Positions 1-64,000 of a DNA stretch of 64,000 bases are shown piece by piece (within the stretch, counting starts at the first letter, position 1; every line of letters starts with the position of its first letter). The notes beneath the pieces are model-generated. The model saw nothing but the letters and a program-made list of their open reading frames with translations, made no database searches and was not told the DNA's origin. The translations under genes were made by a program, and so were the position numbers. This DNA comes from Lysobacter luteus (GTDB lineage Bacteria > Pseudomonadota > Gammaproteobacteria > Xanthomonadales > Xanthomonadaceae). The stretch is taken from assembly GCF_907164845.1 (NCBI RefSeq), contig NZ_OU015430.1, positions 920,001 through 984,000 of the forward strand, written 5' to 3'.

Positions 1-551
1 TCTTCCATGGCCCGGGGCTGACCGCCATGCTTACTCGCGCCGGCCAGCGTGAAACCGGCGCCACCGTGTTCGGTTACTGGGTGAACGACCCGGAGCGTTA
101 CGGCGTAGCCGAATTCGACGGAGACGGCCGGGTGGTGGGGTTGGAAGAGAAGCCTCCGAAGCCGCGGTCCAACTACGCGGTGACCGGGCTGTACTTCTAC
201 GATGGCCGTGCCAGCGAGTTCGCGTCGAGCATCAAGCCGTCGCACCGCGGCGAGCTGGAAATCACCGACCTCAACAAGTGCTACCTCGATGAAGGTTCGC
301 TGCACCTGGAGCGCCTGGGACGCGGTTATGCGTGGCTCGACACCGGCACCCACCAGTCGCTGCTCGAGGCGTCCAACTACATCGAGACGATCGAGGCCCG
401 CCAGGGCCTGCGCGTGTGCTGCCCGGAAGAAATCGCCCACGGCAACGGCTGGATCGACGACGACCGCCTGCGCGAGCTGGCGCAACCTCTGGTGAAGAAT
501 GGCTACGGCAAGTACCTCCTCGACCTGATCGATCGCGGGTATGTGCCATGA
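1..551 (+). CDS. rmlA: Glucose-1-phosphate thymidylyltransferase, 3' part
   Basis: Makes dTDP-glucose from dTTP and glucose-1-phosphate, the first step of dTDP-L-rhamnose synthesis. The gene is cut by the window edge. The frame is open from base 3, and the residues before the first ATG at 27 ([10 protein letters not shown]) already look like RmlA, so that ATG is internal. About 183 of the usual ~290 residues are present. They include VNDPERYGV, the LEEKP...[12 protein letters not shown] sugar-nucleotide-binding stretch, and the dimer-forming C-terminal part ending in [15 protein letters not shown]. The TGA stop overlaps the next ATG (ATGA), so it is translationally coupled to rmlC. Confidence 0.95.
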
Positions 552-1105
552 AGGTGATCGAGACGGACCTGCCGGGTTGCCTGGTGATCGAACCGCGCGT
601 GTTCGGGGACGACCGCGGTTTCTTCTTCGAATCCTTCAATCACGACCGCCTGCGCGAACATGGGCTGCAACCGGCGTTCGTGCAGGGCAACGTGTCCTCA
701 TCGGTGCGCGGCGTGCTGCGCGGACTGCACTACCAGTGGCCCAATCCGCAGGGCAAGTACGTGTCGGTGGTTGAAGGCGAGGTGTGGGACGTGGCTGTCG
801 ACATCCGGCGCGGTTCGCCCACCTTCGGTCGCTGGACCGCCGTGGTCCTGAGCGCTGAGAACAAGCGGCACTTCTGGATCCCGGAAGGCTTCGCCCATGG
901 CTTCGTGACACTGAGCGAGCGTGCCGTGTTCACCTACCTGTGCACGGCCACCTACGACGCCGCCGCCGACGCCAACATCCGTTGGGACGATCCGCGGCTG
1001 GCCATCGACTGGCCGGTCACCGACCCGCAGCTGTCCGGCAAGGATGCCGCCGCACCGCTGCTGGACGACGTCGCGTTGGATCGCCTGCCCGTCTTCAGTA
1101 CCTGA
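548..1105 (+). CDS. rmlC: dTDP-4-dehydrorhamnose 3,5-epimerase
   Basis: Epimerises dTDP-4-keto-6-deoxyglucose at C3 and C5, the third step of dTDP-rhamnose synthesis. The protein has 185 residues, the usual length, in one cupin domain. Visible family signatures are [11 protein letters not shown] near residue 20, [34 protein letters not shown] with the active-site His and base region, and the [16 protein letters not shown] loop. The start is the ATG overlapping the rmlA stop. An in-frame open stretch further upstream is only a shadow of rmlA. rmlD follows after 7 bases. Confidence 0.97.
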
Positions 1106-1112
1106 GGCGACG

Positions 1113-2006
1113 ATGAAGATCCTGCTCCTCGGTGGCAACGGCCAGGTCGGCCATGAATGCCGGCGCAGCTTGGCGACGCTGGGCGAGGTGGTTATCACCA
1201 CGCGCAGCGGAAACCTGCCCGACGGCACTGATTGCGAATCGCTTGACCTCGCCCGGCTCGACACCATCGCGCCGCTGGTCGAGCGGGTAGCCCCGGACGT
1301 CGTCGTCAATGCGACCGCCTACACCGCGGTGGATCGCGCCGAGGACGATGTCGACACGGCGTTCCTGATCAACCGCGACGCTCCGGCGCGCCTCGCCGAG
1401 GTGTGTGCGGCGCGCGGATCCCGCCTGGTGCATTTCTCGACCGACTATGTATTCGACGGCGCTGGCACGCGCCCCTGGCGTGAGGACGACGCCCCGGCAC
1501 CGCTGGGCGTCTACGGCCAGAGCAAGCTCGCCGGGGAACAGGCGATCCAGGCCTCCGCCGCGCACCATTTGATCCTCCGCACGGCTTGGGTATACGGCCT
1601 GCACGGTGCCAATTTCCTGCTGACCATGCTGCGCCTGGCCGAGGAGCGGGAGGAGCTCAGCGTCGTGGCCGATCAGGTCGGTTCACCGACACCGGCGTGG
1701 CTGATCGCCGACGTGACCGCGACCATCCTTCGCCAGGGCATGGCGGCTTCCGGGGTCTGCCACCTCGTGAGTGCGGGACAGACCAGTTGGCACGGGTTCG
1801 CCGAAGCCATCTTCGACGAAGCGCACGACCTTGGCCTGCTTGCTCGAAAGCCCCGGGTAACGCCGATCCCGACCTCCGGCTTTCCGACGCGGGCGACGCG
1901 CCCTGCCTACTCGGTGCTGGACACGGGCCGTCTGGAACGCGAGTTCGGCATCGAGCTTCCGGCGTGGCGACAAGCCCTGCGCACTACACTGCAGCAGCGC
2001 GCCTGA
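1113..2006 (+). CDS. rmlD: dTDP-4-dehydrorhamnose reductase
   Basis: NAD(P)H-dependent reductase giving dTDP-L-rhamnose, the sugar donor for LPS O-antigen or exopolysaccharide. It has 297 residues and an extended-SDR fold. The N-terminal MKILLLGGNGQVG carries the GxxGxxG dinucleotide-binding motif. STDYVFDG and Y-G-Q-S-K around residues 134-138 supply the catalytic Ser/Thr-Tyr-Lys set. The start ATG lies 7 bases after the rmlC stop. rmlB is not in the window and presumably lies upstream of rmlA. Confidence 0.97.
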   Translation: MKILLLGGNGQVGHECRRSLATLGEVVITTRSGNLPDGTDCESLDLARLDTIAPLVERVAPDVVVNATAYTAVDRAEDDVDTAFLINRDAPARLAEVCAARGSRLVHFSTDYVFDGAGTRPWREDDAPAPLGVYGQSKLAGEQAIQASAAHHLILRTAWVYGLHGANFLLTMLRLAEEREELSVVADQVGSPTPAWLIADVTATILRQGMAASGVCHLVSAGQTSWHGFAEAIFDEAHDLGLLARKPRVTPIPTSGFPTRATRPAYSVLDTGRLEREFGIELPAWRQALRTTLQQRA

Positions 2007-2148
2007 CGCTCGATCGGGTTAGGCTTTAGCGGGGCCGCAATACGCAGTCCCGCAAGACGACGGGGAACGTCGAGTATCCAGTGCTGCCAGCTCCGCCGCG
2101 GCTGTTCCCGGCGGGGTGCACGGCTGAGCTAACGGACAGAGGGATCGC

Positions 2149-4137
2149 ATGAAGCATTTGTTCTGGGGAGTGGTGTTGGGCGCGGTGCTGGCAGTGCCGG
2201 CCGCGCATGCAGTGCAGGTCGAGTCGTACGTCAAGGACGACAAGTTCGACCAGATCAAGATTTCGCCAACCGGCGAGTACTTCGCGGCGACCGTGCCGCT
2301 GGACGACGGCCGCAAGACCGCGCTGGTCATCATGCGCCGCAGCGACAACGCCGTAACCGCCACCTTCATGCAGGGCACCAATACCCATGTGGCGGGTTTC
2401 CAATGGGTCAACGACGAGCGTGTGCTGATCAGCCTGGCCGAGAAGTTCGGCGCGCTAGAGCAACCCGGCTCGACTGGCGAGCTCTACGGCATCAATGCCG
2501 ACGGAAGCCAAGCCGACATCCTGGTGGGCCAGCGGGTCCACGGCGGCGGGCCGGGCACGCGCATCCAGCCCAAGAAGGTGGAGCGGATCGCGGCATTCCT
2601 CGTCGACGACCTGCCGGCGGACGATCGCCACGTGATCATCTCGGTCAGCCCGTTCCACGCGGATGCGTTCACCGACGCCGAACGCATGGATGTCTACTCG
2701 GGCCGGCGCTTCAAGGTGGCGTCCGCACCCGTACGCAATGCTTCGTTCGTGACGGACAACCGCGGCGTGGTGCGGTTTGCGGTCGGCTCCGGCACCGACA
2801 ACCGCCTGCGGCTCTACTACCGCGATGGCGAGGGCGCGCCCTGGGAGCTGCTCAATGACCAGTCGACCACCGGCATTGCGCAGTGGCCCGTGGGGTTCGC
2901 TGCCGATGACCGCACCGCCTACCTCAGGACAGAGAAGCCCGACGGGCCGGATGCGATAGTCGCCTATGACATAGGCACCGGCAGCCAGCGCGAAGTCCTG
3001 CGCGACGACAGTGTCGATCCGACCGCCATGATCTACCGCAACGGGACCTCGGTGCCGGTCGGCGCCTTCTTCATGGACGGACGGTTCCGTACCGAGTTCT
3101 TCGACGACCAGGCACAAGAGGCCCGCCTCTATCGCAGCCTTGAGGCGGCCTTTGCGGATCAGGCGGTGGAGATCACCTCGCGCACTGCGGACGGCCGGAT
3201 TGCCCTGGTCCAGGTCTGGAGCGACCGTAACCCTGGCGACTTCTATCTCTTCGATACCGTGGAGAAGAAGGCCGAGCATCTCCTGAGCCGGGCGGAGTGG
3301 CTCGACCCCGAACAACTGGCCGCGAAGCGACCGGTGCAGATCACCGCCCGCGACGGCTTGGTGCTGCACGGTTATGTGAGCGTCCCGGCCGGTTCGAGCG
3401 GGAAGGATCTGCCCACCGTCGTGATGCCGCACGGCGGCCCGTTCGATGTCCGCGACACGTGGGCGTTTGACGGCGACGTCCAGATGCTGGCCGATGCCGG
3501 CTACGCGGTGCTCCAGCTGAACTTCCGGGGATCGGGTGGCTATGGAAGGGCATTCACCTCGGCGGGCGCGCGCCAATGGGGCCAGGCCATGCAGGACGAC
3601 CTGACGGACGCCACCCACTGGCTGGTCGAGCAGGGCATCGCTTCCGCCGACCGGATCTGCATCTACGGCGCGAGCTACGGTGCTTATGCGGCGCTGATGG
3701 GCGCGGCCCGCGAGCCGGACCTGTACCGGTGCGCCGCCGGTTATGTGGGCGTCTACGACCTGCCGACCATGCATACCCACGGCGACATCCAGGAGCGGGG
3801 CTCCGGGGAAAACTACCTGCGTGAGTGGCTGGGGGAGCGCGATTCACTCGCCGCCTTCTCGCCCAATCGGATGGCCGACCGGATCAAGATCCCGGTGTTC
3901 CTGGCGGCCGGTGGCGAGGACGAGCGCGCGCCGGTCCAGCACACCCGGATGATGGAACGTTCGCTCATCCAGGCGGGCCTGCCGGTGGAGAGCCTGTACT
4001 ACGACAACGAGGGGCACGGGTTCTACCGTCCCGAGCACAAGCGCGAGTACTACACCCGCCTGCTCGCATTCCTCGCCCGGCACCTGGGAGGCGAACCCGC
4101 CACTGACGCAACGGATGGGGCCGTGGCGTCCGACTAG
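2149..4137 (+). CDS. Secreted S9-family prolyl oligopeptidase-like serine peptidase
   Basis: Probable exported peptidase of 662 residues. A signal peptide (MKHLFWGVVLGAVLAVPAAHA) is followed by a beta-propeller-like region (about 25-390) and a C-terminal alpha/beta-hydrolase domain (about 400-650). The likely catalytic triad is Ser509 in GASYGAY, Asp591 in GGEDERAP and His623 in NEGHGF. A HGGP oxyanion-type motif lies near residue 427. AGAGGG-type purines precede the ATG. It forms a tandem pair with the next gene, but the two are diverged and are not a recent duplication. Substrate is unknown; dipeptidyl- or acylaminoacyl-peptidase activity is typical of the family. Confidence 0.9.
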   Translation: MKHLFWGVVLGAVLAVPAAHAVQVESYVKDDKFDQIKISPTGEYFAATVPLDDGRKTALVIMRRSDNAVTATFMQGTNTHVAGFQWVNDERVLISLAEKFGALEQPGSTGELYGINADGSQADILVGQRVHGGGPGTRIQPKKVERIAAFLVDDLPADDRHVIISVSPFHADAFTDAERMDVYSGRRFKVASAPVRNASFVTDNRGVVRFAVGSGTDNRLRLYYRDGEGAPWELLNDQSTTGIAQWPVGFAADDRTAYLRTEKPDGPDAIVAYDIGTGSQREVLRDDSVDPTAMIYRNGTSVPVGAFFMDGRFRTEFFDDQAQEARLYRSLEAAFADQAVEITSRTADGRIALVQVWSDRNPGDFYLFDTVEKKAEHLLSRAEWLDPEQLAAKRPVQITARDGLVLHGYVSVPAGSSGKDLPTVVMPHGGPFDVRDTWAFDGDVQMLADAGYAVLQLNFRGSGGYGRAFTSAGARQWGQAMQDDLTDATHWLVEQGIASADRICIYGASYGAYAALMGAAREPDLYRCAAGYVGVYDLPTMHTHGDIQERGSGENYLREWLGERDSLAAFSPNRMADRIKIPVFLAAGGEDERAPVQHTRMMERSLIQAGLPVESLYYDNEGHGFYRPEHKREYYTRLLAFLARHLGGEPATDATDGAVASD

Positions 4138-4224
4138 CCTGCTGGGCCGCACACAGCCCGCCCTTTGCCGGCCACCGCGCCTGCGCCTACCATCGGGGAT
4201 CGTCGATCCCGGGGAAAATCCGCC

Positions 4225-6312
4225 ATGAACCTGCGTCAAGCCGTGCTGCCGGTGCTGATCGCGCTTGTCCTGCCCGCCATGAGCCCGTTGGCCGTCGCGG
4301 CCACGCGCGGTCTCCAACCGAAGGACCTGGCAACGCTGGACCGCTGGTCCTCGCCGGTGCTGTCGCCGGACGGCCGGCTGCTGGTGGTCGCCAAGCGCGA
4401 GGTCGACTTCGATGGCAACAAGGCCGCGACCTCCCTCTGGCTCGAGAACCTGGTGGCGCGCGACGCCGCGCCGCCGGTCCGGCTGACGCCGGAGGGCTGG
4501 AACGTCAACTCGCCGGTGTTTTCGCCGGACGGTGGCGTTGTCTACTTCCTGAGCGGCAAGTCGGGCAGCTCCCAGCTGTATTCGATACCGGTGGACGGCG
4601 GCACGCCGCGCCAGCTCACCGACTTCCCGGTGGACGTGGGCGGGTTCCAGGTGTCGCCCGACGGACAGCGCATCGCCTTCAATGCCGAAGCCTTCATCGA
4701 CTGCGGCAGCGACCTGGCGTGCACCGGCAAGCGGCTCAAGGCCGAAGCCGACAGCCCGGCGACCGGGGTGGTGTACGACCGCATGTTCGTCCGCCACTGG
4801 GACGCCTGGAACGACGGCCGGCTCAACCGCGTGTTCGTCGCGACGCTGCCGGGCGACGGGGCCGCGGTCAGCACCGCGACCGCGATCGCATCCGACGTCG
4901 TCGCCGATATCCCGTCCCGGCCGTTCGGCGACAGCAGCGAGTACACCTGGGCACCCGACGGTCAGTCGCTGGTGCTCAGCGCGCGCACGGCGGACCGCAC
5001 CGAACCTTGGTCGACCAACTTCGACTTGTACCGGGTCAGCGCCGACGGCAGTGGTGCCGCCGAGAACCTGACCGCCGGCAACCCGGCCTGGGACACCGGC
5101 GCGGTGTTCGGTGACGCCAACACGCTGTACTACCGCGCGATGAAGCGGCCCGGCTTCGAGGCTGACCGCTTCGGCCTGATGGCCATGGACCTGGCCACCG
5201 GCGAGCGACGCGAGATCGCGCCCGGATGGGACCGCTCGGCCGGCAGCGTCGTGGTCTCCGAGGATGGCGAAACCCTCTACGTCACCGCGCAGGACACCGG
5301 CGAGCATCCGCTGTTCGCCGTGCACGTCGACAGCGGCGGCGTCACCGAGATCATTGGCGACGGCAGCATCGGGTCGGTGTCGCTGGCCGGCGGCACGCTC
5401 GCGTTCACCCGGGCCACCCTGGCCAGTGGGGCGCAGGTGTTCGTCGGAGGTATCAACGGCGCACCCGAGCGGGCCATCACCCCGAGCGCGGCCGACATGC
5501 TGCCGGAGGTGGGCTTCGGCGCGTTCGAACAGTTCACCTTCAACGGTTGGAACAACGAGACCGTGCACGGCTACGTGGTCAAGCCGTGGAACTACGAGGA
5601 AGGCCGCAAGTACCCGGTCGCCTTCCTCATCCACGGCGGGCCGCAGGGCAGCTTCGGCAATGGTTGGAGCTACCGCTGGAACCCGCAGACGTACGCCGGT
5701 CAGGGCTATGCCGTGGTCATGATCGACTTCCACGGCTCGACCGGGTACGGGCAGGCGTTCACCGATGCCATCAGCCAGCACTGGGGTGACCGTCCGCTGG
5801 AAGACCTGCAGAAGGGCTGGAAGGCCGCGCTGCGCAAGTACCAATTCCTGGACGGCGGCAACGCCTGTGCACTGGGCGCCAGCTACGGCGGCTACATGGT
5901 CAATTGGATCGCGGGCAACTGGCACACGCCGGCATCCGGTGCCTGGAAGTGCCTGGTCAACCACGACGGCGTGTTCGACACCCGCATGATGGGCTTCGTC
6001 ACCGAGGAACTGTGGTTCACCGAGTGGGAAAACGGCGGCACGCCGTGGACGGCCCCGCAGAACTACGAACAGTTCAATCCGAGCCGGCACGTCGACAAAT
6101 GGCGGGTGCCGATGCTGGTGGTGCATGGCGAGCAGGATTTCCGGATCCCGGTCAGCCAGGGGCTGGCGGCGTTCACCGCGCTGCAGCGCCAGGGGATCAA
6201 GTCGAAGTTCCTGTACTTCCCCGACGAAAACCACTGGGTGCTCAAGCCGCACAACAGCGTGCTGTGGCACGAAACGGTCAACGACTGGCTGCAGCAGCAC
6301 CTGGGCCAGTGA
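4225..6312 (+). CDS. Secreted S9-family peptidase (DPP/acylaminoacyl-peptidase-like)
   Basis: Second exported serine peptidase, 695 residues. ATG 4225 is chosen over an in-frame TTG at 4165 because it immediately precedes a signal peptide ending in PLAVAA. An N-terminal PD40/WD-type propeller carries repeated SPDG-like blades (LSPDGRLLVV, FSPDGGVVYF, VSPDGQRIAF). The C-terminal hydrolase domain holds Ser553 in GASYGGYM, Asp638 in HGEQDFRIP and His670 in DENHWV, with HGGPQGSFG as the oxyanion region. Such multi-peptidase sets are typical of protein-degrading Xanthomonadaceae. It lies 87 bases after the previous peptidase gene and may share its transcript. Confidence 0.92.
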   Translation: MNLRQAVLPVLIALVLPAMSPLAVAATRGLQPKDLATLDRWSSPVLSPDGRLLVVAKREVDFDGNKAATSLWLENLVARDAAPPVRLTPEGWNVNSPVFSPDGGVVYFLSGKSGSSQLYSIPVDGGTPRQLTDFPVDVGGFQVSPDGQRIAFNAEAFIDCGSDLACTGKRLKAEADSPATGVVYDRMFVRHWDAWNDGRLNRVFVATLPGDGAAVSTATAIASDVVADIPSRPFGDSSEYTWAPDGQSLVLSARTADRTEPWSTNFDLYRVSADGSGAAENLTAGNPAWDTGAVFGDANTLYYRAMKRPGFEADRFGLMAMDLATGERREIAPGWDRSAGSVVVSEDGETLYVTAQDTGEHPLFAVHVDSGGVTEIIGDGSIGSVSLAGGTLAFTRATLASGAQVFVGGINGAPERAITPSAADMLPEVGFGAFEQFTFNGWNNETVHGYVVKPWNYEEGRKYPVAFLIHGGPQGSFGNGWSYRWNPQTYAGQGYAVVMIDFHGSTGYGQAFTDAISQHWGDRPLEDLQKGWKAALRKYQFLDGGNACALGASYGGYMVNWIAGNWHTPASGAWKCLVNHDGVFDTRMMGFVTEELWFTEWENGGTPWTAPQNYEQFNPSRHVDKWRVPMLVVHGEQDFRIPVSQGLAAFTALQRQGIKSKFLYFPDENHWVLKPHNSVLWHETVNDWLQQHLGQ

Positions 6313-6421
6313 TCCAATGACGCCGGGGCAGGCGTGGAGCGCGCGCTGCCCCGGTGGTTCCCCATAGACGAGGGCCGCACGCGGCCCGGGCCAGGATGCC
6401 CGCCCCAACGGAGTGTCCCGC

Positions 6422-7672
6422 ATGGCCCCAGCCGCATCGACCGCCCTGATCACCAACGACGCCACCGTCCTGGGCCTGCTGGCCATCACACTGGGTGCGG
6501 TGTTCTGGACGGCCTCGCGGCCCAACGGCTTCTGGCAACGGTTCTACACCTACGTGCCGGCGCTGCTGATGTGCTACTTGCTGCCCTCGATCTACCACAG
6601 CATCGGGCTTATCGACGGCAACCTGTCGGGTCTGTACCCGATGGCCCGTGACTACCTGTTGCCCAGCTCGCTGGTGCTGCTGTGCATCGCCATCGACCTG
6701 GGTGCGGTGCTGCGGCTCGGTCCCAAGGCCGTGATCATGTTCCTCACCGGCACCGCGGGTGTGATGCTCGGTGGCGTGGTGTCGCTGCTGGCCATGGGCG
6801 TCATCCATCCCGAGGCGGTGGCCGGCGAGACCTGGCGCGGCATGACCACGGTTGCCGGCAGCTGGATCGGCGGCGGTGCCAACCAGGCGGCCATGAAGGA
6901 AGTGTTCGACGTCGAGACCACGCTGTTCGGCCAGTTCGTCGCGGTCGACGTGCTCGTGGCCAATGTCTGGATGGCGGTCCTCCTGCTGATGGCGGCCCGC
7001 GCCAATGCGTTCGACCGCTGGACCCGCGCCGACACCAGCGCGATCGACGACCTCAAGCAGCGCATCGAGGCGTTCCAGGCGCAGCATTCGCGTATCCCCA
7101 CGCTGACCGACCTGATGGTCATCCTCGCGGTTGGCCTCGGTGCCACGGGCCTGTCGCATGGGTTGGCCGACCCGCTCGTGTCGTGGATCGGGACGTTGCC
7201 GGCCGAGTGGCGCCTGCGCGACTACAGCCTTGACTCGCGCTTCTTCTGGATCGTGGTGTTCGCCACCACCATCGGCCTGCTGCTGAGCTTCACGCGCGCC
7301 CGCCAGCTCGAAGGTGCCGGCGCCTCGCGGGTGGGATCGGCCATGCTCTACGTGCTGGTGGCGACCATCGGCATGCACATGGACCTCGGCGCCTTGTTGG
7401 ATCGTCCATGGCTATTCCTGCTCGGCCTGATCTGGATCTCGGTGCATGCCGCCCTGATGCTCGGCGTCGCCAAGCTGATCCGGGCGCCGCTGTTCTTCAT
7501 GGCGGTGGGCTCGCAGGCGAACATCGGTGGCGCGGCATCGGCCCCGGTGGTCGCAAGTGCATTCCACCCGGCGCTCGCTCCGGTGGGCGTCCTGCTGGCC
7601 GTGCTCGGCTATGCCCTCGGCACGTACTGCGCCTACATCACCGGCTTGCTGCTGCAGGCGATCGCAACCTGA
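6422..7672 (+). CDS. DUF819 family integral membrane protein
   Basis: Polytopic inner-membrane protein of 416 residues with roughly ten hydrophobic segments. It resembles the YjcL/DUF819 family, whose substrate is unknown. A conserved-looking GSWIGGGANQAAMKEVF loop (about 147-163) and a repeat-like VGSQANIGGAASAPVVASAF near the C-terminus suggest an inverted-repeat transporter fold. A charged cytosolic loop (AANAFDRWTR...QAQHSRIPT) separates the halves. ATG 6422 is preferred over the in-frame GTG at 6413 because the purine-rich ACGGAG lies about 9 bases before it and abuts the GTG. It is convergent with corA. Confidence 0.85.
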   Translation: MAPAASTALITNDATVLGLLAITLGAVFWTASRPNGFWQRFYTYVPALLMCYLLPSIYHSIGLIDGNLSGLYPMARDYLLPSSLVLLCIAIDLGAVLRLGPKAVIMFLTGTAGVMLGGVVSLLAMGVIHPEAVAGETWRGMTTVAGSWIGGGANQAAMKEVFDVETTLFGQFVAVDVLVANVWMAVLLLMAARANAFDRWTRADTSAIDDLKQRIEAFQAQHSRIPTLTDLMVILAVGLGATGLSHGLADPLVSWIGTLPAEWRLRDYSLDSRFFWIVVFATTIGLLLSFTRARQLEGAGASRVGSAMLYVLVATIGMHMDLGALLDRPWLFLLGLIWISVHAALMLGVAKLIRAPLFFMAVGSQANIGGAASAPVVASAFHPALAPVGVLLAVLGYALGTYCAYITGLLLQAIAT

Positions 7673-7684
7673 TCGCCGCCGCAC

Positions 7685-7710
7685 CGGCGCCCGCAGGAGC
7701 GCGGGTGCCG
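7685..7710. terminator. Hairpin between convergent DUF819 gene and corA
   Basis: A 10-bp stem (CGGCGCCCGC at 7685-7694 pairing with GCGGGTGCCG at 7701-7710, one G-T pair) encloses a 6-base loop. There is no T-run, so intrinsic termination is uncertain. Its position between two converging genes makes a termination or transcript-protecting role plausible. Confidence 0.4.
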
Positions 7711-7732
7711 CTTCACGGGTCAAATGGAACAG

Positions 7733-8743
7733 CTAGAGCCAGCGCGCGCGCTTGAACATCCGGTAGAGCACGATGCAGACCGTGCCGACCACGCCGACCA
7801 GCACGGCGTAGCTCCAGCGCCCATGCAATTCGGGCATATGCACGAAGTTCATGCCGTACCAGCTGGCGATCAGCGTCGGCGCGGCGAGCAACGCCGCCCA
7901 CGCGCCCAGACGCTTGACGGTCTCGCCCTGGCGGACGGTCACCAGTGACAGGTTCACGCTGACCGCCGCGGTCAGCATCTCGCGCAGGGTGTCGGTGGAT
8001 TCGTTGATGCGGACCGCATGGTCGTGCACGTCGCGGATATAGAGCTGGATCTCCTCGTCGAGCAGCCCCCCGCGCACGCGGGTGAGCTGGCCCAGGATGT
8101 CCTGCAACGGCGCGACCGCCATGCGCAACCGGGTGAGCTCGCGCTTGAGGTCGTAGAGCTTCTGGACGGTGCCCTTGCGGAATTCCTCGGCGAAGATGTC
8201 CTGCTCGAGTGCGTTCAGGGCGTTGCTGAACTCGTCGACGATCGGCAGGAAGTTGTCGACCACCATGTCCAGGACTGCGTACAACGCGGCGCCCGGGCCG
8301 TGGCGCAGGAGATCCGGTTCGCGCTCCATCCTCGCGCGTGCAGCGGTGTAGCTGCTCGAGGCGCCATGGCGAACGGTGACGAGGTAGCGGGGTCCCACGA
8401 ACACGTGGGTCTCGCCGAAGCGGATATGGCTGTCGATCGTCTGCGCGGTGTGCAGCGCGATGAAGAGTGACTGCCCATAGGTTTCGATCTTCGGCCGCTG
8501 GTGGGCGTGGTGGGCGTCCTCGACCGCGAGGTCGTGAAGCCCGAACTCCTCCTGCAGCTTGTCCAGCACGCCCTCGCCGGGTTCGTACAGGCCGACCCAG
8601 ACGAAGCTGCCGTCGTCGACCGCGAGTACGTCGCTGATCGCGTCGAGCGTGATGTCGCGACGTTCGCCGTTGCGGTCGTAGGCCGCGCAGTTGACGACGC
8701 TGTCGGGCATCGAGGCGGCGGGTGGGGGTGGCGGAAGGCTCAT
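7733..8743 (-). CDS. corA: CorA-type magnesium/divalent metal ion channel
   Basis: Inner-membrane pentameric channel for Mg2+ (also Co2+/Ni2+), 336 residues. A large cytoplasmic alpha/beta domain comes first. Two C-terminal membrane helices follow, with the pore signature YGMN (GMN at 297-299) and the following MPEL loop. The C-terminus is basic (MFKRARWL). The start at 8743 (MSLPPPPP) has GGAG about 12 bases upstream. An internal Met at 8710 (MPDSVVN) has no visible ribosome-binding site but remains possible. It lies 29 bases after the DUF4105 gene, so it probably ends the phoH-ybeY-corC transcript. Confidence 0.95.
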   Translation of the reverse strand: MSLPPPPPAASMPDSVVNCAAYDRNGERRDITLDAISDVLAVDDGSFVWVGLYEPGEGVLDKLQEEFGLHDLAVEDAHHAHQRPKIETYGQSLFIALHTAQTIDSHIRFGETHVFVGPRYLVTVRHGASSSYTAARARMEREPDLLRHGPGAALYAVLDMVVDNFLPIVDEFSNALNALEQDIFAEEFRKGTVQKLYDLKRELTRLRMAVAPLQDILGQLTRVRGGLLDEEIQLYIRDVHDHAVRINESTDTLREMLTAAVSVNLSLVTVRQGETVKRLGAWAALLAAPTLIASWYGMNFVHMPELHGRWSYAVLVGVVGTVCIVLYRMFKRARWL

Positions 8744-8772
8744 GACGCCATCGTGCTCCGCCGCCAAGGGCC

Positions 8773-10014
8773 TCACAAGCGCCGGGGGGGCGCGCGCCTC
8801 GGATGCCGGCCGAAGGTCCAGGCCAGTGCCAGGTGGACCGGCCACAGCAGCACGATCCAGTGCAGGTGGCGTTGCGGCAACGCGCTCAACCAGTACGCGA
8901 ACAGAGCGAACAGCGGCAGCGCCGCCACCAGCCACAACAGCCAGCGGAACCACGTGCCCGGCACGCGGCCGCGCAGCAGCGACACGCTGCCCGGCAGCAG
9001 CAGCCAGCACAGCGGGTTGAACAGCAACAGGCCGTGGTTGGCCCAGCCGAACCGGTGCGCCGTGCCAAACCAGATGAAGAGCATCAGTGCGCCCGCCAGG
9101 CCGGCAACGGCCCAGGTGAGCGCGGCGATGCCGGCGACCGCACGCGGCGCCCGCGCGCCGAGCCAGGCCAGCCCGGCGGCAACCAGCAGGCCGGCCAATG
9201 CCCAGCGCGGCCACCGTGCGGGAATGGTTTGTGGTTCCGGTGCAAGACGATGCGGCAGGATCTGCTGCTCACTGGCGACCAGGGGTCGGCCGTCGGGCAA
9301 ACGGGTCTCTCGCAGTGCGGCGGCGAGCCGCATCGGCACGAACGCCTCGGCCCAGCGTGACAGCGGCCGGTCGGCAGACGGCCCGAGCCCGATGTCGAAG
9401 CCCAGCCACATGGCCGGCTCCGGCGACGCCAGCCGCACGGCTTCGGTGCGGTAGGTGCTGCCTTGCGAGCGTCCCTCCATCTGCCGGCGCAGCGCACCAC
9501 CGAGCGCGCCGTCGATCGCGTCGCGTACGCGCGTCGAGCAGTTGTCCAGGAAGTAGTCGTAGCCGTAGTGCGCGTTCTCGGGCAGCGCGTTCACCGCAAG
9601 CGAATCGGCCAGCTCCCGCGCGACGTCCGGGTTCAGGTCGAGCCACTGGATGTCGACCCCGCGCCCTTCGTCGCGGTAGATCGCCATGTCCTGCTCGAAG
9701 GGCAGGGCGGCCAACCGGTAGCGTGGTTCGCCACGGATGAACCGGCTGACGAAATCGGGTTCGGTCGGGTCAAAGAATCCGTAGTTGTACGAGGTCGCCT
9801 CGCCACTGGCGGGATCGACCACCACCAGCGCGTTGTGGCCGAACCGTTCCCAGAAGATCTCGCCGGGTTGCATCGTGGCGACGCCGATGCGGGGCGCAGC
9901 CATCGTGGTGCCGACCAGCAACGCCAAGACCACCAGTAGGCCTGCCTGCATCCATCGCCGGATGCGCGCTGCTCGCCGAAGGTGCGCACCCGCGCCCGCC
10001 ATGCCGTCAGGCAT
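8773..10014 (-). CDS. DUF4105 (Lnb-type) membrane protein
   Basis: 413-residue envelope protein. An N-terminal hydrophobic segment (about 22-40) is followed by a periplasmic domain and several C-terminal membrane segments (about 245-400). The periplasmic domain shows FWERFGHNALVV and HYGYDYFLDNCSTRVRD, the His and Cys positions expected for a papain-like thiol fold. From memory, the DUF4105 family includes the Bacteroides lipoprotein N-acyltransferase Lnb. The start overlaps corC by 8 bases, so the two are coupled. In enteric bacteria the gene after ybeX (corC) is lnt, and no lnt is seen here. An acyltransferase role is therefore a testable guess, not a call. Confidence 0.8.
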   Translation of the reverse strand: MPDGMAGAGAHLRRAARIRRWMQAGLLVVLALLVGTTMAAPRIGVATMQPGEIFWERFGHNALVVVDPASGEATSYNYGFFDPTEPDFVSRFIRGEPRYRLAALPFEQDMAIYRDEGRGVDIQWLDLNPDVARELADSLAVNALPENAHYGYDYFLDNCSTRVRDAIDGALGGALRRQMEGRSQGSTYRTEAVRLASPEPAMWLGFDIGLGPSADRPLSRWAEAFVPMRLAAALRETRLPDGRPLVASEQQILPHRLAPEPQTIPARWPRWALAGLLVAAGLAWLGARAPRAVAGIAALTWAVAGLAGALMLFIWFGTAHRFGWANHGLLLFNPLCWLLLPGSVSLLRGRVPGTWFRWLLWLVAALPLFALFAYWLSALPQRHLHWIVLLWPVHLALAWTFGRHPRRAPPRRL

Positions 10015-10900
10015 CGCCGAGCACGCTCACGTGGAAGGCGTGCACCCGCCGCGCATCCGCGCTGGCGACCCGGAACACGAAGCGATCAAGCGTCAACTCC
10101 TCGCCCGCCTCGGGCAGGTGGCCGATGGCGGCGATGACCAGGCCGCCGATGGTGTCGTATTCGTCGTCGTCGAAGTCGGCCCGGAAGCGCTCGTTGAAGT
10201 CCTCGATCGGGGTCAGGGCGTCGACCACGAACTGGCCGTCGGCCTGTGCGGCGATCAGCGCGTTCGGGTCCTCGGCGTCGTCGTGCTCGTCGTCGATCTC
10301 GCCGACGATCTGCTCCAGGACGTCCTCGATCGTGAGCAGGCCGGCGACGCCGCCGTGCTCGTCGATCACGATCGCCATGTGGTTGCGCGACTGGCGGAAT
10401 TCGCGCAGCAGGATGTCCAGCCGCTTGGATTCGGGGATCAGCACCGCCGGGCGCAACAGCGCGTGGATGCTCGCCGGGCCGTCGTCGGCAACGACGCCGC
10501 GCAACAGGTCCTTGGCCAGCAGGATGCCGAGGATTTCGTCCTTGTCGTCGCCATGGACCGGGAAGCGCGAGTGGCCGGACTCGACCACCAGCTTCATCAG
10601 TTCCAGGAACGGCGCCTCGGCCGGCAAGGCGACCATCTGCGAGCGCGGGATCATCACGTCGCCCACGGTGAGGTCGGACACGGCAATCGCGCCCTCCATC
10701 ATCGTCAGGGTGTCGGCCTCGATCAGCCCATCGGCCTGCGCATCGCGCAGCAGCTCGACCAGGTCCTCACGGGTGGTGGGCTCGCCGGACAGCGCGGAGC
10801 TGATCCGGTCCAGCCATGAGCGACGCTTGTCACCGCCCCGGTGGTCGGGCGCATCGGTCGCTTGGGGATGGGCGTGGGTACTACTGTCGTCCTCGGACAT
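10007..10900 (-). CDS. corC: CorC/HlyC family transporter-associated CBS protein (YbeX)
   Basis: Cytosolic CBS-pair protein of 297 residues, linked to Mg2+/Co2+ efflux and to ribosome maturation. A charged N-terminal tail leads to the GDVMIPRSQMVAL start of the first CBS domain (about 78-135). The second CBS domain (about 140-200) contains NHMAIVIDEHGGVAGLLTIEDVLEQIVGEI. A CorC_HlyC C-terminal domain (about 215-290) follows. The order phoH-ybeY-corC matches enteric ybeZ-ybeY-ybeX. It is coupled to the following DUF4105 gene by overlap. Confidence 0.95.
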   Translation of the reverse strand: MSEDDSSTHAHPQATDAPDHRGGDKRRSWLDRISSALSGEPTTREDLVELLRDAQADGLIEADTLTMMEGAIAVSDLTVGDVMIPRSQMVALPAEAPFLELMKLVVESGHSRFPVHGDDKDEILGILLAKDLLRGVVADDGPASIHALLRPAVLIPESKRLDILLREFRQSRNHMAIVIDEHGGVAGLLTIEDVLEQIVGEIDDEHDDAEDPNALIAAQADGQFVVDALTPIEDFNERFRADFDDDEYDTIGGLVIAAIGHLPEAGEELTLDRFVFRVASADARRVHAFHVSVLGDA

Positions 10901-10981
10901 TGAATGTGTTCATGAATACGCCCGGGGGATGGGCGTCTGGGCGAGTCTATCGCATCGGCTTGGCCGCCGAGGCCGCGCAGC

Positions 10982-11455
10982 TCACTCGGCGACGAGGTAG
11001 GGGTCGTCGATGCCGAGCGTGGCGAGGATCTCGCGCTCAAGCTGCTCCATGCATTCGGCCTCGCGCTCGTCCTCGTGGTCCCAGCCCAGCAGGTGCAGGG
11101 CGCCGTGGACGGTCAGGTGGGCGTAGTGGTCGGCCAGGCGCTTGCCCTGTTCACGCGCTTCGCGGGCGACTACCGGGGCGCAGATGACCAGGTCGCCCAG
11201 CACCGGCAGTTCGACGCCTTCGGGCAACTCTGCAGGGAAGCTCAACACGTTGGTGGCGTAGTCCTTGCCGCGGTAGTGGCGGTTGAAGGCGCGGCCTTCC
11301 TTGGCGTCGACCAATCGGATGGCCAGGTCGGCGCGCCGGATCCGTCCGTCCAGCGCTGCGGCCACCCAGCGACGGAAGCTGACCGCCGACGGGATGCCGG
11401 CCCGCGGCACGCCGTAGCTGATGGATACGTCCAGGAGGGTAGCGGGCTGGCTCAT
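10982..11455 (-). CDS. ybeY: Endoribonuclease YbeY (16S rRNA maturation)
   Basis: Single-strand endoribonuclease for 16S rRNA 3' processing and ribosome quality control. It has 157 residues with the metal-binding H-x3-H-x5-H motif at His117, His121 and His127 ([11 protein letters not shown]). The N-terminal half has the usual ATNVLSFP signature. The start at 11455 ([14 protein letters not shown]) is chosen because the in-frame extension upstream overlaps phoH and has no family similarity. It lies between phoH and corC on the same strand. Confidence 0.96.
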
Positions 11456-11474
11456 GGGGCGTCCTGCGAACCGG

Positions 11475-12458
11475 TCAGCCGGGGCCGGACTGCGCGTCCT
11501 GCGCATCGCGGGCGTCATAGGCGTTGACGATGCGTGCCACCAGCGGATGGCGCACCACGTCGCGCGATTCGAAGAAGGTGAAGCTGACCCCGTCGACCTC
11601 GCGCAGCACGTCCAGGGCGTCGCGCAGGCCTGACTTCTGGTGCTTGGGCAGGTCGATCTGGGTGAGGTCGCCGGTCACCACCGCCGTGCTTCCGTATCCG
11701 ATACGGGTAAGGAACATCTTCATCTGCTCGATCGTGGTGTTCTGCGCCTCGTCGAGGATCACATACGCGTCGTTAAGCGTGCGTCCGCGCATGTAGGCCA
11801 GCGGCGCGATCTCGATGACGTTCTTCTCCAGCAGCTTGACCACCTTCTCAACGCCGAGCATCTCGTACAGCGCGTCGTACAGCGGCCGCAGGTAAGGGTC
11901 GACCTTCTGGGTGAGGTCGCCGGGCAGGAACCCGAGCTTCTCGCCCGCCTCGACGGCCGGGCGTACCAGCACCAGTCGCTGGACCCGCGATTCGTTGAGG
12001 GCCTCGACCGCACTGGCGACCGCGAGGAATGTCTTGCCGGTGCCCGCCGGACCGATGCCGAAGTTGATGTCGTGGGTGGCGATCGCGTGCAGGTACTTGG
12101 CCTGGTTGGCGCCGCGACCGCGGATCGTGCCGCGCTTGACCCGTATGGTGACTTCCTGCGGCTCGATATCGTCGTTGACCAGGGCATCGGCATCGATCGC
12201 CGCCAGTGCAAGGTGCACCGCCGGCTCGTCCAGCGCGTCCCCGGCCGCGTCGTCCCACAAGCCGCGCAGCAGGGCCTCGGTCTTGCGGACCATCGCCTTG
12301 GGGCCGGTCAACCGGTAGACGTTGCCGCGGCTGGCGACCTCCACCCCGGTGCGCAGCTCGATCATGCGCAGATGGCCGTCGAACGGTCCGTTGAGGTTGG
12401 CCAGGCGCTCGGCGTCGGGCGGGTCGAGGGTGAATTCGGCAGTCGTGCGTGCAGCCAT
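11475..12458 (-). CDS. phoH: PhoH family ATPase (YbeZ)
   Basis: PhoH-like P-loop ATPase of 327 residues, usually partnered with YbeY in RNA and ribosome metabolism. It has an N-terminal KH-like region ([14 protein letters not shown]...). The ATPase core shows Walker A GPAGTGKT, the [19 protein letters not shown] Walker B block, and [24 protein letters not shown]. The start at MAARTTAEF (12458) precedes the conserved region. The longer open frame to 12668 runs into the opposite-strand amidohydrolase and is rejected. It is divergent from that gene, with 88 bases between. Confidence 0.95.
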
Positions 12459-12546
12459 CGCAGTGGGGGTCTTCAATGGGCATTCCAGCTTGCGCCCGCA
12501 CGGGGTATTTCGCAAAGTGCGAGGGACTTCGACGCGGGGAACGGGC

Positions 12547-14241
12547 ATGCGCAATACACGGGGACAGGCGCCAGCGGTGCTGCTGGCCGCCTTGATGTCG
12601 GTGGCGCTTGCCGCGCCGGCGTTGGCTAACGACGGCGTGACGTTGCTCAGCGCCGCGCGCATCCACACGATGGACCCCGCCCGGCCGCAGGCCGGGGCGA
12701 TGGCCTATGACCGCGACGGCACGATCGTCGCGGTCGGCACGCGTGAAGACCTGCTGGCGCGCTACCCGGCGGCGACGCAGATCGACGCGGGCAACGCGAC
12801 CGTGATACCCGGCCTGATCGACGCTCACGGGCATGTCGCCGGCCTCGGCCAATCGCAGATGCAGGCGGACCTGGTGGGTGCCGGCAGCAAGGAAGAGGTG
12901 CTCCGCCGGCTGCGCGCGTTTGCCGCGGATCTGCCGGACGGCGCGTGGCTGCTGGGCCGTGGCTGGGACCAGAACGACTGGCCGGAACGTACGTTCCCTA
13001 CCGCCGCCGATCTCGATGCCGCCTTCCCCCGACGCCCGGTCTGGCTGACCCGTATCGACGGCCATGCCGGATGGGCCAACAGCGCCGCGATCGCCGCCGC
13101 CGAAGCCGCCGGTGGGCGCGACCTGTCCGGTGACTGGCAGCCCGACGGTGGTCGCATCGTCCGCGGCGCCAACGGCCAGCCCAGCGGGATCTTCGTCGAC
13201 GCCGCCATGGCGCAGGTCGATTCGGCCATGCCGGGCACTGATGCGGAGGCAGCCGAACGTGCGCTTGCCGTGGGCATGCAGCTGGCGGTCGAACACGGCC
13301 TGACCGGCGTCCACGACGCAGGGGTGTCATTGCAGCAGTTGCGCGCCTACCAGGCGTTGGCCGATCGCGGCGAGATGCCGCTGCGGGTGTATGCGATGGC
13401 CGACGGCGATGGGGAGGCGCTGGCATGGCTGTGCAGCAACGGCCCGTATGAGCACCCGGATGGCCGCCTGCAGATGCGCGCGGTCAAACTTTACGTGGAT
13501 GGAGCGCTCGGCAGCCGCGGCGCGGCGCTGATCGAGGACTACAGCGACGACGCCGGCAATGACGGCCTGCTGCTGATGACCCCCGACCAGCTGGTCGATA
13601 CCGCCGCGCGCGCCAAGGGGTGTGGTGTGCAGGTCGCAACCCACGCGATCGGCGACCGCGGCAACCGCGTGGTGCTCGATGCGTTCGAGCAGGTGCTTGG
13701 CCGCGACGCCGGCACCGATCACCGCTGGCGGGTCGAGCACGCACAGATCCTGACTGCTGCCGACATCCCGCGTTTCGCCGCGCTGGGCGTGGTCGCCTCC
13801 ATGCAGCCGACCCATGCCACCTCGGACATGCCGTGGGCGGCCGACCGCGTCGGCCCGGATCGCATCCAGTGGGCCTACGCCTGGCGCAAGCTGCGTGATG
13901 CCGGCGCGCGGCTGGCGCTGGGCTCCGACTTCCCGGTGGAGTCGGTCGATCCGCGCCTGGGCCTGCATGCCGCGGTCACCCGCAGGAATGCGCAGGAGGC
14001 ACCGGCGGGCGGCTGGATGCCGCAGGAAAAACTGACCGCCTGGGAAGCCATGCGCGGCTTCACCCGTGATGCGGCGCACGCCGGGTTTGCCGAGGACCAC
14101 GTCGGCAGCCTCGCGGTCGGGCAGCGTGCCGACTTCGTCCTGCTTGCGCAGGACCCGCTGGCGGTCGAACCGCACCAACTGGACGAGCTCGAGGTGCTGG
14201 CAACCTACGTCGATGGCGAGGCGGTGTACCGCCGCCCGTAA
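12547..14241 (+). CDS. Exported YtcJ-like metal-dependent amidohydrolase
   Basis: Amidohydrolase-superfamily (family 3) enzyme of 564 residues with a signal peptide ending ALAAPALA, so probably periplasmic. Metal-site landmarks in order are IDAHGHV (about 95), KLYVDGALGSRGAALI (about 316), ATHAIGDRGN (about 363), VEHAQIL (about 398) and GSDFPVES (about 460). It ends with the C-terminal beta-sandwich signature VGQRADFVLLAQDPL. The substrate cannot be told. ATG 12547 is the first start before the signal peptide. It sits in reverse orientation between phoH and miaB, which are adjacent in many gammaproteobacteria. Confidence 0.88.
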   Translation: MRNTRGQAPAVLLAALMSVALAAPALANDGVTLLSAARIHTMDPARPQAGAMAYDRDGTIVAVGTREDLLARYPAATQIDAGNATVIPGLIDAHGHVAGLGQSQMQADLVGAGSKEEVLRRLRAFAADLPDGAWLLGRGWDQNDWPERTFPTAADLDAAFPRRPVWLTRIDGHAGWANSAAIAAAEAAGGRDLSGDWQPDGGRIVRGANGQPSGIFVDAAMAQVDSAMPGTDAEAAERALAVGMQLAVEHGLTGVHDAGVSLQQLRAYQALADRGEMPLRVYAMADGDGEALAWLCSNGPYEHPDGRLQMRAVKLYVDGALGSRGAALIEDYSDDAGNDGLLLMTPDQLVDTAARAKGCGVQVATHAIGDRGNRVVLDAFEQVLGRDAGTDHRWRVEHAQILTAADIPRFAALGVVASMQPTHATSDMPWAADRVGPDRIQWAYAWRKLRDAGARLALGSDFPVESVDPRLGLHAAVTRRNAQEAPAGGWMPQEKLTAWEAMRGFTRDAAHAGFAEDHVGSLAVGQRADFVLLAQDPLAVEPHQLDELEVLATYVDGEAVYRRP

Positions 14242-14260
14242 CCGTCCGATCCGCCCGGCG

Positions 14261-14461
14261 TCAACGGCGCCGGGCGCGGACGATCAGGGCCACGCCCACG
14301 CATGCCAGCACGCAGCTCCCGGCGAGCCAGATCCATGCCACCGGCGTGGGGTCGAAGACGTCGCCCTCGAGCGCGCGCAGCCGGAACTGCAGCAGTCCAA
14401 GCGCGGCAATCGCGCAAAACCAGAGCCCGAGGGCGTAGCGTCGGAGGAGCGGGCGGCTCAG
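14261..14461 (-). CDS. Possible small two-helix membrane protein with non-ATG start
   Basis: Downstream of miaB an open frame encodes about 66 residues with two hydrophobic stretches ([18 protein letters not shown] and [20 protein letters not shown]) and a basic end (RARRR). The only start I find is CTG at 14461, overlapping the miaB stop. Third codon positions are strongly G/C, as in neighbouring genes, and the composition is membrane-like. The alternative frame with an ATG/GTG start here is Arg/Pro/Ala-rich and looks like a shadow. There is no clear ribosome-binding site, so it would depend on coupling to miaB. Confidence 0.45.
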
Positions 14462-15843
14462 GATTCGACGCCCGCGACCCGACCACGCAGCGAGTTGCTG
14501 AGCGCCTCGGTGATCACCACGTCGACGAACCGGCCGACCAGCCGGGGGTGTCCCGCGAAGTTCACCGACCGCATGTTCTCGGTCTTGCCGGTGAGCTCGT
14601 TCGGGTCCTTGCGCGATGGGCCCTCGACCAGCACCTTCTGCACGCTGCCGACCATCGCCCCGGAAATCCGGTGGGCGTTGTCGTTGATCGCCGCCTGCAA
14701 CCGCGACAGCCGTGCATGCTTTTCCCCGCTGCCGGTCGTGTCTTCCAGGTCTGCCGCCGGCGTGCCGGGGCGACGGGAGTAGATGAACGAGAAGCTCTGG
14801 TCGAAGCCCACGTCGGCGATCAGCTTCATGGTCTTCTCGAAATCGGCGTCGGTCTCGCCCGGGAAGCCGACGATGAAGTCCGAGCTGATCGAGATATCCG
14901 GCCGCACCTCGCGCAGCTTGCGGACCTTCTGCTTGAACTCCAGCGCGGTGTAGCCGCGCTTCATCGCGCTGAGCACGCGGTCCGAGCCGGACTGAACCGG
15001 CAGGTGCAGGTAGTTGGCCAGCTCCGGGACATCGCGGTAGGCCTCCACCAGCGAGTCGGAGAACTCCAGCGGGTGCGAGGTGGTGAAGCGGATGCGGTCG
15101 ACCCCGTCGATCTCCGCGATGGTCCGGATCAGCAGGCCCAGGTCGGCGGTGTCGCCGTCGCCGAGCGGGCCGCGGTAGGCGTTGACGTTCTGGCCCAGCA
15201 GGTTGATCTCGCGCACGCCCTGGGCCGCCAGTTGCGCGACCTCCACGAGTACGTCCTCGAAAGGCCGGCTCACTTCCTCGCCGCGGGTGTAGGGCACCAC
15301 ACAGAAGGAGCAGTACTTCGAGCAGCCCTCCATGATCGACACGAAGGCGCTGGGGCCGTCGGCACGGGGCTCGGGCAGGCGGTCGAACTTCTCGATCTCG
15401 GGAAAGCTGATGTCCACCTGCGGCTGCCCGGAGGCGCGGCGGTCGCGGATCAGCTCCGGCAGGCGGTGCAGCGTCTGGGGTCCGAACACGAGGTCCACGT
15501 ACGGGGCGCGCTTGACGATCGCCTCGCCCTCCTGGCTCGCCACGCAGCCGCCCACGCCGATCAGCACCGGCTTGTCACCCGCCTTGAGGGACTTCCAGCG
15601 GCCAAGCTGGCTGAAGACCTTCTCCTGGGCTTTTTCGCGGATCGAGCAGGTATTCACCAGGATCACGTCGGCTTCTTCGACGTTCGTGGTCAGTTCGAGG
15701 CCTTCTGCGGCGGCCAGCACGTCGGCCATCTTGGCCGAGTCGTACTCGTTCATCTGACACCCGTGGGTCTGGATGAAGAGCTTGCCGGTGGGACGGGCCA
15801 CGGCTTCGGCGGCCGGGAAGAGCGGGGCGGTGGATTCGGTCAT
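14458..15843 (-). CDS. miaB: tRNA-2-methylthio-N6-dimethylallyladenosine synthase
   Basis: Radical-SAM methylthiotransferase that converts i6A37 to ms2i6A37 in tRNAs reading UNN codons. It has 461 residues. The N-terminal UPF0004 domain holds cluster cysteines Cys29, Cys66 and Cys100. The radical-SAM motif is Cys174-x3-Cys178-x2-Cys181 (CSKYCSFC), followed by [11 protein letters not shown]-terminal TRAM domain includes [26 protein letters not shown]. In many relatives it heads a phoH-ybeY-corC operon; here an inverted amidohydrolase lies between. Confidence 0.98.
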
Positions 15844-16000
15844 GGGGCGGTCCGGGAGGGGCGGTGGTTATTCCGCGCCGGAGGTGGCTGACTGGGAACC
15901 CAACAGTCTAGCGCGCGACGGCGGCCATCCCGCGCAGTCCGTCGCGTTTTGCGGAATGAGGGGGTTGGCAACGCCCGGGCGAAGGGGGAGACTCGCGGCC

Positions 16001-16906
16001 ATGAGGGGGAGCATTGTGTTTCTGGGGCTCGCATGCCTGCTGGTCGCCACGCCCGTGGCCGCCGGCACCGTGTACCGGTGCGACAGCGCCGACGGGGGTC
16101 GCAGCTATGTCAGCAAGCGCATCCCCGGCGCCAGTTGCAGTGCGATCAGCAGCTACACCGCCAGCAAGTCGCCTCCGCCCCCGTCCCGTCCTGCGCCCTC
16201 CGCGGCCGTGGGCAGCGCTTCGCCGGCCAGCACCACCGCCGGTTCGCCGGTTTCGGTGGGCACGGCCGCCGGCACGTCCATGACCAATGCCGCGCCGGTG
16301 AAGTCCGTCCAGCCGGGTGCGAGCGGCTCACGGCTGGTCCAGGGGCAGGTGTACTCCTATATCAAGGACGGCGTCCGCCACTACACCAGCAGCCGTCCCA
16401 AGGGCGCCGTCGCCCGGGCGAGTTCGGTACGGACGATCAGCTACAGCTTCCTCGAGACCTGCTATGCCTGCGCCGCCAAGCCGGGGGTCAACTTCGGCAA
16501 CGTGCGGCTCAACACCGCGGCCTACCGCGACGAGATCGCCGCGGCTGCGAAGAAGCACGGCGTCGATGAAGCGATCGTGCGCGCGATCATCCATGCCGAG
16601 TCCGCGTTCAATCCCAATGCCCTGTCCCGGGTCGGCGCGCAGGGCCTGATGCAGCTGATGCCCGCCACCGCGAGGCGGTTCGGCGTGGGCAATGCGTTCG
16701 ACGCCGCACAGAACATCCACGGCGGGGTCGAGTACCTGGCCTGGCTGCTCAAGCGCTTTGACGGCAACCTGACCCTGGCCGCCGCCGGCTACAACGCGGG
16801 CGAGGGCAACGTCGACAAATACAAGGGAGTGCCGCCCTTCAGCGAGACGCAGCGCTACGTGCAGCGCGTCGGGGTGCTGGCCGAGCGGTACCGCGCCGCC
16901 CAGTAG
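16001..16906 (+). CDS. Lytic transglycosylase (SLT family 1), exported
   Basis: Peptidoglycan lytic transglycosylase of 301 residues. A signal peptide (ending PVAAG) leads to a DUF4124-like N-terminal segment (TVYRCDSADGGRSYVSKRIPG), a Ser/Pro/Ala-rich linker (about 55-110) and a second YSYIKDGVRHYTSSRPKGA motif. The SLT domain is at about 180-290. The catalytic Glu is residue 200 in IIHAESAFNPNALS, followed by GAQGLMQLMPATARRFGV and AAGYNAGEGNVDKY. ATG 16001 is chosen for the signal peptide and the AGGGGGAG upstream. It is probably periplasmic or outer-surface. Confidence 0.93.
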   Translation: MRGSIVFLGLACLLVATPVAAGTVYRCDSADGGRSYVSKRIPGASCSAISSYTASKSPPPPSRPAPSAAVGSASPASTTAGSPVSVGTAAGTSMTNAAPVKSVQPGASGSRLVQGQVYSYIKDGVRHYTSSRPKGAVARASSVRTISYSFLETCYACAAKPGVNFGNVRLNTAAYRDEIAAAAKKHGVDEAIVRAIIHAESAFNPNALSRVGAQGLMQLMPATARRFGVGNAFDAAQNIHGGVEYLAWLLKRFDGNLTLAAAGYNAGEGNVDKYKGVPPFSETQRYVQRVGVLAERYRAAQ

Positions 16907-16957
16907 GATGGTGGGGGCGTCGTGGCGCCGGTCGCGGCGCGATGGCGTGCAACCGGA

Positions 16958-16987
16958 TTGTCGGTTCGTTAACCGTTCCGTTACACT
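16958..16987 (+). promoter_or_regulatory. Predicted sigma70-type promoter of petABC
   Basis: TTGTCG (16958-16963) and TACACT (16982-16987) are separated by 18 bases and lie about 82 bases before the petA start, in the only sizeable gap upstream of the operon. This is by-eye similarity only. Confidence 0.45.
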
Positions 16988-17069
16988 TCCCCGTCTTTTG
17001 AGCCGCCAGCCGTCGCCAGTGGTGCAGGCCGTGCGGTGAACGTCGAATTCAAGATTTGCGGAGTGCCGG

Positions 17070-17714
17070 ATGGCCAACCAAGGGATCCATGATCCTCGCA
17101 GCGAGCACGCGGGCGAGCCCGTCAACCACGGTCGCCGCAGGTTCCTGACTGCGACCACCGCCGTGGTCGGCGCCGTAGGCGCGGGCTTCGTCGCGGTGCC
17201 CTTCATCAAGTCGTGGAACCCCAGCGAGCGCGCCAAGCTCGCCGGTGCGCCGGTCAGTGCCGACATCAGCACGCTCGAGGTCGGCCAGCGGCTGGTCCTG
17301 GAATGGCGCGGCCAGCCGATCTGGATCGTGCGTCGCTCGCCGGAGATCCTGCAGGCACTGCCGACCCTCGACGACCAACTGCGCGACCCGATGTCGGAGA
17401 ACCCCGAGCAGCAGCCCGAGTACGTGCTGGAAGGCGACGCGCACCTGCGCTCGATCAAGCCGGAAGTCTCCGTGCTGGTCGGCCTGTGCACCCACCTGGG
17501 CTGCTCGCCGGAAATGAAGGCCGAGATCCGGCCCGAGCCGTTCGATACGAACTGGAAGGGCGGCTACTTCTGCCCGTGCCACAAGTCCAAGTTCGACATG
17601 GCCGGCCGCGTCTATGCGGGTGTGCCCGCGCCGACCAACCTGGTGGTCCCGCCGCACCACTACGAAAACGACACCACCCTCGTCATCGGTGTCGACCCGC
17701 AGGGAGCCGCATAA
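17070..17714 (+). CDS. petA: Ubiquinol-cytochrome c reductase iron-sulfur subunit (Rieske)
   Basis: Rieske subunit of the bc1 complex, 214 residues, membrane-anchored with its 2Fe-2S head in the periplasm. A twin-arginine motif GRRRFLTAT (21-29) precedes the membrane anchor (about 29-48). Cluster box I is Cys140-T-His142-L-G-Cys145 and box II is Cys168-P-Cys170-His171. Cys140/Cys168 and His142/His171 are the expected ligands; Cys145/Cys170 form the disulfide. Box II continues KSKFD rather than GS. GGAG lies 8 bases before the ATG. First gene of petABC. Confidence 0.98.
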   Translation: MANQGIHDPRSEHAGEPVNHGRRRFLTATTAVVGAVGAGFVAVPFIKSWNPSERAKLAGAPVSADISTLEVGQRLVLEWRGQPIWIVRRSPEILQALPTLDDQLRDPMSENPEQQPEYVLEGDAHLRSIKPEVSVLVGLCTHLGCSPEMKAEIRPEPFDTNWKGGYFCPCHKSKFDMAGRVYAGVPAPTNLVVPPHHYENDTTLVIGVDPQGAA

Positions 17715-17717
17715 ACC

Positions 17718-18977
17718 ATGGCCAACATCTTCACCCGCAGCGCCAATGGCGTGATGGACTGGGTCAACGAACGCGCGCCCGCGCTTGCGCCGATGTACCG
17801 CAAGCACATGAGCGAGTACTACGCGCCCAAGAACTTCAACATCTGGTACATCTTCGGCGTGCTGTCGCTGGTGGCTCTGGTCAACCAGATCCTCACCGGT
17901 ATCTTCCTGACGATGCATTTCAAGCCGAGCGCGGCGGAAGCCTTCGCCTCGGTCGAATACATCATGCGCGACGTGGAGTGGGGCTGGCTGATCCGCTACA
18001 TGCACTCCACCGGTGCGTCGCTGTTCTTCGTTGTTGTCTATATCCACATGTTCCGCGGGCTGATGTACGGCTCGTACCGCAAGCCGCGCGAGCTGGTGTG
18101 GGTGCTCGGCATGCTCATCTACCTCGTCCTGATGGCCGAGGCATTCATGGGCTACGTGCTGCCGTGGGGCCAGATGTCCTTCTGGGGCGCCAAGGTCATC
18201 ATCTCGCTGTTCGGTGCCATCCCGGTCATCGGTAACGGGCTGACCGAGTGGATCATGGGCGACTACCTGCCCGGCGACGCGACCCTCAACCGGTTCTTCG
18301 CCCTGCACGTCATCGCCGTGCCGCTGGTGCTGCTGCTGCTGGTGGTCCTGCACCTGGGCGCGCTGCACGAGGTCGGTTCCAACAACCCCGATGGCGTCGA
18401 GATCAAGAAGGGCCCGAAGGGCAACCGCTGGTCGCCGACCGCGCCGACCGACGGCATCCCGTTCCACCCGTACTACACGGTCAAGGACACGGTGTTCGTC
18501 GGCTTCTTCCTGATGCTCGCGGCGTTCATCATCTTCTTCGCGCCGGCATTCGGGGGCTGGTTCCTCGAGCACGACAACTTCACCGAGGCCAACCGCCTGG
18601 TGACGCCCGCGCACATCAAGCCGGTCTGGTACTACACGCCTTACTACGCCATGTTGCGCGTCATCCCCGACAAGCTCGGCGGCGTGATGGTGATGTTCGG
18701 CGCGATCGCCATCCTGTTCGCGGTGCCGTGGCTCGACCGCAGCAAGGTGCATTCGGTGCGCTACCGCGGCTGGATCTCCAAGGCCATGCTGGCGCTGCTC
18801 GCGGTCTGCTTCGTGTGGCTGGGCAAGATCGGCGCCGGCCCGGGTACCGACCCGGTGGAGACGCAGATCGGCCGTGTCCTGACCTTCCTTTACTTCGCCT
18901 TCTTCATCACGATGCCGCTGTGGACCAAGATCGACAAGACCAAGCCGGTGCCGGAACGGGTGACGACGCATGACTAA
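17718..18977 (+). CDS. petB: Cytochrome b of the bc1 complex
   Basis: Core quinol-oxidising subunit, 419 residues, eight transmembrane helices, two b hemes. Heme-ligand helices are visible as MHSTGASLFFVVVYIHMFRG and ALHVIAVPLVLLLLVVLHLGALHE. The Qo-site PEWY motif reads PVWY here (HIKPVWYYTPYYAMLR), a variant also known from other beta- and gammaproteobacteria. The gene starts 3 bases after petA and its end overlaps petC by 8 bases. Confidence 0.98.
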   Translation: MANIFTRSANGVMDWVNERAPALAPMYRKHMSEYYAPKNFNIWYIFGVLSLVALVNQILTGIFLTMHFKPSAAEAFASVEYIMRDVEWGWLIRYMHSTGASLFFVVVYIHMFRGLMYGSYRKPRELVWVLGMLIYLVLMAEAFMGYVLPWGQMSFWGAKVIISLFGAIPVIGNGLTEWIMGDYLPGDATLNRFFALHVIAVPLVLLLLVVLHLGALHEVGSNNPDGVEIKKGPKGNRWSPTAPTDGIPFHPYYTVKDTVFVGFFLMLAAFIIFFAPAFGGWFLEHDNFTEANRLVTPAHIKPVWYYTPYYAMLRVIPDKLGGVMVMFGAIAILFAVPWLDRSKVHSVRYRGWISKAMLALLAVCFVWLGKIGAGPGTDPVETQIGRVLTFLYFAFFITMPLWTKIDKTKPVPERVTTHD

Positions 18978-19731
18978 GTCCAAGCGCTTCCGCAACCGCC
19001 TGTTTGCCCGTTTCACCACCGTCGTCGCCGGCGTGCTGGTGTCGGCCTCGGCGATGGCCGCCACCGGCGGCGACCTGCAGCAGTCCGGCGTTGACCTGGG
19101 CGACCAGGCGTCCCTGCAGCGCGGCGCCCAGCTGTACATGAACTACTGCTCGGGCTGCCACTCGCTCAAGTACCTGCGTTACTCGCGCATTGCCGAGGAC
19201 CTGGGCCTGACCGAAGAGCAGGTCATGGACAACCTGAACTTCACCGGCGCCAAGTTTGGCGAGCAGGTGATGGTCTCGATGCCGGAGGCCAACGCCACCG
19301 AATGGTTCGGCAAGATGCCGCCGGACCTGAGCCTGATCTCGCGCGTGCGCGGCAGCGACTGGATCTACACCTACCTCAAGTCGTTCTACCTGGACGAGTC
19401 GAGCACGCTGGGCTGGAACAACAAGCTGTTCCCGGCGGTGTCGATGCCGAACCCGCTGTGGGAGCTCCAGGGCCTGCAGCACGCGGAGTTCGGCGAGCCT
19501 GACGCAACCGGCGAGCGCCCGGTGACCGGCCTCAAGGTCACCCAGCCCGGCTCGCTTGACCCGCAGGCGTTCGACCAGTCCGTCCGGGACATCACCGCAT
19601 TCCTCGAGTACGCCGGCGAACCGGCCGCCCTCAAGCGCCAGAGCATGGGCGTCTGGGTGATCCTGTTCCTCGCCGCGTTCACGTTCCTCGCCTGGCTGTT
19701 GAAGAAGGAATACTGGCGAGACGTGCACTAG
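18970..19731 (+). CDS. petC: Cytochrome c1 of the bc1 complex
   Basis: Membrane-anchored c-type cytochrome passing electrons from Rieske to soluble or membrane cytochrome c. It has 253 residues with an N-terminal signal (ending ASAMA). The heme site is Cys60-S-G-Cys63-His64 (NYCSGCHSLKYLRYSR). A PPDLSLISRVRGSDWIYTYL segment follows, and FPAVSMPNPLWELQG supplies a candidate Met axial ligand. A C-terminal anchor helix (VILFLAAFTFLAWLLKKEYW) ends the protein. It overlaps petB by 8 bases. Confidence 0.97.
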   Translation: MTKSKRFRNRLFARFTTVVAGVLVSASAMAATGGDLQQSGVDLGDQASLQRGAQLYMNYCSGCHSLKYLRYSRIAEDLGLTEEQVMDNLNFTGAKFGEQVMVSMPEANATEWFGKMPPDLSLISRVRGSDWIYTYLKSFYLDESSTLGWNNKLFPAVSMPNPLWELQGLQHAEFGEPDATGERPVTGLKVTQPGSLDPQAFDQSVRDITAFLEYAGEPAALKRQSMGVWVILFLAAFTFLAWLLKKEYWRDVH

Positions 19732-19748
19732 GCGATCCCGGTGCAACG

Positions 19749-19771
19749 GCCCGCACGCATGTGCGGGCTTT
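19749..19771 (+). terminator. Intrinsic terminator of petABC
   Basis: A perfect 8-bp stem GCCCGCAC / GTGCGGGC with a GCAT loop is followed by TTT. It lies 18 bases after the petC stop. Confidence 0.75.
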
Positions 19772-19892
19772 GCCATGCGGACCCGGTTGTCCCGGTGCCG
19801 TCGGGGCGACCAACTCGAGGCCGTGACGACCGCCCGCGCTGGGTGGGCGGCGTCTTGCGACCGGCGGATTCCGGTTGCTGGAGAGGTCGATG

Positions 19893-20528
19893 ATGGCGGC
19901 GAGTCCACGCATGCGTAATGCCCTTACCCTGTTCTCCTCGAACGATTGCGTCCTTTGCCACCGCGTGCGGCTGGTGCTGGCCGCCAAGGGCGTCACCTAC
20001 GACCTGATCCCGGTCGACCCGCAGAATCCGCCGGAAGACCTGGTCGACCTCAATCCGTACCACTCGGTGCCGACTTTGGTCGAGCGCGACCTGGTGCTGT
20101 ACGCCGCCAGCGTGGTCAGCGAATACCTCGACGAGCGCTATCCGCACCCGCCGCTGATGCCGGTCGACCCGCTGTCGCGTGCCCGACTGCGGCTGGCGAT
20201 GCTGCGGCTCGAGCACGACTGGGTGCCGCAGGTGCAGGCGATCCAGCTGGGCAACAAGGCCCAGGCCGATGCCGGTCGCAAGCGCCTGAAGGAACTGCTC
20301 ACCGCCTCGGTGCCGCTGTTCAAGGCGTTCAAGTTCTTCCTCAACACCGAAATGAGCCTGGCCGACTGCGCCATGGCGCCCATCGTGTGGCGCCTGCCGG
20401 CACTGGGCGTACCGCTGCCCAAGGACGGCAAGGCGATCGAGGATTACGGCAACCGGATCTTCCGGAACCCCGGCTTTACCCGCAGCCTGACCGAGCAGGA
20501 GCGCCGCCTCCGCGAGCTGCCCGCGTAG
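19893..20528 (+). CDS. sspA: Stringent starvation protein A (GST-fold)
   Basis: RNA-polymerase-associated protein with a glutathione-S-transferase-like fold, 211 residues. The N-terminal thioredoxin-like domain reads LTLFSSNDCVLCHRVRLVLAAKGVTYDLIPVDP, with NPYHSVPTLVERDLVLYAASVVSEYLDERYPHPPL. A helical C-terminal domain follows. Two adjacent ATGs exist (19890 and 19893); the second sits about 6 bases after the GGAGAGG ribosome-binding site and is preferred. sspB follows 71 bases downstream, the usual pairing, and petABC lies just upstream. Confidence 0.95.
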   Translation: MAASPRMRNALTLFSSNDCVLCHRVRLVLAAKGVTYDLIPVDPQNPPEDLVDLNPYHSVPTLVERDLVLYAASVVSEYLDERYPHPPLMPVDPLSRARLRLAMLRLEHDWVPQVQAIQLGNKAQADAGRKRLKELLTASVPLFKAFKFFLNTEMSLADCAMAPIVWRLPALGVPLPKDGKAIEDYGNRIFRNPGFTRSLTEQERRLRELPA

Positions 20529-20599
20529 GGCCTCGGGGTGGGCCGCGGTCCCGGCTCGGAAGCCGTCGCGCACGCGCGCGACTGCACTAGACTGCACGC

Positions 20600-21112
20600 A
20601 TGAATGACAGCGCCACCCCGATGACCAGCCATCGCCCGTACCTGCTGCGGGCGCTGTACGAATGGATCGCCGACAACGACATGACCCCGCACCTGCTGGT
20701 CGATGCGACCCGGCCGAGCGTGCAGGTGCCGGCGCACGCGGTGAATGACGGCCGGATCGTGTTGAACATCGCCGAGCGCGCCGTGTCCGGCCTGCAGATG
20801 GACAACGAGCTGATCCGCTTCAGCGCCCGGTTCGGCGGCGTCAGCCAGTCGATCTCGGTGCCGGTGGGTGCAGTGCTGGCGATCTATGCACGCGAAACCG
20901 GGCAGGGCATGGCGTTGCCTGAAGAGGCCGAGGACGGTGACGGTCGCCATTCCGTCCAGGACGAGGGTGCCCGGCCGATCCTGAGCGCGGTCCCAAGCGA
21001 GCCAGGCGACCCGCAGTCCCCAGCGCAGGATCCTGACGTTGATGGCCCGGACGATCCGGACAGCGGAGGCCCCGGCCCGCGCCGCGGCTCGCACCTGCGC
21101 GTGGTGAAGTAG
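20600..21112 (+). CDS. sspB: ClpXP protease specificity-enhancing factor SspB
   Basis: Adaptor that delivers ssrA-tagged proteins to ClpXP. It has 170 residues. The folded substrate-binding domain (about 10-105) shows RPYLLRALYEWIADNDMTPHLLVDA, GRIVLNIAERAVSGLQMDNELIRFSARFGG and the SVPVGAVLAIYARETGQGM end. A long acidic, Pro/Asp/Gly-rich disordered linker follows, ending in a short basic-hydrophobic tail (RGSHLRVVK). That tail is the ClpX-docking peptide in characterised SspB. Confidence 0.96.
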   Translation: MNDSATPMTSHRPYLLRALYEWIADNDMTPHLLVDATRPSVQVPAHAVNDGRIVLNIAERAVSGLQMDNELIRFSARFGGVSQSISVPVGAVLAIYARETGQGMALPEEAEDGDGRHSVQDEGARPILSAVPSEPGDPQSPAQDPDVDGPDDPDSGGPGPRRGSHLRVVK

Positions 21113-21131
21113 CCCGCGCGCCAGCGCGACC

Positions 21132-21455
21132 CTACTGCAGGCGCGCCGGTTGCGGCGCCAGCGGCCCGGTGAAGGACACGAGACGGTCCCCGCGCAGCAC
21201 CAGCCGGCCGGCATGGCGGTCTTCACCGTTGCGGGAATAGTCGAAGCGGAACGTGCGCTCCCAGCCGAGCCAGCCGCTGTCCAGCCGGCACAGTTTCAGC
21301 CCGATCGCATGCACGCTCTCGTCGAGCCACTGAACGCCGGCGGCACGGCATGCGTCGCGGCCGACTGCTTCGGCCCGCTCGGCCGCGGCCCGGCCGGCAC
21401 TCCAGAACCCGAACGCGGCGGCACCGGCAATCATCAACAGCAGGAGCGTCGGCAT
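21132..21455 (-). CDS. DUF3301 domain protein, membrane-anchored
   Basis: 107-residue protein with one N-terminal membrane helix (PTLLLLMIAGAAAFGFWSAG). A small soluble domain follows, with RDACRAAGVQWLDESVHAIGLKL and WLGWERTFRFDYSRNGEDRHAGRLVLRG, typical of DUF3301. Function unknown. It starts 4 bases after nadC ends, on the same strand, so it is probably co-transcribed. Confidence 0.85.
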   Translation of the reverse strand: MPTLLLLMIAGAAAFGFWSAGRAAAERAEAVGRDACRAAGVQWLDESVHAIGLKLCRLDSGWLGWERTFRFDYSRNGEDRHAGRLVLRGDRLVSFTGPLAPQPARLQ

Positions 21456-21459
21456 CGGC

Positions 21460-22326
21460 TCAGGGTCCGGTCGGCGGCGGGCCGAGCTTGAGGGACAGGT
21501 CGATCGCGCGGATGTGCTTGGTCAGGCCGCCGATCGAGATGAAGTCGACCCCGTCGGCAGCAATCGCGCGCAGGCCGGGCAGGTCGACACCGCCGGACAC
21601 CTCGAGCGGGACCGGGCGCGGATGGGCAGCCACTACCGCCACGGCCTCGCGTCGCGTCGCCGCATCGAAATCATCAATCAGGATGCGGTCGCAACCGACG
21701 GCCAGCGCTTCGCGCAGCTGGTCGAGCGTCTCGACCTCGACGATCAGCGGCAGGCCGGGCTGGGCGGCGCGCGCCGCTCGGATCGCCGCGGTGAGCGACC
21801 CCGCTGCGCGGACGTGGTTTTCCTTCAGCATCACCGCGTCGTAGAGGCCCATGCGGTGGTTGCAGCCGCCACCGACGCGGACCGCGTACTTCTGGGCCTG
21901 GCGCAGGCCGGGGATGGTCTTGCGGGTATCGAGGATCCGCGCGCCGGTGCCGTCCACGGCGGCGACGTGTTCGGCCGTGGTGGTGGCGGTGGCGGACAGG
22001 GTCTGCATGAAGTTCAGCGACGCGCGCTCAGCGCTGACCAAGGCGCGGGTCCGTCCCTCGAGGGTGGCGAGCACGGTGCCGGCGGCGACTTGCGTGCCCT
22101 CTTCGACGCGCCAATCGATGCGCACGTCTGGGTCGAGTGCACGGTGGCAGGCGTCGAACCACGGCCGGCCACAGACCACGGCGTCCTCCTTGCAAAGCAG
22201 GTAGGCGCAGTCCGGCCCGTCGGCCAGCAGGGCGGCGGTGACGTCGCCGGTGCCAATGTCCTCGGCCAGCGCGGCGGCCACGTCGGCGGCAACCGCCTCC
22301 CCGGGGATCGCGAAAGCGGCCGTCAT
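21460..22326 (-). CDS. nadC: Nicotinate-nucleotide pyrophosphorylase (carboxylating)
   Basis: Quinolinate phosphoribosyltransferase of de novo NAD synthesis, 288 residues. Signatures include EDIGTGDVTAALL, ERASLNFMQTLSATATTT, ILDTRKTIPGLRQAQKYAVRVGGGCNHRMGLYDAVMLKENH with the substrate-binding Arg/Lys/His set, and the C-terminal LEVSGGVDLPGLRAIAADGVDFISIGGLTKH. The start ATG at 22326 overlaps the stop of the upstream Trm112-like gene (ATGA). Longer frames upstream lack similarity. Confidence 0.97.
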   Translation of the reverse strand: MTAAFAIPGEAVAADVAAALAEDIGTGDVTAALLADGPDCAYLLCKEDAVVCGRPWFDACHRALDPDVRIDWRVEEGTQVAAGTVLATLEGRTRALVSAERASLNFMQTLSATATTTAEHVAAVDGTGARILDTRKTIPGLRQAQKYAVRVGGGCNHRMGLYDAVMLKENHVRAAGSLTAAIRAARAAQPGLPLIVEVETLDQLREALAVGCDRILIDDFDAATRREAVAVVAAHPRPVPLEVSGGVDLPGLRAIAADGVDFISIGGLTKHIRAIDLSLKLGPPPTGP

Positions 22327-22592
22327 GCGGCGGGGAACCCGTCGACCCCGGTGGTCACGATGGCCTCCTCGGCGAGCAGCACCGGGATACCGTCGTCGAC
22401 CCGGTAGACGCGCTTGCGGTCCCGGGTGACCAGCGCCTCGCGCACCGCGGTCGCCTGGGGGCTGCCGTCCCCGCGGACGACGCTGCCGCCGGCAATGGCC
22501 TGGTTGAGCGCCTCCAGCCCCCGGCTGTCGAGCAGCGCCACGGGCTGGCGGGTGGCGGGGCAGACGAGCAGGTCGAGCAATTTGCGGTCCAC
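22323..22592 (-). CDS. Trm112/UPF0434-like small protein
   Basis: 89-residue protein resembling the YcaR/UPF0434 family: DRKLLDLLVCPATRQPVALLDSRG at the start and DDGIPVLLAEEAI near the end. A GTG start at 22592 is supported by AAGGAG 8 bases upstream; no in-frame ATG fits. Only the first cysteine of the usual zinc ribbon is present (CPAT instead of CPxC), and an extra segment of about 25 residues lies between the halves, so zinc binding is unlikely. Its stop overlaps the nadC start. Confidence 0.82.
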   Translation of the reverse strand: MDRKLLDLLVCPATRQPVALLDSRGLEALNQAIAGGSVVRGDGSPQATAVREALVTRDRKRVYRVDDGIPVLLAEEAIVTTGVDGFPAA

Positions 22593-22667
22593 GTGGGTGG
22601 CTCCTTGCGTGGCGGTGAAGCACCGGCGGAAGGTCGGTAGAATACCGTTTTGCCGCAGGCCTGGACC

Positions 22668-23171
22668 ATGACAGACACCGCGCACGCGCCGCTCGTCGGC
22701 CTCGTGATGGGCTCCCGCTCGGACTGGGAGACGATGCAGCACGCGGCCGCGAGGCTGGAGGCGATGGGGGTGCCGCACGAGGTCCGCGTGGTTTCGGCCC
22801 ACCGCACGCCCGACGTGCTTTTCGACTACGCCGCCAGCGCGGCCGGGCGGGGCTTGCGCGCGATCATCGCCGGGGCCGGCGGCGCCGCCCACCTTCCGGG
22901 GATGCTGGCAGCCAAGACCGCGGTGCCGGTGCTGGGCGTGCCAGTGCAGTCCAAGGCGCTCAACGGGATGGATTCGCTGCTGTCGATCGTGCAGATGCCG
23001 GCCGGCGTGCCGGTGGCGACGTTCGCCATCGGACAGGCGGGTGCGGCGAACGCAGCGCTGTTCGCGGCCGCGATGCTCGCCCCCGAATACCCCGCGGTTC
23101 GTGACGCGCTCGACGCCTTCCGCATCCGGCAAACCGAAGACGTGGCCGACAACGATGATCCCCGCAAGTGA
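22668..23171 (+). CDS. purE: N5-carboxyaminoimidazole ribonucleotide mutase
   Basis: Purine synthesis enzyme converting N5-CAIR to CAIR, class I PurE, 167 residues. Motifs are [10 protein letters not shown] near the N-terminus, [15 protein letters not shown] with the active-site His, [17 protein letters not shown], and [35 protein letters not shown] 22668 gives the family-typical N-terminus (an upstream TTG at 22650 is disfavoured). purK follows after 10 bases. Confidence 0.97.
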
Positions 23172-23181
23172 CGCGCGCACG

Positions 23182-24336
23182 ATGAGCACCGTAGGCATCC
23201 TCGGCGGCGGCCAGTTGGCCCGCATGCTCGCGCTGGAAGGTGCGCCGCTGGGCGTGCGCTTCCTGGTGATGGACGCGGTTGCGGACGCCTGCGCGGGGCA
23301 ATTCGCCCCAATGGTGGTGGGCGACTACACCGACCAGGCCGCGCTTGCCGAGTTCGCTTCGCGTATCGACGTGGCCACTTTCGACTTCGAGAACGTGCCC
23401 GCCGAGTCCGCCCGCTGGCTGACCGAGCGGGTCGCGGTCTACCCCAATCCGCGCGCGCTGGGCACCGCCCAGGACCGTTTGGCCGAAAAGACCCTGTTCC
23501 GGGAACTCGGTATTCCGGTGCCGCCGTTCGCCACGATCGACACCCGTGCGCAACTTGATGCCGCGATCGCCGACGTGGGCACGCCGTGCATCCTCAAGAC
23601 CCGTCGGCTCGGCTATGACGGCAAGGGCCAGTTCCGGATCCGTTCGTCGGCCGACGCCGACGCCGCGTGGGACGCACTGGGTGTGCAGGCCGACAAGGTC
23701 GGGTTGATCCTCGAAGGTTTCGTCGCGTTCCAGCGCGAACTGTCCGTCGTGGCCGTGCGCGGACGCGACGGCGAGTTCCGTACCTGGCCGTTGACCGAGA
23801 ACTGGCACGTCGACGGCGTGCTTTCGGCGAGCATCGCGCCGGCGGTCGTTCCGCAGGCACTGGCGGACACGGCATGCGCCTACGCCCGGCAACTGGCGGA
23901 GGCACTCGATTACGTGGGTGTGTTCGCGCTGGAGCTGTTCTGCCGGGACGGCGAGTTGCTCGCCAACGAGCTGGCGCCACGCGTGCACAACTCCGGGCAC
24001 TGGACGATCGAGGGCGCCGAGACCAGTCAGTTCCAGAACCATCTGCGCGCCGTGCTCGGCCTGCCCCTGGGCTCCACCCGGATGGTGGGCCACGCCTGCA
24101 TGTTGAACTGGATCGGAGCGATGCCCGATGCCGCGCCGGTGCTGGCCGAACCGGGTGGCCACTGGCACGACTACGGCAAGGAACCCCGCGAAGGCCGCAA
24201 GGTTGGCCACGCGACGCTGCGTGCCGAGTCGGTTGACGCCTTGTCCATCGCCTTGGAGCGGGTCGGAAGTGCGCTCGGCCGCGAAGCGCAGGTCGCGCCG
24301 GTCATCACGCGCCTGCAGGACGCGATACCCGCCTAG
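23182..24336 (+). CDS. purK: 5-(carboxyamino)imidazole ribonucleotide synthase
   Basis: ATP-grasp enzyme making N5-CAIR from AIR, ATP and bicarbonate; it supplies PurE. It has 384 residues. The N-terminal VGILGGGQLARMLALEGAPLG preATP-grasp signature is followed by the ATP-grasp core (TRRLGYDGKGQFRIRS, EGFVAFQRELSVVAVRG, ALELFCRDGELLANELAPRVHNSGHWTIEG). The start at MSTVGILGGG (23182) is favoured over an in-frame ATG at 23155 inside purE. Confidence 0.97.
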   Translation: MSTVGILGGGQLARMLALEGAPLGVRFLVMDAVADACAGQFAPMVVGDYTDQAALAEFASRIDVATFDFENVPAESARWLTERVAVYPNPRALGTAQDRLAEKTLFRELGIPVPPFATIDTRAQLDAAIADVGTPCILKTRRLGYDGKGQFRIRSSADADAAWDALGVQADKVGLILEGFVAFQRELSVVAVRGRDGEFRTWPLTENWHVDGVLSASIAPAVVPQALADTACAYARQLAEALDYVGVFALELFCRDGELLANELAPRVHNSGHWTIEGAETSQFQNHLRAVLGLPLGSTRMVGHACMLNWIGAMPDAAPVLAEPGGHWHDYGKEPREGRKVGHATLRAESVDALSIALERVGSALGREAQVAPVITRLQDAIPA

Positions 24337-24354
24337 ACGGGACCTGCACAACGG

Positions 24355-24383
24355 AAAACGGCCGGGTCGCCCCGGCCGTTTCG
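24355..24383. terminator. Bidirectional terminator between purK and sodB
   Basis: A 9-bp GC-rich stem, ACGGCCGGG (24358-24366) with CCCGGCCGT (24371-24379), has a 4-base loop. It is flanked by A4 on the left and T3 on the right, so it can stop transcripts of both converging genes. The same stem sequence recurs at 30213 and 42332. Confidence 0.8.
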
Positions 24384-24404
24384 TATCAGTCAACGCGGCT
24401 GCGA

Positions 24405-24983
24405 TCACTTCATGTTCGAAGCGACGAACTCCCAGTTGACCAGGTTCCAGAACGACTCGACGTACTTCGGACGCGCGTTGCGGTAGTCGATGTAGTACGC
24501 GTGCTCCCAGACGTCGCAGGTCAGCAGCGGGGTGTCCTCGCCGGTCAGCGGGGTGTTGGCGTTGGAGGTGCTGACCAGGGCCACGGTGCCGTCGGGACGC
24601 TGAACCAGCCACGCCCAGCCCGAGCCGAAGGTCTTGATCGCGGTTTCGCTGAACTGCTCCTTGAACTTCGCGAAATCCCCGAACGCCTTGGTGATGGCGC
24701 CGGCGACCTTACCGGTCGGCTCGCCGCCGCCATTGGGCGACATGCAGTTCCAGAAGAAGGTGTGGTTCCAGACCTGCGCAGCGTTGTTGAACATCCCGCC
24801 CTGCGACTTGCGGATGATCTCCACCAGGTCCATGTCGGCGAACTCGGTGCCCTCGATCATCTTGTTGAGGTTGTCGACGTAGGCCTTGTGGTGCTTGCCG
24901 TGGTGGTAGTCGAGCGTCTCGGCGGAGATGTGCGGCTCGAGCGCGGCGCGGTCGTAGGGCAGGGGAGGCAGTTCAATGGCCAT
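24405..24983 (-). CDS. sodB: Superoxide dismutase, Fe type
   Basis: Cytosolic superoxide dismutase of 192 residues. Metal ligands are visible: a His in [12 protein letters not shown], the His in [16 protein letters not shown], and Asp/His in [21 protein letters not shown]. The FFWNCM and GSGWAWLVQ contexts are closer to the Fe/cambialistic than the Mn-specific group. Strong AAGGAG lies 8 bases before the ATG at 24983. It is convergent with purK. Confidence 0.96.
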
Positions 24984-25141
24984 GGGCGGACTCCTTGTTG
25001 AGGCTGGCGGTGCCGGCCGGACCCGCGCAAGCGTCTGGCGATCGCGTGGGCCGGTCCGGCGGCTTACAATCCCCATTCTATCCCCACGCCTTGTTGGCTG
25101 GCCGCGAACGGCTGGTACAGCGCATCCCAGGAGCTACTCCA

Positions 25142-25462
25142 ATGTCCGTGATTGAGCGGATCCAGGCCGAGGTCGAAGGCCACCCGATCGTGTTGTTCAT
25201 GAAGGGGAACGCCCAGTTTCCGATGTGCGGCTTCTCCAGCCGCGCAGTGCAGGCGCTGCAGACCGCCGGTGCCACGTCCCTGCACACCGTCAACGTGCTG
25301 GAAGACCCGGAGATCCGCGCCAACCTGCCGCGTTTTTCCAACTGGCCGACGTTTCCGCAATTGTTTATCCACGGCGAGCTGATCGGGGGCTGCGACATCA
25401 CCATGGAGCTGTTCGAGTCGGGCGAACTTGCCCGCATGATCAGCGAAACCCAGAGCCAGTGA
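25142..25462 (+). CDS. grxD: Monothiol glutaredoxin (Grx4 type)
   Basis: CGFS-type glutaredoxin of 106 residues that carries and transfers 2Fe-2S clusters. Visible features are IVLFMKGNAQFPMCGFSSRAVQAL with the single active-site Cys in CGFS, NWPTFPQLFIHGELIGGCDIT with the cis-Pro, and a C-terminal ELFESGELARMI helix. Its TGA overlaps the GTG start of the next gene (GTGA). Confidence 0.97.
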   Translation: MSVIERIQAEVEGHPIVLFMKGNAQFPMCGFSSRAVQALQTAGATSLHTVNVLEDPEIRANLPRFSNWPTFPQLFIHGELIGGCDITMELFESGELARMISETQSQ

Positions 25463-26208
25463 CGCCCGGATCCAACGGCGCCGGTGCAGCCCTGGAGGGG
25501 CGCGTCGTGCTGGTCAGCGGCGCCGCCGGTGGGCTCGGCTCGGCCGCTGCACGGGCCTGCGCGCGGGCCGGAGCGACGGTGGTGCTGCTCGGGCGCAAGG
25601 TGCCGCGGCTCAACCGCGTGTACGACGCGGTGGCGGCTGACGGGCCGGAGCCGATGCTGTACCCGCTGGACCTGGAGGGCGCCGGCCCCGACGACTACGC
25701 CGAACTGGCCACGCGCCTGGAGGCCGAGCTGGGCCGCCTCGATGGCATGCTCCACTGCGCGGCCGAGTTCCGCGGCCTGACCCCGCTGTTGCAGACCGAC
25801 CCGGCCGCGTTCGCGCGCGCGATCCACGTCAACCTGACGGCGCCGTGGTGGCTGAGCCAGGCCTGCCTGCCGCTGCTGTCGCGCAGTTCCGACGCCGCGC
25901 TGGTGTTCGTGCTGGACGACACGGCACGGGTAGGCAAGGCCAACTGGGGCGGCTATGGCGTTGCCCACCACGGGCTCGCCGGACTGGTGGGGATGCTCCA
26001 TGCCGAGTTGGCCAACTCGACGGTGCGGGTGTCGGGGCTGCGACCGGGTCCGATGCGGACCGGCCTGCGCGCCCGTGCCTACGTGGAGCAGAACGACCGC
26101 GTTGCCCGCGATCCGGCCGCGGCCGCGCAGGCCTGCGTGACCCTGCTGTCGGCCGCCGGGGCCGGGCATCGTGGCCAGGTGTGGTCACCCGCCGGGTCGG
26201 CGGACTGA
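25459..26208 (+). CDS. YciK-like short-chain dehydrogenase, catalytic residues missing
   Basis: 249-residue SDR-fold protein aligning with YciK: VVLVSGAAGGLGSAAARACARAGATVVLLGRK (cofactor loop), then LDGMLHCAAEFRG, HVNLTAPWWLSQACLPLL and RVSGLRPGPMRTGLRARAF-like segments. In the catalytic region E. coli YciK (from memory) reads SSSVGRQGRANWGAYAVSK, whereas this protein reads LDDTARVGKANWGGYGVAH. The Tyr is kept, but the catalytic Ser and Lys are replaced (Asp and His). It may bind NAD(P) without SDR catalysis. The GTG start at 25459 overlaps the grxD stop; no ATG fits. Confidence 0.85.
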   Translation: MTPGSNGAGAALEGRVVLVSGAAGGLGSAAARACARAGATVVLLGRKVPRLNRVYDAVAADGPEPMLYPLDLEGAGPDDYAELATRLEAELGRLDGMLHCAAEFRGLTPLLQTDPAAFARAIHVNLTAPWWLSQACLPLLSRSSDAALVFVLDDTARVGKANWGGYGVAHHGLAGLVGMLHAELANSTVRVSGLRPGPMRTGLRARAYVEQNDRVARDPAAAAQACVTLLSAAGAGHRGQVWSPAGSAD

Positions 26209-26223
26209 ATGGAAGGCACTGGA

Positions 26224-26823
26224 ATGACGATCGCCTCGGCCGCCCTGCTGCTGTTCCTGATCCTTGATCCGCTGGGCAACATCCCGGTGTTCCTGAGCCT
26301 CTTGCGGACGCTGCCGCCAAAGCGCCAGCGGATCGTGCTGGCGCGCGAGCTGCTGATCGCGCTCGGTGTGCTGATGGCGTTCCTGTGGGGTGGCAAGTAC
26401 TTCCTCGAGGTGATGCACCTGCGGCAGGAGTCGGTATCGATCGCCGGCGGCATCGTCCTGTTCCTGATCGGCATCCGGATGATCTTCCCGCCGCCGGAGG
26501 GGCTGATGGGCGAGTTGCCCGACGGCGAGCCCTTCATCGTGCCGATGGCCATCCCGCTGGTGGCCGGGCCGTCCGGCATGGCGGCGGTGATGCTGATGGG
26601 CAGCAACGAGCCCCACCGGCTGGGCGAATGGAGCCTGGCACTGCTGATCGCCTGGGGCGCCACCGCGGCGATCCTGTTCTCGGCGACGGTGCTTTACAAA
26701 TGGCTGGGCCGACGCGCGCTGACCGCGGTGGAGCGCCTGATGGGCATGCTGCTGGTGGCGATATCGGTCCAGATGTTCCTGGACGGGCTCGGTGCCTACC
26801 TGCAGATCACTCCCGGCGTATGA
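26224..26823 (+). CDS. MarC family (YhgN-like) integral membrane protein
   Basis: 199-residue inner-membrane protein with six hydrophobic segments. Family signatures are the N-terminal LLLFLILDPLGNIPVFLSLL and the mid-protein MAIPLVAGPSGMAAVMLMG, each NP/GP-centred and placed like a repeated half. Function is unknown despite the MarC name. ATG 26224 is favoured by GGAAGG about 7 bases upstream; an in-frame ATG at 26209 directly follows the previous stop. Confidence 0.88.
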   Translation: MTIASAALLLFLILDPLGNIPVFLSLLRTLPPKRQRIVLARELLIALGVLMAFLWGGKYFLEVMHLRQESVSIAGGIVLFLIGIRMIFPPPEGLMGELPDGEPFIVPMAIPLVAGPSGMAAVMLMGSNEPHRLGEWSLALLIAWGATAAILFSATVLYKWLGRRALTAVERLMGMLLVAISVQMFLDGLGAYLQITPGV

Positions 26824-26837
26824 CAGCTGGAAGGCGA

Positions 26838-26871
26838 CTGTCATGAAACCGTCAACCATTCGCACTAGTAT
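26838..26871 (+). promoter_or_regulatory. Pho box with -10 element upstream of the TonB receptor
   Basis: Two 7-base direct repeats, CTGTCAT (26838-26844) and CCGTCAA (26849-26855), are separated by GAAA. This matches the PhoB-box layout (consensus CTGTCAT-n4-CTGTCAY). Ten bases later comes TAGTAT (26866-26871), the -10 position in PhoB-activated promoters, with no good -35. A hairpin AACCGGCG-CTGA-CGCCGGTT (26894-26913) follows in the presumed 5' leader. Confidence 0.75.
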
Positions 26872-26991
26872 CCCGCCGTGTTAAACTCACGTTAACCGGC
26901 GCTGACGCCGGTTTGTCGTGTCTGACGTGCCCGGCGGTCGTCCGAAGACCCCGGGGCCAAGTACCACTTCCCATCCCGAGGCCCACCCGCC

Positions 26992-29900
26992 ATGAACCAC
27001 CCCGCCCGCATGTCCAGGCTCACGCTCGGCCTGCTTGTCGCCCTTGCCACCGCTCCCGCATTCGCCCAGAGCACCTCTGCCGGTGTTGGCGGCCAGGTCG
27101 TCGGTAGCGACGGTCAGCCCGTCGTGGGCGCCGAGGTGACCATCGTCCACACCGAGTCGGGCACGGTCAGCCGCGCGGTCACGGACGCCGAGGGTCGCTA
27201 CAACGCGCGCGGCCTGCGCGTCGGTGGCCCGTACTCCATCACGGTCACCAAGGAAGGCGTCGGCACGGACACCGAGGACGGGGTGTTCCTCTCGCTCAAC
27301 CAGATCAGCAACATCGACGCGCAGCTCGCGTCCGGTGATGCCACCACGCTGGGCACGGTCGCCGTCACCGGCAGCCGCCTGCTGGCCACCTTCAATGCCG
27401 ACAACAAGGGCATGGGCACCTCCGTCGCTGGCCGCCAACTCGAGCTGGCGCCGCAGAGCAGCCGCTCGGTGGACGACATCGCCCGCCTCGACCCGCGCAT
27501 CCAGGTGACCGACCAGGCGTCGGGCTCGATCTCCGTGGCCGGCATCAACAACCGCTTCAACACCATCTCCGTCGACGGCCTGTCGCAGGGCGATCCGTTC
27601 GGCCTCAACTCCAACGGCATGCCGTACACCGGTTCGCCGATCTCGGTCGACACCATCGCTGCGTACGACCTCAAGGTCTCGGACTTCGACGTCGCCTCCG
27701 ACACCGTTGGCGCGACCGTCAACGCCGTCACCAAGTCCGGCACCAACGAGTTCCATGGCTCGGCGTACTACGTCTACAAGGACGCCGGCAGCATGGTCGG
27801 CGAGCGCGACGGCGAGGAGTACGCGCTGTTCGACACCGACACCACCGCCGGCGTGACCCTCGGTGGCCCGATCATCAAGGACAAGCTGTTCTTCTTCGGT
27901 TCGTATGAAGAGCAGACCATCAAGAACTTCGGTGGCTCGGCCAGTTCCGACGGCGTGGCCAACGGCGACGTCACCACGGCCGACGTCGAGCAGGCGATCG
28001 CCATCGCCAACGACCTGGGCCTGCAGCCGGGCACCTACGGCTCGACCGGCGTCAACCTGGACAACAAGCGCTACCTGGGCAAGATCGACTGGAACATCAG
28101 CGACAACCACCGCGCCAGCCTGACCTACCAGCAGACCGAGGAATTCCGCCCGTCGCCGTATGACGACCGCGCCGACTCGGTGGTCCTGACCAGCCACTGG
28201 TACGACATCGACAACGTCACCAAGAACACCTCGCTGCAGTTGTTCAGCGACTGGACGATGGACTTCTCCACCGAGGTGAAGCTGAGCCACCAGACGTTCG
28301 ACCAGGTCAACGGCAACGCGGTCAACCAGCCCGAGGTCGAGGTCGAGACTGCCAACGGTGGCTCGATCTTCATCGGCGAGGACAACAACCGCCACGAGAA
28401 CCAGATCAACACCGAGCGCCTGGCCGCCACGATCTCCGGTACTTATTACGCCGGCGACCATGTCATCAAGGGTGGCGTCGACTACCTGCGCCACGACGTC
28501 TACAACCTGTATGGCCGCGACCTGCATGGCTCGTACCGGTTTGCCAGCCTCGAGGATTTCGCTGCCGGCAACTACTACCAGTACGACCTGCGCACCCCGG
28601 CCCCGGGCTACGAGATCGACGACATCGCCGCCGCGCTGGTGTACACCCAGATCAGCCCCTTCCTGCAGGACACCTGGCAGGTCAACGACCAGCTGTCGCT
28701 GACCTACGGCGTGCGCGTCAACATCCCGAAGGCCGACAAGGCGCCGGAAGAGGCCGCGGGCTTCGAGGAAGCGTTCGGCTACTCCAACGCCTACCAGCTG
28801 GGCTCCGACAACCGCGTCATCCTGCCGCGCGTGTCGTTCAACTACAGCTTCGATACCGAGCGCTACTCGCAGCTGCGCGGTGGCATCGGTGCATTCCAGA
28901 GCGTCCCGCCGTTCGTGTGGCTGGCCAACCCGTACCAGAACAACGGTGTCACCCTGCTGTCGTACCGCGAGGATGACCCGACGGCCGCGCCGTTCAGCCC
29001 GGATCCGTACAACCAGAATGTGCCCGCCGGCGGCCGTGGCTTCGCGATCGACACCATCGATCCCGACTTCAAGCTGCCGACGGTGTGGAAGATCAGCCTG
29101 GGCTACGACCACGAACTTCCGTGGTACGGCGTGATCGGTTCGGTCGAACTGCAGTCGATCCGCGCCCGTGACGCCGCGTTCTACCAGGCGATCAATATCG
29201 GTGCCTACAACCCGGAGACCGGCCTGTACGACGCGCCGACCAGCCAGATGGCCGACGGCCGTGGCAGCTACTGGTGCTCGTTCGGCTCGATGTCGAGCTC
29301 GAACAAGAACTGCGGCCGCAACCCCGGCTTCAGCAACCAGTCGACCGTCTTGGGCAATACCGACGAGGGCTACTCCAACTCGCTGACCCTGTCGTTGAAC
29401 AAGCCGCTGGCCAACAACTGGTACGGCAGCCTGAGCTACACCTACACCGACGCCGAGGAAGTGGGTTCGGATGCGAGCTCGCAGGCCTGGTCCAGCTATC
29501 AGTACGTCTCGCGGGTGAACCCGAACCAGGAGATCGCCACCCCCGCGAGCCGTGCGATCGAGAACTCGATCAAGGCTTCGCTGGGCTGGGAGTACGCGTT
29601 CTTCGGCGACTACAAGACCAGCATCACCGCGTACTACAACGGTCGTGACGGCCTGCCGTACACCTGGCTGGTCGACGGCGACATGAACGGCGACGGCATC
29701 TGGCAGGATCCGGCCTACGTGCCGCTGCTCAACGATCCGAACGTGAGCTATGGCTCGGCCTCCCCGGAGCAGATCGCGGCGTTCCACGAGTTCATCTCCA
29801 ACAACCCGTACCTGCAGTCGCAGCGTGGCCAGATCGCCGGTCGCAATGCCGACAACATGCCGTGGATCAACCAGCTTGACCTGGGCTTCCAGCAGGAGCT

Positions 29901-30186
29901 GCCGGGCCTGATGGATGGCCACAAGTCGATCGTCCGCCTGGACATCTACAACTTCCTCAACCTGCTCAACGACGACTGGGGCCACACCATGCAGATCGAC
30001 GGGTTCGACACCCGTTACCTGGCGGCACTCGATGGCATCAACCCGGACGGCAGCTACGTGTACGACCTGGGCAGCGACAGCAACCCGTCGTGGGATGAGC
30101 TGAACGTGTACGACGCCGACTCGCGCAATCCGTCGCGCCCGGTGTCGCGCTGGGCGGCGATGCTGACCCTGCGTTACGAGTTCTGA
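26992..30186 (+). CDS. Oar-like TonB-dependent outer-membrane receptor
   Basis: 1064-residue outer-membrane transporter. A signal peptide (ending APAFAQ) is followed by a carboxypeptidase-regulatory-like beta-sandwich domain (about 28-110, GQVVGSDGQPVVGAEVTI...TDAEGRYNARGL). A plug domain (about 125-230, SRSVDDIARLDPRIQVTDQASGSISVAGINNRFNTISVDGL) and a long beta-barrel follow, ending in aromatic LTLRYEF. Two Cys (GSYWCSFGS...NKNCGRNPG) probably pair in an extracellular loop. The substrate is unknown, but the upstream Pho box points to phosphate-limitation control. It is monocistronic, with a terminator directly after it. Confidence 0.92.
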   Translation: MNHPARMSRLTLGLLVALATAPAFAQSTSAGVGGQVVGSDGQPVVGAEVTIVHTESGTVSRAVTDAEGRYNARGLRVGGPYSITVTKEGVGTDTEDGVFLSLNQISNIDAQLASGDATTLGTVAVTGSRLLATFNADNKGMGTSVAGRQLELAPQSSRSVDDIARLDPRIQVTDQASGSISVAGINNRFNTISVDGLSQGDPFGLNSNGMPYTGSPISVDTIAAYDLKVSDFDVASDTVGATVNAVTKSGTNEFHGSAYYVYKDAGSMVGERDGEEYALFDTDTTAGVTLGGPIIKDKLFFFGSYEEQTIKNFGGSASSDGVANGDVTTADVEQAIAIANDLGLQPGTYGSTGVNLDNKRYLGKIDWNISDNHRASLTYQQTEEFRPSPYDDRADSVVLTSHWYDIDNVTKNTSLQLFSDWTMDFSTEVKLSHQTFDQVNGNAVNQPEVEVETANGGSIFIGEDNNRHENQINTERLAATISGTYYAGDHVIKGGVDYLRHDVYNLYGRDLHGSYRFASLEDFAAGNYYQYDLRTPAPGYEIDDIAAALVYTQISPFLQDTWQVNDQLSLTYGVRVNIPKADKAPEEAAGFEEAFGYSNAYQLGSDNRVILPRVSFNYSFDTERYSQLRGGIGAFQSVPPFVWLANPYQNNGVTLLSYREDDPTAAPFSPDPYNQNVPAGGRGFAIDTIDPDFKLPTVWKISLGYDHELPWYGVIGSVELQSIRARDAAFYQAINIGAYNPETGLYDAPTSQMADGRGSYWCSFGSMSSSNKNCGRNPGFSNQSTVLGNTDEGYSNSLTLSLNKPLANNWYGSLSYTYTDAEEVGSDASSQAWSSYQYVSRVNPNQEIATPASRAIENSIKASLGWEYAFFGDYKTSITAYYNGRDGLPYTWLVDGDMNGDGIWQDPAYVPLLNDPNVSYGSASPEQIAAFHEFISNNPYLQSQRGQIAGRNADNMPWINQLDLGFQQELPGLMDGHKSIVRLDIYNFLNLLNDDWGHTMQIDGFDTRYLAALDGINPDGSYVYDLGSDSNPSWDELNVYDADSRNPSRPVSRWAAMLTLRYEF

Positions 30187-30212
30187 TCCATCGCACCTGT
30201 GCAACACCGAAG

Positions 30213-30242
30213 ACGGCCGGGGCAACCCGGCCGTTTTCTTTT
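30213..30242 (+). terminator. Intrinsic terminator after the TonB receptor
   Basis: Stem ACGGCCGGG (30213-30221) pairs with CCCGGCCGT (30226-30234), followed by TTTTCTTTT. Same stem sequence as at 24358 and 42332. Confidence 0.88.
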
Positions 30243-30295
30243 GCCGGCCGCCGCTCTAGAGTCGTCCGGATAACAACGAGAAGAACGAGCGCCGA

Positions 30296-31678
30296 ATGAC
30301 TGAACCCGCCAACGCCACCCTGCCCACCGTCGACGCGCGCATCCACCCGCGCGGCGGGCTGGACATCCTTTCCCGCGCCGAAGTCGCCGAACTCGCGGAC
30401 GCCTCCGCCGGTGGCATGCACGACCTGCTGCGCCGCTGCGCACTGGCCGTGCTCACCAGCGGCAGCCAGTCCGACGACCCGCGCGCGGCGCAGGAGCTCT
30501 ATCCCGACTTCGACATCCAGGTGCACCAGCTCGACCGCGGGGTGCGGATCGACCTGCACAAGGCCCCGGCGATGGCCTTCGTCGACGGCGACATCATCCG
30601 CGGCGTCGCCGAGCTGCTGGCGGCGACGGTGCGCGACCTGGCCTACCGGGCGATCGAGCTGGACGAGGAGGGCGGACGTGACCTCGACACCAGCGAGGGC
30701 ATCACCGACGCGGTGTTCGGCCTGCTGCGCAACGCGCGCGTGCTGCAGCCTTCCGACCCGAATCTGGTCGTCTGCTGGGGCGGGCACTCGATCAACCGCG
30801 AGGAGTACATGTACACCAAGGAGGTCGGCTACCAGCTCGGCCTGCGCGAACTCGACATCTGCACCGGCTGCGGCCCGGGCGCGATGAAGGGGCCGATGAA
30901 GGGCGCGACCATCGCCCACGCCAAGCAGCGCCGTCGCCGTGGCCGCTACATCGGCGTGACCGAGCCGGGCATCATCGCGGCCGAGTCGCCCAACCCGATC
31001 GTCAACCACCTGGTGATCATGCCGGACATCGAAAAGCGCCTGGAGGCGTTCGTCCGACTCGGCCACGGCATCGTGGTGTTCCCCGGTGGCGTCGGCACGG
31101 CCGAGGAGATCCTGTATCTGCTGGGCATCCTTCTGCGCGAGGAGAATGCTGGCGTGCCGTTCCCGCTCATCCTGACCGGCCCGACCTCGTCGGCGCCGTA
31201 CTTCGAGCAGATCGACCGGTTCATCCGGCTCACGCTGGGCGATGCGGCGACGGAGCGCTACGAGATCATCATCGGCGACCCCGCCGCGGTCGCGAAGCGG
31301 ATGGCGGCGGGCGTGCGCAAGGTGCGCGAGCACCGGCTGGCCCAGCGTGACTCGTTCTTCTTCAACTGGTCGCTCAACGTGCCGCTGGAATTCCAGCGGC
31401 CCTTCGTGCCAAGCCACGAGGCGATGGCGGCGCTGGACCTGCACCACGGCCGCAAGCCGTTCGAGCTGGCGGCTGACCTGCGCCGCGCGTTCTCCGGCAT
31501 CGTTGCCGGCAACGTCAAGGAAGACGGCATGCGGCGGATCGAACAGCACGGCCCGTTCCTGATCCACGGCGACACCGACATGATGCAGTCGCTGGATGCG
31601 TTGCTGCGGGCGTTCGTTGAACAGCGCCGGATGAAGATCGCCGGAGAATACCGGCCGTGCTACCGCGTGGTGGCGTAG
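30296..31678 (+). CDS. ppnN: Pyrimidine/purine nucleotide 5'-monophosphate nucleosidase (LOG family)
   Basis: Cleaves nucleoside monophosphates to base and ribose-5-phosphate; E. coli PpnN (YgdH) is regulated by (p)ppGpp. It has 460 residues, as in PpnN. An N-terminal domain (DARIHPRGGLDILSRAEV...) leads to the LOG core with GGHSINREEYMYTKEVGYQLG, CTGCGPGAMKGPMKGATIAH and the PGGVGTAEEILYLLGILL motif (GGxGTxxE). A C-terminal domain ends in MKIAGEYRPCYRVV. It is convergent with the histidine kinase gene 13 bases downstream. Confidence 0.94.
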   Translation: MTEPANATLPTVDARIHPRGGLDILSRAEVAELADASAGGMHDLLRRCALAVLTSGSQSDDPRAAQELYPDFDIQVHQLDRGVRIDLHKAPAMAFVDGDIIRGVAELLAATVRDLAYRAIELDEEGGRDLDTSEGITDAVFGLLRNARVLQPSDPNLVVCWGGHSINREEYMYTKEVGYQLGLRELDICTGCGPGAMKGPMKGATIAHAKQRRRRGRYIGVTEPGIIAAESPNPIVNHLVIMPDIEKRLEAFVRLGHGIVVFPGGVGTAEEILYLLGILLREENAGVPFPLILTGPTSSAPYFEQIDRFIRLTLGDAATERYEIIIGDPAAVAKRMAAGVRKVREHRLAQRDSFFFNWSLNVPLEFQRPFVPSHEAMAALDLHHGRKPFELAADLRRAFSGIVAGNVKEDGMRRIEQHGPFLIHGDTDMMQSLDALLRAFVEQRRMKIAGEYRPCYRVVA

Positions 31679-31691
31679 CCGGTCCCGGGAC

Positions 31692-32711
31692 TCAGGCCGG
31701 CCCGACCGGCAACCGCACCGTCGCCACGTAGCGTCCGCCGATTGTCTCGGTGCGGACGCTGCCGCGCCCGCCGGTCAGCGCCTCGATCCTCACCTGCGAG
31801 GCGTTGAGTCCCACCCGGTGCCCCGGCACGGCGGTCCCGCCGGCCTCCGGAAGGGGGTTGCTGATCCGCACGACGACCGTGTCCGGTGTCGTTGAGACGG
31901 CCACCTCCACATCGCCGCGTGCCATGCGCTCGGCGCCGTGGCGGATCGCGTTCTCGACCAGCGGCTGGATCGACAGCGCCGGCACGGTCACCCCGGGCAG
32001 CACCCGCGGCAGCTCCCAGCGTACCTGCAACCGCTCGCCGAAGCGCAGCGCCTCGATCTCGAGATAGCGCCGGGCGAGGGAGAGCTCGTCCTCCAGCAGG
32101 ATCTGCCGCGGCCCGGCCAGCGCCGCCCGGAACAGGTCCGCCAAGTCCAGCAGAAGCCGCTCCGCCTCCTCCGGCCGCTGGTGCACCAGCGCCGCCCCGG
32201 TGTTGAGCGTGTTGAACAGGAAGTGCGGGCGGATGCGGGCCTGCAGGGCCTGCAGCTCCGACTGCTTGGCCCGCACCGCATGCAGCCGCCCGCGCCAGTG
32301 ATTCTGGAAGGCGGCCAGGCCGAGGAAGCCGACGGCGAGGGCGATGCCGGTGAGACGGGCAACCAATGCCGGCCAGCCGTCCGCGGCGACGGGCCATGCG
32401 TCACCCATGAGCCACCACGCCAGCCACGCCACCAGCCACGTATTGGCCAGCAGCATGCCCACGGCCAGCCAGGCCAGCCGGAGGGGCCGAAGCCCGGTGA
32501 GCAGGTTGCGCGTCAGGTAAAGCGTGCCCAGCGTAAGCAACGCCACCCACTGCACCACCAGCGAGGCCAGTCCGAAATAGATCCAGCGGCTGCCGCTCAT
32601 GCCCGGGGCGAGGGCCAGGATGCCGGCGAGGCATTCGCCGGCCAGCAGGACCCAGATGATCGCCGGTGCCTGCCAGAGGGCGTCAAGCGGGTGGGGCGGG
32701 TGCTCGCGCAT
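31692..32711 (-). CDS. LytS/AlgZ-type sensor histidine kinase
   Basis: Membrane histidine kinase of about 339 residues. Four to five hydrophobic segments (about 10-150) are followed by a His_kinase domain with the phospho-acceptor His in RIRPHFLFNTLNT, N-box QPLVENAIRHG and G-box GHRVGLNASQVRIEAL. The start at 32711 (MREHPPHPLDALW) is chosen because GC3 drops in the in-frame extension to 32804. No LytR-type response regulator lies next to it. It is divergent to the minor-pilin operon, and in Pseudomonas the FimS(AlgZ)/AlgR pair controls exactly that operon, so a similar role is inferred. Confidence 0.9.
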   Translation of the reverse strand: MREHPPHPLDALWQAPAIIWVLLAGECLAGILALAPGMSGSRWIYFGLASLVVQWVALLTLGTLYLTRNLLTGLRPLRLAWLAVGMLLANTWLVAWLAWWLMGDAWPVAADGWPALVARLTGIALAVGFLGLAAFQNHWRGRLHAVRAKQSELQALQARIRPHFLFNTLNTGAALVHQRPEEAERLLLDLADLFRAALAGPRQILLEDELSLARRYLEIEALRFGERLQVRWELPRVLPGVTVPALSIQPLVENAIRHGAERMARGDVEVAVSTTPDTVVVRISNPLPEAGGTAVPGHRVGLNASQVRIEALTGGRGSVRTETIGGRYVATVRLPVGPA

Positions 32712-32850
32712 AGTCGCCGCATGATGCACGATCGCGGCTGATCGTTGCCCATCACCGCTCGTCCCGTCTGTCGCACCATCCATCGGCGGTGGCTGGCTAG
32801 ACATCGGCGGGTTGGCTAACTTGGCGTCCGGAGCACCCTGGGGAGGGGCA

Positions 32851-33408
32851 ATGCAATCCATTGATTCCAGTATTGGCATGCCTGCGAGCGGCCGGCGGCT
32901 TTCCGGCGGATTCACGCTGGTCGAACTGATGGTTACGGTGGCCGTCGCGGCCATCCTGCTGGCCATCGCCACGCCGAGTTTCACCTCGATCATCAACAGC
33001 AATCGGCTGGCGAGTGCGGCCAACGAGCTGGTCGCCACGCTCCAGTCGGCACGCATGGAGGCCGTGCGCAGCAATCGGCGGGTCAATGTGTGCCGCGGGT
33101 GCGATGGCAATGCCGGCTCACTGGTTGCGTTCGTCGACGCCAACGCGAACAAGGCCGCCGACGCTGGCGAGGTGATCCGTGCGGGTTTCCCGAACCCCTC
33201 GGTGGAGTTCTCGGGAGACCTCGATGTCGTCTTCGGCTCGGACGGTTTCGGCCGTGACGGCGACGCCCCGAACGGCGCATTGCTCGCGACGTCCTATCGC
33301 TTCTGCATACCCACCACCTCGCCGGCGCAAAACGTGCGGGTGGTTTCAATCGGCGCAGGCAGCCGGATTTCCACGGACCCCGAGAACGGTGGCGGAGCAT
33401 GCCAATGA
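32851..33408 (+). CDS. fimT: Type IV minor pilin, FimT/FimU (GspH) family
   Basis: Prepilin-like protein of 185 residues, first gene of the minor-pilin operon. The prepilin peptidase site is SGG/FTLVELMVTVAVAAILLAIATPSF with Glu at +5. The GspH-type globular domain has paired cysteines (NVCRGCDG, RFCIPTT, GGGACQ). GGGGAGGGG lies just before ATG 32851; an in-frame TTG at 32812 is disfavoured. Its stop overlaps the pilV start (ATGA). Minor pilins prime pilus assembly and sit at the tip with PilY1. Confidence 0.9.
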   Translation: MQSIDSSIGMPASGRRLSGGFTLVELMVTVAVAAILLAIATPSFTSIINSNRLASAANELVATLQSARMEAVRSNRRVNVCRGCDGNAGSLVAFVDANANKAADAGEVIRAGFPNPSVEFSGDLDVVFGSDGFGRDGDAPNGALLATSYRFCIPTTSPAQNVRVVSIGAGSRISTDPENGGGACQ

Positions 33409-33905
33409 TCACTTTCCCGGCCGCCCGCCACAGGCGGTTTTCGCGCTCCCGCGCCCCGCGTAGCGCCGCGCGTGGCGTTGGCCTCATCGAGGTGCTGATC
33501 GCGGTACTGGTCATGGCGATCGGTCTGCTGGGCATTGCCGCGATGCAGGCCACCGCGTTGCGCAACAGCCAGAGTTCGCTCGAGCGCAGCCAGGCGGTCA
33601 TCCAGAGCTACGGCATCCTCGATGCGATGCGGGCAAACCTGGATGTCGCGCGCGCAGGTACCTACAACACCGCCGACTTCGTCTGTGATCCGCCTGCCGC
33701 TCCGGGCTCGCTGGTCGCGGCGGACCAGGCGCGCTGGCTGGCCTCGATCGAGGAAAGCATGGGCGAGGATGCCTGCGGACGGATCCAGTGCGACGTCATC
33801 GCCGGCAGCCAGTCCCGCAACTGCACCATCACCGTCCGCTGGGACGACACGCGCGGCACCGAAGGTGCGGAAGAACAGCAGATCCAGACGGTGACCCGCC
33901 TATGA
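33405..33905 (+). CDS. pilV: Type IV minor pilin PilV
   Basis: Minor pilin of 166 residues with cleavage site ARG/VGLIEVLIAVLVMAIGLLGIAAMQATALRNSQSSLERSQA, typical of PilV. Of two ATGs (33399 and 33405) the second overlaps the fimT stop and lies 7 bases after GGCGGAG, so it is preferred. Cysteines at FVCDPP, EDACGRIQCDV and NCTITV probably form disulfides. Its end overlaps pilW (ATGA). Confidence 0.92.
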   Translation: MITFPAARHRRFSRSRAPRSAARGVGLIEVLIAVLVMAIGLLGIAAMQATALRNSQSSLERSQAVIQSYGILDAMRANLDVARAGTYNTADFVCDPPAAPGSLVAADQARWLASIEESMGEDACGRIQCDVIAGSQSRNCTITVRWDDTRGTEGAEEQQIQTVTRL

Positions 33906-34876
33906 AGACCATCCGTGATGTCCACATGCGCCATCCCCAGGCTGGCCTCAGCCTCATCGAATTGATGATCTCGATGGTGCTGGGATTGCTGGTTGTCGGC
34001 GGGGCCATCGGCGTGTTCGTGTCGAACCAGCAGACCTATCGCACGACCGAGAGCCTGGCCCGCCTGCAGGAGAATGGACGGGTCGCCTTCGAGTTGATGG
34101 CGAGGGAGGTCCGGGAAGCAGCTGGCAACCCGTGCGCATCCAACCTGCCGACCGCCAATGTGCTCAAGAACCCGGGGGCGTCGTGGTGGGCGAACTGGGC
34201 CGCGGGCATCGTCGGTTATGACAACGGCGCTCTTGCGGGAACGGCCGCCGGGACGGATGCCATCGAGTTGATGTCCGGCACTTCCGGTGGTGTAACGGTG
34301 ACCGCCCACACCACGAACTCCGCGCAGTTCAAGGTCAACACCAGCGACCACGGGATCGAGGACTTCGACATCCTGATGGTCTGCGACTATGGCCAAGCCT
34401 CGATTTTCCAGGCCACGGGCGCCAACTCTTCCAATGTCACGATCGTCCACAACACCGGCAATGTGAAGAGTGGTCCCGGTAACTGCACCAAGGGTCTGGG
34501 TTTGCCGGTCGAGTGCACGACCAACGGTACGTTCAAGGAGTACGGTCCCAGGTCGATAGTGGTGAAGCTGCACGCCGCGCGCTGGTTCGTGGCGGACAAC
34601 GGCCGCGGGGGACGCTCGCTGTACCGGCAAACGATGGACAAGGGCGTGACCGCGGCGCGCGAGGAAGTGTCCGAGGGCATCCAGGACATGCAGATCCAGT
34701 TCCTGGTCGACGGCGCGCCCGACTACGTCGACGCGGCCGCCGGACTGGCATGGCAAAACGTCACCGCAGTGCGCATCACGCTCACTGTCCAGGGACGCGA
34801 GAACGTCGGTACCGACGGGGGCCAGCTGACCCGTGACATTTCCCACGTCGTCAACCTCCGGAACCGTACGTCATGA
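33902..34876 (+). CDS. pilW: Type IV pilus assembly protein PilW
   Basis: Minor pilin of 324 residues with cleavage site QAG/LSLIELMISMVLGLLVVGGAIGVFVSNQQTYRTTESLARLQENGRVAFELMAREVREAG-like text, the PilW hallmark. A Thr/Asn/Ser-rich globular domain follows. The start overlaps the pilV stop. By eye, third-position GC is lower from here into pilY1 than in flanking housekeeping genes, as is common for surface-exposed pilus genes. Confidence 0.93.
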   Translation: MKTIRDVHMRHPQAGLSLIELMISMVLGLLVVGGAIGVFVSNQQTYRTTESLARLQENGRVAFELMAREVREAAGNPCASNLPTANVLKNPGASWWANWAAGIVGYDNGALAGTAAGTDAIELMSGTSGGVTVTAHTTNSAQFKVNTSDHGIEDFDILMVCDYGQASIFQATGANSSNVTIVHNTGNVKSGPGNCTKGLGLPVECTTNGTFKEYGPRSIVVKLHAARWFVADNGRGGRSLYRQTMDKGVTAAREEVSEGIQDMQIQFLVDGAPDYVDAAAGLAWQNVTAVRITLTVQGRENVGTDGGQLTRDISHVVNLRNRTS

Positions 34877-35412
34877 GCCGATTCCCGAACCCCGGCGCGC
34901 CCTGCCAAGAGCGCGGCGCCGCCCTTATCGTGGTGTTGATCCTGCTGCTGGTGATGACCCTGCTCGGACTCGCCAGCCTGCGCGGAACGCTCATGGAAGA
35001 ACGCATGAGCGCAAACATGTATGACCGCAGTATCGGGTTCCAGGCCGCCGAGGCGGCGCTGCGCGAGGCGGAGACGCGGCTGCTGCAGCCCGGCACGCTC
35101 GCGGCGTTCCCGACCCTGGCCGATACCTGCAACCAGGGCCTCTGCGCGACGCCGGTTCCGGCCGAGAACAAGCCCGAGCGCGCGGACGATCCCAACTTCA
35201 ATGGATGGGTCGACGCCACCCAGGTCAGCGTGCTCGGCGGCACCCCGCAGTACTTCGTCGAGTACATGGACGAGGCCCCCGGCTGGCCGCTGTGCGATCG
35301 CGAGATTCCGCGCCATCCCAGCTGCATGCGTCCCCGCTATCGCATCACCGCGCGCAGCACCGCGGAAGGACGGGCCACCGTCATCCTCCAGGCGAGCTTC
35401 GCCGGCTCATGA
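34873..35412 (+). CDS. pilX: Type IV pilus assembly protein PilX
   Basis: Minor pilin of 179 residues: QERG/AALIVVLILLLVMTLLGLASLRGTLMEERMSANMYDRSIGFQAAEAALREAE. The residue at +5 after the predicted cleavage site is Val, not Glu. The C-terminal part has Cys pairs (DTCNQGLCAT, LCDREIPRHPSCMRPRYRITAR). The start overlaps the pilW stop and its stop overlaps the pilY1 start, so translation of the cluster is coupled. Confidence 0.92.
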   Translation: MSRFPNPGAPCQERGAALIVVLILLLVMTLLGLASLRGTLMEERMSANMYDRSIGFQAAEAALREAETRLLQPGTLAAFPTLADTCNQGLCATPVPAENKPERADDPNFNGWVDATQVSVLGGTPQYFVEYMDEAPGWPLCDREIPRHPSCMRPRYRITARSTAEGRATVILQASFAGS

Positions 35413-38400
35413 GCAGGACCCCCATGAAGACCAATGCCCGACGCCAACATCCGTCCCGCTGGAGCGCGCCGCTTGTCGCCGCACTCGCCACCTTCGTGGC
35501 CCTGCCCGCATCGGCTGGGCTGACGCTGCCCTCGACCCCACCGGGAGCCGGAAACGGGATCCCGCCGAACATCCTGTTCATCCTCGACGACTCCGGCTCG
35601 ATGGTGTTCGATGCGATGCCGGGCGATTCGATCAGCGATTGGAAAGACCGGACATACGTCCACAACTCCGTCTACTACAACCCTGCGACCACCTACCTGC
35701 CCTGGAAGGGTGCCGACGGAAATCGTCTGACCGGTGGTACCACTTACGCCGCCGCATATGCAGATCTCAGTCGCGCCTCCGGCGGGACGATCAACCTGGC
35801 GAGTAGCGATAGTTGCGAATGGGTCGACCGGAACGGCGCAAACCGTGAAGTGTGTGGTGGCACCCAGACGTTCTATGTTCCAAAGGACCCGTCCAGCACG
35901 GATGCCACCTATCTCGCATCGCAGCGGAACTATTACCGGTATCAGTTACGCACTGGTGGGACCACGCGACGTTCCGAGCTCGTGCAACAGTGGGACGGTG
36001 ACTGGGAATGGGGCAATCACACTGCCACAACGCCAACCAACCGGTCTGACACTGACGAACGCGGCAACTACGCGGTCTGGTTTTCATATCACCGCACCCG
36101 CATGAAGGCTGCGAAAGCTGGTGCCAGTGAAGCTTTTTCGGGCCTGGATGGGGAGAAATACCGGGTCGGTTTCACGACCATCTGGGGTCCCAACGGGGAC
36201 GGATATGACAACGCGGAGTTCCTCATTCCGGTAGCGACGGACAACGGTCTGTTTCGCGGCAACAACCGGACGACCTGGTTCAGCCGGCTGTTCGAAGCAC
36301 GCGGATACAACGGCACCCCGCTGCTTCCGGCGCTGCAGCGCGCGGGCAACTATTTCAGCCAGACCGGTGATACCGGTCCTTATGGCGGCACGAAGGACTC
36401 GTCCGGCAAGCAGTTCCAGTGCCGGCAGAACTTCTCGATCTTGACCACCGACGGTTACTGGAACTCAGGGACTTCCGGCGTCGGCAATGCGGACGCCAGC
36501 GCCGGGACGAAGATCTCCGCGCCGGCCAACGCTGATGGCTCGCCCGGCAAGACCTACACCTACGACCCCGTTGCGCCCTACAAGGGCAGTGCCTCGACGA
36601 CGCTGGCGGACGTTGCGATGCACTACTGGAAGACCGACCTCCGGACCGATCTGAACAACATCGTTCCCACCTCGGCTCTCAACCCTGCGTTCTGGCAACA
36701 CATGGTCACCTTCGGCATCTCGATCGGCCTGACCGGCACGGTGGACCAGTCGTCGGTCAAGCAGGTGATCGATAAGGGCGGTGTCAGCCGGAACGGCGCC
36801 GACCTGACCGACTGGCCCGATCCGACCGACACCGAGAACGACGAACGCATCGACGACCTCCTGCATGCGGCCGTCAACGGTCACGGCGAATTCGTAGCCG
36901 CGACCGACCCCAGCGCCTTTGCAAAGGCACTGGAAAGCGCCCTCGCCACGATCGGTGAGCGCGTCGGCTCCCGGTCCAACGTTTCGGCCAGCAGCACGTC
37001 CATCAGCACCGAGACCAAGCTGTTCCAAGCCAAGTACATCAGCGAGAGCTGGAGCGGCGACATCATCGCCTACCCGGTTACCGCGAGCGGTGTGAACGAG
37101 AACAGCCCCGTCTGGAAGGCCTCCGAGGAGTTTCCTGCATGGGCTTTGCGGAGGATCGTCACGACCGACGCCGCCGGTACCCGCGGCCCCTTCCCGACGG
37201 CGGCCCAGGCGACTGCGCTGGGTACCAGCGCGGAGGGTTTCAGCATCGCCGACTACCTGCGTGGCGACGACTCGGGCGAGGAAGCCAATGGCGGCGACCT
37301 CAGGAACCGCCCGCATCTGCTGGGTGACGTGATCCACAGCTCGCCGTTCTATTCAAAGGATGCCGACACGCTCTATGTCGGTGCCAATGACGGCATGCTG
37401 CATGCCTTCAACGGGGCGACCGGCGCGGAAGTCTTCGCGTACGTGCCGCGTGGGGTGCAGATGGCCCAGCTCAAGGAGCTGAGTGCTCGCAGCTACACGC
37501 ACCGCTATTTCGTCGATGGTCCGATCACGGTGTCCGATCGCAACATGACCAGGACGGTTACGTATCCGAACGGCAGGAACATCCTCGCGGGCACGCTGGG
37601 TCACGGCGGCAAGGGCGTCTTTGCCCTGGACGTGACCAATCCGGCCTCGTTCACCGCGACCGACGTCAAGTTCGACATCGCGGGTGACGCGGACATGGGC
37701 CTGGTGATGGGCGAACCGATCGTTGCCCGTCTCAACAACGGTTCCGTCAGCGTCATTTTCGGTAACGGCGTCAACAGCACCAATGACCGCTCGGTCCTAT
37801 GGATTGTCGATGTCGACACCGGGGCGGTCACTAAGTTGCAGACCAGCACGGCCACCAACAATGGCCTTTCCGGACCGCGTGGCTGGGACTCTGACGGCAA
37901 TGGCACTGTCGACCTGGTTTATGCAGGTGACCAGCAGGGCAACGTCTGGAAGTTCAGCCTCGAGGCTGACGCGGCGTCCGCGTGGGGCGTCGCGGGCAAC
38001 AAGGCCAACAAGATCAACAACGCAAACAGCGACAATTTCGCTCCGCTCTTCATTGCGACGGATGCCAGCGGCAACCGCCAGCCGATCAGTGGTGCGGTGT
38101 CGTTGGGCATCGATCCGGTCAACTACAAGCGCTGGGTGTTCTTCGGAACGGGCCGTCTGCTGACCAACGAGGACCTTTCGAGCAAGGCTGTGCAGAGCAT
38201 GTACGGCATCATCGACGGAGACTCGATCGGAACTCGGGCAGCCAACGATGGTGCGAACGGCCTGCTGGTGGAGCGCACGATCACCGAAAGCGGGTCGATC
38301 GCCGGCAAGCCGGTCCGGGCGTTCGAGTCCTCCAGTGTCACGATGCCCGCCGGAAAGCGCGGTTGGCTGGTGGACCTGTTGACCCCGCCCAACCAGCTCG

Positions 38401-38768
38401 CCGAGGGTGAACGGATCATCGGCGATGCGCAGGTCGTGGGCCCGGTGTTCATCACCTCCAGCATCATTCCCAGCAGCGACCCTTGCACACCGGGCGGCCG
38501 TGGTTACATCAACGCGATCAATGCGTTCACCGGTGGCAGCGTTGGCGAGCACTTCTTCGATGTCGATGGAGACGGGTCGTTCAGCGACGACGAGATCAAC
38601 GGCAAGGCGGTCGGTTCGATCGACCTCGGCGTGGGCATGAACACTGACAGCGTGCTGATCGACAAGCTGCTGAGCGCCGGCGGCTCCTCCGGCGGTACCG
38701 GCTCGGTCCGCATCAACCCGGACTCCTCGTCCGGCCGGGTTTCCTGGCGTGAAGTCCTGAGGAAGTGA
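35409..38768 (+). CDS. pilY1: Type IV pilus tip adhesin/assembly factor PilY1
   Basis: 1119-residue secreted pilus-tip protein. A signal peptide (ending LPASAG) is followed by a von Willebrand A-like region with MIDAS motif DDSGSM at 60-65. The C-terminal PilY1 beta-propeller starts near residue 640 (GDVIHSSPFYSKDADTLYVGANDGMLHAFNGATG). An EF-hand-like calcium loop DSDGNGTVDLVYAGD lies near residue 827; in P. aeruginosa PilY1 an equivalent site controls retraction. ATG 35409 overlaps the pilX stop. A second ATG at 35424 has AGGA 5 bases upstream and is a possible alternative. Confidence 0.94.
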   Translation: MSRTPMKTNARRQHPSRWSAPLVAALATFVALPASAGLTLPSTPPGAGNGIPPNILFILDDSGSMVFDAMPGDSISDWKDRTYVHNSVYYNPATTYLPWKGADGNRLTGGTTYAAAYADLSRASGGTINLASSDSCEWVDRNGANREVCGGTQTFYVPKDPSSTDATYLASQRNYYRYQLRTGGTTRRSELVQQWDGDWEWGNHTATTPTNRSDTDERGNYAVWFSYHRTRMKAAKAGASEAFSGLDGEKYRVGFTTIWGPNGDGYDNAEFLIPVATDNGLFRGNNRTTWFSRLFEARGYNGTPLLPALQRAGNYFSQTGDTGPYGGTKDSSGKQFQCRQNFSILTTDGYWNSGTSGVGNADASAGTKISAPANADGSPGKTYTYDPVAPYKGSASTTLADVAMHYWKTDLRTDLNNIVPTSALNPAFWQHMVTFGISIGLTGTVDQSSVKQVIDKGGVSRNGADLTDWPDPTDTENDERIDDLLHAAVNGHGEFVAATDPSAFAKALESALATIGERVGSRSNVSASSTSISTETKLFQAKYISESWSGDIIAYPVTASGVNENSPVWKASEEFPAWALRRIVTTDAAGTRGPFPTAAQATALGTSAEGFSIADYLRGDDSGEEANGGDLRNRPHLLGDVIHSSPFYSKDADTLYVGANDGMLHAFNGATGAEVFAYVPRGVQMAQLKELSARSYTHRYFVDGPITVSDRNMTRTVTYPNGRNILAGTLGHGGKGVFALDVTNPASFTATDVKFDIAGDADMGLVMGEPIVARLNNGSVSVIFGNGVNSTNDRSVLWIVDVDTGAVTKLQTSTATNNGLSGPRGWDSDGNGTVDLVYAGDQQGNVWKFSLEADAASAWGVAGNKANKINNANSDNFAPLFIATDASGNRQPISGAVSLGIDPVNYKRWVFFGTGRLLTNEDLSSKAVQSMYGIIDGDSIGTRAANDGANGLLVERTITESGSIAGKPVRAFESSSVTMPAGKRGWLVDLLTPPNQLAEGERIIGDAQVVGPVFITSSIIPSSDPCTPGGRGYINAINAFTGGSVGEHFFDVDGDGSFSDDEINGKAVGSIDLGVGMNTDSVLIDKLLSAGGSSGGTGSVRINPDSSSGRVSWREVLRK

Positions 38769-38773
38769 ATCAG

Positions 38774-39202
38774 ATGATCAAGAGTTTTCGCACTCCGCGC
38801 CGCGCGGTCGCGGGCTTTACCCTCATCGAGCTGATGATCGTGGTGGCGATCATCGCAATCCTGGCGGGCATCGCGTATGCCAGCTACGACTTCGCGATGA
38901 TCAAGAGCCGTCGAAACGCGGCAGCCGGTTGTGCGTTGGAGGGCGCGCAGTTCATGGAGCGCTACTACACCACGAACCTGACCTACGTCGGCGCCGCGCT
39001 CCCGGCCAGCGACTGCCAGAACGAGCTGCAGGGGCACTACGCCATTGCGCTCGCAGCGTCGGCGGCGCGGACCTACAGCATTACGGCGACCCCGCAGAAC
39101 CATCAGGCCACCAAGGACACCAAGTGCGGGACCCTGTCGCTGGACCAGACCGGGACCCGCGGGATCACCGGCACGGCCGGATCGGCCTCCGAATGCTGGT
39201 AA
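38774..39202 (+). CDS. pilE: Type IV pilin-like protein PilE
   Basis: Pilin of 142 residues with cleavage site VAG/FTLIELMIVVAIIAILAGIAYASYDFAMIKSRRNAAAGCALEGAQFMERYYTTN, matching PilE, the last gene of the operon. It has four Cys, including the C-terminal ASECW end. ATG 38774 follows GAGGAAG by about 8 bases. An in-frame GTG at 38765 overlaps the pilY1 stop. Confidence 0.92.
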   Translation: MIKSFRTPRRAVAGFTLIELMIVVAIIAILAGIAYASYDFAMIKSRRNAAAGCALEGAQFMERYYTTNLTYVGAALPASDCQNELQGHYAIALAASAARTYSITATPQNHQATKDTKCGTLSLDQTGTRGITGTAGSASECW

Positions 39203-39218
39203 GTCCACCCCGTCGGAC

Positions 39219-39246
39219 TTGACCCGGACCACAGGCGCATTACAAT
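39219..39246 (+). promoter_or_regulatory. Promoter of tRNA-Asn
   Basis: TTGACC (39219-39224), a 16-base spacer and TACAAT (39241-39246). The tRNA begins 9 bases after the -10, and the region between is GC-rich, as in stringently controlled stable-RNA promoters. Confidence 0.75.
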
Positions 39247-39255
39247 GCGCGTCCC

Positions 39256-39332
39256 GCCCGAATAGCTCAGCTGGTTAGAGCACTTGACTGTTAATCAGGG
39301 GGTCGTTGGTTCGAGTCCAACTTCGGGCGCCA
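39256..39332 (+). tRNA. tRNA-Asn (GUU)
   Basis: Full cloverleaf of 77 bases including encoded CCA. Acceptor GCCCGAA pairs with TTCGGGC, the D stem is GCTC/GAGC, and the anticodon stem is CTTGA/TCAGG around loop CTGTTAA (anticodon GTT at 39290-39292). The T arm contains GGTTCGAGTCC. Discriminator G, then CCA at 39330-39332. Confidence 0.98.
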
Positions 39333-39343
39333 GGTTCTTCCAG

Positions 39344-39370
39344 AAGGCTCGCAGCGATGCGGGCCTTTTG
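39344..39370 (+). terminator. Terminator after tRNA-Asn
   Basis: Ten-bp stem AAGGCTCGCA / TGCGGGCCTT (one G-T pair) with GCGA tetraloop, running into TTTT. Confidence 0.85.
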
Positions 39371-39381
39371 CGTATGGGGCC

Positions 39382-39930
39382 TCAGAGCAGGTAAGGGCAG
39401 GGTTCTCCCGCGCCATAGCGCTCGCTCCGCGGCCGCCCCGCATTGTTCACCACCACCTTCCCGAGCAGGCGGCTCCCCTCGAGCCCGCACAGCCTCACGC
39501 TCAGGTTGCGGCCGTACGACCAGCCGTCCGGGGTGAACCGGACCCGCTTGCGCCCACTTGAGCTTCGCAGGGCCAATCCCGGGCCGATGCCCTCGACGTG
39601 CTGGAGTACCGCCCGGGCATCCCGCGGCTGGCCCTCGTCGCCCGGGTCGCTGTAGACGATCCAGCCACCTTCCCAGACCCCGTCGCCCCGACAGCGGGCG
39701 CCGTCGGGGCTCGGGCACACGGACACGGCGGTTCCGTCCTTCACCGCGGCGATCCGGGCGGCGGCCAGGGAGGCTGTCAGCAGGTGGTAGGCGTTCGCCT
39801 CCCGGGCGCGCTGGATGACGCCCGCAAACGCGGGCACGCCAATCGTCAGCGTCACCGTGAGCACCGCCAGCGTCACCATCAGTTCGACCAGGGTGTACCC
39901 GCCGGTACGTATGTGCGCTTCGTGCGCCAT
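39382..39930 (-). CDS. Lone FimT/GspH-like prepilin
   Basis: 182-residue prepilin: RTGG/YTLVELMVTLAVLTVTLTIGVPAFAGVIQRAREANAYHLLTASLAAARIAAVKDG, with Glu at +5 after the cleavage Gly. It has a GspH-type globular domain (VSVCPSPDGARCRGDGVWEGGWIVYSD) and a Cys-containing end (GEPCPYLL). It lies on the opposite strand to the minor-pilin operon, across tRNA-Asn. A second FimT paralogue in Xanthomonadaceae may act in DNA uptake; that role is inferred. Confidence 0.88.
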   Translation of the reverse strand: MAHEAHIRTGGYTLVELMVTLAVLTVTLTIGVPAFAGVIQRAREANAYHLLTASLAAARIAAVKDGTAVSVCPSPDGARCRGDGVWEGGWIVYSDPGDEGQPRDARAVLQHVEGIGPGLALRSSSGRKRVRFTPDGWSYGRNLSVRLCGLEGSRLLGKVVVNNAGRPRSERYGAGEPCPYLL

Positions 39931-40084
39931 CGCCTCGCTCCATCCGTAAGCAAGGCGCCATCGTCAGGCGACAGCAGCTGAACCGCAGTCGGCGCCCGGT
40001 AATCGGCGGGGTAGGGAAACCCCGTGTCCGCCCCCATCCCGACGAGGTCCTACACTGGGCGTTTCGTCCCCCATACCACGAGCG

Positions 40085-42160
<2,076 letters not shown>

Positions 42161-42182
42161 TGGGCCGGCGTGCTCGCGGCTA

Positions 42183-42211
42183 TTGCCGACGGTCCCGCCG
42201 CGGGCTAAACT
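42183..42211 (+). promoter_or_regulatory. Promoter of tRNA-Val
   Basis: TTGCCG (42183-42188), a 17-base spacer and TAAACT (42206-42211), 32 bases before the tRNA. Confidence 0.6.
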
Positions 42212-42243
42212 GCGCGCCCTCTCGCCGGGTTGTTCAAGGCGAA

Positions 42244-42318
42244 GGGCGGTTAGCTCAGCGGTAGAGCACTACCTTGACATGGTAGGGGTCACAGGTTCGA
42301 ACCCTGTACCGCCCACCA
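42244..42318 (+). tRNA. tRNA-Val (GAC)
   Basis: 75-base cloverleaf with encoded CCA. Acceptor GGGCGGT/ACCGCCC, D stem GCTC/GAGC, anticodon stem CTACC/GGTAG around loop TTGACAT (anticodon GAC at 42276-42278). T arm with GGTTCGAACC. Discriminator A. Confidence 0.98.
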
Positions 42319-42331
42319 GAACGTTGCGAAA

Positions 42332-42359
42332 ACGGCCGGGTCTGCCCCGGCCGTTTTTG
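42332..42359 (+). terminator. Terminator after tRNA-Val
   Basis: ACGGCCGGG (42332-42340) pairs with CCCGGCCGT (42346-42354), followed by TTTTTGTTTT. Third copy of this stem in the window. Confidence 0.88.
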
Positions 42360-42401
42360 TTTTCGCGTTTCGGTGCAAGCAAACGGCCCACCTTGCCGGC
42401 G

Positions 42402-42430
42402 TTGACTTGCCGCGCCCCGTTCCGGACTAT
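42402..42430 (+). promoter_or_regulatory. Predicted promoter of the thrS operon
   Basis: TTGACT (42402-42407), 17 bases, GACTAT (42425-42430). Transcription would begin near 42437, giving a leader of about 175 bases that holds the Thr peptide and attenuator. Confidence 0.55.
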
Positions 42431-42500
42431 TGCGGGGTGCGGCCGGCCCGGTCGCCCCGACCGAGGTGGCCCGCGCCGACGCGCCGGCCGAGCGTGCGAC

Positions 42501-42527
42501 ATGGACACTACCACCGGCCAACGCTGA
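42501..42527 (+). CDS. Threonine leader peptide upstream of thrS
   Basis: Short open frame encoding MDTTTGQR, with three consecutive Thr codons (ACT ACC ACC, 42507-42515). Its stop lies 3 bases before the antiterminator strand of the downstream hairpin system. When charged tRNA-Thr is scarce a ribosome would stall on these codons. The ribosome-binding site is weak (only a GAG about 9 bases upstream). Inferred from layout; not experimentally known to me. Confidence 0.7.
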
Positions 42528-42530
42528 CAC

Positions 42531-42575
42531 GCCCCGAGGCTTCCGCATCCGCAGGCGCCCTCGTGGCGCTTTTTG
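42531..42575 (+). promoter_or_regulatory. Transcription attenuator of thrS
   Basis: Terminator: GCGCC (42555-42559) pairs with GGCGC (42565-42569) around loop CTCGT, extended by a G-T and an A-T pair, followed by five T (42570-42574). Competing antiterminator: GCC-C-CGAGG (42531-42539) can pair with CCTCG-T-GGC (42559-42567), eight pairs with one mismatch, which destroys the terminator. I did not find a convincing strand within the peptide that would sequester the antiterminator. Confidence 0.7.
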
Positions 42576-42612
42576 TTTGCCCGCTCCTACAGAAGCCCGA
42601 ACCCTGATCCCC

Positions 42613-44514
42613 ATGATTGCAATCACGCTCCCCGACGGTTCCCGCCGCGAATTCGACCACCCCGTTTCCGTCGCCGACGTCGCCGGCTCGATCGGCCCCG
42701 GCCTGGCCAAGGCCGCGCTGGCCGGCAAGGTTGACGGCAAGCTGGTCGACACCGGCTTCCGGATCGACCACGACGCCGCGCTCGAGATCGTTACCGACAG
42801 GCACCCCGACGCGCTCGAGGTGCTGCGCCATTCCACCGCGCACTTGCTTGCCCAGGCCGTGCAGCGCCTGTTCCCGGGCGCGCAGGTGACCATCGGCCCG
42901 GTCATCGACAACGGGTTCTATTACGACTTCGCCTACGAGCGCCCGTTCACGCCCGAGGACCTGCCGGCCATCGAGGCCGAGATGCAGAAGATCGTGAAAG
43001 AGGCGCAGCCGGTCAGCCGCAGCGTCAAGTCGCGCGACGAGGCGGTTGCGTTCTTCAAGGGCATCGGCGAGCACTACAAGGCCGAGATCATCGAGTCGAT
43101 CCCGGCCGACCAGGACCTGTCGCTCTACAGCCAGGGCGAATTCACCGACCTGTGCCGCGGCCCGCACGTGCCCGGTACCGACAAGCTGCGCAGCTTCAAG
43201 CTGATGAAGGTCGCCGGCGCCTACTGGCGCGGTGACCACAACAACCAGATGCTCAGCCGCATCTACGGCACCGCCTGGCTCAACGACAAGGATCTCAAGG
43301 CCTACCTGCTCCAGCTGGAGGAAGCCGAGAAGCGCGACCACCGCAGGATCGCCAGGCAGCAGGACCTGTTCCATCTGCAGGAAGAGGCGCCCGGGCTCAT
43401 CTTCTGGCACCCCAAGGGCTGGTCGATCTGGCAGGTGGTCGAGCAGTACATGCGCAAGGTGTACCGGGATTCCGGTTACGACGAAGTGCGCTGCCCGCAG
43501 ATCCTCGACGTGTCGCTGTGGCAGAAGTCCGGCCACTGGGACAACTACCAGGAAAACATGTTCTTTACCGAGTCGGAGAAGCGTACCTACGCGCTGAAGC
43601 CGATGAACTGCCCGGGCCACGTGCAGGTGTTCAACCACGGCCTGCACAGCTATCGCGACCTCCCGATCCGTTATGGCGAGTTCGGCGCCTGCCACCGCAA
43701 CGAGCCGTCGGGTGCGCTCCACGGCATCCTGCGCGTGCGCGGGTTCACCCAGGACGACGGCCACGTGTTCTGCACCGAGGGGCAGATCGAGTCCGAGGTG
43801 ACCGCGTTCCACCGCCAGGCGATGGCGGTCTACGCCGATTTCGGCTTCACCGACGTGCAGGTCAAGCTCGCCCTGCGTCCTGAACCGCGCCTGGGCGACG
43901 ACGCGACCTGGGACAAGGCCGAGGACGCGCTGCGCTCGGCGCTGCATTCGGCCGGGGTGGAATGGGAGGAGCTGCCCGGCGAGGGCGCGTTCTACGGCCC
44001 GAAGATCGAGTACCACCTGCGTGACGCGATCGGCCGCACCTGGCAGCTGGGCACGATGCAGGTCGACTTCATGATGCCGGGCCGCTTGGGCGCCGAGTAC
44101 GTCGACGAGCACAGCCAGAAGCGCCACCCGGTCATGCTGCACCGCGCAATCGTGGGGTCGATGGAGCGTTTCATCGGCATCCTGATCGAGCACCATGCAG
44201 GCCAGTTCCCGGCCTGGCTGGCACCGGTCCAGGCGGTCGTGATGAACATCACCGATGCCCAGGCCGACCACGTCGAGGAGGTCCGGAAATCCCTTGCAAA
44301 TCAAGGGTTCCGGGTCCAAAGCGATTTGCGCAACGAGAAAATCGGCTATAAGATTCGCGAGCACACGCTGCAGCGCGTGCCGTACCTGCTGGTGGTCGGG
44401 GACCGCGAGAAGGAGAACGGCATGGTTGCGGTGCGGACCCGCGGGGGGGAGGATTTGGGGTTGATGACCACCGCCGAGTTCGCCGCGCGTTTACGTGACG
44501 AGGACGCCGGCTGA
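42613..44514 (+). CDS. thrS: Threonyl-tRNA synthetase
   Basis: Class II synthetase of 633 residues. N-terminal TGS domain ([21 protein letters not shown]...). Editing domain with [16 protein letters not shown] and its zinc-like His/Cys set. Catalytic core with [11 protein letters not shown] (zinc Cys), [35 protein letters not shown] and [19 protein letters not shown]-terminal anticodon-binding domain. ATG 42613 follows the attenuator; the in-frame opening to 42430 is noncoding leader. It heads the thrS-infC-rpmI-rplT cluster. Confidence 0.98.
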
Positions 44515-44580
44515 GGCAGCGTCCACCAGAGACCCGGCCGCACCGATGCGGCCGGCACGATTGATACCGGAGATTGCAAT

Positions 44581-45105
44581 ATCAGTACCCCCGACAAGCG
44601 GAACCGCAAGAACCAGGAGATCCGCGTCCCGAAAGTGCGCGTGATCGGCAGCGACGGCGAGATGGTTGGCGTGCTCTCGCGCGACGAAGCCCTGAGCCTT
44701 GCCCAGGAAGAAGGACTCGACCTGGTCGAAATCCAGCCGCACGGCGACCCGCCGGTCTGCCGCGTGATGGATTTCGGCAAGTTCATGTTCGACCTGCAGA
44801 AGAAGGCCAACGCGGCCAAGAAGAAGCAGAAGCAGGTCGAGATCAAGGAGGTCAAGTTCCGCCCCGTGACCGACGAGGGCGACTACCAGATCAAGCTGCG
44901 CAAGATGCGCGGGTTCCTGGAGGAAGGGGACAAGATCAAGGTCAACATTCGCTTCCGTGGCCGCGAGATGAGCCATCAGGAGCTCGGCCGCGAGATGGCC
45001 GCCCGGATCGAGGCCGACCTCGGCGAGGACATCGTGATCGAATCGCGCCCGAGGCTCGAAGGGCGTCAGATGGTCATGATGATCGCGCCCAAGAAGAAGG
45101 TCTGA
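44581..45105 (+). CDS. infC: Translation initiation factor IF-3 (AUC start)
   Basis: Keeps ribosomal subunits apart and checks start-codon pairing. The family N-terminus (STPDKRNRKNQEIRVPKVRVIG) begins in frame at an ATC codon (44581), preceded by GGAG with an 8-base spacer. There is no ATG or GTG before 44635, and starting there would delete about 18 conserved residues. infC is known for AUU/AUC starts, which let IF-3 repress its own translation. 174 residues: N-domain, Lys-rich linker (KKANAAKKKQKQVEIKEVKFRP), C-domain (MSHQELGREMAARIEADL). Confidence 0.95.
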   Translation: MSTPDKRNRKNQEIRVPKVRVIGSDGEMVGVLSRDEALSLAQEEGLDLVEIQPHGDPPVCRVMDFGKFMFDLQKKANAAKKKQKQVEIKEVKFRPVTDEGDYQIKLRKMRGFLEEGDKIKVNIRFRGREMSHQELGREMAARIEADLGEDIVIESRPRLEGRQMVMMIAPKKKV

Positions 45106-45154
45106 GGTCCGCGCTCCGGGCTGGCGCCCGAAGCGACTGATTTCGAAGAAGTAT

Positions 45155-45183
45155 TTGCAACCCCGGCAGGCGGACGGCATAAT
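45155..45183 (+). promoter_or_regulatory. Internal promoter of rpmI-rplT
   Basis: TTGCAA (45155-45160), 17-base spacer, CATAAT (45178-45183), in the 247-base gap between infC and rpmI. The remaining gap, up to 45352, is the likely L20-responsive leader. It includes a short UUCG-capped hairpin (CCCGG-TTCG-CCGGG, 45190-45203). Confidence 0.65.
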
Positions 45184-45352
45184 GGCCGGCCCGGTTCGCC
45201 GGGGTTTGTTGTGTGTTTGAAGTGAAGTGCAGCCAGGACCTGTCGCGGATCCCTTTCGGGTCAACGACTTACAAGCCGGTGTTGGGCAGGACGGAAAGCG
45301 TGGCGCGAGCCACCGCCCAGGCCAGTGACAAGAACCCGTAAGGACATTCGCA

Positions 45353-45550
45353 ATGCCCAAGATCAAGACCCACCGCGGGGCGGCCAAGCGTTTTCGCAAG
45401 ACCGCGTCCGGCAAGTTCAAGTGCGGCCACGCCAACCGTAGCCACATCCTCACCAAGAAGGCGACCAAGCGGAAGCGCAACCTGCGGCAGACGAACCACG
45501 TCCGCGCCGAGGATGCCGGTCGTATCACCCGCATGTTGCCGTACGCCTGA
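45353..45550 (+). CDS. rpmI: 50S ribosomal protein L35
   Basis: Basic 65-residue ribosomal protein: [23 protein letters not shown], then [19 protein letters not shown], full family length. AAGGA lies just before the ATG. rplT follows after 13 bases with its own GAGGA site. Confidence 0.98.
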
Positions 45551-45563
45551 GGAGGACTGAGAA

Positions 45564-47154
<1,591 letters not shown>

Positions 47155-47178
47155 CGCCACCGGGAAAGGACGAAAACC

Positions 47179-49569
47179 ATGAAGTTTTCCGAGAACTGGC
47201 TGCGCCAGCACGTGCCCACCACCGCCAGCCGCGAGCAACTGGTCGCGACGTTGACCGCGATCGGGCTGGAGGTCGAAGAGGTGACCGACCTCGGCGGGAC
47301 ACTGGACGGGGTGGTGGTGGCCGAGATCGTGAGTGCCGAGAAGCACCCCGAGGCCGACCGGCTGCAGGTGTGCACGGTCGACGCGGGTGGCGGCGAAACC
47401 GTGCAGATCGTCTGCGGCGCGCCCAACGCCCGTGCCGGCCTCAAGGCCCCACTCGCGAAGGTCGGCGCGGTGCTCCCCGGTGGCATGGCGATCACGCCGG
47501 CCAAGCTGCGTGGTGTCGAGTCGTTCGGGATGCTGTGCTCGGCGAAGGAGCTGGGGACCGACGTCGATGCGTCCGGCCTGCTCGAGTTGCCCGCCGATGC
47601 GGTGGTCGGCCAGCCGATGGCTACCCTGCTGGGCCTGCCCGACGCCAGCATCGAGATCAAACTGACGCCCAATCGCGCCGACTGTTTCGGCGTGCGCGGA
47701 ACCGCGTACGACGTCGCCGCCGCGTCCGGCAGCGAAGTCGCTTCGTTCGAAGTCGAGCCGGTGCCGGCCGTGTCTCAGGCCAGCCTGCCGATCGAGCTGC
47801 AAGCCGGCGCCGACGCCCCGCGCTATTGCGGTCGCGTGATCGAAGGCGTCGACGCGTCCGCGCCGACCCCTTGGCGCATTGCCGAGCGCCTGCGCCGCAG
47901 CGGCGTCCGCCCGGTCTCGCTGCTGGTCGACGTGACCCAGTACGTGATGCTGGAACTCGGCCAGCCGATGCACGCGTTCGACCGCGACACGTTGACCGGT
48001 CCGGTGGGTGTACGTCGGGCACGCGCGGGCGAATCCCTGAAGCTGCTCGATGGACGCGACGCCCCGCTGGATGGCGATTTCCTGCTCGTCACCGACGCCG
48101 ACCGGCCGGTCGCGCTGGCCGGGGTGATGGGCGGTTTCGACACCCGCGTGACCGAGGCCAGCCGCAACGTGTTCCTCGAATCAGCGCACTTTGCGCCCGA
48201 GGCGATCATCGGCCGCAGCCGCAAGCTCGGCCTGCACACCGACGCCGCGCACCGGTTCGAACGCGGTGTCGACCCGGAGCTGCCCCGGATCGCGCTCGAG
48301 TACGCCACCCGGTTGATCCTCGACGCGGCCGGCGGCGTGCCCGGGCCGGTGGTCGAGGCCGCGCTCGAGGCGCATCTGGCGCCGCCGCGACCGATCCTGC
48401 TGCGGCGTGACCGGCTTGCCCGGGTGCTCGGCCTCGCCGTTGCCGACAGCGAGGTGGCGCGCATCCTCGGGGCGCTGGGCCTGGCGGTGGAATCGGATCC
48501 GCTGGGCTGGCGCGTGACGCCGCCAAGCCGCCGCTTCGATCTTGCGATCGAGGAGGACCTGATCGAAGAGGTTGCGCGGATCCACGGCTACGACGCCATC
48601 CCGACCACCTTACCGTCGGGTGCCGCGCGGCTGGTCGCGCCGAGCGAGACCCGCGTCGACGGCGGGGTGGTGCGCCGCCAGCTCGCGGCACGGGACTTCC
48701 TGGAAGCGATCAACTACGCCTTCGTCGATGCCAGTCTGCTGCAGGCGTGGGGAGCAACCGGGCAAAGCGTCGCGCTCGCCAATCCGCTCAGCGCGGAGCT
48801 GGGCGTCATGCGCACTTCGCTGCTGCCGGGGCTGGTGTCGGCGCTGGGGCGCAATACCGCGCGCCAACAGTCGCGCGTGCGGATGTTCGAGATCGGCAAC
48901 GTGTTCACCGCCCAGGCCGGCGCCGCCCCGTTGCATACGCTCCGTGTCGCCGCCGTCGCCTGTGGCAACGCCGGCGCCGAGCAGTGGGGCGCGCCCTCCC
49001 GACCGGTCGGCTTCCATGACCTGAAGGGTGACCTGGAGAGTCTGGCGGCCCTGTCCGGTGCGCGGCTCGAGTTCCGTCCTTCAACGCCCGACTGGGCCCA
49101 TCCGGGACGTTCAGCCGACGTGTTCCGCCACGACAGCAACGGCGAGTCGACGCGGCTGGGCTGGGTCGGCCAAGTCCATCCGCGGCTGGCGCGCGCGCTG
49201 GAAATCGATGTCGACGTGGTCGGGTTCGAACTCGACCTCGAGCCGCTGGTGACCCGGCCGCTGCCGAAGTCCGGCGCCCGCTCGCGGTTCCCCTCGGTCC
49301 GCCGCGACCTCGCCTTCGTGGTGCCCCAGGACGTCACTTGGCAGGCCTTGTCGGCAAGCGTCCGGGAAGCGGCCGGAAGGGTCCTGCGCGACCTCGTGCT
49401 GTTCGATGTCTACCAGGGCAAGGGCGTGGAATCTGGATGCAAGAGTCTCGCTATGGGCTTGATTCTGCAGGAAGAATCACGCACCCTGACCGACCAGGAC
49501 GTGGACGCGGCGGTTGCCGCGGTGACCACGCGGTTGCAACAGGCGCACGCGGCCACGATTCGCGGCTGA
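47179..49569 (+). CDS. pheT: Phenylalanyl-tRNA synthetase beta subunit
   Basis: Beta subunit with editing function, 796 residues. It starts MKFSENWLRQHV. A tRNA-binding (EMAP-like) domain at about 40-150 contains HPEADRLQVCTVDAGGGETVQIVCGAPNARAG. B3/4 editing and B5 domains follow, then the catalytic-like core and a C-terminal ferredoxin-fold anticodon-binding domain (SRFPSVRRDLAFVVPQDV...FDVYQGKGVESGCKSLAMGL). ihfA lies 30 bases downstream. Confidence 0.98.
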   Translation: MKFSENWLRQHVPTTASREQLVATLTAIGLEVEEVTDLGGTLDGVVVAEIVSAEKHPEADRLQVCTVDAGGGETVQIVCGAPNARAGLKAPLAKVGAVLPGGMAITPAKLRGVESFGMLCSAKELGTDVDASGLLELPADAVVGQPMATLLGLPDASIEIKLTPNRADCFGVRGTAYDVAAASGSEVASFEVEPVPAVSQASLPIELQAGADAPRYCGRVIEGVDASAPTPWRIAERLRRSGVRPVSLLVDVTQYVMLELGQPMHAFDRDTLTGPVGVRRARAGESLKLLDGRDAPLDGDFLLVTDADRPVALAGVMGGFDTRVTEASRNVFLESAHFAPEAIIGRSRKLGLHTDAAHRFERGVDPELPRIALEYATRLILDAAGGVPGPVVEAALEAHLAPPRPILLRRDRLARVLGLAVADSEVARILGALGLAVESDPLGWRVTPPSRRFDLAIEEDLIEEVARIHGYDAIPTTLPSGAARLVAPSETRVDGGVVRRQLAARDFLEAINYAFVDASLLQAWGATGQSVALANPLSAELGVMRTSLLPGLVSALGRNTARQQSRVRMFEIGNVFTAQAGAAPLHTLRVAAVACGNAGAEQWGAPSRPVGFHDLKGDLESLAALSGARLEFRPSTPDWAHPGRSADVFRHDSNGESTRLGWVGQVHPRLARALEIDVDVVGFELDLEPLVTRPLPKSGARSRFPSVRRDLAFVVPQDVTWQALSASVREAAGRVLRDLVLFDVYQGKGVESGCKSLAMGLILQEESRTLTDQDVDAAVAAVTTRLQQAHAATIRG

Positions 49570-49599
49570 CGGTTAGGCAGGCAGGGCAGGAACCACACG

Positions 49600-49905
49600 A
49601 TGGCATTGACCAAGGCTGAAATGGCCGAGCGCCTCTTCGACGAGGTCGGCCTCAACAAGCGCGAAGCGAAGGAATTCGTCGACGCGTTTTTCGACAGCCT
49701 GCGCCAGGCGCTCGAAAGCGGCCGCCAGGTCAAGCTGTCGGGCTTCGGCAACTTCGACCTGCGCCGCAAGAACCAGCGTCCGGGCCGCAACCCGAAGACC
49801 GGCGAGGAGATTCCGATTTCCGCACGCACCGTCGTGACCTTCAAGCCCGGCCAGAAGCTCAAGGAACGCGTCGAAGCGTATGGCGGGGGCGTGACCCATG
49901 CTTGA
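49600..49905 (+). CDS. ihfA: Integration host factor alpha subunit
   Basis: DNA-bending HU/IHF-family protein of 101 residues: [41 protein letters not shown], then the arm region [37 protein letters not shown] with the intercalating Pro in RPGRNPKT. It overlaps the next gene by 8 bases. Same position after pheT as in E. coli. Confidence 0.98.
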
Positions 49906-50254
49906 CCCCGGCAGCAACCGCGAACTTCCGCCGATCCCGGCCAAGCGCTATTTCACCATCGGCGAGGTCAGCGAGCTGTGCGACGTCAAGCCGCACGTGC
50001 TGCGCTACTGGGAAACCGAGTTCCCGTCGCTTAACCCCGTCAAGCGCCGCGGCAACCGCCGTTACTACCAGCGGCATGAAGTGCTGATGGTGCGGCAGAT
50101 CCGCGGGCTGCTGTACGAACAGGGCTACACGATCGGCGGCGCCCGGCTGCGGCTGGAGGGCGAGGCGGCGAAGGACGAATCCGCATTGAGCTCGCAGATC
50201 ATCCGGCAGGTCCGGATGGAGCTGGAAGAAGTCCTGCAGTTGCTGCGTCGCTGA
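49898..50254 (+). CDS. MerR-family transcriptional regulator
   Basis: 118-residue regulator. A MerR winged-helix domain at about 17-85 ([62 protein letters not shown]) is followed by a C-terminal dimerising helix. There is no effector or metal-binding domain, and no Cys in the C-terminal region. Located next to ihfA as in many proteobacteria (YcgE/CarH-like short form); target unknown. Confidence 0.93.
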
Positions 50255-50287
50255 CGCGAAAGCCGTGGCGGTGGCAGGCAACTCGGC

Positions 50288-50293
50288 TATAAT
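50288..50293 (+). promoter_or_regulatory. -10 element of tRNA-Pro
   Basis: A perfect TATAAT lies 32 bases before the tRNA. No convincing -35 hexamer is seen at 16-18 bases upstream. Confidence 0.6.
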
Positions 50294-50325
50294 CACCGGC
50301 CGCCTGCTGGCGGATGCAAGACACT

Positions 50326-50402
50326 CGGGGCGTAGCGCAGCCTGGTAGCGCACCTGTCTGGGGGACAGGTGGTCGTCGGTTCAAATCCGGCCGTCCCGAC
50401 CA
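50326..50402 (+). tRNA. tRNA-Pro (GGG)
   Basis: 77-base cloverleaf with encoded CCA. Acceptor CGGGGCG/CGTCCCG (one G-T), D stem GCGC-type, anticodon stem CCTGT/ACAGG around loop CTGGGGG (anticodon GGG at 50360-50362). T loop TTCAAAT. Discriminator A. Confidence 0.97.
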
Positions 50403-50412
50403 ATTCGAGATA

Positions 50413-50449
50413 CAGAAAACGCCCGTTTGCGCCGGGCGTTTTCTGTTTG
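50413..50449. terminator. Bidirectional terminator between tRNA-Pro and dxs
   Basis: A perfect 13-bp stem (50413-50425 with 50433-50445, sequence CAGAAAACGCCCG and its complement) around a 7-base loop, A-rich on one side and T-rich on the other. It serves tRNA-Pro and the converging dxs. Confidence 0.88.
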
Positions 50450-50474
50450 GGGATTGGACGTTTCGCGGCCGCTG

Positions 50475-52391
50475 TCAGGCCGTACCGGTTGCCGGACGCG
50501 CGCCCAGCCCGGGCCAGCGGGCGTCGACCGCGCGCTGGATCCCCGCCGCGTCCAGGCCGGCCTCGGCGAGAAGTTGCTCGCGGCTGGCGTGGTGCTGGAA
50601 CTCGTCGGGCAGGCCCAGGTGCAGAATCGGCAGGACGATCCCTTCCGCGGCGAGCAGCTCGGCCACGCCGCTGCCGGCGCCGCCTGCAACCACGTTGTCC
50701 TCGATCGTGACGAAACCCTCGTGGTCCCGTGCCAACTGCAGCACCAGAGCGCGGTCCAATGGCTTGACGAAGCGCATGTTGACCACGGTCAGCCCGAGCG
50801 CGACGCCGGCCTGTTCGGCCGCGGCCACCATCGCGCCGAACGCGAGCAACGCCACCGGGCCGCCGCGGCGCCGCACCTCGGCCTTGCCGATCGGCAAGGT
50901 GTCGAGCCCGGGTCGCAGCGCCACGCCCGGGCCGGTGCCGCGCGGGTACCGCACGGCGGCCGGGCCGGCGTAGCGGAAGCCGGTGGAGAGCATCGTGCGG
51001 CACTCATCCTCGTCGGCTGGCGCCATGACCACCATGTTCGGGACGCAGCGCAGGTAGCTGAGGTCGAGGTTGCCGGCGTGGGTGGCGCCGTCGGGCCCGA
51101 CCACGCCGCCGCGGTCGATCGCGAACAGCACGTCAAGGTTCTGGATCGCGACGTCGTGCACCAGCTGGTCGTAGCCGCGCTGGAGGAAGGTCGAATAGAT
51201 CGCCACCACCGGCTTGGCACCCTCGCAGGCCATGCCGGCCGCGAGCGTCACGGCGTGCTGCTCGGCGATGGCCACGTCGAAATAGCGCTCCGGGTACTCG
51301 CGACTGTAGCGGACCAGCCCCGAGCCCTCGCGCATCGCCGGGGTGATGGCGAGCAGTTGCGGGTCGGCGGCGGCCATGTCGCACAGCCAGTCGCCGAACA
51401 CGTCGGTATAGGTGGGCTTCTTGGCGCCCGGCTTGCTGACCATGCCCTGGCTGGGGTCGAACGGGCTGACGGCGTGGTAGCCGATCTGGTCGCCTTCCGC
51501 GAGCTCGTAGCCCTTGCCCTTGGTGGTGATGATGTGGAGCAACTGCGGACCCTTGAGGTGCTTGAGGGTCTTCAGCGCGCCCAGCAGTGCCGGCAGGTCG
51601 TGGCCATCGATCGGGCCGGTGTAGTGGAAGCCGAGTTCCTCGAAGAACGTGGACGGGACGAACATCCCCTTCCACTGTTCTTCCCAGCGTTTGACGAAGC
51701 GCGCCGGCGCGCCGTGCTTGTCGCCGAGCAGCTTCTTGCCGCCCTCGCGCAGGGCATTGAGCGTGCGGCTGCCTGACAGCCGCCCGAGCATCCGGGTGAC
51801 GCCGCCGACGTTCTCGGAAATCGACATCTGGTTGTCGTTGAGGATCACCAGCAGGTTCGGTTCGACGCCGCCGGGCTCGTCGCCCATGCCGCCGCCGTGC
51901 GCCAGTGCTTCGAACGCCATGCCGCCGGTGATCGCACCGTCGCCGATCACCGCGACCACCTTGCGGTCGTCACCGGCGCGCTGCAGTGCAATCGCCATGC
52001 CCAGCGCGGCCGAGATGCTGGTGGAGCTGTGGCCGACGCCGAAGGTGTCGTACTCCGACTCCTCGCGCTTGGGGAACGGCGCGACGCCGTCCTTCTGCTT
52101 GACCGTGCGGATCGCGTCGCGGCGACCGGTCAGGATCTTGTGCGGGTACGTCTGGTGGCCGACATCCCAGACCAGGCGGTCCACCGGCGTCTCGTACAGC
52201 CAGTGCAGCGCGACGGTCAGCTCGATGACGCCCAGTCCGGCGCCGAAGTGCCCGCCCGACTGGGCGACCTGTTCGATCAGGTAGGCGCGCAGCTCGTCGG
52301 CGATCGCCGGCAATTCCTCTTCGGGAAACGCGCGAAGCTCGGCCGGGACCGAAATGCGCGACAAGCGCGGGTAGCGTTGGGGATCGATCAT
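50475..52391 (-). CDS. dxs: 1-deoxy-D-xylulose-5-phosphate synthase
   Basis: Thiamine-diphosphate enzyme that opens the MEP isoprenoid pathway by condensing pyruvate and glyceraldehyde-3-phosphate. It has 638 residues. Landmarks are [39 protein letters not shown], the ThDP motif [14 protein letters not shown]...[41 protein letters not shown] (catalytic Glu) and [23 protein letters not shown]. The start at [10 protein letters not shown] (52391) is chosen; the upstream open frame is not conserved. Confidence 0.98.
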
Positions 52392-52476
52392 CAATACGGC
52401 GTCGGACGGCAGTCGCCCATTGTCCCGCCCCACCGGAGGTGGGGCAAGGTTCACCCGGTCGGACCGGCGCCGGGGT

Positions 52477-53562
52477 TCAGCGGCCGCGCAGGCGGCCGAA
52501 CAGGCCCGACTTCGGTGCTTCGGGCTCGGGTTCCGGCGGCCGCTCGACATCGGCGAAGCCGGTGGCGAGGCTGGCGTTGACGAAGTCGGTGACGTCGGCT
52601 TCCGGCACGCCGCTGGCAGCGGCGATTTCCGAGAGCGTCGCCGGCCCCTTCATCATCGCCGTGGCGATGCGGAAATGCTTCGGGTACTCGCGTTCGGTCT
52701 GCGGCCACTTGAGCATCTGGTAGCGGGCGTCCGGGTCGAAGCCCGGCATCAGCTTGCCGCCGCCGGCCAGCAACCCGTCCAGCCACAGCAGGCGGGTGAG
52801 CGGTTGCGATTCGCCATGCGCCGCGGCCCGGGCGTCCCAGTCGGGCGTCGCGACAAAGTCGGCTGCAGCGAGCGGCCCGGTGACGTGCGCAACCAGTGGC
52901 TTGAGTGCTGACGGGCCGTGGTAGCGGCGCGCGTCGGTGTCGATCAGCAGCGTGGTGCCGTCGCGCTCGAGCTGCACCTTGCCCGTGATGCGGCCCGATG
53001 CCAGCCATTCGGCCAGGCGCGTGGGTTCAATTTCAACGGCCGGCACGTGGGGTTGCATGGTCGGGGCAGCCGGCACCACCTGGGCGACGGCGACGCTGGC
53101 CGGCTCGCGCGGCGCGACACCGACTTCCTCGGTCGCGGCGACCGACAGCGGCTCGGAGTCGGCGGCTGCCACCGCGGGCTGTTCTTCCGGCAGCTGATCC
53201 TGTGGCTGGGGCGCCGGCGTCAGGCCGGCGGGCGAGGCGGCCACCACGCTGGGCGCCAGCTCAGCCAGCAGTTGCGCCAGCGAGCCGGCGTCGAAGGGCT
53301 GTCCGAGGCGGTGGTCGGCCTGCGTGCGTGGTGCCGATGTCAGGCCGATCACGGTCTTGCCGGCCGCATGCAGGCGCAGCCAGCTCATCGGACCGTACAT
53401 GCTGTCCATGTCGACCACGATGTAGTCGGCCTGGGTCTCGGGCAGCAACTGCCAGCTACCACCGAGGCGGGCGTTGGCTTCGGTGAACGCTGCTTTCAGC
53501 GAGGTTTCCGTGGCCGGGTCCATACCGGTCAGGCCGAAAGTCAGGGACATCGTCGAATCCAT
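52477..53562 (-). CDS. Hypothetical protein with pseudo-receiver-like N-terminal domain
   Basis: 361 residues, not recognised as a named family. The N-terminal ~100 residues look like a degenerate response-regulator fold: an acidic strand ([17 protein letters not shown]), a Thr/Ser strand ([11 protein letters not shown]) and [15 protein letters not shown], where true receivers have KPF. An Ala/Pro/Glu-rich linker (about 105-185) follows. The C-terminal half ends in a helical, winged-helix-like segment ([54 protein letters not shown]) and a basic tail. No signal peptide. Start 53562; 53550 is also possible. Confidence 0.75.
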
Positions 53563-53670
53563 TGATACAGGTGACCGGAGTGTTGCGGAGGCGACCGCGA
53601 GCGTCAATGCGCGCCCAGCGTCGAAAGCCGGCGCGTGGCGGCACGGTGAGGCGCAATTGGCCGCGGCGGG

Positions 53671-54351
53671 TCAGTTGACCGAGCGCGCGTGCTTCTTCGG
53701 CAGGTGGCTTTTCAGGAATGCCATCTGGTCGGCCAGGATGTTGCGGTTGGAGAGGATCAGGTGTTCGACCCAGCTGGGCCGGTAGGGCACCGCCAGCAAC
53801 GGCATGCCGGCCTGTTGGGGGGTGCGGTTGCCCTTGCGCGAGTTGCAGTGGAAACACGCGGCGACGACGTTCTCCCAGACGTCGCGGCCTCCTTTGGAGA
53901 CCGGCAGGACGTGGTCGCGGGTCAGCTGCGGCCGGTGGCATTCGCGGCCGCAGTACAGACACAGGTGGGCGTCGCGGGCAAACAGCGCCGTGTTGGTGAG
54001 TGCCGGTGTCGGGTCCAGCGCGTGGGCCCGGGCATGGCCGCGCGCGGCGACGATCGGGTGCAGGTCCAGCAGGCTCTGCTCGCCGCTGAGCCGGTTGGTG
54101 CCGCCATGGACCTGCAGGCAGGGATCGCCGAGTGTCCAGGCGACCGCATCGCGTGCGTAGAGGCAGGCGGCCTGCTGCCAGTTCATCCAGTCGAGGACAC
54201 GCCCGTGGGCGTCCAGCGCGAGCAACCTCACCGAATTGAGGCGTTCGATGCCGCCACGCGGGCCGACCGCCGGGGCATCCGGTCCGGGCGGGATGTTTCC
54301 CGCCGCGGGGCCGGAGTTGACGAGGCGTAGCGGCGCTCTTTCGTTCTCCAC
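53671..54351 (-). CDS. HNH endonuclease family protein
   Basis: 226-residue protein. An N-terminal region of unknown role (about 1-110; includes RLLALDAHGRVLDWMNWQQAACLYARDAVAW) precedes an HNH domain (about 128-190). The HNH domain has zinc-ribbon cysteines CLYCGREC and CFHCNSRKGNRTP and the core LTRDHVLPVSKGGRDVWENVVAAC. This architecture, with an RNA-ligase-like N-terminal motif, is widespread in free-living bacteria and not tied to restriction or mobile DNA. It lies downstream of the acyl-CoA dehydrogenase on the same strand. Confidence 0.9.
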   Translation of the reverse strand: MENERAPLRLVNSGPAAGNIPPGPDAPAVGPRGGIERLNSVRLLALDAHGRVLDWMNWQQAACLYARDAVAWTLGDPCLQVHGGTNRLSGEQSLLDLHPIVAARGHARAHALDPTPALTNTALFARDAHLCLYCGRECHRPQLTRDHVLPVSKGGRDVWENVVAACFHCNSRKGNRTPQQAGMPLLAVPYRPSWVEHLILSNRNILADQMAFLKSHLPKKHARSVN

Positions 54352-54412
54352 GGGGACCGAGCATATACCCGATCCGTTACGGATTGTCTGCCCCTTTCGA
54401 CGGGGTTAGGAC

Positions 54413-56203
54413 TCAGCCGTCGAAGTGGTCCGCGTCGAGCGACATGAGCGACCCGGCGCCGCTGCGGATCGCTGCGGCATGCGCGAGCGTGCGAGGCAGC
54501 ACACGCTCGAAATAGAACCGGGCGGTCTCGCGCTTGCCGGCCTTGAACGCTTCGGGCTGGTCGGACGCCTCGGCGGCGGCCACGCTGCGCGCCCACCAGT
54601 AGGCGAGCGTGACGTAGCCCGAATACATCAGGTAGTCGTACGAGGCGGCGCCGACCTCCTCCGGGTTGGCCGCGGCCGCCTTGGCAACGGAGACGGTCAG
54701 TTCTTCCCATTCGCGCGCCTTGTCCGCCAGCGGGCCGACCAGCCCGGCAACGGCGGGGTTGGCGGACTGCTCGCGGCAGAAGCCGGCGACCATCGCGCCG
54801 AAGGCCTTGAGGCCGGCGCCCTGCAGCTTGAGGATCTTGCGGCCCACCAGGTCCAGCGCCTGGATGCCGGTGGTGCCCTCATAGAGCGTGGTGATGCGCG
54901 CGTCCCGGGCCAGTTGCTCCATGCCGTGCTCGGCGATGTAGCCGTGGCCGCCGAAGCATTGCAGTGCGTGGTAGGTGCACTCGATGCCCCACTCGGTCAA
55001 ACAGCCCTTGACGATCGGGGTCATGAACTCGACCAGCGCCTCGGCGCGCTCGCGTTCGCCTGCGTCGCTGGCGCCCTCGGCGGTGTCGACCATCAGGCCG
55101 GCGTGGTAGGCCATCACGCGACCGCCCTCGACCAGGGCCTTGCAGGTCAGCAGCATCCGGCGCACGTCCGGGTGGACGATGATCGGGTCGGCCGGCTTCT
55201 CCGGCAGCTTCGGCCCCGACAGCGAGCGCGACTGCAGCCGGTCGCGCGAATAGGCGAGGGCGTTCTGCAGCGCGCGCTCGGAAAGCCCCAGTCCCTGCAG
55301 GCCGACCGCCAGGCGCGCGGCATTCATCATGGTGAACATGTGTGACATGCCCTTGTGGGGCTGGCCGACGAGGTAGCCCTCGGCGCCGTCGAAGTTCATC
55401 ACGCACGTCGCCGAACCGTGGATGCCCATCTTGTGCTCGAGCGAGCCGCACACCAGCGCATTGCGCGCGCCGACGTTGCCCTCGCGGTCCACCTTGAACT
55501 TGGGCACCACGAACAGCGAGATGCCGCGGCTTCCCGACGGCGCGTCCGGAAGGCGCGCCAGCACCAGGTGGATGATGTTGGGCGCCATGTCGTGCTCGCC
55601 GGCAGTGATGAAGATCTTGGTGCCGGTGATCGCGTAGGTGCCGTCGGGGCCGGGTTCGGCGCGGGTCTTGAGCAGCCCCAGGTCCGTGCCGCAATGCGGC
55701 TCGGTCAGGCACATGGTGCCGGTCCAGCGGCCATCGACCAGCGGCTTGAGGAAGACCTCCCGCTGCCAGTCCTCGCCGTGCTGGCGCAGCGCCTCGGTGG
55801 CGCCATGTCCTAGCAGCGGGAAGTTGCCCCACGCCAGGTTGGCGCTGTCGACCATTTCCTTCTGCACGAATCCGGTCACGTGGGGCAGCCCCTGGCCGCC
55901 GAATTCGGCCGGCGCCGTCAGCCCCGGCCACCCGGCGTCGACGTACTGCGCGTAGGCCTCCTTGAACCCGCTCGGCGTGGTGACATCACCGGTGGCCTTG
56001 TCGTGGGTGCACCCCTCGCGGTCGCCGACCTCGTTGAGCGGCGCAAGCACCGTCTCGGCGAAGCGGGCGGCTTCCTCGAGCACGGCGTCGACCAGTTCGC
56101 GGCCGACCTCGTCATGGCCGAGGGCGGGCAGGGCATGCTCGAGACCGAGCACGTCGTGGAGTGCGAACCGCATGTCCCGCAGGGGAGCCTTGTACTTGCT
56201 CAT
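54413..56203 (-). CDS. Acyl-CoA dehydrogenase with extended C-terminal domain
   Basis: FAD-dependent acyl-CoA dehydrogenase of 596 residues, in the long subfamily that includes DmdC-like and FadE-type enzymes. N-terminal extra segment (MSKYKAPLRDMRFALHDVLGLE). Core signatures are MCLTEPHCGTDLGLLKTRAE, TGTKIFITAGEHDM, CFGGHGYIAEHGMEQLARDARITTLYEGTTGIQALDLVGRK (candidate catalytic Glu in YEGT). A C-terminal helical extension follows. GAGG lies before ATG 56203. Chain-length preference cannot be told. Confidence 0.94.
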   Translation of the reverse strand: MSKYKAPLRDMRFALHDVLGLEHALPALGHDEVGRELVDAVLEEAARFAETVLAPLNEVGDREGCTHDKATGDVTTPSGFKEAYAQYVDAGWPGLTAPAEFGGQGLPHVTGFVQKEMVDSANLAWGNFPLLGHGATEALRQHGEDWQREVFLKPLVDGRWTGTMCLTEPHCGTDLGLLKTRAEPGPDGTYAITGTKIFITAGEHDMAPNIIHLVLARLPDAPSGSRGISLFVVPKFKVDREGNVGARNALVCGSLEHKMGIHGSATCVMNFDGAEGYLVGQPHKGMSHMFTMMNAARLAVGLQGLGLSERALQNALAYSRDRLQSRSLSGPKLPEKPADPIIVHPDVRRMLLTCKALVEGGRVMAYHAGLMVDTAEGASDAGERERAEALVEFMTPIVKGCLTEWGIECTYHALQCFGGHGYIAEHGMEQLARDARITTLYEGTTGIQALDLVGRKILKLQGAGLKAFGAMVAGFCREQSANPAVAGLVGPLADKAREWEELTVSVAKAAAANPEEVGAASYDYLMYSGYVTLAYWWARSVAAAEASDQPEAFKAGKRETARFYFERVLPRTLAHAAAIRSGAGSLMSLDADHFDG

Positions 56204-56279
56204 CGATGCCTCACTGGATGTCGTCTGTCGCTCGGTGAGAGCCACCGGGCGGTGGAAAGGTGTCTGTCGGCGCGGTTGC

Positions 56280-56765
56280 TCAGCGCATCACACCCGGCAA
56301 TCCGGGAGCCGGGCTCAGGGCACTGCGACGGGAAATGTCCTTGAACACGCGCTGGTTTTCCTCGTCCGGCGTGGCGGTCATCGAACCGTCAAGCGCATAG
56401 GACAGGCTGGTGCCCCCGGCCAGCGACTGCGCCACCGCGAACTTCGCGGCAGCCGATGGGACGAAGATGATTTCGGCGACGTCCGCCGATTCGGGACCAA
56501 CCGTGATGCCGGGTTGGGCGGCGAGGGTGCCGGCGTCGTGCCCATCGACCTCCAGCCCGAGGCTGACGGCGTCGAAGCGCATCGGGATGCTGCTGAAGTT
56601 CTCCAGCCGCAGGTCCACCGACCAGTTGCCGTCGGCGCGCACGGTGAGCTGCTGGATGCGGGCCGAAGGGTCGGACACCCGGCGCACTGGACCGCTTGCA
56701 CAGGCGCCAACCAGCGCGACCACCAGTCCCGCAGCGATCCAACGTCCCCAGGTCCTGCCCGCCAT
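56280..56765 (-). CDS. LEA2/WHy-domain lipoprotein
   Basis: 161-residue predicted lipoprotein. Signal with lipobox VGAC (cleavage before Cys22 or so), then a single LEA type 2 (WHy-like) beta domain: IQQLTVRADGNWSVDLRLENFSSIPMRFDAVSLGLEVDGHDAG, with the alternating hydrophobic pattern of that fold. The start is 56765; the open frame upstream runs into tRNA-Phe. Role unknown; in other bacteria such proteins are envelope-associated and stress-linked. Confidence 0.82.
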   Translation of the reverse strand: MAGRTWGRWIAAGLVVALVGACASGPVRRVSDPSARIQQLTVRADGNWSVDLRLENFSSIPMRFDAVSLGLEVDGHDAGTLAAQPGITVGPESADVAEIIFVPSAAAKFAVAQSLAGGTSLSYALDGSMTATPDEENQRVFKDISRRSALSPAPGLPGVMR

Positions 56766-56894
56766 GCCGCACGCTCCCGTCGAGTGGAAGCCCGAGGATA
56801 CTACGGCGAATGGTGGGTGATGCCCTGGCCCAGAAAACAGAAAACCCCGCTCGGCGGATGCCTTGCAGGGCTTGCGTTCGTGCCACCAGATAAA

Positions 56895-56970
56895 TGGTGG
56901 CCGGGGAGGGAATCGAACCCCCGACACGGGGATTTTCAATCCCCTGCTCTACCAACTGAGCTACCCGGCC
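56895..56970 (-). tRNA. tRNA-Phe (GAA)
   Basis: 76-base cloverleaf with encoded CCA, read on the minus strand. Acceptor GGCCGGG/CCCGGCC, D stem GCTC/GAGC, anticodon stem GGGGA/TCCCC around loop TTGAAAA (anticodon GAA, plus-strand 56935-56937). T loop TTCGATT. Discriminator A. Confidence 0.98.
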
Positions 56971-57000
56971 ACTACACGGTCGGGCCGTGCGAGGAGCGGC

Positions 57001-57030
57001 ATGATACGGGTGCGCGGGGGGAACTGGCAA
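57001..57030 (-). promoter_or_regulatory. Predicted promoter of tRNA-Phe
   Basis: On the minus strand, TTGCCA (57030-57025), an 18-base spacer and TATCAT (57006-57001), 30 bases before the tRNA. Confidence 0.6.
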
Positions 57031-57130
57031 GCTGCTGGACGCTGAATCACGTGCACGGCAACGTCGCCGTCGTGTTGCCGCCCAGCGCATCATGGGGAGG
57101 ACACCACCGTCCACCCAACGGGAGTGAGCC

Positions 57131-57601
57131 ATGACGATCCAAACCGTCGGCGCTGCGCTGCGCCCATCGACGCTTCTTGCAACCGCCGTCCTGGCAATCG
57201 TGATGCTGGCCGGTTGCGCCTCCGGGCCGACGCTGTCGGAGACCCAGCGGCACCAGCTCTACCTCGACCATGCCGGCGAGCCGGTCAACAAGTTCAACTA
57301 CCACGGCACGCTGCACAGCTGGGAGCCGGTGGGCGACGATGCGCTCCTCGTGTGGACCCGGCCGAGCGAGGCCTACCTGCTGCGGCTTGCTAGCGCCTGC
57401 CCGCGGCTGGACGTGGGGCGCGCGATCTCGCTGAGCGACCAGACCGGGAGCGTGTTCGCCGGGCTCGACAACGTCGTGGTGCTGGACCAGACCACCCGGA
57501 TCCCCTGCCGGATCCAGACGATCCAGCCGGTCGACGTCGCCGCGCTGAGGCGGGCGGAAGACGCGACCCGCGCCGGGCTTCAGGCCTCCGGCGGGACGTA
57601 G
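57131..57601 (+). CDS. DUF6491-like lipoprotein
   Basis: 156-residue predicted lipoprotein: hydrophobic signal with lipobox MLAGC, then a small domain containing [62 protein letters not shown]. This resembles DUF6491, common in Xanthomonadales. Two Cys (SACPRL, IPCRI) may pair. Function unknown. GGGAG lies before the ATG. It is convergent with yggX, overlapping it by about 22 bases at the 3' ends. Confidence 0.85.
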
Positions 57602-57852
57602 CCGGCCGGCTTCTCGGCGTCGCCGCCGAACAGGAACTTGATCATCTCGGCTTCGAGGAACTCGCGGTGCGCGGGGTTCATCGGTGACAGGCGGTTCTCG
57701 TTGATCAGCATGGTCTGGTGCGCCAGCCATGCCGACCATGCGCCCTTGCCGATGTGTGCGTAGACGCGCTTGCCGGCAGGACCGGGCCAGGGTGCGAAAT
57801 CGAGGCCCTCGGTTTCGCGTTTCTCGTATTCGCAATAGACGGCGCGGGGCAT
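57580..57852 (-). CDS. yggX: Fe(2+)-trafficking / oxidative damage protection protein
   Basis: 90-residue YggX family protein: [76 protein letters not shown]. The conserved Cys7 is present. In enterics it protects Fe-S clusters from superoxide. GAGG lies before ATG 57852. It follows mutY by 25 bases on the same strand; mutY itself carries an Fe-S cluster, and the same adjacency occurs in E. coli. Confidence 0.97.
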
Positions 57853-57877
57853 GGCGGACCTCGAAAGTGGGGTGGAA

Positions 57878-58990
57878 TCAGGCGCCGGCTTCGAGCAGGC
57901 GGCGAATGGGCGCGGGGATGCCAAGCGCGCCCAGTTGTGCCCGCGCGACCCAGCGCAGGTCGCCATTGTCGCGGACCTGCGGGTACAGGGCGACATCGCG
58001 CCAATAGCGCGGCTGCAGTTCCAGCTTGAAATGGCTGAAGACGTGGGAGATCGGTGGTTTGCCGATGCCGCGCGCGAAGTCGCCGTCGCAGTGATGTTTG
58101 AACCAGGCGCGGGCAGCGACTTCGTCGTCGGCTTGCGGCAGCGTCCAGAGTGACGACCAGATGCCGGTCGGCGGGCGCTGCTGCAGCAACACGCGGCCGT
58201 CGGCGTCCTCCAGCCACAGCACGCAGGCATGACGTTGCGGCAGCGGCTTGCCGGGTTTTGAGGTGGGCAGCTCCGCCGTGCGCCCCTCGATGCGTGCGAT
58301 GCATTCGGCCTGCAGCGGGCACAGCACGCAGGCCGGCGCGGTGCGCGTGCACAGGGTGGCACCGAGGTCCATCTGAGCCTGCGTGTAGTCGGCCAGACGC
58401 GTGTCAGGCAGGTGGGTTTCGGCGAACGCCCACAACGATCGTTCGACCGCCGGCGCCCCCGGCCAGCCGGCGACGCCGTGGTAGCGCGCGAGCACCCGCT
58501 TGACGTTGCCGTCGAGGATGGCGTGCCGGTCGCCCCAGGCCTGCGCGAGGATCGCCGCCGCGGTGCTGCGGCCGATGCCCGGCAGCGCGACCAGCGCGTC
58601 GATGTCGCGCGGCAGCTCGCCGTCGTGCAGTGCCATGCAATGCCGGGCGGCGGCGTGCAGGTTGCGGGCGCGGGCGTAATAGCCCAGGCCCGACCAGAGC
58701 GCCAGCACCTGTTCGAGCTCGGCTTCGGCCAGCGCCGGCAGGTCGGGCAGGGCGGCGACAAAGCGTTCGAAGTACGGAGCGGCGGTTCGGACCTGGGTCT
58801 GCTGCAACATAATTTCCGACAGCCAGACCCGATACGGCGTGCGCGGGTGCTGCCATGGCAGGTCGTGGCGGCCGCTGTGGTCGAACCAGTCGAGCAGCCG
58901 TGTCGAGAAGCCGCGTGCGTTGCCGTCGACGACCACGGCTTCCGGCGGCGGGTCCGGTTCCGGGTGCGGGAGTGCGGGTGAGTCAGTCAT
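57878..58990 (-). CDS. mutY: Adenine DNA glycosylase
   Basis: Removes A opposite 8-oxoguanine. It has 370 residues. HhH-GPD domain with catalytic Glu59 ([12 protein letters not shown]) and Asp160 ([10 protein letters not shown]), helix-hairpin-helix [13 protein letters not shown], and 4Fe-4S ligands C-x6-C-x2-C-x5-C ([17 protein letters not shown]). C-terminal NUDIX-like domain ([20 protein letters not shown]) recognises 8-oxoG. It overlaps the upstream asmA-like gene by 8 bases. Confidence 0.97.
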
Positions 58991-60254
58991 CGACCGGTGC
59001 GTCACGGAATTCGATCTCGACGCCGTGCAGCGTCGCTCCGGGGATCTCCAGGGTCGGCGTCGCGAAGGAACCGTCGAGCGGCGGAAGCGGGTTCCCGCTG
59101 TCGAGCTGGCTGCTCCACGCGAGCACGTCCGGCAAGTGGAACCGCGCATCGAACGTGCTTGCGCCGCGCAACAACCGCAGGCGGGTCGGTCCGGACAGGT
59201 TGGCTGGTCCGGTGTGGTCGAGCGCGAACGCCAGCGGTGCGTCAGATGCGTCGAGCGGAGCCGGCAGCGACGGCCACGCGTCCGGCCAGCGGGCGAGGGT
59301 GCCTTCGAGATTCAACGTCATTCCGTCCTGCCATTCGAAGCGGCCAGCAGCGTCCATGCGCGGCACCAGCCCGGCGCCCCGCAACGCGACCCCGAGCGGA
59401 TCGATCAAGAACACGCCGTCGAGGTAGCGCAGCGGTCCGGCCAGCCCCAAATAGAACGCAAGCTCGCGGTCCGCGGACAGGTGCCGGGCGCTGGCACCCA
59501 GCAGGAAACGATCAAGGCCGATCCCGTCGTCACCCCCGTGCAGCCGGCCGGAGAACGTCGGGCGCATTGGCATCCGCCACTCGGGGGTGACCACGGTGGC
59601 GATGCCCGACGCGCCTAGCGAAGCGGCCATCGACACTTCGGTCAGCGCGACCTGCAGGTCGAAGGGCATCGTGGTCCCGCCGTTGCGGAAGCGGCCGGCC
59701 ACGCGTCCGGCGACCGCGCGGTCGGGGTGCAGGGACGGCATCGAAATCGCGATACCATCGACCGACCAGCCGGCGCCGATGACCTCGCCGCGTACGACAT
59801 GCAGGCCACCGGTCAGGGTCGGGATGCGCACCTCGCCTGAAGGCGGGCGGCTGGCGCGCCATCGCTGCAATGCACCCAGGTCGAGCCGAGGAGCATCCAG
59901 CTCGACGCGTTCGACCGTCAGGTCCGCGCCGCGGCTGCGCAGCGTCGACCATGGCAGCGACAGGTACACGCGCCCGGCGCGCAGGACCGGCCACGCAGCG
60001 CCCGGCTGGCGCGCGACCAGGTCGCGCACCACCAGGGTCGGCGTACCTCGCAGGCTGTACTCGCTTACTCCGCCGGCGGTGATCTCGAGCCCGAGCGCGG
60101 CGCCGGCGCGGTCAAGGATCAGCCCCGCGACACGCGGCGGCTGGGCGAGCCATGCGACGGCAAGCACGAGCAGCACCAGGGCCGCTGCAAGCGCGAGCCA
60201 AAGCCGCCGTCCCCGGCCGGCCGGCGGGCTGCGCGGTGCCGGTGCGGTATCCAC
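58983..60254 (-). CDS. AsmA-like membrane-anchored protein
   Basis: 423-residue protein with one N-terminal membrane anchor ([19 protein letters not shown]). A long beta-rich periplasmic part with AsmA-type repeats follows ([78 protein letters not shown]). The AsmA/TamB/YhdP superfamily is linked to lipid transport and outer-membrane homeostasis; this member is short. It lies between ftsY (12-base gap) and mutY (8-base overlap), so co-transcription is likely. Confidence 0.8.
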
Positions 60255-60266
60255 CCGCCGGCCCGG

Positions 60267-61598
60267 CTAGGCGCCGAGCGTCTCCGGCAGCAGCGCGTCG
60301 ACGAAGGCCTCGGCGTCGAACACGCGCAGGTCCTCGGGCCGCTCGCCAATGCCGGCAAACCGGATCGGGATGCCGAACTCGCGCGCCAGCGCGAACACGA
60401 CGCCGCCCTTGGCGGTGCCGTCGAGCTTGGTAACGACCAGCCCGGTTACGCCGACGGCGGCGTGGAACTGGCGCAGTTGCGACAGCGCGTTCTGCCCGGT
60501 GGTGCCGTCTATCACCATCAGCACCTCCTGCGGCGCGTCAGGATCGATCTTCTGCAGCACGCGCTTGATCTTGCCCAGCTCGGCCATCAACCCCTGCTGG
60601 GTGTGCAGGCGGCCCGCGGTGTCGGCGATCAGTACCTCGATGTTGCGTGCGGTCGCCGCCTGCAGTGCGTCGAACGCCACCGATGCCGCGTCGGCGTTCT
60701 GTCCCTGCGCGATGACGGCCACGCCGTTGCGTTCGCCCCAGGCCTGCAGCTGCGCCACCGCGGCGGCGCGGAAAGTGTCGCCCGCCGCGAGCATCAACGG
60801 CCGGCCCTCGTCCTTGAAGCGCTTGGCCAGCTTGCCGATTGTGGTGGTCTTGCCGACGCCATTGACGCCGACGGTGAGCAGCACGAACGGCTTGTCCGCG
60901 CGCTCGATCCGCAGCGGGACGGCCACCGGCCGGAGCAGGGCGAGCAGTTGTTCGCGCAGCGCCAGCAGCAGCGCGTGTGCGTCGATGAACTCGCGCGCGT
61001 TCATGCGCTTGCGCAGCGCAGCCACCAGCTCGGTGGTCGCGGCGACCCCGACGTCGGCCGTGATCAGCGCCGTCTCGATCTGGTCGAGCAGGTCCTCGTC
61101 GAGTTTCGGGTTGGTGTAGAACAGCCCGCCGAAACTGCGGGCGAACGCGCTGCCGCGCAGGCGGTCGCGCCAGCCGCGCTTGCCGGCCGGCGCCGCGACG
61201 GCCGTGGCCGGCACGCCGGGAATGTCGGCGGACGACTCGGCGGCGGGTGTTGGTTTGGATGGTCGCGGTTCCGCAACCACTGCGACAGGGGCCGCGGGTT
61301 CGGTAACCGACTCGGTTCCGCGCTCGGCGACAGCGTCGATCGCGGCCGGACTGGAAGGTGCCGCGTGTGCCTCGGGGGGCACAGGTTCGGCACCAGGCTC
61401 GGCTTCGACGACATCCGGCGCCGGAGCGGGCGGTGGTGCTTCTGCCGGCGGCGGGATCGGCCGCTCGACCGGGGCAGGGACGGCCCCGCCAGCAGGCGCC
61501 GTCGGGAATGCGGCGGCCAGTTCCTCGGCGCTGTAGCGCCGTGCCGATTCGCTGCCGGAAGGCGTTTCGGGCTTCTTGCGGCGGAAAAAGCTGACCAT
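60267..61598 (-). CDS. ftsY: Signal recognition particle receptor FtsY
   Basis: SRP receptor GTPase targeting ribosomes to the inner membrane. It has 443 residues. MVSFFRRKKPE leads to an acidic Pro/Ala/Glu-rich A domain (about 12-135), then the N domain (FGGLFYTNPKLDEDLLDQIETALITADVG). The G domain has GVNGVGKTTTIGKLA (P loop), DTFRAAAVAQLQ, DTAGRLH, TKLDGTAKGGVVFAL and the end GERPEDLRVFDAEAFVDALL. It is divergent from rsmD with 67 bases between, the usual arrangement in this group. Confidence 0.98.
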   Translation of the reverse strand: MVSFFRRKKPETPSGSESARRYSAEELAAAFPTAPAGGAVPAPVERPIPPPAEAPPPAPAPDVVEAEPGAEPVPPEAHAAPSSPAAIDAVAERGTESVTEPAAPVAVVAEPRPSKPTPAAESSADIPGVPATAVAAPAGKRGWRDRLRGSAFARSFGGLFYTNPKLDEDLLDQIETALITADVGVAATTELVAALRKRMNAREFIDAHALLLALREQLLALLRPVAVPLRIERADKPFVLLTVGVNGVGKTTTIGKLAKRFKDEGRPLMLAAGDTFRAAAVAQLQAWGERNGVAVIAQGQNADAASVAFDALQAATARNIEVLIADTAGRLHTQQGLMAELGKIKRVLQKIDPDAPQEVLMVIDGTTGQNALSQLRQFHAAVGVTGLVVTKLDGTAKGGVVFALAREFGIPIRFAGIGERPEDLRVFDAEAFVDALLPETLGA

Positions 61599-61665
61599 CG
61601 AGTGGCGGCCCGGGACATGTTGGACAATGACCCTACATGCTAGCACCGGCCTGGAATCCATCCCG

Positions 61666-62843
<1,178 letters not shown>

Positions 62844-62929
62844 GTGTTCCGCTTTCCCGGTACTGAACACGTTTGATCCATCCCGTTCTTTGACCCACCC
62901 AGTTTTTCGACCCAACCAGGGGATCACCG

Positions 62930-63433
62930 ATGAAGACCACCACCCGCCTTTTGCTGCTTGCCCTCCTGTCGCTGCCCGTGCTGGCCGCCTGCCAGAAGGA
63001 CGAGGCTTCCACCGAGACCGTCGCCGAGGCCAAGCCGGCCGTCGAGCGCCCGGCCGACAACAATGACGAGCAGGCGTGGGGCGTCTACCTGTCCGACGTC
63101 GTCACCCGCAACATGGGCGACATCAACAACAACCCGTACCTGTACTACCTGCCGTCGTCGGAGTCCGAAGGCTTCGAGGGCGCCCGCGAGCGCCTGGCCG
63201 AGGACATCGAGATCGCGATGCAACGCGGCATCGTCGAGGGCAACCTGGTCGCGTTCGGTTCGCCGGAGTCGGCGATGATGGCCGACATCGTGGTCGGCGC
63301 ATTCGGCAAGGTGGACCCGGGTTCGATGAAGGGCGTCAAGCTGCTCTTCATCGGTGATGCCGCCGACAACGACCGGGTGCGCGCCGCGGTCGAGCCGGCC
63401 GGCGTGAACTACCAGTTCGTCGAGGCCAAGTGA
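62930..63433 (+). CDS. Hypothetical lipoprotein
   Basis: 167-residue predicted lipoprotein: signal with lipobox LAAC (Cys20 or so), a charged Glu/Ala/Pro linker, then a domain with QAWGVYLSDVVTRNMGDINNNPYLYYLPSSESEGFEGARERLAEDIEIAMQRGIVEGNLVAFGSPESAMMADIVVGAFGKVDPGSMKGVKLLFIGDAADNDRVR. Family name not recognised; periplasmic side of a membrane by its signal. GGGGAT lies upstream of the ATG. Confidence 0.85.
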   Translation: MKTTTRLLLLALLSLPVLAACQKDEASTETVAEAKPAVERPADNNDEQAWGVYLSDVVTRNMGDINNNPYLYYLPSSESEGFEGARERLAEDIEIAMQRGIVEGNLVAFGSPESAMMADIVVGAFGKVDPGSMKGVKLLFIGDAADNDRVRAAVEPAGVNYQFVEAK

Positions 63434-63490
63434 TGCACGGGTCCGCGCCTGCCACCCGGTGGGCGCGGACCTGCTGCCGCCTCGTCCCCC

Positions 63491-63742
63491 ATGTCCCTCA
63501 AGATCAACGAGCTCTGCGTCAATTGCGACGTCTGTGAACCGGCCTGTCCGAACCAGGCGATCACGCAGGGCGAAACCATCTACGTGATCGACCCGGCCCG
63601 GTGCACCGAATGCGTCGGGCATTTCGACGAGCCACAATGCGTGGTCGTCTGTCCTGTCGAGTGCATCGACCCCGACCCGGACATCCCAGAATCGCACGAG
63701 CAACTGCTGGCCAAGCTGCTTCGCCTGCAACAGGGCCCGTGA
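63491..63742 (+). CDS. yfhL: 2[4Fe-4S] ferredoxin, YfhL type
   Basis: Small electron carrier of 83 residues. Cluster motif I is CVNCDVCEPACP (C-x2-C-x2-C-x3-C-P). Motif II is CTECVG...CVVVCPVECI with the 7-8-residue insertion typical of YfhL/Alvin-type ferredoxins, and a C-terminal helix (ESHEQLLAKLLRLQQ). It lies 57 bases after the lipoprotein gene and 16 bases before the gamma-glutamyltransferase gene. Confidence 0.96.
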   Translation: MSLKINELCVNCDVCEPACPNQAITQGETIYVIDPARCTECVGHFDEPQCVVVCPVECIDPDPDIPESHEQLLAKLLRLQQGP

Positions 63743-63758
63743 CAACCAGGAGCGAGCG

Positions 63759-64000
63759 ATGCACAAGGCACTGCGACCGGTACTGACCGCCGGCTTCCTC
63801 GTCGGCCTGCTGGCCGGATGCGCGGCCACCGCGCCGGCACGCGCCGAAGCGCCGACTGCTGTCGCGCCCACGCCTCCGGGCGCCGCGATCGCCAGCGCCC
63901 ATTCGCTCGCCACCGAAGCCGGCATGGAGATGATCCGCGCGGGCGGCAACGCCTTCGATGCGGCGGTGGCGGTGTCGTCCACGCTGTCGGTGGTCGAGCC
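63759..64000 (+). CDS. ggt: Gamma-glutamyltransferase, 5' part
   Basis: Only about 80 residues lie in the window. A lipoprotein-like signal (VGLLAGCAATAPARA) is followed by AIASAHSLATEAGMEMIRAGGNAFDAAVAVSSTLSVVEP, the conserved N-terminal signature of gamma-glutamyltranspeptidases. The autoprocessing Thr and catalytic region are beyond the edge. CAGGAG lies before ATG 63759. Confidence 0.9.
   Translation, partial: MHKALRPVLTAGFLVGLLAGCAATAPARAEAPTAVAPTPPGAAIASAHSLATEAGMEMIRAGGNAFDAAVAVSSTLSVVE

Follow-up and report, generated by a model that had tools for sequence, protein, structure and literature searches.

A conserved threonine-codon leader ORF and a candidate transcription attenuator upstream of thrS in Lysobacter luteus and its relatives

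The thrS gene of Lysobacter luteus is very probably preceded by a transcription attenuator in which a translating ribosome senses Thr-tRNA. In the window, i.e., the whole 64,000-nucleotide stretch that we analysed, the genes around thrS are uvrB, infC, rplT, pheS, pheT and the IHF alpha gene, and the leader running from tRNA-Val to thrS holds, in order, a possible promoter, the motif AGGTG, a hairpin that we call P1, the linker GAGCGTGCGAC, the ORF MDTTTGQR*, an antiterminator strand and an intrinsic terminator (Table 1). The ORF, its Thr codons, the terminator and the antiterminator are conserved jointly when related leader sequences are compared; from them we infer that the leader is translated, that the ribosome stalls on it and masks RNA, and in which direction the system responds. 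In the mechanism that we propose, the leader transcript would hold an 8-codon ORF; when Thr-tRNA is ample the ribosome would reach the stop codon with its footprint over the antiterminator strand, the masking of this strand would allow the terminator to form, and thrS would remain untranscribed. When Thr-tRNA is scarce, the ribosome would stall at ACT-ACC and leave the antiterminator strand free to pair with the terminator loop and 3' arm, so that RNA polymerase would continue into thrS. P1, between the Shine-Dalgarno site and the AUG, may tune ribosome loading on the leader ORF, which we offer as a guess. A sequence-only reading of this DNA had already proposed a ribosome-stalling attenuator here, and that proposal is now supported by the Thr codons, the in-frame stop, the terminator, the antiterminator and a predicted folding contrast.

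Table 1. The thrS leader and its flanking genes in the window (position 1 is the first nucleotide of the window).
Feature	Position	Strand	Remarks
tRNA-Val	42244-42318		upstream neighbour of the thrS leader
Putative promoter	42402..42430	+	TTGACT 42402-42407, 17 nt spacer, GACTAT 42425-42430; by eye
Putative Shine-Dalgarno site AGGTG of the leader ORF	42464..42468	+	5' of hairpin P1
Hairpin P1	42468..42489	+	central C.C mismatch 42472/42485; covariation
Conserved linker GAGCGTGCGAC	42490..42500	+	directly before the leader ATG; invariant columns
Leader ORF MDTTTGQR*	42501..42527	+	ATG GAC ACT ACC ACC GGC CAA CGC TGA; Thr codons ACT 42507, ACC 42510, ACC 42513
Antiterminator 5' strand CGCCCCGAGG	42530..42539	+	CGCC 42530-42533 with GGCG 42565-42568, CGAG 42535-42538 with CTCG 42560-42563; native duplex energy beats permuted
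Intrinsic terminator	42553..42574	+	arms AGGCGCC 42553-42559 / GGCGCTT 42565-42571, loop 42560-42564; T-run 42570-42574
thrS, threonine--tRNA ligase	42613..44514	+	TIGR00418, 710 bits vs cut-off 384

A consensus scan of the leader found no promoter above threshold; the TTGACT listed in Table 1 is a plausible -35 element picked by eye, and the transcript would start near 42437. The scan recovered exactly the GC-rich terminator with five T residues that the sequence-only reading had described (one found vs a mean of 0.8 in shuffles); judged in the single window sequence alone, this terminator is not beyond chance. We regard the terminator and the ORF as more than chance because they are conserved, the ORF being present in 109 of 117 family leaders.

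Some further features of this gene neighbourhood were noted downstream. The infC start is probably AUC (44581) after GGAG (44569-44583), the frame ISTPDKRNRKNQEIRV reading into IF-3; a non-AUG start is known for infC. Between rplT and pheS we saw by eye a terminator-like GGGGAAGG/CCTTCCCC with a T-rich stretch after it (45989-46013), which may be another attenuator of the operon, with no evident Phe leader, and a long imperfect, REP-like inverted repeat (46039-46111), a similar repeat being found in the thrS leader of locus L033.

A ThrRS search gave a match in 10/10 genomes of the genus and 158/159 genomes of the family. From the family we took 117 upstream regions (37 from the search loci and 80 retrieved by their position), with about 44 further family genomes with a ThrRS match lying outside this sample, and the element was detected in the 117 leaders with a loose pattern allowing up to 4 substitutions. 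The order outside the family was sampled with 40 thrS leaders (38 of groups f2-f11 and two of f12) from 75 non-family genomes with thrS, and the class with 28 loci from other orders, out of 51 non-family genomes with thrS. The loci are related by descent, and the counts below are of non-independent events.

The 109 family leaders with the element share an ORF of the design M-x-Thr-...-stop, 5-9 codons in length (8 codons in 82, 7 in 17, 6 in seven, 9 in two and 5 in one). Thr stands at codon 3 in all 109, at codon 4 in 102 and at codon 5 in 40; thus the three consecutive Thr codons of MDTTTGQR, to which the sequence-only reading had drawn attention, are present in the window, but only the first two are conserved. 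The codon at position 3 is ACT in 108/109 leaders, and ACT is rare elsewhere (8/926 Thr codons across 37 thrS genes, 2/134 in six window genes), although the search pattern held ACTAC and is somewhat biased to ACT, 85/109 leaders having matched without any substitution. An in-frame stop follows the ACT-ACN place within 6 codons in 109/109 leaders, against 0 and 2/109 in the other two frames, and an alignment of 97 rows shows no variation in GTG, GACATG or the AC of ACT. Judged from this conservation of codons and frame, the ORF appears to encode a leader peptide, short and rich in cognate codons. A GUGC/GCAC hairpin spanning the leader AUG was considered and dropped, since codon 2 varies.

Eight of the 117 family leaders are without the standard element. 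Those of L071, L075, L076 and L081, all of one genus, have another form (ATG ACG CGC...) with a terminator after it, and in L010, L052, L068 and L085 (4/117) we recognised no such leader. The TTGACTTG of the putative promoter is also found upstream of thrS in L010, a locus of the window's own genus that keeps the promoter-like TTGACT and a terminator-like hairpin and is devoid of P1 and leader ORF; it is possibly a natural deletion of the sensor.

A terminator follows the ORF in 100/109 family loci by a loose rule and in 97/109 at a stricter cut; an intrinsic terminator between ORF and gene is found in the window and in most family loci. The 12 loci of the 109 that keep ORF and linker without a terminator at the stricter cut (L066, L084, L087, L095, L100, L101, L103, L104, L105, L120, L122 and L127) may represent loss in progress or another control mode. 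The antiterminator strand, read earlier as 42531-42539 and able to pair into the terminator hairpin, is placed here at 42530-42539, with the terminator loop and 3' arm as its partner, and it co-evolves with the terminator in the family loci. When native duplexes were compared with permuted ones, i.e., duplexes between loci, the 98 family loci gave -11.24 vs -10.39 kcal/mol (sd 0.18), a native energy reached in 0/20000 permutations, and in 1/20000 when one value was taken per distinct terminator (64 classes). Pairing was kept despite changed bases, e.g., CGCCCAAG:CTTGGGCG in L044 and TGCCAG:CTGGCG in L059. For 26 loci of other families, whose ORFs we chose by eye, the native value was -9.62 vs -8.22 kcal/mol permuted (0/20000), so that an antiterminator alternative to the terminator is found both in the family loci and in these 26. 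The antiterminator was not significant among the 20 loci of the f12 form (19 of f12 and L185 of f3; 1990/20000), from which L187 was left out as it has no terminator, nor among four loci of a divergent family genus (3262/20000); ORF and terminator are present in both groups. An antiterminator formed instead through the 5' arm of the terminator was rejected, permuted duplexes equalling or exceeding native ones in 19779 (f1), 14505 (f12 form) and 18432 (others) of 20000 permutations. The sequence-only reading was to fall if the Thr codons or the competing stems were not conserved in relatives; we found both conserved, the stems with compensatory changes.

In the 97 family loci, the antiterminator starts to pair at a median of 5 nt past the stop codon and 25 nt from the first nucleotide of the first Thr codon. 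We modelled the consequences at equilibrium rather than co-transcriptionally, ignoring timing and letting the ribosome cover 12 nt from its A site (values are similar with footprints of 10-16 nt). The predicted probability of the terminator, P(terminator), in the window is 0.003 with the ribosome stalled at Thr, 0.91 with it at the stop codon and 0.01 with no ribosome. The predicted family means (97 loci) are 0.27 for a ribosome stalled at the first Thr codon vs 0.78 for one that has reached the stop, with the stalled value lower by more than 0.1 in 72/97 loci and the opposite in 4/97, and shuffling the segment after the stop raises the stalled value to 0.65. The modelled contrast is weaker for the f12 form (0.57 stalled vs 0.84 at the stop; 10/20 lower by more than 0.1) and for other families (0.57 vs 0.79; 7/26), and nearly absent in the four divergent loci (0.74 vs 0.79; 1/4 lower, two opposite). 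With no ribosome, the model gives a family mean of 0.50, with 0.85 for the f12 form and 0.60 for the others.

The sequence-only reading had looked in vain for a clear strand that pairs with the antiterminator while the peptide is fully translated; such a strand is not needed, because the terminating ribosome itself can mask the antiterminator, which a ribosome at the stop would cover given the median distance of 5 nt. A protector hairpin that gives termination without translation is a feature of the trp sub-type and not of all attenuators. For the window, termination without translation is not predicted (P(terminator) 0.01 when untranslated), and we found no strand in its untranslated leader that sequesters the antiterminator. 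P1 was tried as a protector pairing with the antiterminator and rejected, as the untranslated window fold keeps P1 local and the antiterminator forms. Since this untranslated leader is predicted to avoid the terminator and read through, weak leader translation would, unlike in trp-type leaders, leave thrS on.

The alignment of P1 comprises 97 of 105 distinct sequences; those omitted are L038 and L049, which are without P1, and L101, L105, L112, L114, L123 and L124, in which P1 is present. All eight pairs are changed on both sides somewhere in these 97 rows, with a covariation of 0.254 vs 0.096 shuffled, and 85.7% of cells pair vs 76.6% shuffled, slid structures scoring far lower. The pair at columns 22/37 is mostly mismatched (74/96), and the stability of P1 in the single window sequence is ordinary (z 0.11). 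The linker is exactly GAGCGTGCGAC in 64/97 rows, and the Shine-Dalgarno site is AGGTG in 76/97 and GGGTG in 12/97. Although AGGTG stands 27-34 nt from the AUG with P1 in between, its anti-SD duplex is stronger than that of the site beside the AUG in 97/97 rows. The loop of P1 is a GNRA in 50/97 rows and contains NGU in 3/97. Where P1 is missing, the leaders L038 and L049 have SD-like GAGGTGACGACATG and GAGGTGCGACATG near the AUG, their GAGGTG standing 4-5 nt upstream of the ATG, and five f11 loci (L204-L207 and L227) have an SD-like AGGTGGCACATG close to the AUG; as P1-less leaders have such a site near the AUG, the comparison of sequences suggests that P1 is a module gained or lost between Shine-Dalgarno site and AUG.

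A covariance model built from P1, the linker and the ORF start found one place in the window's genome, the thrS leader (E 1.4e-15; next 1.5), with no other copy in that genome at E <1, and it matched in 109/250 genomes of the order at E <=0.05. Among the matches listed for this model, those with E-values below 1e-6 belong to f1, f12 and one f3 genome. A strict pattern, with one genome per species, found at least 120 stretches, 80 of them listed; thrS is next on the same strand in 78 of these 80, the other two pieces ending too soon to judge. The listed stretches belong to genera of Xanthomonadaceae or Rhodanobacteraceae, or to MAGs placed there or named Proteobacteria bacterium; one 'Rhizobium' MAG among them was taken as mis-binned.

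Beyond the family, in 27 of the 40 other leaders of the order a terminator comes after a short ORF that contains two or more Thr codons, vs 7.7 in shuffled controls; the other 13 of the 40, including all seven of f9, are without such an ORF and terminator. In f2 and f3 a small hairpin (e.g., GUUC-GAAC-GAAC) and ACGATCACC or ACGATCACG stand before ATG ACG CGA. A second, unrelated-looking 5' module was seen before thrS in L189-L197, L071, L075, L076 and L081, consisting of CGTAG, a small hairpin, ACGATCAC and then ATG ACG CG; its GATCACC is identical to part of the 16S rRNA 3' end. In 9 of 11 loci inspected by eye (L198, L199, L202, L215, L216, L218, L221, L222 and L228, the pattern being absent in L201 and L217), a -10-like hexamer ends 6-7 nt before the ATG, and because of this spacing the Thr leader ORFs of these nine loci are probably on leaderless mRNAs; leaderless leader peptides may be known elsewhere. 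In distant families (L198, L202, L215, L216, L217 and L218) the Arg codon CGA stands directly before Thr ACT; CGA makes up 7/237 Arg codons in six window genes, and it might slow the ribosome there. Outside the order, 2/28 class loci pass a loose rule vs 1.85 in shuffled controls, which gives no evidence for the attenuator in this sample.

Three other explanations of the leader were weighed against attenuation. An anticodon-like NGU loop marks the E. coli type of thrS operator, in a hairpin by the thrS ribosome site, and if ThrRS bound its own leader RNA in this way, the anticodon would be mimicked by P1 or by the YGU of the linker, and the small ORF would be incidental. The linker does have YGU in nearly all rows; however, P1 loops are GNRA in about half of the alignment and NGU in just the three rows given above, P1 precedes the small ORF and not thrS, the frame of the ORF is conserved in 109/109 leaders, and P1-less leaders retain the Thr ORF and the terminator. 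According to PMC3858243, the E. coli thrS ribosome site is bipartite, with a hairpin between its halves that ThrRS recognises, which resembles the hairpin-interrupted site found here upstream of the same gene. The split site here, however, is that of an upstream small ORF, and the predicted control acts on transcription, through a terminator; moreover, a ThrRS block of leader translation is predicted to give read-through in the window, the wrong sign for self-repression. Control of this E. coli type is, in our judgement, improbable.

Still less probable is that the leader ORF serves mainly translation (re-initiation or coupling) or Rho control, with the terminator secondary. The 12/109 family loci in which the stricter cut leaves the ORF with no terminator would suit such a role, but a terminator is present in 97/109, with an antiterminator that co-evolves with it, and a distance of 66-266 nt separates the ORF stop from the thrS match, which is far for re-initiation. 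We give hardly any credence to a plain conserved terminator or 5' UTR bearing a chance ORF; the window's terminator count near the shuffled mean and the ordinary stability of P1 are what one would then expect, whereas codons, frame and stems are conserved and the frame control contradicts it. While these comparisons leave attenuation as the reading that we prefer, we more tentatively envisage a two-input switch, a possible but doubtful extension, in which the Thr ORF would sense Thr-tRNA and P1 together with the near-invariant GUGYGACAUG would form a separate ribosome-loading module for the leader ORF, either a hairpin-split Shine-Dalgarno site or a site for a putative factor. On this view, as the window's untranslated leader is predicted to read through by default, any drop in leader translation would increase thrS expression and perhaps that of infC. 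The start of the leader ORF would then have been rebuilt several times across the order (split SD, plain SD, another hairpin type, leaderless) with the Thr sensor and terminator kept.

T-box leaders of Gram-positive synthetase genes also sense the charging of the cognate tRNA, as proposed here, through a terminator and antiterminator. Unlike them, this leader has a conserved ORF and no conserved UGGN at a similar place (AGGTGG, AGGTGACC, AGGAACCC and others occur); no T-box model matched it, and P1 as a T-box antiterminator was rejected, the UGG being unconserved. Classical leader-peptide attenuators are those of trp, his, thr, leu and pheST of enterobacteria, with which the thrS leader has in common a short ORF with cognate codons, alternative antiterminator and terminator hairpins and ribosome-polymerase coupling. 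It differs from them in its target, the synthetase gene thrS, in its peptide, which is very short and in which two Thr codons are conserved, in having no antiterminator-sequestering strand in the window, and in the covarying hairpin between Shine-Dalgarno site and AUG. We file it among leader-peptide attenuators, the principle of which is outlined in PMC2659441, because ORF, terminator and antiterminator were all found, and consider it an apparently new variant, without a trp-type protector in the window and with P1 added. A leader peptide on a synthetase gene has been predicted before, a histidine one before hisZ and hisS* in bacilli (PMC2965389); that case concerns another amino acid and another lineage and is likened to ours by description, not by sequence. 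Rfam gave no match above gathering score in the leader; at E <=5 there were seven matches, each below gathering, six of them within 42310-42421 and the lone one over the leader being to GNAS-AS1_1 on the minus strand (15.4 bits vs gathering 45). Among the papers that our literature search turned up, we recognised none describing a Thr leader before thrS; Lopatovskaya et al. 2010, reportedly on attenuation of amino-acid and aminoacyl-tRNA operons, may predict part of it.

In E. coli, thrS is a textbook example of translational self-repression by a synthetase. Much of the order, Xanthomonas, Stenotrophomonas, Lysobacter and Rhodanobacter included, appears to control this gene differently, by reading Thr-tRNA charging directly, and the system offers tests of the evolutionary exchange of synthetase control, of the minimum length of a leader peptide and of a regulatory hairpin between Shine-Dalgarno site and AUG. 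If the attenuator is as we propose, more threonyl-tRNA synthetase would be made when charged Thr-tRNA is low, and IF-3, encoded downstream of thrS, is a candidate for coming under threonine control as well.
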